A DNA stretch of 39,146 bases from Bacteroidota bacterium (GTDB lineage Bacteria; Bacteroidota; Ignavibacteria; SZUA-365). Of the stretch, positions 1 through 39,146 are shown one piece after another. The position numbers and the translations under genes were made by a program. The notes beneath the pieces are model-generated. The model saw only the letters and a program-made list of their open reading frames with translations, did no database searches and had not been told where the DNA came from. The stretch lies in NCBI GenBank assembly GCA_029907355.1, contig JARYLZ010000022.1, positions 1 to 39,146 of the forward strand. The letters run 5' to 3'. Each line of letters opens with the position of its first letter. Within the stretch, counting starts at the first letter, position 1.

Positions 1-2
1 AA

Positions 3-1166
3 GGGAAAACGCCGACGGGGAAGATTACGGAAGCGCTCTCGATCCGCGTGGACGAAATCCGCACCGTGCAGAGTTACCCGATGCTGACGTACGTGTTCTT
101 TGCCGAGGGGGATGGCACACGCCCCCTGCGCCAGGAACTCCTGACACGTGAGCAGGCGGCAATATTCCGCGTCGAGAACGCACTAGGCGACGAGCTGACG
201 CTCTACCGGAATATGCTGAATATCATCGGTCGCAGACTCCGCGACAATCCGCGCGCGAAGATCACCCTGACGGGGACCAACGCCGACTACGGGGTGGAAC
301 GCGGTGCCACCGCCCTCTCACGCCAGCGGGCGGAAACGATCAAGTCGTATTTCACGGACGTGTGGAACATCGACTCCCGCCGCATAACCGTGCGGGCGAG
401 GAACCTGCCGCAGGACCCCTCCGTCGTAGAACTCCCCGAAGGACAGGAAGAGAACCGGCGCGTGGAAATCACATCGGACGACCCGTCCATCATCGCACCG
501 ATCCCGCGCGACGAAATCGAGTACGAGGCGAGTCTGGCCGGCATCGAAATCATCCCTGCCGTCGATGCCCCGAACGGGATCGATCGCTGGTCGCTGAACG
601 TGGTGCAGGCGGGGAAGTCGCTCTTCTCGAGAGAACAGGGCGGACCCGTCCCTTCATCGTTCTCTTGGACATTCGAAGGGGATGCTTTCAAGCGGGAAAG
701 CGCACCCGTCTCCGTGTCGCTCTACGTCCGTGACCGTATCGGACAGGAACGGACGGCCCAGAAACAAGTGGTCGTGAACACTTTCACCCTGGAACGCAAA
801 CGCCAGGAGAGGATCGGTGACGTGCTCGTCAACCGAAGCAGGCTCATCCTCTTCGACTTCAACAAGGCGACCATCTCTCCGCGAAACAAGGCGATCATCA
901 CCGAAGTTTCGAAGAGCATCACGCCGACATCGCGCGTGAAAATCTACGGATACACGGACCGGCTCGGCGACGCCGAGTACAATGTTCGGCTCTCTCAGCA
1001 GAGGGCCGACGCGGTCCGGGCGGAATTCGGGGCGCGTTTGACCAACATCCCGGTTGAGAGCGTTGGGCTCGGGAGCAGTCAGCTCCTATTCCCGAACGAC
1101 ACGCCCGAAGGCCGCATCTTCTGCCGCATGGTCGTCGTGATCATCGAGACACCGGTGAATGAATGA
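3..1166 (+). CDS. OmpA-family outer-membrane protein with two OmpA-like modules (5' end outside window)
   Basis: The reading frame is open to the left edge, so the true start lies outside the window; the internal GTG at 48 is not a convincing start. Two OmpA-like peptidoglycan-binding modules can be seen. The first is around nt 220-475, with the pattern LSRQRAETIKSYF...NIDSRRI...EENRRVEI. The second is around nt 845-1150, starting ILFDFNKATISPRNKAII and continuing through GYTDRLGDAEYN and LSQQRADAVRAEF. Between them is a beta-rich stretch of about 110 residues that resembles a surface or periplasmic sandwich domain. The family anchors the outer membrane to peptidoglycan. The second module ends EGRIFCRMVVVII where family members usually have an N-R-R-V/I-E type end, so its terminal strand is atypical. 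The next gene lies 136 bp downstream on the same strand and is also an envelope protein. Confidence 0.85.
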   Translation, partial: GKTPTGKITEALSIRVDEIRTVQSYPMLTYVFFAEGDGTRPLRQELLTREQAAIFRVENALGDELTLYRNMLNIIGRRLRDNPRAKITLTGTNADYGVERGATALSRQRAETIKSYFTDVWNIDSRRITVRARNLPQDPSVVELPEGQEENRRVEITSDDPSIIAPIPRDEIEYEASLAGIEIIPAVDAPNGIDRWSLNVVQAGKSLFSREQGGPVPSSFSWTFEGDAFKRESAPVSVSLYVRDRIGQERTAQKQVVVNTFTLERKRQERIGDVLVNRSRLILFDFNKATISPRNKAIITEVSKSITPTSRVKIYGYTDRLGDAEYNVRLSQQRADAVRAEFGARLTNIPVESVGLGSSQLLFPNDTPEGRIFCRMVVVIIETPVNE

Positions 1167-1302
1167 TGTTCCACGGCGTGTAAGCGAAACACCGCCTTAT
1201 GGAAACTCGAAGACACGACGTGCCGTCCACGATTTCGAATTCCCCACCTCATGTCGAAAAGGACAGAGTGTTTCCTTTCACTTTCTCGGATTGTGCCATA
1301 CC

Positions 1303-4300
1303 ATGAAGCGTTCCCTTGCGTTCACCGGCTTTATCCTCTGCGTTGCAATCCTCGGTGTTTCTGCGCAGATCGGAACTTGGTACCCACAGAATGTCCCCCC
1401 CGGTCACCAGACCCTCCTGGATATCGACATGTTCGACACGCAGTGGGGAGCCGCGGTCGGGTACCCGAACTTTGCCCTGAATCTGTCGGGAATTGTCCTG
1501 ACGTACGATGGTGGTGTGAGATGGAATCCCATCCCAACGGATATGTTCGACCCGCCCCTGCCCGATTGGACGGTGTGGCGCGCGGTGAGCATGCCGGACC
1601 CTTTCACGATATGGGTGGCGGGCGACAGTGCGCTCTGTTACGTGTCGTTCGACGGGGGGGCGACCTGGACACGCGACACGATCACGACGAAAGGGACGCC
1701 GACGATTCGGGACCTGCATTTCATCACTTGGAATGAGGGCTATGCCGTCGGAGGCGACAGTTATATTCTGCCCCCCCACCCCGTTCCTCCACAGATTCCT
1801 ACCGGTCCCGTCATCTTCGCGAGAAAACCCGGATTCCGGAATTGGATCGACGAGTCCCCTTCACCCAATCTTCTCCCGGGTGGTCCAGCATTGTACGCGG
1901 TGGATTACGCCGGCGGGACATGGGCGGTTTGCGGAGAATCGAGTGAGACCATGGTGCGCACAGGTGCAGGTTGGGTGCGAACCGCCCAATCTTCGACCGT
2001 GATGTTCGACGTGCTCAAAGACATCACCGTCATCAACCCGCAGGAAATGGTAATTTCGGGCGAGACGTTCGGAGTCGGCCGGGGCCGCGCCCTCGTAACG
2101 CTCGACGGCGCCAACCGATGGCTCTCGTTCGCTCCCATATCCGTCCCGACAGGCGTCACGGACTTCCCCTCCAACCACTTTTTCACGAGCCGCTACGGTT
2201 GGATCGGGAGCAGTCAAGATTACTTGGCGGTGACGACCAACGGCGGAGTGAGCTGGACGCGCTTCCAGGTCGCGAGCGCATTCGCCACCGGCCCGCTGAA
2301 GAAAATGGACTTCGTCGACTCGTTGAACGGCTGGGCTGTCGGGGGAGACACGCTGGCAGGCATCCGTTCTGCATGGATCATCCGCTATTCCGGATATCCT
2401 CCGAAACCGGACATATCTCTTACCCAGACCTCGGCCGTGTTTCCGGAAATCCGATGTGAACGCTTTGCCGAGGCGACGGTCACGATCCGGAACAGCGGAA
2501 CGGGGGAACTCGTCATCAACAACGGGCAAATCCTGTTCTCCAGCACCGAATACTCCGTGCAAGGTGTGACGTTCCCCATCAGGATTCAGCCGGGGAAAGG
2601 GAAACAGGTTACCATTCGGTGGACGCCGGACCGCACGACAGTCGGGGTAGTGTCCGGCATCATGTCCATCTACAGCAACGACCCGGACCACAACCCGTGG
2701 AAGATTACACTCGAATCCAAACGCACATACGGCGTTGTGGAAATCCCCGCAGAAATCGAGATCCTTCCTGGGGCATGCGTCAATGACAGTACCTCCCTCA
2801 CGATATTCGGGTTCAGCAAAGGAACGCTCCCGCCGACGGTCCTCGGGTTCGAGTACATTTCCGGCCAGAACGAGTTCCGCCTCGTCTCGCCAAAACCGGG
2901 TACAGTCATCTCCGGTTCCATGCCTTTCCTGTTCCGTTTCACGCCGAAACAGTCGGGGGTGCGCGAAGCCCTCTACCGCTTCATCTCCGGGAATCCCGCG
3001 TGTCCTGACACGCTCCTCATGAGACTACGCAGTGTCGGGGAATTCGTGCGGATCGTCTCCAATACGACGGAAATCGATTTCGGGAAACTCTGCATCAACA
3101 CCGTCCGGGACACGGTCATCACGCTGAGAAACACGGGAAACACCTATGCGATGATCGAGAAGATGGAACTCACGAGCGGGCAGGACCTGTTCCCCGCCCT
3201 GACCATACTCCCCACGTTCTTGATGCCGGACAGCAGCATGGCATTCCGGATCCGTTTCGCCCCGCAGTTCACCGGAACTTACACGTCGGTGTACCGCATC
3301 GTCAGCGGTTTCTGCCCTGACACTCTCCTCCTGACGATGAAGGGTGAAGCCATCTCGACGGAAATCACGTTCACGCCTCGTGGAGGGATCGCCATCGGCC
3401 CGACGATCGTCGGCAAGCCCGTGTTCCGCACCGTCATCGTCCGCAATACGGGGAAAACGGCTGCGAACATCACCATGCTCGCCCTCAAGCCTCCGCATAA
3501 GGATCTCGAGTTGAAAAATGTCCCGCCCCTCCCGATGACACTCCTGCCGGGGATGTCATTCGATGTGGCCATCCATTTCACCCCGACTATGGTCGAAACG
3601 ATCGAGACACAACTCATCGCCGCCTGGAGCGAGGTCTGTACGGACACTGCACGACTGGACGTTACCGCCCCATGTCTGCCGAACCCGCACATCGTCGCCA
3701 TGGACGCCATCGATGTCGGACTCCAGGAGTGCCCGCCACCGATCCGTGTCACGAAATGGATCAAGAACATCGGGAACGGTCCACTCGTGTTCTTCGGCAC
3801 CTCGTTGAGCGGACCGAACGCTTCCCACTTCCGCGTCATCTCCCCCACGCCGAGCGACACCGTGCGCCCGAGGGATTCCGTGCGGCTCGTCGTGGAATAC
3901 AACCGCGACACGGAAGGATCCAGCACGGCGACACTGTTCCTCAGCCATAACGACACGGAACGCATGCCGACACAGATCGCTCTCACCGGCAGGCGCAAGG
4001 TGATGGAATTCGTCGTGACCGGCGACAGCACAACTGAATTTTTCACCCGCCTCTTCGTCCCGCAGAACCGCACCTTCCGGATCACCAACCCCGGCGTGCA
4101 ACCGGTCACCATCTCGGCAATCGAGGTCGTCAAGGGAAGCACGGTTTTCTCCGTGCAACCTTCCGTTTCCCTGCCCGCAACCATTCCACCGGGCGGATTC
4201 GTTTCCTTCGAGGTCGTGTTCATGCCCGATGGGCGCGGGCCTTTCCAAGCCTCCATCCGCCTGACGAGCACACCCTGCAACACGACCGCGGTTCTCACCC

Positions 4301-7275
4301 TCACGGGTAGAGGTGATACCGAAGGTCTCAGCGTCGATCGCGGCAGCATCGACTACGCCCTCGATCCCTGTTCGTTCAGCGCACTCTGTGACACAGTGTA
4401 TCTCGGTAATCAAGGCAGCGAGGCGGTCACCGTCCTCGGCCTTTCCATATCCCAGACCGTGCCGGTCTTTACGATTTCGTCCTCGCCGGCGACACCGTTC
4501 ACTATCGATGCCGGAAAGGAAAGGGGTATCGTCGTCTGCGCGGATCCGTCATATTTCGGCTCGTACGCTGCTCTTCTCGAAATCCTGAGCAACGACCCGA
4601 TGTACCCACGGTTGACCGTTTCTCTGCGATCAAACCGGGATTCTTCGAACATTGCAGTCTCCGTCACCGCGATCGATTTTGGTCGCCTGACCCATTGCAG
4701 TACGAGTTTCAGCTCGAACATTACGGTCACGAACACCGGTCAGCTCCCGGAAATCGTTTCCACGGCACTCGCCAACGGTTCGAACGGGTTCACGTCGACC
4801 GGGGGAACGGGCATCACCTTACTACCCGGGCGTTCGTTCTCCTTCAGCGTCAACTTCGATCACCCTGCGTTCGGTGTTTTCACGGACACGCTTGTGGTAT
4901 CGACCGAACGTTGCCCGACTCCGATCCTCGTTCCCATTTCCGGCGAATGGGTTGAACAGCGGTATGCAGCCGCTCCTCGGCCTCTCGTTTTCCCATCCGT
5001 GAATGTCGGGTCCTCGTCCATTCGCTCGGTGAGCGTCCAGAACGCCGGCGGATTCGACGCGCATATCGCGGCGGTGACGGTCACTCCACCCGGTGAATAC
5101 ACGGTCGTACCGGGATACCCGAGCGTCATCCAAGCCGGGCACTCCGAGAGCATCCCGTTTCGTTTCAGCCCTGCACAAGAAGGGGCAAGGAATGCTGTCG
5201 CATGCGTCGTCTTCGACAGCCCTTGCCGCGACACGCTCTGCGTAGACCTTACCGGTACCGGCGTGCGGGGGCGTCTCGTTCTCTCCTCGGTCTCCCTTGC
5301 GTTCGGGACACTCGCCCAGTGCGAGGTGCGCGATCTCGAAGACACCCTGTTCAACACGGGCAGCGGCCCGGTCACCCTGCTCTCCGCTGCACTGAGCGGG
5401 ACCAACGCCGCGTCCTTCTCGCTCCTGACACCCATCGCGTCGGCAGAGACACTTCCGCCCGGTGGATCCCGCATTTTCAGGCTGCGCCACACCGCGTCCC
5501 TCGTCCCGCTGGACGGTATGGTCACGGCTCTCCTGTCCATCGTAACCGACGATCCACTCCAGAATCTCGTCGATCTTCCTCTGGAAGCGACCCGCGTTAC
5601 GCTCATTCCGTCTCCAGGCGAGGTGCTCTCGTTCGGGACTGTCGAAAGAGGGAGACCCGTCCAACGAACCGTCATGCTCTATAACCGCGGGAGTGCACGA
5701 CTCTGTTACCGTTCCGAGAAAAAGCCCGCCGACATCGCCTACACCCCTCCCCTCCCATTCTGCATCGAACCGGGGGACAGTACGGCTTTGACCGTCACAT
5801 ACACCCCCTCGACAGTGGGAACAACCGCAGGGACACTCGCCCTGTTCACGGCCGATCCCTGCATCGATTCCACGCTCATCCAATACGACGCCCAGGTACA
5901 GCAAGGCACAATCTCCCTCGCAACATCCTACAATTACGGGGTCTCCGCATATTGCGAACAGCGGATGGCGAGCCTGCAAACCGCGAACTCGTATCTCGTG
6001 GACGCCACACTGGACTCGATCCGGCTTAGCGGTCCGGACGCGGCTTTCTTCACCGTGACGGTGCCGAACACATTCCCGAGAGTGATCCCAGCGGGCGGCA
6101 ACGCGATCATTCGCGTCGTCTTCCAAGGTGAGAACCGACGACGGAATTACGACGCGGTCATGCGAACATACTTCACTGTCTTCGGCCAACCTCTCTCGCT
6201 GACGACCCAACTGACGGCCGAAACAGACATGATCGCGCTCTCCGGGGGACCGATCGCACTCGGCACAGCGTTCGTCGGCCAATCCCCTTCGCAATCCGTT
6301 TGGACGTTTCGCAACGAGACGGTCTTCCCCCTCGGAATCACCTCCATTACGACGAGCGACCCGGACGTAACGGTGATTTCGACGACACCGACGGTACCGT
6401 GCCTCCTCCAGCACGGAGATTCCATCGCCGTCTCGCTCTCATTCCATCCCTCGCGCCCAGGGGCGTATTCCGTCTCCCTCTTGGTGGCATCCGATACGCC
6501 GTGTCCGGCCGAGATGTTATCCATTCCCATGACAGGCACGGCCATCCAGCAGCAAACCGTGACGACAGCTCTTTCGGTAGGAACGCTTTCCGGCGCACCC
6601 GATCAGAAAATTCTCATTCCGGTGCTTACCGATAAGAACCTCGGCACATCGTCCGTGACGTCTTGGCAAGGTTCCCTGAGCTTCAATCGCTCGATGCTCT
6701 ACCCGCTCCGCGCCGTCAAGGAGGGCACCGCGTCCGCCGATATGAGCGTTTCCATGCATTACGTTTCCGACAGTGGTCGCGTCTACATTTCAGCCTCGGG
6801 GGCGCCGCTTCGCAGCGGTCCGGGACCTCTCGTCTACGTGGAATGCCTCGTTCTGATCGGTGACGATACGCAGACTCCGATACGCATTTCGCCGGATTTC
6901 GACTTCACGTCAGGTTTTGCACAGGTCGTCCAGAGGTCCGACGGCATCTTCACGCTCGAAGGCTGGTGTTACTCGAACGGTCGGCTGATCCGCGATCTCG
7001 GGATAAACACACTCTTCCAGAACCGACCGAACCCTGTTTCTCTGGCCCTATCGCCTCGCACCACGATCGCGTTTTCCCTCGCCGCGGATGCAGTCGGAGA
7101 ACTGACACTTCACGACGCCACGGGCCGGAGAGTCATGGTTCTCGCAGGCGGTGCGTTCTCGAAAGGCATGCACGAAATCACCGTCGATCTGGCGAACCTA
7201 CCGGCAGGGGCGTATTACTACACGCTCACGACGGATACGTTCCGCGCGACACGACCGCTCCTCCTCGCCCGCTGA
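1303..7275 (+). CDS. Very large T9SS-secreted protein: BNR/Ycf48-like propeller, ~13 tandem ASH-type modules, cohesin-like domain, sorting tail
   Basis: I start the gene at ATG 1303 because it gives a clear signal peptide (MKRSLAFTGFILCVAILGVSA, cut before QIG); the frame is open back to 1159 but that extension does not look like protein. Residues ~22-360 contain Asp-box motifs (YDGGVRW, FDGGATW, TNGGVSW) and AVGG-type strands, as in Ycf48/BNR beta-propellers. Residues ~365-1745 are about 13 divergent ~105-residue modules of the ASPM-SPD2-Hydin/choice-of-anchor type, each with FG.......F.NTG and a closing LTG/LRS strand. Residues ~1750-1890 look cohesin-like. The end (~1900-1990: FQNRPNP...TIAFSLAADAVGELTLHD...LPAGAYYYTL) is a type A T9SS sorting domain. 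It should be exported through the Sec pathway and T9SS to the cell surface. Its ligand is unknown. No ribosome-binding site is evident, which is common in this phylum. Confidence 0.88.
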   Translation: MKRSLAFTGFILCVAILGVSAQIGTWYPQNVPPGHQTLLDIDMFDTQWGAAVGYPNFALNLSGIVLTYDGGVRWNPIPTDMFDPPLPDWTVWRAVSMPDPFTIWVAGDSALCYVSFDGGATWTRDTITTKGTPTIRDLHFITWNEGYAVGGDSYILPPHPVPPQIPTGPVIFARKPGFRNWIDESPSPNLLPGGPALYAVDYAGGTWAVCGESSETMVRTGAGWVRTAQSSTVMFDVLKDITVINPQEMVISGETFGVGRGRALVTLDGANRWLSFAPISVPTGVTDFPSNHFFTSRYGWIGSSQDYLAVTTNGGVSWTRFQVASAFATGPLKKMDFVDSLNGWAVGGDTLAGIRSAWIIRYSGYPPKPDISLTQTSAVFPEIRCERFAEATVTIRNSGTGELVINNGQILFSSTEYSVQGVTFPIRIQPGKGKQVTIRWTPDRTTVGVVSGIMSIYSNDPDHNPWKITLESKRTYGVVEIPAEIEILPGACVNDSTSLTIFGFSKGTLPPTVLGFEYISGQNEFRLVSPKPGTVISGSMPFLFRFTPKQSGVREALYRFISGNPACPDTLLMRLRSVGEFVRIVSNTTEIDFGKLCINTVRDTVITLRNTGNTYAMIEKMELTSGQDLFPALTILPTFLMPDSSMAFRIRFAPQFTGTYTSVYRIVSGFCPDTLLLTMKGEAISTEITFTPRGGIAIGPTIVGKPVFRTVIVRNTGKTAANITMLALKPPHKDLELKNVPPLPMTLLPGMSFDVAIHFTPTMVETIETQLIAAWSEVCTDTARLDVTAPCLPNPHIVAMDAIDVGLQECPPPIRVTKWIKNIGNGPLVFFGTSLSGPNASHFRVISPTPSDTVRPRDSVRLVVEYNRDTEGSSTATLFLSHNDTERMPTQIALTGRRKVMEFVVTGDSTTEFFTRLFVPQNRTFRITNPGVQPVTISAIEVVKGSTVFSVQPSVSLPATIPPGGFVSFEVVFMPDGRGPFQASIRLTSTPCNTTAVLTLTGRGDTEGLSVDRGSIDYALDPCSFSALCDTVYLGNQGSEAVTVLGLSISQTVPVFTISSSPATPFTIDAGKERGIVVCADPSYFGSYAALLEILSNDPMYPRLTVSLRSNRDSSNIAVSVTAIDFGRLTHCSTSFSSNITVTNTGQLPEIVSTALANGSNGFTSTGGTGITLLPGRSFSFSVNFDHPAFGVFTDTLVVSTERCPTPILVPISGEWVEQRYAAAPRPLVFPSVNVGSSSIRSVSVQNAGGFDAHIAAVTVTPPGEYTVVPGYPSVIQAGHSESIPFRFSPAQEGARNAVACVVFDSPCRDTLCVDLTGTGVRGRLVLSSVSLAFGTLAQCEVRDLEDTLFNTGSGPVTLLSAALSGTNAASFSLLTPIASAETLPPGGSRIFRLRHTASLVPLDGMVTALLSIVTDDPLQNLVDLPLEATRVTLIPSPGEVLSFGTVERGRPVQRTVMLYNRGSARLCYRSEKKPADIAYTPPLPFCIEPGDSTALTVTYTPSTVGTTAGTLALFTADPCIDSTLIQYDAQVQQGTISLATSYNYGVSAYCEQRMASLQTANSYLVDATLDSIRLSGPDAAFFTVTVPNTFPRVIPAGGNAIIRVVFQGENRRRNYDAVMRTYFTVFGQPLSLTTQLTAETDMIALSGGPIALGTAFVGQSPSQSVWTFRNETVFPLGITSITTSDPDVTVISTTPTVPCLLQHGDSIAVSLSFHPSRPGAYSVSLLVASDTPCPAEMLSIPMTGTAIQQQTVTTALSVGTLSGAPDQKILIPVLTDKNLGTSSVTSWQGSLSFNRSMLYPLRAVKEGTASADMSVSMHYVSDSGRVYISASGAPLRSGPGPLVYVECLVLIGDDTQTPIRISPDFDFTSGFAQVVQRSDGIFTLEGWCYSNGRLIRDLGINTLFQNRPNPVSLALSPRTTIAFSLAADAVGELTLHDATGRRVMVLAGGAFSKGMHEITVDLANLPAGAYYYTLTTDTFRATRPLLLAR
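2386..6546 (+). repeat. Tandem array of ~13 ASH-type beta-sandwich modules (protein-level repeat)
   Basis: Within the large secreted protein, units of about 100-110 residues recur. Each has an early strand such as IDFGKLCINTVRDTVI or LAFGTLAQCEVRDLEDT, a central NTG turn, a LPPG/LLPG loop, then FTP....G..T and a closing ...CPDTLLL..KG strand. Divergence between units is high, so this is an old duplication array and not a recent DNA repeat. Many units carry one Cys in the first strand and one in the last (LC...FCPDT, HC...RCPTP), which suggests a disulfide per module. Unit boundaries are approximate. Confidence 0.75.
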
Positions 7276-7293
7276 TTGCGGACGATTGTCGTC

Positions 7294-8091
7294 TCACCGA
7301 GGCGGGGAATCCTTTCCCCGCTTCGGTCCTTTTCTCCGGAAAGGGTTCCGGTGTGAGGAAGACACGCCTTTGGAAGGGGAGACCTTTCCCTCCACGATGG
7401 CGACACATTCCCGCTTGCTCGAGTCGACCTGGAAAAAAGCCGCCAGTTCCCCGAGCGTGCCGCGGATGACTTTTTCATGAGGGCTCGTCAGGTCGCACGC
7501 AGCGCAGGCTCTGCGGTTCGAACCGAATGCGCGCGCCAGGTCGGTGAAAAAGGATTTCAGCCGATAGGGGGTCTCGAGGAAAACCACGGGAATGGTCAAG
7601 TGACGAAGATCGTATAGTTCCTGTCTGCGGCGCTCGGTTTTCGCTGAGACGAAACCCGCATAGTAATAACGCCCGACATCGAAACCGCACAGGGCAAGGG
7701 CGGTCGCGACCGACGTGGGACCGGGAATTGCGATGATTGAGATCCCTCGATCTATCGCCATGCGGACGAGGATACCACCCGGATCATCCAGTACGGGCAT
7801 CCCGCAATCGGAGAACAGGGCAACGCTCAAGCCGTGAAGGAGCGCATCGATCAACTCTACGGCCGTTTCCTCTTCCGTATGCTCGTTCAATTCGATGATG
7901 CGTTTCCTATTGACTCCGCATTGCCGCAGGATGCGTAGCCCCTCCTTCCGGTCCTCGCAGACGACGAGATCGACCGAGCGAAGTGTATCTCCGGCTCGAG
8001 GGGAGAGATCCCTCGGGTTGCCGATAGGGGTACCGACGAGAAACAACGTACCAGGGGGCACTGCAGGAAGGCCGGGGTGTTCCATGTTCAT
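7294..8091 (-). CDS. rsmI: RsmI-family 16S rRNA (cytidine-1402-2'-O)-methyltransferase
   Basis: This is a tetrapyrrole-methylase-fold SAM-dependent methyltransferase of 265 residues. RsmI methylates the ribose of C1402 in the 16S rRNA decoding centre. Family landmarks are LFLVGTPIGNPRDLSPRA near the start, VDLVVCEDRKEGLRIL, a SAM-loop segment SDCGMPVLDDPG, IAIPGPTSVATAL and VVFLETPYRL. The usual SDAGTPxISDPG motif is altered here to SDCGMPVLDDPG, so this is a divergent member. The C-terminal tail (SSSHRNPFRRKGPKRGKDSPPR) is basic, low-complexity and encoded by the terminator-like hairpin. Its ATG overlaps the ispD stop in an ATGA, indicating translational coupling in a queA-ispD-rsmI operon. 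The function is assigned by family only. Confidence 0.85.
   Translation of the reverse strand: MNMEHPGLPAVPPGTLFLVGTPIGNPRDLSPRAGDTLRSVDLVVCEDRKEGLRILRQCGVNRKRIIELNEHTEEETAVELIDALLHGLSVALFSDCGMPVLDDPGGILVRMAIDRGISIIAIPGPTSVATALALCGFDVGRYYYAGFVSAKTERRRQELYDLRHLTIPVVFLETPYRLKSFFTDLARAFGSNRRACAACDLTSPHEKVIRGTLGELAAFFQVDSSKRECVAIVEGKVSPSKGVSSSHRNPFRRKGPKRGKDSPPR
7302..7321 (+). terminator. Candidate terminator hairpin after the large secreted-protein gene
   Basis: A perfect 8-bp stem (GCGGGGAA / TTCCCCGC) with a 4-nt loop begins 26 bp after the stop codon at 7275. It is followed by a T-rich but broken tract (TTCGGTCCTTTTC). It lies inside the last codons of the opposite-strand rsmI gene, so it may serve both strands or be partly accidental. 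Confidence 0.4.
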
Positions 8092-8798
8092 TTCCCGGGC
8101 GTTTCCGTAGCCCGTTGTCTCTGCCCCAGCACCGCATCAACGAGGGCGATATCTTCGGGCGTGGTGATCTTGATATTGGCGGCATCACCCGGCACGAGTG
8201 CAACCTCGATGCCCAACCGTTCGAGAAGTTCGACGTCGTCCGTCCCGCAGTACCCGTCCCGTTCCGCCGTGTCGAATGCCTTTCTCCACAATCCTGCTCG
8301 AGCGCCCTGAGGCGTTTGTGCAAGCCAAATTTCAGAACGGTCCAGGGTGGTGAGGACCCGTCCACCCTGAGCGCGTTTGATCGTGTCCCGCGCATGCAGA
8401 GCGAGAAGCGCCGCGCCTACCTCCTGAACGGCACGAGCGACCGCCCGGACATGGGCGGGATTCACACAGGGGCGGACTGCGTCATGAAAAAGAACGACCG
8501 TTTCATCGTCACCGCAAAGAGGGAGCATGGCGGCGGCCGAGTCCTGCCTCCTCGGACCGCCGTTCACGATCGCATCCACCTTCGTTAATGCATATCGCCG
8601 GATGATATTCTCGACGCGCTTCCGATCATTTACGGCAAGAATGATTCGCGTGCATTCCGGTATCCCCTGAAAGACCGACAGGGTCAGCGCAAGAACCGGT
8701 ACGCCTCTGATTTCGATGAATTGCTTCGGGAGAGCCCCTCCGAATCTTTTACCTCCCCCGGCGGCGGGAACACAAACGACGAATGGTGGGGGATTCAT
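8088..8798 (-). CDS. ispD: 2-C-methyl-D-erythritol 4-phosphate cytidylyltransferase
   Basis: IspD joins MEP and CTP to form CDP-ME, the third step of the non-mevalonate isoprenoid pathway, in the cytoplasm. The 236-residue protein has the full family signature: the CTP-binding loop PAAGGGKRFGGALPKQF near residue 11, LFHDAVRPCV (~residue 103), QTPQGAR (~161), GTDDVELLERLG and the final GDAANIKITTPEDI. The length is normal for the family. It sits 52 bp downstream of queA and overlaps rsmI by four bases (ATGA), so all three are probably one transcript. Nothing in the motifs suggests loss of activity. Confidence 0.95.
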   Translation of the reverse strand: MNPPPFVVCVPAAGGGKRFGGALPKQFIEIRGVPVLALTLSVFQGIPECTRIILAVNDRKRVENIIRRYALTKVDAIVNGGPRRQDSAAAMLPLCGDDETVVLFHDAVRPCVNPAHVRAVARAVQEVGAALLALHARDTIKRAQGGRVLTTLDRSEIWLAQTPQGARAGLWRKAFDTAERDGYCGTDDVELLERLGIEVALVPGDAANIKITTPEDIALVDAVLGQRQRATETPGK

Positions 8799-8850
8799 GA
8801 ATCTCGGGTGTACGGCTGCCTACCGAACGGAGAGGCGGCGGCCGACCGAT

Positions 8851-9885
8851 TCAAAGGATCAGCATCGCGTCACCGTAGCTGAACAGCCGGTATTTCTCCT
8901 TTATCGCTTTCTTGTACGCTTTCATGGCGAGATCGTAGCCCGCGAAAGCGGCCACCAACATGAGGAGTGTCGATTTCGGCATGTGAAAGTTCGTGATCAG
9001 CTTGTCGGTGATCTTGAAATCATACGGTGGGTATATGAACTTGTCGGTCCATGTGCGGGCGGGGGAAAGCTTGCGCATCGTGGTGACGCTGGACTCGAGG
9101 GCACGCACCGTGCTGGTCCCGCAGACGAATACGCTCCGCTTGATGTCCTTCGTGTGATTGACCGCCATGCACGCGGCGGGCGGGATCTCGAAATACTCCG
9201 AATCCATTTTATGTTTGGTGAGGTCTTCCACCTCGACCGGCCGGAAGGTCCCCTGCCCGATATGGAGGAGTACCGTCGTGATCGTCACGCCTTTCTTCTT
9301 CAGTTTGCTCAACAGCGGCTTCGTGAAATGGAGACCGGCGGTCGGAGCGGCGACGGCACCCACCGTCTTCGCGAAAACGGTCTGATACCATTCCTTGTCG
9401 GCTTCCACGGCCTCGCGCTTAATGTAAGGGGGGAGAGGCGTCTGCCCGACAGCGTCGATCAGTTTGAAGAAATCCCCTTCGTAATTGAAACGCACTGTCC
9501 TTCCGCGCGAGGTCGTATTGTCGATGACCTCGCACATGAGATCGTCTGAAAAATAGATCTTGTTCCCGATCCTTACTTTCCGTGCAGGATCCACAATCAC
9601 GTCCCATAAGTGCTCGTCCTTGCTCAGCTCCCGAAGGAGGAACACTTCGATCTTCGCGTTCGTTTTTTCTTTCCTACCGATCAAACGCGCCGGGAAGACC
9701 TTTGTCTCATTGAGCACGAGACAATCGCCTTTCTTGAAGTACTCGGGGATATCGCTGAAAATCCTGTGCTCGATTTCTCCCGTCGCACGATCGACAACCA
9801 TGAGACGCGCGCTGTCTCTGGGCTGGGCAGGGTATTTCGCAATAAGAGTCTTAACGAGGGGGTAATCGAAATCGGATAATTTCAT
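8851..9885 (-). CDS. queA: S-adenosylmethionine:tRNA ribosyltransferase-isomerase
   Basis: QueA transfers and isomerises the ribosyl group of SAM onto preQ1-modified tRNA to give epoxyqueuosine, the penultimate queuosine step. The 344-residue length matches the family. Landmarks are [19 protein letters not shown] at the N-terminus, [16 protein letters not shown], the core [13 protein letters not shown] (~residue 178), [27 protein letters not shown] and the ending [10 protein letters not shown]. It is the first gene of the queA-ispD-rsmI operon, and its upstream side faces the 457-bp AT-rich region shared with buk. A second queuosine-pathway gene, queD, lies at 36908-37357 but is not linked to it. 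Confidence 0.96.
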
Positions 9886-10342
9886 ATCGAGTGTCTAAGC
9901 CGGTGGTATACCGCCATGTTTTTATTATTCAAGATTTTACCTCGTCTCCCTGATCATCCATCTTCGATAGAATTTCTTTCCCCTTTCTTTCTACATTTCA
10001 CGAAAACGGGGAGCCGATAAAGCCCCTGAAACAAAAGAAATGGAAGCGGTTGCCCGGTCTTCCATAAATAACATCTGCAAAAATACGTTTTTTTTCAGGG
10101 GGTGTCAATGAAAACATTGTGCAACATGGTATTGAAAAATTCGCACAATGTTCGACCCGACGTCGAATCCCTGGCCATGTGGGTATTTGGAGGGGGAAAG
10201 CCCGCTCTTACCCTCCTGAATGACAGGGTTATTCTTGATGTTCGGTTCTGTTCTTTGTAGCTTTTTATCGTCGGGTTTTTCCATTCTCCTTCCGAAATCG
10301 GATTCCTTCTATACGAATACGCACCATTCGCCGGAGCCGTCC
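9886..10342. other. 457-bp AT-rich divergent intergenic region between queA and buk
   Basis: This is noticeably richer in A and T than the flanking genes and must hold the promoters of both queA (-) and buk (+). It contains a near-palindrome at 9902-9915 in the queA leader, an 8-T run at 10088-10095, a perfect 10-bp inverted repeat at 10113-10122/10143-10152, a 6-bp inverted repeat at 10151-10156/10162-10167 and a GGAGGG/CCCTCC pair at 10189-10194/10211-10216. I could not pick a convincing TAnnTTTG promoter for buk; TATTCTTG near 10230 is a one-mismatch match without a clear -33 partner. The frame of buk stays open from 10220, but that extension reads as non-coding. Confidence 0.6.
10113..10152. 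promoter_or_regulatory. Perfect 10-bp inverted repeat upstream of buk (possible operator or leader hairpin)
   Basis: AACATTGTGC (10113-10122) is repeated inverted as GCACAATGTT (10143-10152) with a 20-nt spacer, so the arm centres are 30 bp apart, close to three helical turns. A second inverted repeat, TTCGAC/GTCGAA (10151-10156/10162-10167), overlaps the right arm by two bases. The site lies about 190 bp before the buk start and 230 bp before the queA start, so either side could be controlled. Confidence 0.4.
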
Positions 10343-11401
10343 ATGCCGAAGAAATCATTTCACATCCTCGTGATCAACCCGGGTTCAACCTCGACGAAAA
10401 TCGCCGTGTATCGGGACGACAAACTGATCCATCAAGCGGACGTTCAACACCCTCCGTCGGCCGGTTCGATATGGGACGAGTTCGACAACCGCTTGGTACA
10501 GATCCGCGCTATGCTCAAGGATTTATCTCTGGACACTCCGATCGACGCTGTTGCGGGCAGAGGCGGACTCCTCAAACCGATCGAGGGTGGCACGTACACC
10601 GTCAACGAGGCGATGCTGGCGGATGCACGGGCGAATCTTCAGGGCGAGCATGCGGCGAATTTAGGCTGTGCATTCGCGGATGCCCTTGCACGCGAGTTGA
10701 ACGCGCCCGCGTTCGTCGTCGACCCTGTCAGCGTGGACGAGTTCGAGCCGCTCGCTCGCTATTCCGGTCATCCCGACATTCGACGCCGCGCTCTGGCTCA
10801 TACGCTGAACATGCATGCCGTCGCCCGCGCCGCCGCTGCGAAACTCAAGATCCCGTACAAGAAGAGCTCCTTCGTCGTCGCCCATCTCGGCGGTGGCGTA
10901 TCGATAAGTCCCCTGAAAGGAGGCCGCATCATCGATGCAAACGATGCGTCGAGCAACGGCCCCTTCACGCCGGAACGAACCGGAACGCTCCCGCTCCAGC
11001 CATTCATCAAAATGTGTTTCTCCGGGAAATACACCGAATCCGATATGCGCAAACTCGTCATGGGGAAAGGGGGCCTTGTCGCGTATCTCGGGACGAACGA
11101 CATGCGGGAAATCGAGAGACGGATTACGGAAGGGGATTCCTATGCCGCCGAGGTCGTGCAGGCGATGTGCTACCAAATCGCGAAAGAAATCGGCGCGATG
11201 GCGACCGTCCTTTTCGGGAAAGTCCACGCCATCCTCATGACGGGCGGTCTCACCCACTCGAGACTCATTTACAAGAGTGTCAAGAAACGCGTGTCGTGGA
11301 TCGCCCCCGTCATGAATTTCGCCGGTGAACACGAGATGCTCGCCCTCGCTCTTGGTACGCTACGCGTGTTGCGCGGCGAAGAGCGCCCGCGGACGTACTG
11401 A
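10343..11401 (+). CDS. buk: Butyrate kinase (acyl kinase of the acetokinase family)
   Basis: Buk converts butyryl-phosphate, or branched/aromatic acyl-phosphates, plus ADP to the free acid plus ATP. I chose ATG 10343 because the protein then starts MPKKSFHILVINPGSTSTKI, the normal beginning of the ASKHA-fold kinase, with GGAG six bases upstream. The 352-residue length fits the family. Landmarks are INPGSTSTKIAVY (phosphate-binding loop), GRGGLLKPIEGGTY, GEHAANLGC, AHTLNMHAVAR, VVAHLGGGVSI (~residue 180), GPFTPERTGTLP, GKGGLVAYLGTND and ILMTGGLTHS. It leads a same-strand group with an IorA-like gene 65 bp downstream and the IorB::Ptb fusion after that. Its presumed acyl-phosphate supplier is therefore encoded two genes later. 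Confidence 0.95.
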   Translation: MPKKSFHILVINPGSTSTKIAVYRDDKLIHQADVQHPPSAGSIWDEFDNRLVQIRAMLKDLSLDTPIDAVAGRGGLLKPIEGGTYTVNEAMLADARANLQGEHAANLGCAFADALARELNAPAFVVDPVSVDEFEPLARYSGHPDIRRRALAHTLNMHAVARAAAAKLKIPYKKSSFVVAHLGGGVSISPLKGGRIIDANDASSNGPFTPERTGTLPLQPFIKMCFSGKYTESDMRKLVMGKGGLVAYLGTNDMREIERRITEGDSYAAEVVQAMCYQIAKEIGAMATVLFGKVHAILMTGGLTHSRLIYKSVKKRVSWIAPVMNFAGEHEMLALALGTLRVLRGEERPRTY

Positions 11402-11466
11402 CAACAGGGAGCCTCCTGCCGAGCACTCGATCACGCGAATCACCCCATTCACATTCCGATAGGGCC

Positions 11467-12900
11467 ATGAACACTCATCCTACTCTCTCCGGAATCGAAG
11501 CGACCGTTCGTGGAGCTTGGTCAGCGGGTGCAGGCTACGTCGTAGAGTACGTCTACCGCAACGCCGTAACGTTATCCACGAAACCGCCGCTCGATGACGG
11601 GTTCAGCATACTCCGTGCACCCGACGCCGTTTCATGCGTCGAAACGGCTGTCGGCATCGCAGAGGGGGGAGTCCGCGCACTCGCGCTCATCAACCGACGG
11701 GGGATCCAAAGCGCCATCGATGCTCTCGCCGATGCGGCCGGCGCCGTCTTCCAAGCGGGACTCGTCGTTGCAGTGATCGAGGATGAACCTGCGAGTGCGC
11801 TCGTCGCGGATCCCCGTCCCCTGCTTCGCGCCGCCAGGATCCCTATCCTTGAACCCGCGGGGCCTGTCGAGGTTCTCTCGTATGTCGACCAAGCTTTTCG
11901 GCTTTCGGAACAGTTCACTATCCCCATCACAGTGCATGTCACCCGCTCGGTGATCGATACCTGTGCCGTGTGCTCTGTGCCTGAACGTCGTACGACATCG
12001 AAGAAGGGCATCTCGACCTTCCCGGCCGAGCGTCGAACCGGCCCGTCCGCCATTGCGGACATCGAGCGCAGGATCGCCGCCGTCGAAACGTTCGCGAACC
12101 AGTCGTTCGATCTCAATGCCGTCGACGCCTGTTCTCCGGACGTCGGCATCATCGCGGCAGGCATTGCTTACCGATACGCAAAGGAAGTCCTCCCGACAGC
12201 TTCGTTTCTCAAGCTCGGCGTCGTTCATCCACTGCCACGAAAGATGGTCTCCTATTTCACCGGTTTCGTGAAACGCCTCTACGTCATCGAAGACGGCGAA
12301 CCGTTCATCGAGGAACAACTCCGCGCCGCTGGGTTCCCCGTCTCCGGTCGAGATGTATTCCCTCACGCCGGGGAATTGTCCCTCGAAACCGTCGCGAAGG
12401 GACTCGCCTCGGAAGGGGCATTTCAACCTGCCATTTCTATTGAGCCTTTGACCGTGGAAGCGTCCCGTCACGGGGAACCTACGAATCCGGCGTACCGCTC
12501 TCTCCTGAGTGCGCTTCGGAATTCCAGTGTCCGCATCATGGGATTTCCCGAAAACACTCACACATTGCAGCTCGCTGCCGAATACGGCTTCGCGCGCGCA
12601 CGGGGCAAAGGACCGGAAACCCCGGCGGCTATGGTCATCCCTACACCCTCGCGGTTCCTCGCGCACCTTGCGGTCATCACCGACCTCACGACCGCGGACA
12701 TTCCCCTTATCGCCTGCATCATCGACTGTGCGGGGACCGACTTGCCTACACGGGAAGGAATCGATATCCGCAAGCTCTGCGAAGGCATCGGTATATCGCA
12801 TGTCTCAGAAGTGCCCCTCGCGGACGAACGGGCGATCACGGAAGCAGTGACCGCAGCATGCAACATTCGGGGCATTTCCGTAATCCGCCTCGTCGGGTGA
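11467..12900 (+). CDS. IorA-like protein (indolepyruvate:ferredoxin oxidoreductase alpha homologue) lacking Fe-S domain and TPP motifs
   Basis: The 477 residues follow the order of IorA: an N-terminal pyrimidine-side domain (~8-165, with the recognisable IPILEPAGPVEVLSYVDQAFRLSEQFTIPITVHVTR), a middle domain (~225-315: IIAAGIAYRYAKEVLP, LKLGVVHPLPRKM, RLYVIEDGEPFIEEQL, GRDVFPHAGELS) and a C-terminal region (~338-477) aligning with the TPP domain. Key elements are missing. The YPGTPS-type motif is absent. The NEKVALE segment is PDAVSCVE (52-59). CPGCPHR is TNPAYR (339-344). GDS is TPS (393-395), and the DNRTTAMTG-type motif is DCAGTD (420-425). The final two-cluster ferredoxin domain is absent, where IorA is usually ~600 residues. 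Cys166 and Cys169 form an isolated CxxC. Oxidoreductase activity therefore looks unlikely. Its place between buk and the IorB::Ptb fusion suggests a structural or regulatory role, or a changed chemistry. The homology is a motif-level judgement. Confidence 0.75.
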   Translation: MNTHPTLSGIEATVRGAWSAGAGYVVEYVYRNAVTLSTKPPLDDGFSILRAPDAVSCVETAVGIAEGGVRALALINRRGIQSAIDALADAAGAVFQAGLVVAVIEDEPASALVADPRPLLRAARIPILEPAGPVEVLSYVDQAFRLSEQFTIPITVHVTRSVIDTCAVCSVPERRTTSKKGISTFPAERRTGPSAIADIERRIAAVETFANQSFDLNAVDACSPDVGIIAAGIAYRYAKEVLPTASFLKLGVVHPLPRKMVSYFTGFVKRLYVIEDGEPFIEEQLRAAGFPVSGRDVFPHAGELSLETVAKGLASEGAFQPAISIEPLTVEASRHGEPTNPAYRSLLSALRNSSVRIMGFPENTHTLQLAAEYGFARARGKGPETPAAMVIPTPSRFLAHLAVITDLTTADIPLIACIIDCAGTDLPTREGIDIRKLCEGIGISHVSEVPLADERAITEAVTAACNIRGISVIRLVG

Positions 12901-12967
12901 GTCGTCAGGACGAGATCATCACGCATTCAGGAAATTCCCATCGAATCACAAACGACAGAATCCAGCA

Positions 12968-14512
12968 ATGAAATCAGCCAATGCCATATTCTGCGGTGCG
13001 GAAAACGGGGCTCTGCTGAAGGCGTCGGAACTCCTCTGTCTCGCAGCGGACCATGCAGGGTACGATGCCGTCATGCATATTGAGAGAGGGCAAGAGGATG
13101 GGCGTGTTTCGTGCCATATCCGTTGGGGCGAAAAAATTTGGTCTCCCCTGATTCCTGCGGGTCAAGCCGACATGCTCCTTTCGCTTGACCTCCGCGAAAC
13201 GCTTCTCCTCCTACCGATGTTGCGGCCCGGTGGGACGATCATCATCGACGGGAACGCTTTAGCCGGATCCGATATCGGGTTGACCGGCATGTTCGCTTCG
13301 GCCGTCGATCGGCTCGGTTGCGCCGTGCACAAAGTGCCTGCCGCCTTTTGCGCCGAGGACCCTGCTCTTGCCCCCGCATCTCTCGCCGGGGTCGCAGCTT
13401 CCTTTCTGCCCTGGCCCGATGACGTTTGGCGACGTACATTCGACGCGCTCGGCGATCATGCCCCGGCATCGGTGCGTGATGCATTCCACAAGGGGAAATC
13501 ATACGAAGCGGAGACCCTGCGATTCGATATTTCCCCCCGTTTCTCCCCGCCGCTTGGTCCGACCGACAAAGGTATCCGAACATTCGACGAAATGCTCGAG
13601 CGGGTTCGATCCCTCCCCCCGCGACGCGTGTGTATAGCGGGAGCGGAAAACCGAGCCGCTCTCCATGCCGGCATCGAATGTGTCGAACGGGGCCTGGGGA
13701 CTCCCGTTTTCGTCGGGAACCGCGAGACCATTCTCTCGGCGGCTCGGGAAGCTTTCGTCGACTTTCCGATCGGGGACTATGAAATCATTTCCACGGCATC
13801 GGAACAGGAGACGGCAGAGCAAGCCGTCGCCGTGGTGCGGGAAGGGCGCGCCGACATCCTCCTGAAAGGGGGGGTGAACACGCCCACGCTCATGCGAGCC
13901 GTTCTCCATGCGACGAAAGGGCTCCGAAGCGGGAGTCTATTGAGCGACTCGTTCGTCTTCGAGTTCCCCGACGAAGACGGGACGCGCCTCGTCATGATCA
14001 CCGACGGCGGCGTCACGCTTCAACCCACGATTCAGCAGAAAATCCAAATTCTCCGGAATGCCGTGGTCGTTGCCCACGCGCTGGGAAATGCGATGCCGCG
14101 TGTGGCTCTTCTCGCCGCTTCCGAAACGATCAACCCGGCCCTTGCCGCCACCATGGACGCGGCAGCCATCACGAGCATGAACCGCTCGGGCCAGATTACG
14201 GGATGTATCGTGGAAGGGCCGATGGCGCTCGACGTGGCCGTCAGCCGGAAAGCGGCTGCGATCAAAGGCACCGACTCACCGGTCGCCGGCCAAGCCGACA
14301 TACTCGTCGCCGCCTCCATCGACACGGCGAACGCCCTTGCCAAGAGCACCACTTATTTCGCAGGCTACCGGCTCTCCCATGTCATCGTGGGCGGCACGGC
14401 ACCGATCCTGATCGCGTCACGTTCCGATACGGCGGATGCGAAGCTGCTCTCCATCGCCCTCGGCAGCCTCATGGCGAGACACTTCGAGGAGCAACGCGCG
14501 CAAGCCGGGTGA
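12968..14512 (+). CDS. Fusion protein: IorB-like (2-oxoacid oxidoreductase gamma) domain + phosphate butyryltransferase
   Basis: A single 514-residue frame with two parts. Residues 1-185 follow IorB: AENGALLKASELLCLAADHA, HIRWGEKIWSPLIPAGQADM, LLLLPMLRPGGTIIIDG and a closing SVRDAFHKGKSYE, which matches the IorB-type end. The usual GVGGQG loop is CGAENG (9-14) and the GMSQRGG loop is GQEDGR, so nucleotide or TPP contacts are probably lost. Residues ~203-514 are a well-conserved phosphate butyryltransferase: FDEMLERVRSL, ADILLKGGVNTPTLMRAVL, MITDGGVTLQPTIQQKIQIL, RSGQITGCIVEGPMALDVAV, VAGQADILVAASIDTANAL and SRSDTADAKLLSIALGSLM. Ptb turns acyl-CoA and phosphate into acyl-phosphate, the Buk substrate. 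The join lies in a Pro-rich segment (~188-202) with no stop or frameshift. The gene begins 67 bp after the IorA-like gene. Ptb activity is very likely; the role of the N-terminal part is unknown. Confidence 0.85.
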   Translation: MKSANAIFCGAENGALLKASELLCLAADHAGYDAVMHIERGQEDGRVSCHIRWGEKIWSPLIPAGQADMLLSLDLRETLLLLPMLRPGGTIIIDGNALAGSDIGLTGMFASAVDRLGCAVHKVPAAFCAEDPALAPASLAGVAASFLPWPDDVWRRTFDALGDHAPASVRDAFHKGKSYEAETLRFDISPRFSPPLGPTDKGIRTFDEMLERVRSLPPRRVCIAGAENRAALHAGIECVERGLGTPVFVGNRETILSAAREAFVDFPIGDYEIISTASEQETAEQAVAVVREGRADILLKGGVNTPTLMRAVLHATKGLRSGSLLSDSFVFEFPDEDGTRLVMITDGGVTLQPTIQQKIQILRNAVVVAHALGNAMPRVALLAASETINPALAATMDAAAITSMNRSGQITGCIVEGPMALDVAVSRKAAAIKGTDSPVAGQADILVAASIDTANALAKSTTYFAGYRLSHVIVGGTAPILIASRSDTADAKLLSIALGSLMARHFEEQRAQAG

Positions 14513-14547
14513 ATCAGCACGGGCTTCCCCAAATACCTCCATGCGGA

Positions 14548-14639
14548 ACGTCGATTTCTCACGCGAGGATTCCTCGGCGCTCCAGGCGGTTTTCACTCGA
14601 TCAACACCCGTGTCGTTCCACCCTGGAAGAAATCGACGT
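14548..14639. other. Strongly structured non-coding element (three-way-junction-like fold)
   Basis: Within the 236-bp gap before the DUF5686 gene, ACGTCGATTTCT (14548-14559) pairs perfectly with 14628-14639 (12 bp). Inside are a small hairpin CGAGG-ATT-CCTCG (14564-14576) and a second stem TCCAGG (14581-14586) with CCTGGA (14622-14627). That second stem abuts the closing stem directly and could stack on it. No T-run follows on either strand, so it is not a typical terminator. It could be a leader RNA element, a small RNA or a protein-binding DNA site. Confidence 0.45.
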
Positions 14640-14748
14640 GTGCCGAGCCGATTCGCCGACCTGTCATGGGGAAAGGAAGGGACGGCAAGGGGACCGGTAT
14701 GCCGACGACGGCTCTCTCCGAAGAGCATGCCGCTCTAAAGCATTTCCA

Positions 14749-17199
14749 GTGGTGGTACGATACCCCCTCTTTTTCATCCTTTTCTTTTCCGCTTTTCTTC
14801 CTTTCGAGGCGATCGCCCAAGAGTTCCGCATTACCGGCACTGTCTTTGACGCCGAGACGAACGCGCATCTCCCGTACGCGACAGTCCGCGTGAAAGACTC
14901 ACCGCTCGGTACGACTGCCGACCGTGAGGGCCGTTACACACTCATTCTTCCGGCGGGTGCGGTCATAATCGTTGCGAGTCACATCGGTTACACACCGGCC
15001 GAGAAACGAATCACTCCTGAAGCCCGACAGACCGTGCTCGATTTCGCTCTCACACGCGGCAGGATCGAACTCCCCGAAGTCATCGTCACACCCGGCGACA
15101 ACCCCGCTCTCGATATCATCCGCCGCGCGATAGAAGCCAAGGCGAAACGACGCGAACGCTTGGAGAACTACCGCCTGCGATCGCACACAAAGCTCATCGT
15201 GACCGTGGAGATTCCACGCGGTGCGGAAATATCGATCCGCACACCCTCCGACCGACGCCGTGTCGGGAATGGACGAGACTCCGCGGCGTCGACAACCGTC
15301 ATTCTCGAGACGCTGACGGAAGCCGTTTGGGCAAAACCGGATCACTACAAAGAAACGATCCTCGCCCGCAAGCAGACAGCGCAGATCCCCGCCCAGCTCA
15401 ATGTACTCATCAGTTCCTTCCTGATCGTCGATTTTTCTTCCGACATCCTCCATATCGGTGGGAAGGCCCCCATCATCGGACCGATCTCGGAAGCGGGCCT
15501 ACGGCACTACGATTACACTCTGAAAGGCACCACGACGATGGACGGCGAGCGTGTCCACGTGATCGAGATCAAACCTCTTTCGGAGTACGATCCTCTTCTG
15601 AAGGGAACCGTCTATGTCGCGGACGGGAGTTTCGCACTCGCCATGGTCGATGTATCACTCAACGATGCCGCCCTTCCGCCGTTCGTCGACACGCTCCGTT
15701 TCCGCCAGCACTACCGTCCGTTCGACGACCTCTTCTGGATGCCGGTGGACGTCATTACCGAAGGCGTCGTCACGGTGAGAACGCTCCTCGACCTCGACGT
15801 GCACATTTCCGGACTCTCCATCCTCCAGGATTACGTCATCAACGGGGAATCGGATAAAACCGTCTTCGACCGGACACGGATCAAGGTTTTGAAAGAAGCG
15901 GACTCGCGCGATTCCCTCTTCTGGGTCGAACACCGGCGGATCCCCACGGATTCCGGCGAAGAGCGCATATACCGGGTAGCCGACAGCCTGAAAGCCGAAT
16001 CGGAGCGGTTGAGGAACCGCTGGGGACTTACCGACATGTTTCTGGGACACACGTTGACATACGGTGGAACACGTTGGCGTCTCCCAGGTATCCTGGAACT
16101 CTATCGGTTCAACCGCGTGGAAGGCCATACCCTCCATGCTGTCTTTTCCATCGAGCGCCCGTTCCCTCTCGGGGAACGACTCTCGCTCGCAGGCGGGTAC
16201 GGGTTCGGCTCGCGGCGGTGGGTGTGGTCCGCTAAACTCGACGCCGCAGTCTCGCACGCTCTGCGATGGAGCATCGAAGGGATGGACCGGACCGCCCACC
16301 TCGAACCTTCCATCGAACGTCTCGGGATACTCGGCACGACACTCTCGAATATCTTTGATAAATACGACGACAAGGACTACTACCGCGAGCGAGGGGTCAA
16401 AGGCTCGATTTCGTACGATATCCTATCCCTCTTCCCTACGACGCTCTCCGCTTCTCGAATAGCATTTTCGAGTTGTGATAAGAAGGAAGATTGGAGCCTT
16501 TTCTTGCGGGATCGGCCGGCACGGAGCAACCCCGCGATCAATGACGGTTGGATTTTCGGCGTCGGGCTCGAAACAACGATCGATGCCCGTGATTTCATCG
16601 ACAACGCCGGCGAGATCCAGCGAATAGGGAGGACCAACCATACGCCGCGCATTGCGTATTCCTGGAACCGAACCCATGTCGGTGGAAAGACATGGACATT
16701 CAATATCCTCCATGCCTCCCTGAAGGGACGTTTCGAAATGGGGCTATTCGGCACGTTCGCCTACACCATCGAGGGAACACATGCACTCGGTGACATCCCA
16801 CGGCAAAACCTCCCATTTCTCACTGGGAGCATCCCTTACATCGCCTCAGGCCGGTTCCGTACTCTCCGCCCGCTCGAGTACGGGGGAGACCGGCTCTTGA
16901 CGTGTTTCCTCGAACACGATTTCGGCGATATTCTCTTCCGAAGACTCCGCATCCCATTCCTTCAGGGCAGCGGTTGGGGGTTTCTCCTCTTCGCGAACGC
17001 CGGTTGGAGCGACATCACGGAAGGGACGCGCGCACTTCAACCCGTAGCCGTGAAGTCCGCACGGGAACCTTACGTGGAAGGGGGGTTCGGGATCGACCGT
17101 ATCCTCCTGCTTTTCCGTGTCGACTTCGCCTGGAGGCTTACGCATTTTCGAAGCGGTTCGAATTTCTTCGTCGGCATTTCCTCGCTGTTTCTCCCCTGA
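14749..17199 (+). CDS. Carboxypeptidase-regulatory-like / DUF5686 family outer-membrane protein
   Basis: I use GTG 14749 (GTG 14752 is equally possible) because the frame then starts with a hydrophobic signal peptide (RYPLFFILFFSAFLPFEAIA, cut before QEF). The frame is open to 14203 but that part overlaps the Ptb coding region and has no ATG near the signal. The 816-residue protein has a carboxypeptidase-D regulatory-like beta-sandwich at ~27-115 (ITGTVFDAETNAHLPYATVRVKDSPLGTTADREGRYTL). It continues with the DUF5686 layout: PGDNPALDIIRRAIEAK (~120), DYTLKGTTTMDGERVHVIEI, a region of amphipathic strands and the final beta-barrel-like stretch ending VGISSLFLP. Such proteins are thought to sit in the outer membrane of Bacteroidota; their function is not established. 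The nearest upstream gene is 236 bp away, and the gap holds a structured element. Confidence 0.85.
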   Translation: MVVRYPLFFILFFSAFLPFEAIAQEFRITGTVFDAETNAHLPYATVRVKDSPLGTTADREGRYTLILPAGAVIIVASHIGYTPAEKRITPEARQTVLDFALTRGRIELPEVIVTPGDNPALDIIRRAIEAKAKRRERLENYRLRSHTKLIVTVEIPRGAEISIRTPSDRRRVGNGRDSAASTTVILETLTEAVWAKPDHYKETILARKQTAQIPAQLNVLISSFLIVDFSSDILHIGGKAPIIGPISEAGLRHYDYTLKGTTTMDGERVHVIEIKPLSEYDPLLKGTVYVADGSFALAMVDVSLNDAALPPFVDTLRFRQHYRPFDDLFWMPVDVITEGVVTVRTLLDLDVHISGLSILQDYVINGESDKTVFDRTRIKVLKEADSRDSLFWVEHRRIPTDSGEERIYRVADSLKAESERLRNRWGLTDMFLGHTLTYGGTRWRLPGILELYRFNRVEGHTLHAVFSIERPFPLGERLSLAGGYGFGSRRWVWSAKLDAAVSHALRWSIEGMDRTAHLEPSIERLGILGTTLSNIFDKYDDKDYYRERGVKGSISYDILSLFPTTLSASRIAFSSCDKKEDWSLFLRDRPARSNPAINDGWIFGVGLETTIDARDFIDNAGEIQRIGRTNHTPRIAYSWNRTHVGGKTWTFNILHASLKGRFEMGLFGTFAYTIEGTHALGDIPRQNLPFLTGSIPYIASGRFRTLRPLEYGGDRLLTCFLEHDFGDILFRRLRIPFLQGSGWGFLLFANAGWSDITEGTRALQPVAVKSAREPYVEGGFGIDRILLLFRVDFAWRLTHFRSGSNFFVGISSLFLP

Positions 17200-17258
17200 G
17201 ACACAACGATGGCGTCGCCGATGCGCCCGACACGACGCCGAGCGCACGGGCGCAGCAT

Positions 17259-17993
17259 TCACCGACGGCGGAGATGGTCGTAAGCGCCGGCGAGGAATTT
17301 TCTGCGAACGCGAAAGAGGCCCTTGATGTCGTCGATCGCTGTGCGGACGATTTGCACGCGGGTGTCCAGGTCCTCGATCCATTTCACGGGGACATCGAAA
17401 ATTCGATACCCGCACTTTTCGCCGATGATGAGGAGCTCGGAATCGAAAAACCAGACGTTATCCTCGATGACGGGGAGAAGGATATCGACGACTTCGCGGG
17501 TCACGGCCTTGAAACCGCACTGGGCATCCGAAAAGCGCGTGAAGAACATCGCCTTGATCATGAGATTGTACGTGCGCGAAATGACTTCCCGTTTCAGGCT
17601 GCGTTCCGTGTTCGCGCCCTTCATGAGGCGGGAACCCGTCCCGATATCGTACCCGCGATGCGCGAGAGCGTCGATCATCGGGGGAAACGACTCGAGATTC
17701 GTGGAAAGGTCGACGTCCATATAACTGCAGATATCGGCGTCCGATTCCGTCCACGAGCGTTTCAGCGCTCTGCCCCGCCCTTTCTGTTCGAGTCGGAGAT
17801 AGCGGACCCGATCGTAACACGATGCGAGTTCTCGTGAAACCTCCGGAGTCCGGTCGATCGAGGCGTTGTCCGCGATCTCGATCACCCAATCGTACTCCGA
17901 CATGCGTTCCTTGAGGAATGCGTGGAGGATGGGGATGCTCACCGGGAGCGCCCGCTCCTCGTTATAGACAGGGATCGTCACCAGGAGCTTCAT
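17259..17993 (-). CDS. Family-2 glycosyltransferase (dolichyl-phosphate-mannose-synthase-like)
   Basis: I take ATG 17993 so that the protein begins MKLLVTIPVYNEERALP, the usual start of a GT2 nucleotide-binding domain; the open frame reaches 18077 but the extra 28 residues look non-coding. The 244-residue protein shows IEIADNASIDRTPEVSREL, the sugar-nucleotide/metal DxD in CSYMDVDLSTNLESF, DIGTGSRLMKG and the acceptor-side SDAQCGFKAVTREVV with WFFDSELL. This subgroup usually transfers a sugar from a nucleotide donor to polyprenyl-phosphate. No membrane segment is present, so it is probably a soluble or peripheral membrane enzyme. It is the last gene of the dap/LD-carboxypeptidase group, and ends 59 bp from the convergent DUF5686 gene without an obvious terminator. 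The acceptor is unknown. Confidence 0.85.
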   Translation of the reverse strand: MKLLVTIPVYNEERALPVSIPILHAFLKERMSEYDWVIEIADNASIDRTPEVSRELASCYDRVRYLRLEQKGRGRALKRSWTESDADICSYMDVDLSTNLESFPPMIDALAHRGYDIGTGSRLMKGANTERSLKREVISRTYNLMIKAMFFTRFSDAQCGFKAVTREVVDILLPVIEDNVWFFDSELLIIGEKCGYRIFDVPVKWIEDLDTRVQIVRTAIDDIKGLFRVRRKFLAGAYDHLRRR

Positions 17994-18077
17994 GGGAATG
18001 CACGGGGATAGGAGCACGGAATATTGCGATGAAGGTACCGCCAATAGCCTGCAAATCCAACATGGAACGGCGGGCAC

Positions 18078-19016
18078 TTACCGGAGAACGCGCTCGACGA
18101 CACGGAGGCTCCCGCGTCCTGCGTCGAGACGCACCCATGCGCCGATCGGAAGGGTGTATTTCGGGTTGATATGTCCGAAAAGAGGGGCGGAGAGGACTGG
18201 CACGCCGGCAGGGGCGAAATACTCGAACAGCACGTCGCGGAATTCCCGGTTCGGTTCGTCCGGCGGAATGGACGTAAACGCGCCGAGAAGCACTCCGCGT
18301 GCACCGCGGATGACACCGGCATTCCTCAAATGGCAGAGCATGCGGTCGATACGGTAGACGTGCTCCCCGTCATCCTCCAACGCCAGGATGCATCCCCTCC
18401 AATCCGGCTCGAACGGCGTGCCCAGGAGCGATGTGACGATCGTGAGATTCCCACCGAGCAGTCTTCCCTCACAAACGCCTGGAACGATCGTTTCGTACAG
18501 AGATCGCGCCGCCCGAAATACGGTGTATTCTTGCCTCGCACGGCAAAGCGTATCCCAGAGGCTGCGCTCTGATTCCGCATCGAGCGGTTTTCCCATATCG
18601 GACACCGGCATGGGGCCGGCGAACGTGGGCATTCTCGTCTGTGACCAAAAAGCGAGTGACAAGGCTGTAATGTCGCTGTACCCGACGAAGATCTTCGGTC
18701 GGCGACGGATGAGCCTGTAATCGATCAGCGGGAGCAAGCGTGCCGATCCGTACCCGCCGCGTACGCAGAAAACGGCATCGATCGAAGGGTCCGCGAACAT
18801 CGCTTCGATCTCCGATGCACGGAGTTCGTCATCACCCGCAAGGTACCCGTATCCCGATGCGCCGATCGAGTCCCCGTAGACGACACCGTATCCTTTCCCC
18901 CGCAAGTATTTGACGGCTTTCGCGACGGTAGCGACGGAAGGTGGAGGGCTCGCCGGTGCAGTCAATCCGATCGTCGCACCCCGTCGAAGCCGTGAAGGGA
19001 GGCGAAGCCGTTCCAC
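18078..19016 (-). CDS. LD-carboxypeptidase (peptidase family S66)
   Basis: S66 LD-carboxypeptidases remove the terminal D-alanine from tetrapeptides during peptidoglycan recycling; MccF relatives inactivate microcin C. The 312-residue length is normal. The catalytic triad is visible: the Ser in KIFVGYSDITAL (~residue 114), the Glu in GCILALEDDGEHVYRID (~216) and the His in APLFGHINPKYTLPIG (~283). The oxyanion region FCVRGGYGSARLLPLIDY is also present. The gene lies 8 bp after dapA and 84 bp before the glycosyltransferase, consistent with one cell-wall/lysine operon. That context favours the recycling role over microcin immunity. No signal peptide is seen, so it is cytoplasmic. Confidence 0.92.
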   Translation of the reverse strand: MERLRLPSRLRRGATIGLTAPASPPPSVATVAKAVKYLRGKGYGVVYGDSIGASGYGYLAGDDELRASEIEAMFADPSIDAVFCVRGGYGSARLLPLIDYRLIRRRPKIFVGYSDITALSLAFWSQTRMPTFAGPMPVSDMGKPLDAESERSLWDTLCRARQEYTVFRAARSLYETIVPGVCEGRLLGGNLTIVTSLLGTPFEPDWRGCILALEDDGEHVYRIDRMLCHLRNAGVIRGARGVLLGAFTSIPPDEPNREFRDVLFEYFAPAGVPVLSAPLFGHINPKYTLPIGAWVRLDAGRGSLRVVERVLR

Positions 19017-19024
19017 CGTCCGAC

Positions 19025-19918
19025 TCAGGAGGCGAGAAGGTTCAAGCGTTCGAGCACTGCACGGATGCGTTCCCTGCTCGATGGGGACGGCGGGACAAGC
19101 GGGAGGCGATAGCGTTCATGGATCAGTCCCATCATCGCCATTGCCGCTTTTACGGGAATGGGGTTCGATTCCACGAAATTCACTTCCATCAGGTCCAAGA
19201 GCCGGTAATGGAGTTCCCGTGCACCGGCGAAATCGCCTGCCAATGCGGCATGAACCATCCGCGCGAATTCCGCCGGCACCTCGTTCGAAGCGGTAGATAT
19301 GACGCCATCCGCACCCGCCGCGATCAGAGCGATCGTCAAGTCGTCCTCGCCGGACAGTACGCGGAAGGACGGCGGGCGTCCCTGGAGAATGCGCATCACC
19401 TGCACCACGTTGCCCGACGCCTCCTTGGTGGCCACCACGGAATCGATTCCGGCGATACGAATCTGCGTTTCCGCGCTCATATTGCAGCCCGTCCTCCCCG
19501 GCACGTTGTAGATAACGATGGGTATGGGGACGGCGGAAGCAAGCTCTGCATAATGCCGGAAGCATCCTTCCTGCGACGGTTTGTTGTAATAGGGGGTGAC
19601 GACAAGCACGGCGTCGGCTCCACTTTCCCGTGCGATGCGCGCGTATTCAATCGTGCGTTTCGTCGAGTTCGAGCCGGCACCCGCAATGACCGGCACGCGC
19701 CGCGCCGCCGTTTCGACGACCGTCGCAATGACAGCCTCGTATTCCTCCGTTTCGAGCGTCGCACCCTCGCCGGTCGTACCGCATGGGACGAGCATATCGA
19801 CGCCCGCCGCGATCTGCCGCTCCGCAAGCGCGCGAACCGTTTCGAGATCGACGCTACCGTCCGGAAGAAACGGCGTGATCAGTGCCGTGCCCAAGCCCGT
19901 GAACGGATTCGATGTCAT
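19025..19918 (-). CDS. dapA: 4-hydroxy-tetrahydrodipicolinate synthase
   Basis: DapA condenses pyruvate with L-aspartate-4-semialdehyde, the first committed step to diaminopimelate and lysine. The 297-residue TIM-barrel protein has all family residues: GTTGEGATL (~residues 47-55), the Tyr in VIYNVPGRTG (~137) and the Schiff-base Lys in VVATKEASGNVVQV (~165). Also visible are VVTPYYNKPSQEG, LSGEDDLTIALIAAGADGVIS and NPIPVKAAM. The start ATG at 19918 gives the canonical beginning FTGLGTALITPF, which places it inside the end of dapB: the two genes overlap by 65 bp in different frames. It is followed after 8 bp by the LD-carboxypeptidase gene. Confidence 0.97.
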   Translation of the reverse strand: MTSNPFTGLGTALITPFLPDGSVDLETVRALAERQIAAGVDMLVPCGTTGEGATLETEEYEAVIATVVETAARRVPVIAGAGSNSTKRTIEYARIARESGADAVLVVTPYYNKPSQEGCFRHYAELASAVPIPIVIYNVPGRTGCNMSAETQIRIAGIDSVVATKEASGNVVQVMRILQGRPPSFRVLSGEDDLTIALIAAGADGVISTASNEVPAEFARMVHAALAGDFAGARELHYRLLDLMEVNFVESNPIPVKAAMAMMGLIHERYRLPLVPPSPSSRERIRAVLERLNLLAS

Positions 19919-20666
19919 TCAGCATATCCTCCATGGTGAAAAGCCCTTTCCTGTTCCTGATCCACGAGGCGGCCATCAGGGCCCCATCGGCGAACGGCCT
20001 CCTGTTCCTCGCTCGGTGAATGAGCTCCACGGTGTCCGCCGGACCGTCGAACATGACGATGTGCGTACCGGGAACGAAACCCACTCGCGAGGATGACACG
20101 GACAGTTCACCCTCTGCAACTCCTTGCGAAGGGGTATCGACGCGAAGCCTCGTTTTCCTCGGGTCGTTCCGCATGATCGCTTCGGCGATGCGGTATGCCG
20201 TCCCGCTGGGGGCATCTTTTTTCGCCGCATGGTGGCACTCGTGAACGGCGACATCGTAGACTGGGTGGAAACAGAACAGGCGGGCCGCGAGTTCGACGAG
20301 GCGAGTGAAAATGTGCACGCCGATCGAAAAATTGCTCGCATACAGGACGGCCGTGCCGGTTTCCGCTACGATCCGTTCGACTTCGGCCAGTTCGTGATAC
20401 CAGCCGGTGGTCCCGACGACGACGTTTTTCCCGACACGGGCACAGGTGCGGATGTTACCCACGACGGCGGCAGGCGTCGTGAATTCCAAGCAGACGTCGG
20501 CGTCGCCGATCGATTCGTCGGTAATGGCCGGCGTACAACCTTCCTGGGCGGGGTCGATGATCGACACGATGTGCATGCCGCGTTCTTCCGCGGCCGCACG
20601 GATTTCCCTGCCCATCTTCCCGTAGCCGATGATGGCAAGCGATATCGGTTCGTTTTCTTCTCTCAT
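19854..20666 (-). CDS. dapB: 4-hydroxy-tetrahydrodipicolinate reductase
   Basis: DapB reduces the DapA product with NAD(P)H to tetrahydrodipicolinate. The 270-residue protein has the Rossmann loop IIGYGKMGREI (~12), the LEFTTPAAV and GTTGWYHELAEV segments, NFSIGVHIF and the catalytic HECHHAAKKDAPSGTAYRIAE (~residues 155-175). It closes with the usual GLFTMEDML. Beyond that point there is an extra ~20-residue tail ending ...DHAVSSGR, which is the part that overlaps dapA by 65 bp. The ATG at 20666 overlaps the stop of the M20 gene in an ATGA, indicating translational coupling. DapB and DapA together supply both lysine and peptidoglycan diaminopimelate. Confidence 0.97.
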   Translation of the reverse strand: MREENEPISLAIIGYGKMGREIRAAAEERGMHIVSIIDPAQEGCTPAITDESIGDADVCLEFTTPAAVVGNIRTCARVGKNVVVGTTGWYHELAEVERIVAETGTAVLYASNFSIGVHIFTRLVELAARLFCFHPVYDVAVHECHHAAKKDAPSGTAYRIAEAIMRNDPRKTRLRVDTPSQGVAEGELSVSSSRVGFVPGTHIVMFDGPADTVELIHRARNRRPFADGALMAASWIRNRKGLFTMEDMLNDIESVHGLGHGTDHAVSSGR

Positions 20667-21673
20667 GTCAAGCTGGAGAGCCGTGTGAAAAGGTCCGTAT
20701 AGAGTTCGACGGCGGCATGGATCTGTGCGATCTCGATCCGTTCGTCCGCCGTGTGTGCGTCATGAATGGAACCGGGCCCCACGAGCAGGGGTGTCGCCAT
20801 ACCGCGAAGGTAAGGAATATCCGTCCCGTACGAAACGACGACGCTTGGATACCCCTCCGGGACGAAGAGATGCTGAGGGTCATTCTCCGCTTGAATGATG
20901 ATACGCGCCCGGTCGCCGACAATATCGACGAGTCTCCTCTTCCTTTCCTGGACCGAATCGACGATACGGTGCACGACGCACGCTCTGGCGGAAACAGCAA
21001 AGACGTTCGCCGCTGTCCCGCCGTGGATTTCACCCACATTGACCGTTGCCTGTCCGAGAATGGGATCCGTCCCCCAATCGGTTGTGAGGATATCGTGCAA
21101 TATTTCGAGAAGCACGTGAATGGCTGATTTCCCCCGTTCAGGGTAGCCCGAGTGAGCGGCTATTCCTTCTGTTTCCAAGCGATAGGAGAGAACACCCTTG
21201 TGGGCGCGCGCGGGCGTATTCTCCGTCGGTTCCCCGACAATGAGGAAGGATGCGGTCCTGCCGGATACCGCTGCCGTTTTCGCACCGATGCTGTTCGTCT
21301 CCTCACCGACGACGAAGAGGTATGCAGGCGGTTGGCCATTTTGCATGAGCCGTTCCCCCGCAGCGATCATGGCCCCAATGATTCCCTTCGTGTCGCATGC
21401 ACCGCGCCCGTACAGGAAACCGTCCTCTACGCGTGGCGGTGTGAAGGGCGGGACGGTGTCGATGTGCGTGCAAAACGCGACCGGCACGTTCCCGTGCCAG
21501 TTCACGAAAAGATTCCACCGACCTTCCTCGACGTATTGCCGTTCGACTTCCCATCCTCGCTGAAGACAGAAGTGCTCGAGAAACTCTGCCAGACGTCTCT
21601 CGTCCCCGCTTATCGACGGGATGTCGATCAACGAAACGGCCAATTCGACCGGATCCATACCCGAATGTAGCAT
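20663..21673 (-). CDS. M20-family metallo-deacylase (DapE/ArgE-like)
   Basis: M20 enzymes hydrolyse N-acyl amino acids with two zinc ions. All expected ligands can be seen: His/Asp in VAFCTHIDTVPP (~residue 80), bridging Asp in YGRGACDTKG, the Glu-Glu pair in VVGEETNSIGAK (base and ligand), Glu in IVGEPTENTPARAHKG, and the late His in SIHDAHTADERI. A dimerisation domain lies at ~170-275. I choose ATG 21673 (MLHSGMDPVELA, 336 residues); ATG 21658 is equally possible. The frame stays open to 21865, but this would run through the upstream terminator. Adjacency to dapB with an ATGA overlap suggests a lysine/diaminopimelate substrate (a DapE-like role), although acetylornithine or another N-acyl amino acid cannot be excluded. 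Confidence 0.88.
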   Translation of the reverse strand: MLHSGMDPVELAVSLIDIPSISGDERRLAEFLEHFCLQRGWEVERQYVEEGRWNLFVNWHGNVPVAFCTHIDTVPPFTPPRVEDGFLYGRGACDTKGIIGAMIAAGERLMQNGQPPAYLFVVGEETNSIGAKTAAVSGRTASFLIVGEPTENTPARAHKGVLSYRLETEGIAAHSGYPERGKSAIHVLLEILHDILTTDWGTDPILGQATVNVGEIHGGTAANVFAVSARACVVHRIVDSVQERKRRLVDIVGDRARIIIQAENDPQHLFVPEGYPSVVVSYGTDIPYLRGMATPLLVGPGSIHDAHTADERIEIAQIHAAVELYTDLFTRLSSLT

Positions 21674-21683
21674 GAGACTGCTG

Positions 21684-21722
21684 AAAAAACGAAAGCGCCC
21701 CGTCGGTTGACGGGGCGCTTTC
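21684..21722 (-). terminator. Strong intrinsic terminator of the 3,040-residue secreted-protein gene
   Basis: A perfect 14-bp GC-rich stem (arms 21691-21704 and 21709-21722, loop of four) begins about 35 bp past the stop codon on the minus strand. It is followed on that strand by six U residues (the A-run at 21684-21689). The U-tract ends about 10 bp before the M20 start codon. On the plus strand there is no T-run, so the signal is directional. Confidence 0.92.
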
Positions 21723-21756
21723 TCACGTCGGGGTGGTTCCCCGACGGACAGGTTTA

Positions 21757-24700
21757 TTACTTCAGCAGCGTCATCTTGCGCGTCTGCGTGAAGTCGCCTG
21801 CAACGATCTTGAAGATGTAGTTGCCCGAAGGCACCTGCTGGCCAAGATCGTTCGTGGCATCCCATGTCACCCGATACGTACCAGCTTCCTTCGTCTCGTT
21901 GACGAGCGTCTTGACCGGCGTTCCGAGGAGGTCATAGACGACCAAGGTGACCGGAGTGGACTTCGGCAACGAGTACGTGATGGTCGTGGTCGGGTTGAAC
22001 GGGTTCGGGTAATTCTGGCCGAGTTCGAACGTCTTCGGGACATCGGCGGTCGGGACACCGAGGATACCGTCCTTATCCAGATACAGGCGATAACCCGGAC
22101 GCTGGTTCGGGTCGGCGTTCGGCGGGGTGCTGAGAGTCTTGTACAGACCGTCAGACGCCTCCACGTACCAAACGACGTTGTAGGCATCCTGTGTCTTCTG
22201 ACCGGAGATGGTCTCGAGGAGGTTCGCGAGCTGCCCCTGCGTCGTCGTGTAGGACGGCAGTTTACCGGTCTGATCGGACTCGAACTTCACGGCCCGGGTC
22301 AGGCTGATGCTGTCGACAAACACGATTGTGTAGCGGACTTCGTCGCTGTAGAGGCGGCTCGGCGGATCAAACCGCGACACCTTGATATCGGTGTACGGAT
22401 CCTGCGGGACGGCCTTCTCCCATGTGAACACCTCCTGGTTCGAGGACAGCTGGAGCTTGATCACGCTGTGATCATCCGGCGTCTGCAACGCGAAGGCGTT
22501 CGGAGCATGGTCCAGAATCTCGTACGGCGCCGTCTGCCCATTGATGGAAGGATCAGTGCTCTTGAAGGCCTTGATCCACTGCAGCTCGTCGCGGTTCTTG
22601 ATCCTGGCGATACGCGAAGCCACGAAGTAGTTCGTCGGACCGGTGATGAAGACATCTCCACTGAAGATATCCGACAGGCCCGGCAGCGTGTTATCGAACT
22701 CGCCGGGGAAGCGAGCCGAGAACCGCGTCTGGATCTGGTCGTTGGAGACGTTCAGGAACCGGTCGCGCGGCGAAACCATGATTTCGTAGATGCGCATCAG
22801 GAAGACCTGGTCCAGCGTCGGATACGTTGCGGAGGTGAGTTCCACGAGGTAGTTGGTGATACCGCCTACGAGGAAGTTCATCTTCGCGGACGTCTGGTTC
22901 AAACCGGCGACAACCGGTGTGACGACGATCTGGACACCGTTTTCGGCTTTCGTGTGGGTGATCTTGATCCGCGCAACGCCGTTCACGAACGCAGAGGGCG
23001 GAATCGAGAAGTCATTCGGACCCATCTGCGTGAGGTTCTGGCCGTTGTGCGTGATCACCGCCCACGTGTAGGCGAGCGGGTCGCTGTTCCAGCTCTGGTT
23101 GCTCGAGTCGGTGTTCGCCGTCGACCCTGTAATGGTCAGGGTTACCGGAACGCCCTTGATGTCCCAGTCGCGGATAGTGTTGCCGTTCTTGTCCTTCGCG
23201 GTCAGCACGAATTCGACTTCTTCACCCGCGATCTTGTTGATGTCGGGATCGGCCGCCATCGGGTCGATCTCAACACCGCCGACGTCGAGCTTGGTCAGGT
23301 TGAGACGGAACCAGCGGCTTGCGAGTTCGTGCGGACGGCAACCGAACCGGCTCCACAGCGTCGTGTCGGCGACCATCGATCCATCCGGATTATAGCGGAA
23401 GGTCACCTCTTCGATCGGTGAAGTATCGGTCCAGTTGAAGTCCTTGACGTACACCATCCAGTTGAGGATGACGGAGTCGGCGCTTGTGCTGTTGACATCC
23501 GTGTCGAAACCAGCGAACAGGAGATCCAGATCGGTTGCGGTGAGCTGGAACCCCGTGGTCGTACCGGTGTTCTTCACGAGCATCGTACCGATGGGAGCGC
23601 CCTTGCCGACCGGGAAGGTCCGGACGACCATGCCGATCCACTGGTACTGAAGCGTGTCGACTGTACGGCCCGACGGATCGTCGATCCAGGACTGGGAACC
23701 GACGTTGTACACCTTGAATCCGCCGATGAGGATCCCCTTGTCGATGTTCCGATCGCGAGCGGCGGTCCAGATCACGTCGATAGGCGGTGATGTGGGTCCG
23801 AGGCCGCTGATCGTCGCATTGTCCGTCGGCTGGACGGCCACGGGAGGATTCTCGGGCGGACGGTTGATCGAAACGATGAGCGCAGGCGTCGGGAGCGGGT
23901 TGTTCCTGATCGTGACGCCGGCGGTGTCGGAGTATGTGCTCAGACCGGCCTTATTGAAGGCACGGACGAACCACTTCACGCGCATGACGCAGCTGTCCGT
24001 ATTCGGCTGCGGCTGGACGTTGGGACGGAAGATCAACTGGCGGAGCTTGTCGCCGGTGATGGTCAGGGTCGGGCTGATCCCGTTGTTGTCCGACAGGATG
24101 CTGACCACGAGCTGACCCGTAGACGACGTGCCCACGCTGTCGATGATTCCGTACCACTCGTACTTCACCGTGTCGTTCGGGTTGTTCTTCCCAGGCATGC
24201 TGGTCCACCGGGACTCCGACCAGTTGAGACGCAGGATGTCCTGCTCGAGGCCGTTGCCCTGGCAGCCGCCCACATGGTCCATACGGAACAGTGTCGTGTT
24301 GCCCAGGAGTACCGAACTCAAGACGAACGGTGCGGGTGCGAACGCCTGCTTGATCCAAACCGGACGACTCGAGATCACGTTCGCCGGCAGCAAACCGTGC
24401 GGGATATTCATCCCGGAGGGACCCGGTTCGCCGACAGTGAGCGTCAGACGCCTGTCATCGGGCTTGATACCGAGCCAATCGTTCCGAACGTTCGTCTGCG
24501 GCCACGGGTTGAAGAGGCGCAGAGTGTCCTGACGGAAATTGGTGTTGTCGGGACCGTTCGGCGTATTGATCGGGATCGCGCCGAAGAAGTTCCCGCCCGA
24601 ACGGATGATGAGCGTTCCGCTCGGTTCCAGATTCGTGAAGGTCCAGTCGGTGAGACGTGCGCCGACCTGCACGAACATGGTGTCGCGGGTGTTATGGTTG

Positions 24701-27700
24701 CCAAAGCGGTCATACGGCGTCACGTTGTACACGTACCGGAAATCGCGGAAGATCGTGTCGGGACGCGCGTACGGCTGGTTTGCGTTGTTCGGGATCTGGT
24801 CGGTGGCACCGTGCGGGATCTGGCCGTAGAGACGCGTGTACATCTCCCAGTTCGACCCGTCATGCATACCGTCGTTGTAGATGCCGAGGTTGACGCGCGG
24901 CAGGGTGTCGATATCGGCCTGGACCGGCAGGATGCCGAGCGGCAGGCGCGTGTTATCGAACATCCCCTGGCCGGGATCGTAACTGCTCGGGAACAGCGAC
25001 AGGAATGCGATACGGTACGGAACCACGACGAAGGTGTGGCGGAGTTTCCTCGATCCGGTCGGGCCGAAGAAGCCGCGGACAGCCGCTGCCTCCGGAGCGC
25101 TCATGCCGAAGGACTTGCGGTTCTGCGGGACATCGTACGGCTCGTCGGAGACGAACTGCGCGTTCGCATTCGGACCGAGAATACCGTCCTCGATACCGTC
25201 GCCGCCTCTCCAGTACGTATCGTCGAGGTGCCACAGGCCGGCGTTGAGCCGCTGATGCTTGCGGACGACCGTCCACTTGCCCTGATCGTAGCTGCAGGTG
25301 TCGTCGACCACGTTTCCGGCCATGTCTCTCAGCGTCGGGTCGACGATGCGAAGGTCTATGACCTGCTCGGTCGTGGAGTCGACCAAGCGGAGGAAGGCAC
25401 CCGGAGCGATCGGGAAGTTGTTGCCCGTGGAAATGCCGAACGCACTGTGGAGAAGGATGACACGACGGTTGTAATCGCCGACCCACAGACCACCGGTGCT
25501 GTTGATACCGCCCCACACACCGGCTGCGTTGCGGCTTCTCGCCATGCCGTTCAAACCGGCGATGGTGAAGTCTTCGGCTCTCCAGCCGCTTGCGCCGATA
25601 CGCGTCACGCGGTCGAACTCGCCGTTCGTCTGCGGGGCGTAACTGCCGGCGCGGCCGCGGTCGGTGAAGGTACCCATGAGCTCGCCGCGGAGCGAGTTCT
25701 CCTTCATACCGCCGAACACACCCGTGTACGTGTAGATGGAGTCGGCATACAGCCTGCCGTACTTCTTGTTGGGGTTCTGGCCGGGCTGATTCATCACGAC
25801 GTACGGATTGCCGCCCGTCGGAGGATCGTTCTCCCAGATCGGTGTGACCCGGAAGAGAACCGGCCGCTGGTTGGACGCACGACCGGCGACCACGTGCCAG
25901 CCGATACCCTCGTACGGCAAGGTACCCCAGTTGGTCTGGAGCGGGAACGTGCTGTAGATGGTCCCACCGCCCGCAATCGTCAAGTCGAAGAACGTCTGCG
26001 GTACGTCTGAACGCGCGCCGGGAATCGTGTAACCGAGTTTCACCTGCATGTCGTCGTTCAGCACGTTGTACCGATTGTTCGGTGCGGTCATCGGGCTCAG
26101 GTTGTTATAGACATCGAGCTTCTGGAAGCGCGGCAGGTTGGAATCCGGGTCGCGTTCGAAGTTCGGGTTGATCGACTGGTCGTCGGGGTTGACATACAGC
26201 GGATCGCCGTCGCGGTCAAGCGGTACGTTCCCGTCGTTCACCACGAGGTATTTCCCGACGGGCGCTTCGGAAACGTTGCGCTTGTACGCCTGGCTGATCA
26301 TGATGTTGTCGACACCGACGGCATCGAGCTGATGCTGGAGCGGGTCGGAACCCGGCGGCAGGCTGATCTGCGGCGCCATGATGTTGATCGTCCTGGTCTC
26401 GGGCTCGTTCACGTACAACCAGCGGCCCGCCTCGGAAACGAGGTATTCCTGGCCGGCACGGAGGATGTCGAAGCGGGTCGGGGTCTTGACGACCGACACC
26501 ACCTTACAGGTGTCGCGGATGATATTCGTCGGGCCCGGCCGCGTCGGATCCGGCCATGCATCGGCCCACGCTTCGAAGAACACCGTTGCGTTGGATGTCT
26601 TCGGCGTCGGGTATTCGAGGGCGGTCAGGAACGCGGTCTGGTTGATGTGCACGCCGGCGACCAGGTTGCTGATCTGGGTGTGGCGGTAGCGTGCCTTCCT
26701 CATCGGACCGTACTCGTCGCGCGTCCAGTCGCGGGACGGGGCGAGCGAACCGCCTTCGCCTCCGTACGGTGCGGGAACGGCGCCGAAGTTGTCGCCCCAG
26801 ATCCGGAACTTGATGCGGCCTGTATCGATGATACTGCCTTCCTTGGTTTGATCGTAGGGCGGCTTGATCTGCAGGTCGACGAGGTTGCCGAACTTGTCGT
26901 ATTCACGCGCAACCAATGCGACCGTACGACCCGCCGTGATGCTGTTGACGCTGAGCGGATCGGAATCCGTCAGGTTCAACGTGTCGGGAATGTACGGGCG
27001 GATGTTCGTGTTCGCTGCGCGGCCCATGTGGGTGTAGCGCTTCTCGACGAAGAACGGGTTGGCCGAATACGCGTGGAAGTACGGCGCATAACCCGCACCA
27101 CGGGTATCCGCGTAGATCGAAACGTGCTCGAGCGCCTGCATGCTGACGTAGTCGACGGGCAGCGGAACAGGCGACGTCGCGGCGGCCGTGTACGGGAAGA
27201 TCTGCACGCGTACGGTCGGACCGCTGATGAGGAACAGCGGGATGATCACGCGCGGTGCGAACCCGCGGTACGACGGGCCGACGGCCGTCCCCTCGCCGAG
27301 ATTGTGACCGGCATCCGACAAGTCGAACGCCAGCGTGTCCGGCGTCAACGCGATGCGCACGATCTGGTGCGCCACGCGGCCTGAGACGTAATAGGCGGTG
27401 ACCCATCCTGCCGTTGTCGTGTCGCCGATGGTCGTCCGCTTCAGGGTGTCGTCGGTGACGAACACTTTCCCGAACTCACCGAAACCGCCGCGCTGCGCGT
27501 TGTTCTGCAGCTGGGTCTTCGGCAGTGTGATCGGGAGCGTTTCGCTCTCGACGAAGAACTTCACGAGGCGTCCGCCGATCGGGTTGCTGTACTGGTCGAG
27601 CAGGCGCGCAACGATACGCATCTGCTGGTTGTGCTCGGAAACCATGACGGTGTCCATCGGGATCGGGCACGTAGCGTCATGGTCGAGATCGATATCGCTC

Positions 27701-30700
27701 GCGAGCAGTGAGCCGATGAACCCACTGCCTTCCAGCGGCGTCGGGAACGACGGACCGGTCGTGTTTGCAGCGGAGACGGCCGCCGGATCGGCGCCGTAAG
27801 CCTGGAAGAAGTAACCCTTGTAGAACTCGTTCACTTCGTTCGCATCCTTCGGCGTCCCGGTCGGATAACCGGCTGCGAGCGCGTCGTTCGTGGAAATCGG
27901 GCTCCAGCCTTCCATCGGAACGGTCGTCCCGGCGGGCTTGCCCCACGACTTGAAGATCTGGACGCGGTTCACGACGTCAGGAATGATGCTGACCTCGGCG
28001 AAACCGCTCTCGATCGAGAAGTCGCCCACGTTCGGGATATTCGTGTTGATGGTCAGGTGCGCCTTCAGGCGGACGACATCGACGCCGTCGAGACCGATCT
28101 TCTTGACGTTCCTCGGGGCGCGGAGGTAGAAACGCACCGCGTTGTAGGTCGCAAGCGAGGGGATGTCACCCTGGATGCCCGGGAGACCCTGGCCCGCGGG
28201 AACATTCACCAGCTCGGCCTGCAGGGTCTGTCCTGCGTTCGGGAGACCCTCGGGAACCGTCGGCTCGAAGCCCTGCGGGTTGGTCGGGCAATCGTACGGA
28301 ACGGGTGAACCAGAGCCGCGCCATGCGACGTTCGGGGAAACGCTGCCGAAGAAGACCTTATTGGTCAAGCCGGCATTGAACATGTCGACGTACTGCGGGT
28401 TGTCGACGAGCTCGACCCACACGCGGTTCTTCTGCCGGTCGATCGGGTCGAAGTACGGCGCGATGTCGAGCGGGTTGCGGTAGATGTCCGTGATGCGGAC
28501 GTAGAGCTTATCGTAAATCTGCTTGGGCTTGCCCGGAGGCGTGAACGGACCGACGCTGCCGACGACGAGAGCGTCTCCCGTTCCGGTGACGACCTCGAGA
28601 CGCGGGTTGACGGGGAAGGTATACCACTTGGTTCCATCCCAGTACACGTCTGTCGAGTCCATCGCCGTCGTCTGGCCCACCGGGTTTCCGAGCTTCGCGT
28701 TGTACCCTGTTCCCGGACCGAACCAGATGCCGAAGTTGTTGTTCGGCGAGCCGTCGGGAATCAGGTACGCATGGACAAAACCGGGGCCCGGATACGGGTC
28801 GAGCTTCAACGGGTCGCTGAAATCGTTGTACCGGTCATTGAACGCGTAGGTCGCGCGGACGCGGATCCGGTACGCACCGGCGTTGTGGCTGCCGCTTGCG
28901 ATACGGAAGATGCGGGTCGCACGGCCCATCGGGGCGTTGATGACATGCAGGCGGCCGGAGTCGAGGTCGAGCCCGGACAGGACGACCTGCGGGACAGTCG
29001 TGATCAGCGAGTCGAAGATCCCGTTCATCCGGTACGGCACTGTATTCGGCGGGTTCGTGAAGGTCAAGTGTCCGAAGTTGCTCAGTTCGAACTTGAACTT
29101 CTCGTTGTCGTCCACCGTATTGCCCCATCCGTCGGTCGCGACGACGTCGAGCCGCAGGTAGATGCGGTCGGCGGTCTGCCCGGCGCCCGGATACGGTTCA
29201 CGCGGCTCGATGTCCAACGCGCGCGGGATGTTCGGGCGCACGACGATCTTCAAGCCGGTGTTCGGGAGGTGGTTCGCACCGAGCGGGTCGACCGGCTCCC
29301 GGTTGGGATCGATCTGCCACGCTTCGAGAACGCGCGTCGAGTTGTCGAGCAGGGCTTCGTCGAGGCGCCTGCTGTAGTATGCCACGCGCGGGAAACCGCC
29401 GGACGTATCGCCGACGGCTTCCATGGACTGCCGGAAGCCGCCCTGGCCGTCGAACCACACGGTGGCTTCCGCCAAAATACGGACGGAGTCTTCGACACCG
29501 CCTGAATTCCTTCCGACATCGGCGTGGACGTAGGTCAGACGGCGGAAAACCATCTGCCCGAACTGGCGGAGCGTGTCGTCCGCCGCTTGGTAGCCTTTCA
29601 GGTAGACCGTGCGGTCCTCACCGCGGGGGTTCCAGTCCGTGTACGCGATCGCTTTCAGTCTCGGCTGGGTGACACGGTCCCACGTCCGGTTGCCGTACGC
29701 GTCGAGGAAACGGAGCGTATCGACACCGGAGGTGACCAAGCCGGGCTGGTAAGGATTCGCCGACACGGCGTGCGGACCGACACGGTACGGCGGTATGAGA
29801 CCACACTCGGGGTTCGGGTTGCTCCCCGGCGCACCCGGGAACGCAGGGTACGTGTTCGGGAAGTCCTCATTGTACCAGTACGGCGCAAGCGCCTGGTAGA
29901 GATTCGTGAATTTCAGCGGGTTGCGCTCCGGCGGGAATCCGTCGACCATCATACCGTAGTCGGGGTTCGCGAGGACGGTGGTCCCGAGGGTACGGGTCAC
30001 GGAAGGACGGAACTGCAACGTCTGGCTCTGGCCCAACGGTAATCCGTCGTCGCCGAGGAAGTAACGACCGCGCGAGTAATCGCCGAACGAACCGATGTAC
30101 TCGCCTGCGTCGATCGCCTGCGCCGAGTCGTTCACCCACACGAGGTACTGCGTCGTGCCGGGGAGGAGGCGGACGATGGCGATGTCGGTGTAACTGACGA
30201 CGTCACCCGCGTTCTGCTGATTCTGGACGTTCCCGATGACGTGGTAGGCACGCAGGGTGTCCTTCGTCGTGTCAGGCGGGGTGGCGAGACCGGTTAGGTT
30301 GTTGATGTTCGGCTTGAAGTAAATGTTGCGGATCTGGATGCCGTCGCCGCTTGCCGTCGGGTTGAACACCTGGAAGGTGAGCACCTGGCGGATCAGCGTC
30401 GGATCCTTCGGGAAGAAGGGAGACGACGTCGCGATGTTCCCGACAGGGCGGTACACCGGACGAAGTCCGATTTCACGGCCGGAAGTTGCGGGGTCAACAC
30501 CGTACGCGGCGCCCGTCGTACCAACACTCGTCACGACGTTGTTGTACGTCTGACGCCCGACCGTCATGCCGGGGCTGGATGTGACGACGCGTACTTTGAT
30601 GTAATCGAACAGGTTCGACGACAACATGTTGTTGACGATCTTGAACCTGTTGTTTACAAACATGATGACCACGGAGTCCCGGTCCATGAAATTGCCAACA

Positions 30701-30879
30701 CCCGCACCCGAGTCGTAGACGGACAGCGTGTCCGTGACGAACGTCACGGAGTCGGCGGTCTGCTCGATCGTACGCGTGATGTTGAAAAAGTCTCCCGTCC
30801 CCGTCCTCAACTGCGCCTGCGCCGCTACTGCGACGAGCAGAAGCCCGAAGAAGGAGAGCAAGGTGAGGCTTTTTTTCAT
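21757..30879 (-). CDS. Giant (3,040-residue) T9SS-secreted surface protein with scattered Ig-like domains
   Basis: The protein starts MKKSLTLLSFFGLLLVAVAAQA (signal peptide, cut before QLR), with AGGAGA eight bases upstream of the ATG. It ends in a textbook type A T9SS sorting domain (~2948-3040: FELGQNYPNPFNPTTTITYS, VYDLLGTPVKTLV, GTYRVTWDATNDLGQQVPSG, TRKMTLLK), so it should reach the cell surface or be released. The interior is almost all beta-type, rich in Pro, Asn, Thr and Asp. Around 1085-1200 is a bacterial Ig-like (Big_1) module (IVARLLDQYSNPIGGRLVKFF) and around 2550 another (EEVEFVLTAKDKNGNTIRDW). Near 2340 and 2795 are P-x-D-x-(S/A)-x-I...W repeats (AVQPTDNATI...DVIWTAARD, LQTPDDHSVI...EVFTWEKA). 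Most of the first ~1,000 residues match nothing I recognise. No enzyme motif was found. An adhesive or structural surface role is inference. Confidence 0.9.
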   Translation of the reverse strand: MKKSLTLLSFFGLLLVAVAAQAQLRTGTGDFFNITRTIEQTADSVTFVTDTLSVYDSGAGVGNFMDRDSVVIMFVNNRFKIVNNMLSSNLFDYIKVRVVTSSPGMTVGRQTYNNVVTSVGTTGAAYGVDPATSGREIGLRPVYRPVGNIATSSPFFPKDPTLIRQVLTFQVFNPTASGDGIQIRNIYFKPNINNLTGLATPPDTTKDTLRAYHVIGNVQNQQNAGDVVSYTDIAIVRLLPGTTQYLVWVNDSAQAIDAGEYIGSFGDYSRGRYFLGDDGLPLGQSQTLQFRPSVTRTLGTTVLANPDYGMMVDGFPPERNPLKFTNLYQALAPYWYNEDFPNTYPAFPGAPGSNPNPECGLIPPYRVGPHAVSANPYQPGLVTSGVDTLRFLDAYGNRTWDRVTQPRLKAIAYTDWNPRGEDRTVYLKGYQAADDTLRQFGQMVFRRLTYVHADVGRNSGGVEDSVRILAEATVWFDGQGGFRQSMEAVGDTSGGFPRVAYYSRRLDEALLDNSTRVLEAWQIDPNREPVDPLGANHLPNTGLKIVVRPNIPRALDIEPREPYPGAGQTADRIYLRLDVVATDGWGNTVDDNEKFKFELSNFGHLTFTNPPNTVPYRMNGIFDSLITTVPQVVLSGLDLDSGRLHVINAPMGRATRIFRIASGSHNAGAYRIRVRATYAFNDRYNDFSDPLKLDPYPGPGFVHAYLIPDGSPNNNFGIWFGPGTGYNAKLGNPVGQTTAMDSTDVYWDGTKWYTFPVNPRLEVVTGTGDALVVGSVGPFTPPGKPKQIYDKLYVRITDIYRNPLDIAPYFDPIDRQKNRVWVELVDNPQYVDMFNAGLTNKVFFGSVSPNVAWRGSGSPVPYDCPTNPQGFEPTVPEGLPNAGQTLQAELVNVPAGQGLPGIQGDIPSLATYNAVRFYLRAPRNVKKIGLDGVDVVRLKAHLTINTNIPNVGDFSIESGFAEVSIIPDVVNRVQIFKSWGKPAGTTVPMEGWSPISTNDALAAGYPTGTPKDANEVNEFYKGYFFQAYGADPAAVSAANTTGPSFPTPLEGSGFIGSLLASDIDLDHDATCPIPMDTVMVSEHNQQMRIVARLLDQYSNPIGGRLVKFFVESETLPITLPKTQLQNNAQRGGFGEFGKVFVTDDTLKRTTIGDTTTAGWVTAYYVSGRVAHQIVRIALTPDTLAFDLSDAGHNLGEGTAVGPSYRGFAPRVIIPLFLISGPTVRVQIFPYTAAATSPVPLPVDYVSMQALEHVSIYADTRGAGYAPYFHAYSANPFFVEKRYTHMGRAANTNIRPYIPDTLNLTDSDPLSVNSITAGRTVALVAREYDKFGNLVDLQIKPPYDQTKEGSIIDTGRIKFRIWGDNFGAVPAPYGGEGGSLAPSRDWTRDEYGPMRKARYRHTQISNLVAGVHINQTAFLTALEYPTPKTSNATVFFEAWADAWPDPTRPGPTNIIRDTCKVVSVVKTPTRFDILRAGQEYLVSEAGRWLYVNEPETRTINIMAPQISLPPGSDPLQHQLDAVGVDNIMISQAYKRNVSEAPVGKYLVVNDGNVPLDRDGDPLYVNPDDQSINPNFERDPDSNLPRFQKLDVYNNLSPMTAPNNRYNVLNDDMQVKLGYTIPGARSDVPQTFFDLTIAGGGTIYSTFPLQTNWGTLPYEGIGWHVVAGRASNQRPVLFRVTPIWENDPPTGGNPYVVMNQPGQNPNKKYGRLYADSIYTYTGVFGGMKENSLRGELMGTFTDRGRAGSYAPQTNGEFDRVTRIGASGWRAEDFTIAGLNGMARSRNAAGVWGGINSTGGLWVGDYNRRVILLHSAFGISTGNNFPIAPGAFLRLVDSTTEQVIDLRIVDPTLRDMAGNVVDDTCSYDQGKWTVVRKHQRLNAGLWHLDDTYWRGGDGIEDGILGPNANAQFVSDEPYDVPQNRKSFGMSAPEAAAVRGFFGPTGSRKLRHTFVVVPYRIAFLSLFPSSYDPGQGMFDNTRLPLGILPVQADIDTLPRVNLGIYNDGMHDGSNWEMYTRLYGQIPHGATDQIPNNANQPYARPDTIFRDFRYVYNVTPYDRFGNHNTRDTMFVQVGARLTDWTFTNLEPSGTLIIRSGGNFFGAIPINTPNGPDNTNFRQDTLRLFNPWPQTNVRNDWLGIKPDDRRLTLTVGEPGPSGMNIPHGLLPANVISSRPVWIKQAFAPAPFVLSSVLLGNTTLFRMDHVGGCQGNGLEQDILRLNWSESRWTSMPGKNNPNDTVKYEWYGIIDSVGTSSTGQLVVSILSDNNGISPTLTITGDKLRQLIFRPNVQPQPNTDSCVMRVKWFVRAFNKAGLSTYSDTAGVTIRNNPLPTPALIVSINRPPENPPVAVQPTDNATISGLGPTSPPIDVIWTAARDRNIDKGILIGGFKVYNVGSQSWIDDPSGRTVDTLQYQWIGMVVRTFPVGKGAPIGTMLVKNTGTTTGFQLTATDLDLLFAGFDTDVNSTSADSVILNWMVYVKDFNWTDTSPIEEVTFRYNPDGSMVADTTLWSRFGCRPHELASRWFRLNLTKLDVGGVEIDPMAADPDINKIAGEEVEFVLTAKDKNGNTIRDWDIKGVPVTLTITGSTANTDSSNQSWNSDPLAYTWAVITHNGQNLTQMGPNDFSIPPSAFVNGVARIKITHTKAENGVQIVVTPVVAGLNQTSAKMNFLVGGITNYLVELTSATYPTLDQVFLMRIYEIMVSPRDRFLNVSNDQIQTRFSARFPGEFDNTLPGLSDIFSGDVFITGPTNYFVASRIARIKNRDELQWIKAFKSTDPSINGQTAPYEILDHAPNAFALQTPDDHSVIKLQLSSNQEVFTWEKAVPQDPYTDIKVSRFDPPSRLYSDEVRYTIVFVDSISLTRAVKFESDQTGKLPSYTTTQGQLANLLETISGQKTQDAYNVVWYVEASDGLYKTLSTPPNADPNQRPGYRLYLDKDGILGVPTADVPKTFELGQNYPNPFNPTTTITYSLPKSTPVTLVVYDLLGTPVKTLVNETKEAGTYRVTWDATNDLGQQVPSGNYIFKIVAGDFTQTRKMTLLK

Positions 30880-30887
30880 CCGAAAAA

Positions 30888-30893
30888 TCTCCT
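30888..30893 (-). promoter_or_regulatory. Ribosome-binding site of the giant secreted-protein gene
   Basis: AGGAGA on the minus strand, eight bases before ATG 30879. It stands out because most genes in this window lack a clear Shine-Dalgarno sequence, as is usual in Bacteroidota; it hints at strong expression of this protein. Confidence 0.6.
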
Positions 30894-31056
30894 GGTTTGT
30901 GGATGGTTAATGACAGGGTTGACTGGTTGAATGCATGCTCTGAAGATGGGTGATGCTTCCTAGCCGCTCATTCAGTTCCTCCTGTGAATACATGAAACAA
31001 CCGTTTTTAGATAATGAAGCGCGTTGCCGATCGGTGATGATGGATTCTCGAGACTT

Positions 31057-31089
31057 CAAATATAGGTTCATGGGTCATATCAAACAACC
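31057..31089 (-). promoter_or_regulatory. Candidate Bacteroidota-type promoter for the giant secreted-protein gene
   Basis: On the minus strand TATATTTG (31057-31064) matches the -7 consensus TAnnTTTG exactly. Upstream are TTTG (31081-31084, 16-nt spacer) and GGTTG (31085-31089, 20-nt spacer), either of which could serve as the -33 TTTG element. It would give a leader of about 170 nt. The upstream half lies inside the 11-bp direct repeat. Confidence 0.45.
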
Positions 31090-31472
31090 GTTCTTCCTTT
31101 CATTGTCCATTAGCTAGCGATCGCTTTCTCGTCATCAATTTTCATTGCGTTCATTGCGCCAACGGTTCTCTCCATTTTCCCCTTTCACATAACAGGGGCG
31201 TGGAAAAGAGTACAATAATTTTGCCAAAGAAAATCCAACGAAAACCCCATGAATGAGTGGAAAATATTGGATTGTCAAATAACCGACACCTTTCTCGCTT
31301 TCATTTTCATCTATTTGACATACCGGCCCCGCGCTTCTCGATGTTCCGGGCTTTTTCAGGTTTTCTGATTCGATAAACCCTCCTCAAAACTCTTCTCATT
31401 TTTTCGCCGAATGATCCGTGCAGAGTACCGTGTATTTCCCCGTAAATATTTTCACTGCTCTGTGGTTTCCCT

Positions 31473-32159
31473 TCAGCGCAAATCGATGATGTCCGCTCCG
31501 GGTGGTGGCGTGAATTCGAAACGCGAGTCCGGTATCCCCTTGTCCGTGACGACATCTTTGATCGTATAAGTCGTCACCGTCCCTCCCGCTTCTACGATTT
31601 CGACCTTCCTGATGACCCAGTTCTTTGCCACCCACACTTTCATGGTCCGGGCGGAACCGCTCTCTTTCGGGGTAAGTTTGAGGACGTAACACGCTTCGGA
31701 GAGAATCTTTTCCTCCCCCACAAGCGCTGCGTAATAATCCTGCGGAATGCTCAGGAAGATACGCTCGGGCGACATCGAATAGGAGTCCTCTTTGTATGCG
31801 CTCACGATCACCTGACGGTTCTGCGGCGTCCAGGACCAGGAAGTCTTCCCGTCTGTCACAACGGTGCGCTGGTCGGTCTCGATGCGGTACTTGTTTTTCT
31901 TCTTAAAGTAAAGAGTCCCGCTCGTCTCCTGCTCGGCCCGTGAGACCTTGAACCGTACGGTCTGGGTAAACGTAATGACGACGTCGTTGAGGTCCTCGTA
32001 CTTTTCCTGCACCTTCTTGATGATGTCGCGGGCCGAGATCGTCCCGAAGACCGGACCTTCAGCCGAGAGGAGGGTGAGCGTTGTCACCGCAACCAGGAGG
32101 GACAATATCGCAGGCACCGGGAGGGAGTGATGCACGGCGTGCTGCAAGGGTGTTTTCAC
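31473..32159 (-). CDS. LolA-like outer-membrane lipoprotein carrier protein
   Basis: I start at GTG 32159, 20 bp after the ftsK stop: this gives a signal peptide of about 33 residues (AILSLLVAVTTLTLLSA); the frame is open to 32471 but that part is inside ftsK. The 228-residue protein has the LolA/LolB-fold pattern: ISARDIIKKVQEKYEDLNDV, FTQTVRFKVSRAEQETSGTLYF, the KYRIETDQRTVVTDGKTSWSW strand pair, LKLTPKESGSARTMKVWVAKN, IRKVEIVEAGGTVTTYTIKD and the closing FTPPPGADII. LolA shuttles lipoproteins across the periplasm from LolCDE. The ftsK-lolA order is also known in other bacteria, including E. coli, and supports the call. It is the last gene of the fsa-gcvT-ftsK-lolA group. Confidence 0.88.
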   Translation of the reverse strand: MKTPLQHAVHHSLPVPAILSLLVAVTTLTLLSAEGPVFGTISARDIIKKVQEKYEDLNDVVITFTQTVRFKVSRAEQETSGTLYFKKKNKYRIETDQRTVVTDGKTSWSWTPQNRQVIVSAYKEDSYSMSPERIFLSIPQDYYAALVGEEKILSEACYVLKLTPKESGSARTMKVWVAKNWVIRKVEIVEAGGTVTTYTIKDVVTDKGIPDSRFEFTPPPGADIIDLR

Positions 32160-32179
32160 AGGCTGACCTCGATAGTAGG

Positions 32180-34876
32180 TTAGGGGAAGAGCAGTTCCTC
32201 GAGCCTGCTTTCGTCTTCGACGAGGACTTCGCGAGCCTTGCTCCCGTCGGCCGGACCGACGATGCCCGCCGCCTCGAGCTGGTCCACGATCCTCGCGGCC
32301 CTCGAGTAACCGATCTTCAACCGTCTCTGGAGGAGCGACACGGAACCCTGCCGGTACCGGACGATGAGTTTCGCCGCCTCGTAGAGCAGTTCGTCCGTGT
32401 CCGCCGCGTCGCTCCGCGAGGCGTTTTTCCGTGAGGACTTGACCGAGGGCAAGGAATACGGCCGCAGGCAACCGCGCTGTTCCGCGATATGGCGGACGAC
32501 GCGCTCGACCTCCGCGGTCCCCAGGAAGGCGTTTTGTATGCGGACGGGTTTGGGACGTCCACTCGGTTGGTAGAGCATGTCCCCGTTCCCGAGCAACTGA
32601 TCTGCCCCGGGCGTGTCGAGTATGGTCCGCGAGTCGATGCGGCTTGCGACCTGGTAGGCGATCCGCGCGGAGAAATTCGCCTTGATCACCCCGGTGATGA
32701 CGTCGACGGAAGGCCGTTGCGTGGCGACGATCAAGTGGATACCGACCGCGCGGGCGAGCTGGGCCAGTCGCGCGATGGGTTCCTCCACTTCCCGTGCGGC
32801 GGTGATCATGAGGTCGGCCAACTCGTCGATGACGACCACGATGTACGGGAGCTTGTAATGCCGGATACCATCCGCGTCACGGATATGGCCTGCGGCGACT
32901 TTCGCGTTGTAATCGTTGACGTGCCGCACGCCGGCCTTCGCCAGTTTCGTGTAACGCATGTCCATCTCGAGCTCGAGGCTCTTGAGCACGACGACGGCGT
33001 TGTCGGGGTCGGTCACGATATCCTCGTCGATGTCGGGGGAGACGGCGAGAAAATGATTGCGAAGCCCCTTGTACTGCTGCAATTCGATCTTCTTGGGGTC
33101 GATCATGACGAACTTCACGTCCGACGGGTGCAGCTTGAAGAGGAGGCTGTTGATCATGACGTTGATACCGACGCTCTTCCCGGAACCCGTCGCCCCCGCC
33201 ATGAGCAGGTGCGGCATCTTGGCGAGGTCGTCGCAAAAGATATCCCCGGTGATGGATGCGCCCAGGCCGAGCGGCAAATGGAATCGCGCGCGCTGGAATT
33301 GCGGCGAAGTGACGACGCTCCGGAACCCCACGATTTCCGGTTCGTTGTTCGGGATCTCCACACCGACGGCTCCCTTGCCTGGGATCGGCGCAATGATGCG
33401 GATACCCCGTGCCGCGAGCGCCAGCGCGAGGTCGTCGGCCAGCGACACGATCCTACTGATTTTCACGCCGGAATCCGGGACGAGCTCGAACTGTGTGACG
33501 ACGGGACCGGGAATAACCTTGATATCCCGTATCGCGACACCGAAGACTGAGAGCTTCTCGACGAGTTGACCCGCCTTCATGTTCAACTCTGTGTCGGATA
33601 CGTTCCTCCGGAGGGTGTGTTCGTCGAGGAGTGCGTGGTGCGGCGGTTCGTAGCCCGCGAGACGGTCGCGGGCGATCTCGGCGTTCGACTCCTCGCTATC
33701 GTCCGGCATGTCCGGGGGAACTTGAGCACGGGCAGCGGCGCGTTGGACGGCCCGTTTTTCCTGGTCGCTGAGCACCGTCCCCCCGCTTATTTCCCCCCCC
33801 TTTTCTCCCGCTTCCGCCTGCGTCCGTGAGACCGATGCACCGTTCTTCCCTTCCCGTGAATAGACGGTTTTTCCCTCCGCTTCTTCCGGTGTCTGCGCTG
33901 TTTCCTCGTAGATTCCGCGGAGCTCCTCGACATGTTCGAAGGGAATGATCCCGTCCGAACGCAGTTCAGCGCCGCTGGTCGGAACGACGGGCCGTTCCTC
34001 AGCCGTCCTCGGCGATAGTCCCGGTCGCGTGATCGAAACGGGGACCACGGGGTGTTGCGGTGGGAGTTCCACGCGTTCGGCCTGCACCCCTGTTTTCTGG
34101 AAAAGGTCGGGCCCCGGCCTTGAGACGCGAGGTACCGCGGGAGTATCCAGGGGGGGGAGGCTCACTGGCGTCTTGAAACGTGCATCGGGTGAGGGGGTTG
34201 TCTCTGCGACGGTCTTATGGAAAGGCCGTACGAGGGCCGCGATGACGGACCGGAAGCGTTCCACCGTCCGGTGGATGTCGTAATCCACCACGACGATGGC
34301 CAGAATGACGACTGTTGTGAGAATCATCACCACGGAACCGGTCGTCCCGAGGAGCCGGGCTGCGAGCCCCGCGAGGAAATCCCCGATGTTGCCGGACCAA
34401 TTCGGCCCGATGTCGGGCATCCAGGGGACGAGACGAAGGACCCCGAAGAACGCGGCGAGGAGGAAGACGAAGATGATCGCGTAGTTCGTGTAATAGGCGA
34501 GCGATCCGAGATCCCGCCGCCGGAAGATGAACCATCCCCAGAAACCGAGGAGAATGGGAAAGGCGAGCGAGAAATACCCGATGGTCGTGCGGATGAGGAA
34601 ACCGGCCGTCAAGGCACCGGTAAGACCGAGCCAGTTCCGCGTCATGTCCGCGCGCGCCCTGATGTCGGGATCGCCGCCGAACAAGCGCAACAGATCTCGG
34701 AAGCCGAGATCGGTTGCCGACTCGTCCCTCGGGGAATACGAGACTACCGCCAATGCGAGGAGGACGGCGACGACCAACATCAGGATGCCGAGTATATCGA
34801 GCTTGCGGCCCTTATCGAGTCGTCTCCTCGGCTTCTTCCCGCCGGTGGGCGCGGTATGTGTCGTTTTCCTCCGCAC
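32180..34876 (-). CDS. ftsK: FtsK/SpoIIIE-family DNA translocase
   Basis: FtsK anchors at the division septum and pumps DNA to resolve chromosome dimers and clear the closing septum. The 898-residue protein has four predicted membrane helices in the first ~190 residues (for example ILGILMLVVAVLLALAVVSY). A charged Pro/Glu-rich linker (~230-400) follows, then the alpha/beta motor with Walker A AGATGSGKSVGIN (~562) and Walker B YIVVVIDELADLM (~678), plus VDVITGVIKANFSARIAYQV. The end (~830-898) is the gamma winged-helix domain (LLQRRLKIGYSRAARIVDQLEAAGIVGP) that reads KOPS sequences. It lies 21 bp after gcvT and 20 bp before the lolA-like start codon. Confidence 0.97.
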   Translation of the reverse strand: MRRKTTHTAPTGGKKPRRRLDKGRKLDILGILMLVVAVLLALAVVSYSPRDESATDLGFRDLLRLFGGDPDIRARADMTRNWLGLTGALTAGFLIRTTIGYFSLAFPILLGFWGWFIFRRRDLGSLAYYTNYAIIFVFLLAAFFGVLRLVPWMPDIGPNWSGNIGDFLAGLAARLLGTTGSVVMILTTVVILAIVVVDYDIHRTVERFRSVIAALVRPFHKTVAETTPSPDARFKTPVSLPPLDTPAVPRVSRPGPDLFQKTGVQAERVELPPQHPVVPVSITRPGLSPRTAEERPVVPTSGAELRSDGIIPFEHVEELRGIYEETAQTPEEAEGKTVYSREGKNGASVSRTQAEAGEKGGEISGGTVLSDQEKRAVQRAAARAQVPPDMPDDSEESNAEIARDRLAGYEPPHHALLDEHTLRRNVSDTELNMKAGQLVEKLSVFGVAIRDIKVIPGPVVTQFELVPDSGVKISRIVSLADDLALALAARGIRIIAPIPGKGAVGVEIPNNEPEIVGFRSVVTSPQFQRARFHLPLGLGASITGDIFCDDLAKMPHLLMAGATGSGKSVGINVMINSLLFKLHPSDVKFVMIDPKKIELQQYKGLRNHFLAVSPDIDEDIVTDPDNAVVVLKSLELEMDMRYTKLAKAGVRHVNDYNAKVAAGHIRDADGIRHYKLPYIVVVIDELADLMITAAREVEEPIARLAQLARAVGIHLIVATQRPSVDVITGVIKANFSARIAYQVASRIDSRTILDTPGADQLLGNGDMLYQPSGRPKPVRIQNAFLGTAEVERVVRHIAEQRGCLRPYSLPSVKSSRKNASRSDAADTDELLYEAAKLIVRYRQGSVSLLQRRLKIGYSRAARIVDQLEAAGIVGPADGSKAREVLVEDESRLEELLFP

Positions 34877-34897
34877 GGTCGGTCGTTGCGCTTTCCC

Positions 34898-35998
34898 TCA
34901 TGCATGCTTTTCGATGAAGGGGACTTTCACGACGCGGGCGGGGACATCCTGCCCGCGGATCCGTACGTGCATCGAGGCGCCGGGTTCGGACACCGCGACG
35001 GGAACATACGCCATGGCGATACAGCGTTCGAGCATCGGGGACATCGTCCCGCTCGTCACGACACCGGCAGGCACACCGTTCACGATCACCTCGTAGCCGT
35101 GGCGCGGAACGCTTCGCCCTTCGACGAGCAAACCCACGAGTTTCCGTTTGAGCCCCGCCTCTTTCGCCCGGACGAGGGCATCGCGGCCGACGAACTCGCC
35201 TTTCCCGAGTTTAGTGATCCAGCCCAGACCCGCTTCCAACGGGTTCGTCGTCCTGTCGATATCGTTGCCGTACAAGCAGTAGCCCACCTCCAAGCGCAGG
35301 GTATCCCGCGCCCCGAGCCCGATCGGTGCTATCTCGAACTCCTCTCCGGCCTCGAATATGGCATCCCACATGCGTTTCGCGAGGCCGATATCCGCTTCGA
35401 AATAGACCTCGTACCCGAGTTCCCCCGTGTAACCGGTGCGCGAAACGAGGCAGTCTATCCCGGCGATGCGCCCGCGGAGGAAATGGTAGTACGGGAGCGA
35501 CGCGAGGTCCAGATCCGTCAGACGAGCGAGCGTCTCGAGGGATTTCGGTCCTTGGATCGCCAGGAGCGCCGTTTCGTCGCTTCGATTCACGAGCGTCACA
35601 TCGCCCGCGACGTGATCGGACAACCACGCGAAGTCCTTCGCGATGTTCGAGGCGTTCACGACGAGCTGAACCGTGTCTCCGCAATGATAGACGAGAAGGT
35701 CGTCCACGATCCCCCCGTCGTCGTAACACATCGCCGAGTACTGGACTTTCCCCTCCGAAAGCCGCGTGACGTCGTTCGTGGTCATGCGCTGGATGAACGC
35801 GAAGGCATCGCGGCCGCGGATCTCGAACTCGCCCATGTGCGTGACGTCGAAGACTCCGACCGTCGTGCGAACACGCTTGTGCTCGGCGATAATGCCCTGG
35901 TACTGGACGGGCATGCGGAAACCCGCGAAATCCACCATCTTCGCTCCGAGAGCGACGTGGATATCGTGAAACGGTGTGCGTTTGACTGGTTGTTCCAT
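34898..35998 (-). CDS. gcvT: Aminomethyltransferase (glycine cleavage system T protein)
   Basis: GcvT moves the methylene group from lipoyl-H protein to tetrahydrofolate, releasing ammonia. The 366-residue length is typical. Landmarks are KRTPFHDIHVALGAKMVDFAG, the catalytic-region VFDVTHMGEFEIRG (~residue 50), GKVQYSAMCYDDGGIVDDLL, LLAIQGPKSLETLARL, SRTGYTGELGYEVYFE, GLGARDTLRLEVGYCLYGND and GVVTSGTMSPMLERCIAMAYV near the end. The genes for the H and P proteins and lipoamide dehydrogenase are not in this window, so gcvT stands alone here between a transaldolase-like gene (33 bp upstream) and ftsK. Confidence 0.96.
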   Translation of the reverse strand: MEQPVKRTPFHDIHVALGAKMVDFAGFRMPVQYQGIIAEHKRVRTTVGVFDVTHMGEFEIRGRDAFAFIQRMTTNDVTRLSEGKVQYSAMCYDDGGIVDDLLVYHCGDTVQLVVNASNIAKDFAWLSDHVAGDVTLVNRSDETALLAIQGPKSLETLARLTDLDLASLPYYHFLRGRIAGIDCLVSRTGYTGELGYEVYFEADIGLAKRMWDAIFEAGEEFEIAPIGLGARDTLRLEVGYCLYGNDIDRTTNPLEAGLGWITKLGKGEFVGRDALVRAKEAGLKRKLVGLLVEGRSVPRHGYEVIVNGVPAGVVTSGTMSPMLERCIAMAYVPVAVSEPGASMHVRIRGQDVPARVVKVPFIEKHA

Positions 35999-36031
35999 GA
36001 TGGGTGCTTTTTAAGAAAAGGTGAAGAAACG

Positions 36032-36685
36032 TCAGACGAGTTTCGCCTGGCTGCTGTTCCAGTCGCGGAGGAAGTTCTCGAGACCGATGTCCGTAAGGGG
36101 ATGGCGGAACAACTGTTCGATGACCTTGAACGGGATGGTGGCCGCGTGCGCCCCTGCAAGCGCAGCCTCGAGAACGTGGATGGGATGCCTGATGCTCGCG
36201 ACGAGTACCTCGGTCGTGAAACCGTAATTACGGTATATCGTGAGGATTCGGCGGATCAATTCCATGCCGTCTATGCTCACATCGTCGAGACGCCCGACGA
36301 AGGGAGAGACGTACGTCGCTCCCGCTTTCGCCGCAAGCAGGGCTTGTGTCGGCGAGAAACAGAGGGTCACGTTCGTCTTCACACCCTCCCGCGATAACGT
36401 GCGCACAGCCGCCAGGCCGTCCTTCGTCAACGGAATCTTCACGACGATGTTCGGGTGGATAGCGGCGAGATCGCGTGCTTCGGGAATGATTTCCTCCGTC
36501 TTCGTCGAAACGACCTCGGCGCTTATCGGCCCGTCGACGACCTCAAGGATCTCGGCGAGCAGTTGACGGAAATTCTTCCCTTCCTTGGCGACAAGGCTGG
36601 GATTGGTCGTAACACCGTCGAGAAGTCCCATCGCGGCGGCTTTCCGAATCTCCCCGATATTCGCCGTGTCGATAAAAATTTTCAT
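36032..36685 (-). CDS. Transaldolase / fructose-6-phosphate aldolase-like enzyme (TalC/MipB subfamily)
   Basis: The 217-residue length is that of the short, decameric TalC/Fsa subfamily. Sequence signs are [34 protein letters not shown], the Schiff-base Lys in [18 protein letters not shown] (~residue 85), [34 protein letters not shown] (key segment ~103-137) and [22 protein letters not shown]. Members either act as transaldolase in the pentose-phosphate pathway or as fructose-6-phosphate aldolase; the sequence read by eye does not separate these. It heads the fsa-gcvT-ftsK-lolA group. A strong hairpin lies about 90 bp upstream. Confidence 0.93.
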
Positions 36686-36774
36686 GGCGTTTTATTTAAG
36701 GTATTACTTGAAGAAAAAGACTCAAGGCAATATGAGAACATACAAAAGCAGGGCACAAGATGCAATGCTGCGAT

Positions 36775-36797
36775 GGGGAAATCATGGTCATTTCCCC
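36775..36797. repeat. 8-bp perfect inverted repeat in the leader of the transaldolase-like gene
   Basis: GGGGAAAT (36775-36782) and ATTTCCCC (36790-36797) form a perfect stem around a 7-nt loop, extendable by a wobble and an A-T pair. It is 90 bp upstream of the start at 36685 and is not followed by a T-run on either strand, so it is more likely a leader structure or operator than a terminator. Confidence 0.45.
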
Positions 36798-36884
36798 GTA
36801 TTCTGTTCAAGGATTTCTCCCAAACAATAGAATCGAAGGCCTCTAGCGGTTTCCCGTCGTGCATCCCGATTCGATTCGGTATGG

Positions 36885-36917
36885 AAAAACCCTTCGAGAA
36901 AATTCTTTCAAGAAGGG
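36885..36917 (-). terminator. Terminator overlapping the queD stop codon
   Basis: On the minus strand CCCTTC (36912-36917) pairs with GAAGGG (36890-36895), with five more pairs inside after a two-base mismatch. It is followed directly by five U residues (36885-36889). The upstream arm overlaps the final codons and the stop (36908-36910) of queD. Confidence 0.65.
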
Positions 36918-37357
36918 ATCGGCTTGCTGCGGTTTGCGGAGGCAAAAGTGTCTTCCGTTTCTTGCAACCGCAATGTTATGGAACGGAGGCGGGGGTCTCC
37001 CGCAAGAGCGTCCCACACTCTGTCGAGCAGGAAGAGGACGATATTTTCCGCCGTCGCAGAACATGGGAACAAGAAATGCTTAAAGCCCCGGCTTTCCAAG
37101 AAGGATCGCACAGGCACATCGTTCTCCTCGCACAGGAAGGCGTGGTCGAGAGGTTCGATGATCGGGAGGACCGCGCTGGTTAGATCTGCGTAATCGATCA
37201 CCATCCCGTTGTCATCCCTGAACCCTTCCACTTCCACCCAGAGCTTATACGAATGGCCGTGGATATTGGAGCATAACCCTGGGTGGGAAGGGAGTCGGTG
37301 ACCCATTTCCCACCGGAAGAGTTTCGCGACCCGGACGACGTCACCGTTGTGTTCCAC
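36908..37357 (-). CDS. queD: 6-carboxytetrahydropterin synthase / 6-pyruvoyltetrahydropterin synthase family
   Basis: QueD converts 7,8-dihydroneopterin triphosphate to 6-carboxytetrahydropterin, the second step to queuosine. The 149-residue protein has the zinc and catalytic residues of the family: His in FRWEMGHRLPSH, catalytic Cys in GLCSNIHGHSYKL with its two zinc His, MVIDYADLTSAV, PLDHAFL, the PCSATAENIVLFLLDRV segment and Glu in LRLQETEDTFASA. The start is ATG 37357. It sits 114 bp after lptG and ends in its own terminator, so it may be the end of the lptF-lptG transcript or separate. QueA is encoded elsewhere in the window (8851-9885). A pterin-synthase role other than queuosine cannot be excluded. 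Confidence 0.9.
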   Translation of the reverse strand: MEHNGDVVRVAKLFRWEMGHRLPSHPGLCSNIHGHSYKLWVEVEGFRDDNGMVIDYADLTSAVLPIIEPLDHAFLCEENDVPVRSFLESRGFKHFLFPCSATAENIVLFLLDRVWDALAGDPRLRSITLRLQETEDTFASANRSKPIPS

Positions 37358-37420
37358 CGCGTGGCACGCCTCATTGACTCCGTATCATCCTTCCCTTCTC
37401 CTCTTAGGCTCGAAGGGCTC

Positions 37421-37447
37421 GCATGCAATCTACGGTGCGCTGCATGC
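37421..37447. repeat. 7-bp inverted repeat between lptG and queD
   Basis: GCATGCA (37421-37427) and TGCATGC (37441-37447) are perfect inverted copies with a 13-nt spacer, 64 bp before the queD start. It may be an operator or leader hairpin; the short arms also allow chance. Confidence 0.3.
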
Positions 37448-37471
37448 CGTTCCAAGGACCGACAGCATCGA

Positions 37472-38578
37472 TCATCGGCGGGTGCGGAGCATGATGCCGC
37501 AGCCTGAGAGGAAGAATATAAGATTCGGAATCCAAGCCGCCGCCAGTGGCGGGATACTGCCGTTGTAGCCGAAGACCTGGCTGAGTTTCTGGCTCACGAG
37601 ATAGATGAAGCACAGGAAAATACTGACCCCGAACTGCACGGAGAGGCCGCTCCGTCGCTTGATGGACGCGAAGGGGACACCGAAGAACACGACGATGAGA
37701 GAAGCGAAAGGAAACGCCATTTTCCCATGATAATCCACGAGAAGACGATTGATATCGCTCCCCGCGACACGCTGGCGCTCGATGTAGCTGCGAAGTTCAC
37801 CGAGCTCCATTTCTTCGGGTTTCTGCTGCATGCGCAGGATGATCTCCGGAGTCACGACGGATGTGCTGAGGTCGAGGGAATCGTACCGTGTCACCGTCTC
37901 GCGGATTCCCGGCTTCGACGCCTTCTCGAGGGTGAACCGCCGGTGCACGACATCGAACGCCCTCCATTTCCGCCGACCGGGGTCCCAGCGCATCCAGGCG
38001 GCGTCGATGCGCTCGGCCGTGTGCGTCGCATCCGACGGGTCGAAGCGGTAGACGGCGATGCGGCGTGCGATGGACTCCGTTTCGTCGAAGAAGTCGAGCG
38101 AGAGGATGCGCCCGTCCGATTCCTGGAAGAAGAGGTTGTACCGACCGCCGGTCGCGAGATGCTTCTTGAGGTATTCGCGTTCCAGCCGAAGCCGAGACGC
38201 GTTGACGCGCGGCTCGACCCATCCATCGAAAACGAGCATGACCCCGCTGGCAACGGCACCGATCAAGAGGAACGGGACCATGAAGCGCGCCAAGCTCACC
38301 CCGCCGGACGTGATGATGGTCAGCTCGTTGGTCGCGCTCATTTTCCCCGCTACGAAGAGCGCCGCCAGCAGCATGGCGACGGGCATCATCAGGCTGAAAA
38401 TGCGCGGGAGGAAATAGATGTAATAGAGCGTGATGATGTGCGTCGGGACATGCTCGTCGAGGAAGTCGTCGATATTCTCGATCATGTCAACCATGATGAA
38501 AAGCATGCAGAACGCGACGATCGCGAAAAGCGTCGCTTTGATGAACTCCATGCCGACGTAGCGATCGATCAGGCGCAT
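37472..38578 (-). CDS. lptG: LptG-like permease of the lipopolysaccharide transport ABC complex (YjgP/YjgQ family)
   Basis: LptF and LptG form the inner-membrane pair that, with LptB, extracts lipopolysaccharide for transport by LptC-A-D. The 368-residue length fits. The N-terminal half has three predicted helices (IKATLFAIVAFCMLFIMVDM; LMMPVAMLLAALFVA; FMVPFLLIGAVASGVMLVF) with the coupling segment MSATNELTIITSGGVSL. A periplasmic beta-jellyroll (~125-260) follows, then three C-terminal helices (AFPFASLIVVFFGVPFASIK onward). It starts 6 bp after the stop of the upstream permease gene. Which of the two is F and which is G is assigned by gene order only. Confidence 0.9.
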   Translation of the reverse strand: MRLIDRYVGMEFIKATLFAIVAFCMLFIMVDMIENIDDFLDEHVPTHIITLYYIYFLPRIFSLMMPVAMLLAALFVAGKMSATNELTIITSGGVSLARFMVPFLLIGAVASGVMLVFDGWVEPRVNASRLRLEREYLKKHLATGGRYNLFFQESDGRILSLDFFDETESIARRIAVYRFDPSDATHTAERIDAAWMRWDPGRRKWRAFDVVHRRFTLEKASKPGIRETVTRYDSLDLSTSVVTPEIILRMQQKPEEMELGELRSYIERQRVAGSDINRLLVDYHGKMAFPFASLIVVFFGVPFASIKRRSGLSVQFGVSIFLCFIYLVSQKLSQVFGYNGSIPPLAAAWIPNLIFFLSGCGIMLRTRR

Positions 38579-38584
38579 CCGCGG

Positions 38585-39146
38585 TCAGGCCTCATGGGGG
38601 TTTCGGTGGCGGGTCTCCTCGGCGGGTCGCCACGTTCTCGGCAGGAACCTGGCGAGACGCGTCCAGTCGATGACCGTCGTTTCGCGCGCCGTCCGTACAG
38701 TGAGGAAAGCCCCGCAGAGGCCGAGGATAATGTTCGCGCTCCACATGCCGACGAAGGGCGACAGAACTCCTCGGTCGGCGAGTTTTTCTCCTCCGATCAG
38801 GCACGCCCAGTAGAAGAGGAAGAAACCGAGACTCATTCCCGCCCCGACGCCGAAACCACCCCTTCTCGCCATCATGCCGAGCGGCGCACCGATGAACACG
38901 AAGACGAAGCAGGCGACGGGAATGGAGTATTTCTTGTAGATCTCCACGAGGTATGCATTCATCTGCTTCGTATCGTACGAGTTCGCACCGGCATCCGCCG
39001 CCGCGTAGGCCTGGGCCTGGCGAAGCTCGGACAGAGCCCGAAAGAGGGCGGAAACGGTGTCCCCCGATGTGCTCTTCGATTCGGCTTGTGGCACCGGCGA
39101 GGAAGGGGCGGGGAAAGCGATCTTCGCTGCGGTCGATGCGGCAGAA
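38585..39146 (-). CDS. lptF: LptF-like permease, C-terminal part (5' end beyond the right edge)
   Basis: The minus-strand frame is open to the right edge, so the N-terminal helices and most of the periplasmic domain are outside the window. What remains has a linker (SELRQAQAYAAADA), then the charged NAYLVEIYKKYSIPVACFVFVFIGAPLGMMARRGGFGVGAGMSLGFF segment (two helices), and a final helix around SANIILGLCGAFLTV. This is the standard C-terminal half of a YjgP/YjgQ permease. It is 6 bp upstream of lptG. The GTG at 39094 is internal and not the start. Confidence 0.88.
   Translation of the reverse strand, partial: SAASTAAKIAFPAPSSPVPQAESKSTSGDTVSALFRALSELRQAQAYAAADAGANSYDTKQMNAYLVEIYKKYSIPVACFVFVFIGAPLGMMARRGGFGVGAGMSLGFFLFYWACLIGGEKLADRGVLSPFVGMWSANIILGLCGAFLTVRTARETTVIDWTRLARFLPRTWRPAEETRHRNPHEA

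Follow-up and report, generated by a model that had tools for sequence, protein, structure and literature searches.

An IorB-type/phosphate butyryltransferase fusion beside a motif-less IorA-like protein in a Bacteroidota bacterium

We confirm that the window, by which we mean the whole 39,146-nucleotide stretch of DNA analysed here (contig JARYLZ010000022.1), encodes a genuine fusion of an IorB-type domain with phosphate butyryltransferase (Ptb). The gene is the last of three on the same strand, in the order buk (butyrate kinase), iorA-like and iorB-ptb, with gaps of 65 and 67 bases between them. In the reading that we favour, with rather more belief than doubt and from sequence comparison, Ptb and Buk would generate ATP from acyl-CoA on a pseudo-OFOR, a redox-dead former 2-oxo acid oxidoreductase retained for assembly or regulation. 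All the parts are known families. In the open-access papers searched we found no publication describing an IorB-Ptb fusion or a pseudo-OFOR kept with Ptb, in agreement with the first-pass annotation of this DNA, which knew of no protein with this architecture.

Architecture of the fusion protein

The fusion is encoded in a single frame of 514 codons with zero internal stops, as claimed in the first-pass annotation, and the profile searches proposed there for its two parts uphold the assigned domain identities. Pfam POR (PF01558) matches residues 18-130 with 39.6 bits, above its cut-off of 27.4 (E 7.8e-10), and PTA_PTB (PF01515) matches residues 281-498 with 136.5 bits against a cut-off of 24 (E 1.7e-39). 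NCBIfam places Ptb at residues 203-505 (E 3e-92) and indolepyruvate oxidoreductase beta at residues 2-177 (E 3e-18), in both cases below the curated cut-offs; the best NCBIfam score of the IorB domain is 66 bits, against an equivalog cut-off of 237.

The AlphaFold model, computed from the window protein and its relatives in the fetched loci, has a mean pLDDT of 92.2 and consists of two domains with a loop at about residues 181-200 (Table 1). When this model was compared with the PDB, residues 1-189 were found to resemble OFOR gamma chains (3g2e, Z 19.8, rmsd 2.4 over 171; 3on3, Z 19.7; 6ciq, Z 18.0), and residues 200-506 the Ptb of C. acetobutylicum (7vg9, Z 41.6). The three stretches first taken as IorB landmarks are all present, but they are not diagnostic IorB motifs, and the motifs GVGGQG and HGMxQRGG have been lost: GAENGA is found where GVGGQG is expected, and HGMxQRGG is replaced.

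Table 1. Features of the buk, iorA-like and iorB-ptb genes in the window
Feature	Position	Strand	Evidence
Butyrate kinase (Buk, P0003)	10343..11401	+	NCBIfam butyrate kinase 460 bits, cut-off 222, match from residue 47
IorA-like protein (P0002), 477 aa, pseudo-OFOR alpha	11467..12900	+	IOR_alpha match only over 51-325; motif table; model and OFOR matches
IorA-like domain II, residues about 216-312	12112..12402	+	64% identity to G001 vs 29% elsewhere; branch length 0.54
TPP pyrophosphate-binding domain remnant (domain VI), residues about 346-477	12502..12897	+	Aligned to PFOR through 477; GDIGCY, GDS, DNxTAMTG absent
IorB-like domain/phosphate butyryltransferase fusion (P0001)	12968..14512	+	514 aa; ORF, Pfam, NCBIfam, AlphaFold model, fold matches
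OFOR gamma/IorB-type domain, residues 1-185	12968..13522	+	Pfam POR E 7.8e-10; OorC 3g2e Z 19.8; GVGGQG and HGMxQRGG lost
Inter-domain linker, residues about 186-202	13523..13573	+	Low-confidence loop, pLDDT 63-64 around residues 181-200
Phosphate butyryltransferase domain, residues 203-506	13574..14485	+	NCBIfam E 3e-92; 7vg9 Z 41.6; D422, K433, N455, K459, S484, R485, D487 kept

Conservation of the Ptb domain and Buk

The C. acetobutylicum enzyme (7vg9) is 38% identical to the window domain, matches it over the whole Ptb domain and shares its active-site residues; unlike the window fusion, it has no N-terminal oxidoreductase domain. When the active-site residues of CaPTB (PMC9706017) were mapped onto the window Ptb domain, Asp217, Lys228, Asn250, Lys254, Ser279, Arg280 and Asp282 were found as D422, K433, N455, K459, S484, R485 and D487, while Ser283, Glu285 and Lys186 are substituted by Thr488, Asp490 and Ala391. 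The domain falls below the NCBIfam equivalog cut-offs for Ptb (TIGR02706, 292 bits against 410; NF004472, 309 against 399), and its butyryl specificity is therefore putative.

A second NCBIfam butyrate kinase profile also matches Buk, with 437 bits against a cut-off of 289. The longest Buk reading frame, 10220-11401, has about 41 surplus N-terminal residues; since the family match begins only at residue 47, the start is probably Met42 of that frame, at position 10343. Judged by sequence, both Ptb and Buk are intact, and together they probably still turn acyl-CoA into acid and ATP.

Distribution and origin of the fusion

A search of related genomes for the same architecture, as the first-pass annotation had recommended, returned five further full-length fusions, which brings the total to six genomes: that of the window, G001 (same family), G012, G013 and G014 (same order) and G022 (same class). 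The five proteins are 45-65% identical to the window protein (G001, 65%), and four of the fusions are carried on contigs PABJ01000021, JAJRXL010000223, JAADGX010000234 and PEWR01000039 (Ignavibacteriales). No further fusion was found in the genomes searched, which numbered 391 from the class, 395 from the phylum and, for an Acidobacteria locus, 297 from its phylum. PABJ01000021.1 (L101) is labelled Ectothiorhodospiraceae, probably in error, as its matching genome, G012, sits in the window's order.

In a tree of 74 Ptb domains, the six fused domains form one starred clade and, on the strength of this clade, the iorB-ptb fusion arose once, in one Bacteroidota-type class. The upstream neighbours queA and ispD, named from sequence by inspection, are common to the window, G001 and G014, which suggests that the fusion locus was inherited vertically in these three. 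In G022 (L043) a gene that looks DUF1573-type by inspection (8657-9406, minus strand) lies between iorA and the fusion.

An assembly error is excluded by the full-length fusion in five other genomes. The broader idea that a misassembly or a missed stop has joined two genes could draw on the fragmented state of the genome (173 contigs) and on G730, where stops separate iorB and ptb within a single matched stretch, but we give it practically no credence, as six assemblies carry the fusion in one clade at 45-65% identity to the window and the queA and ispD neighbours recur in G001 and G014.

Unfused loci were collected by a contig scan with two peptide patterns, which was non-exhaustive. The genes buk, iorA, iorB and ptb are found separate and in identical order in Acidobacteria, Zixibacteria, Aminicenantes and Thermoanaerobaculum loci, a conserved operon that bears out the consecutive-step logic first proposed for IorB and Ptb; in KSB1, Caldithrix and BMS3Bbin03 loci, iorB directly precedes ptb. 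At most unfused loci ptb has a candidate start 8 to 20 bases upstream of the iorB end, in a different frame. By this comparison, the source of the fusion can be traced to adjacent iorB and ptb genes, mostly overlapping, and a small frame change across the overlap probably made it.

In G730 (two TGA) and G693 (two TAA), iorB and ptb were matched in one stretch that is interrupted by stops. A BMS3Bbin03 locus (L105, 3328-5091) has a near-fusion look: iorB and ptb share a frame, and only stop codons and about 80 bases of spacer come between them. Tandem copies also occur: in L167 (2337-8894), iorA-iorB precede a tandem array of two genes for butyrate kinase and two ptb-like ones, and L170 (6821-8793) has two tandem ptb-like genes; the tandem ptb copies of both loci are long branches in the Ptb tree.

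Loss of oxidoreductase motifs

In the OFOR of S. tokodaii, Mg is bound near TPP by an Asn together with a Gly-Asp-Gly motif, TPP is activated by a Glu, and activity depends on YPITP (PMC5020499). We read the IorA motifs, from our alignment, as the likely counterparts of these. In G013, G014 and G022 the full set is present: YPGTP, NEK with the catalytic Glu, CPGC, GDIGCYTLG, GDSTF, DNxTAMTG and two ferredoxin clusters in IorA, and GVGGQG and HGMxQRGG in IorB. In G001 and G012, SGS replaces GDS, and the DNxTAMTG loop, the ferredoxin domain and HGMxQRGG have been lost. The window has additionally lost YPGTP, NEK, CPGC, GDIGCY and GVGGQG, so that its IorA-like protein aligns without ferredoxin clusters, Mg/TPP motifs, YPGTP or catalytic Glu; YPGTP has become YRNAV, NEK has become DAV, and CPGC and GDIGCY are gone. 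Because G001 and G012 share the SGS replacement and the loop, ferredoxin-domain and HGMxQRGG losses, erosion of the OFOR most likely began in the common ancestor of these two and the window.

The profile and model data for the window IorA-like protein were examined as well. It has no Pfam match, and its IOR_alpha score in NCBIfam is 136 bits against a cut-off of 651. In its model, residues 323-338 and about 361-374 have pLDDT values under 50, as expected of decay. From these motifs, none of the window, G001 and G012 IorA/IorB proteins should be a 2-oxo acid oxidoreductase, and the window protein very probably cannot oxidise 2-oxo acids.

These losses bear on the function proposed in the first-pass annotation, in which Ptb is tied to an active OFOR that hands acyl-CoA directly over to it. 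Such channelling would agree with the consecutive steps and the conserved operon, and every OFOR motif is indeed found beside the fused protein in G013, G014 and G022, the fusions for which it is plausible. For the window, however, we consider it highly improbable that a working IorA-IorB partner channels acyl-CoA: GDS, DNxTAMTG and both ferredoxin clusters are gone there as in G001 and G012, and the catalytic Glu, YPGTP and CPGC are missing in addition.

Elsewhere in the window's genome lies a second IorAB (G000:C84:6702-8851) with intact TPP motifs and no C-terminal ferredoxin domain. The same type is also found in G001 (L176) and G012 (L175).

Rates and residual constraint in the motif-less half

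On a fixed topology, the terminal branch of the window measures 0.22 for Buk and 0.16 for Ptb, versus 2.12 for IorA and 1.64 for IorB; the rate in the latter two is roughly ten times that of Ptb. This tenfold difference, the loss of every cofactor motif and the low-confidence C-terminal half of the IorA-like model would all suit a functionless OFOR half, with the IorB domain persisting merely as the upstream in-frame part of Ptb. The IorA-like gene would then either be heading for loss or survive, by a neutral ratchet, solely to shield an exposed surface of IorB. We regard this passenger reading as unlikely; in its ratchet form it is the main rival to our reading, and the faster evolution also fits a slow loss of function.

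Several observations speak against simple decay. The IorA proteins of G001 and G012 are 59% identical, and their differences at the three codon positions (0.35/0.24/0.66) resemble those between G014 and G022, the intact pair (0.33/0.21/0.65), which means that constraint on IorA persisted after the active site was lost. Some constraint is still visible between the window and G001 (0.49/0.39/0.66). The sequences behind these values are few, and the window has no close relative; third positions are nearly saturated, which is why codon-position differences are given rather than dN/dS. In addition, the IorA-like reading frame is open in the window, G001 and G012, and codon usage in the window is normal, favouring the true frame throughout.

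The remaining conservation is unevenly spread over IorA, whose domain limits are our own, drawn from the alignment and the model. Domain II is 81% identical between G001 and G012 and 64% between the window and G001, versus 54% and 29% elsewhere in the protein, and in the intact pair the values are 64% and 61%. Its branch length is 0.54, versus 1.98 for domain I and 3.0 for domain VI. The odds ratio of identity in domain II versus the catalytic domains is 3.4-4.5 for motif-less pairs and 0.45-0.85 for intact pairs (z 3.7 and 4.8), a contrast that assumes independent sites and was chosen after the result of a circular-shift test had been seen. In that test the conservation of domain II did not stand out, with values as high in 71 of 457 shifts, because the adjacent linker also rises and evolves differently. 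In OFOR structures the dimer interface is made by domains I, II and VI, and domain III (gamma) lies outside it as a wing (PMC5020499). Domain II is now more conserved than in intact enzymes, which speaks against a mere passenger; the data lend support, short of proof, to a shift of constraint onto this dimer-interface domain while the catalytic domains dissolve. The pattern fits a protein that keeps an assembly module and drops its chemistry.

Selective conservation within one domain could also point to a metabolite sensor: the pseudo-OFOR half would regulate Ptb allosterically on binding a 2-oxo acid, CoA or an acyl-CoA. Allosteric control was the alternative to channelling offered in the first-pass annotation, and it may still apply. 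That this transferase fold can be combined with a second enzyme for regulatory purposes has a precedent in the hybrid malic enzyme MaeB (PMC7902834), in which a metabolic enzyme is likewise joined to a Pta/Ptb-fold domain. MaeB chains are among the fold matches of the fusion model, and the OFOR gamma-type domain matches the CoA-bound PFOR chain 6ciq. The window protein would, however, be a mirror image, since MaeB senses through its PTA domain and has an active N-terminal enzyme, whereas in the window protein it is Ptb that seems active and the N-terminal part that seems dead. We think a sensor quite unlikely, given that we identified no ligand site, that the gamma domain has lost its motifs and that conservation is highest in the interface domain.

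Proposed role and relation to known systems

Our preferred reading, ATP formation by Ptb and Buk on a retained pseudo-OFOR, makes the locus a remodelled fermentation operon and starts from separate buk, iorA, iorB and ptb genes, the last two mostly overlapping. Characterised loci suggest by analogy that IorAB would convert an amino-acid-derived 2-oxo acid into acyl-CoA with ferredoxin, Ptb would convert the acyl-CoA into acyl phosphate, and Buk would turn this into ATP and acid. The single fusion would have pinned Ptb to the wing-like gamma domain of OFOR, and in the window's subclade the OFOR half then lost its Fe-S domain and Mg/TPP site. Ptb and Buk would keep the route from acyl-CoA and Pi through acyl phosphate to acid and ATP, with acyl-CoA coming from another source, for which the second IorAB is a candidate. 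The pseudo-IorA/IorB half may provide Ptb with a platform for assembly or regulation; a stable complex of the IorA-like protein with the fusion is assumed here from OFOR structure. A more specific form, that the redox-dead pseudo-OFOR has become indispensable to the fused phosphotransbutyrylase as a partner in assembly or allostery and that unfused, fused-active and fused-dead stages are all extant, is put forward tentatively, our belief in it being slightly short of even.

The closest described systems are amino-acid fermentation loci in which genes for an OFOR (indolepyruvate/2-oxoacid:ferredoxin oxidoreductase IorAB) adjoin Ptb/Buk homologues, an arrangement read as 2-oxo acid oxidation with substrate-level phosphorylation (PMC13285125, PMC13290082). 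The families, the consecutive reactions and the neighbourhood are the same; there, however, the OFOR, Ptb and Buk proteins are separate and the OFOR is active, whereas in the window IorB and Ptb are fused and the OFOR half is without cofactor sites. Compared with OFOR gamma subunits (OorC 3g2e, 3on3; PFOR domain III), whose fold is shared with residues 1-185 (Z 18-20), the window domain has lost the hallmark motifs and bears a C-terminal Ptb. The bifunctional enoyl-CoA hydratase/phosphate acetyltransferase family NF006045 likewise has a Ptb-like domain with an N-terminal partner, and matches residues 204-511 with 279.9 bits (cut-off 282), but its partner is a hydratase-type domain rather than an OFOR gamma domain.

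Taken together, these loci leave the stages still visible, from adjacent genes through a fusion with a motif-intact enzyme to a fusion with a motif-less one. The G013 and G014 proteins permit a direct test of OFOR-to-Ptb channelling, and with those of the window, G001 and G012 one can ask if the dead half of an enzyme is retained because it has a role or is merely entrenched. For genomes of this kind, annotation that goes by the presence of IorA and IorB would wrongly predict 2-oxo acid oxidation at the locus.
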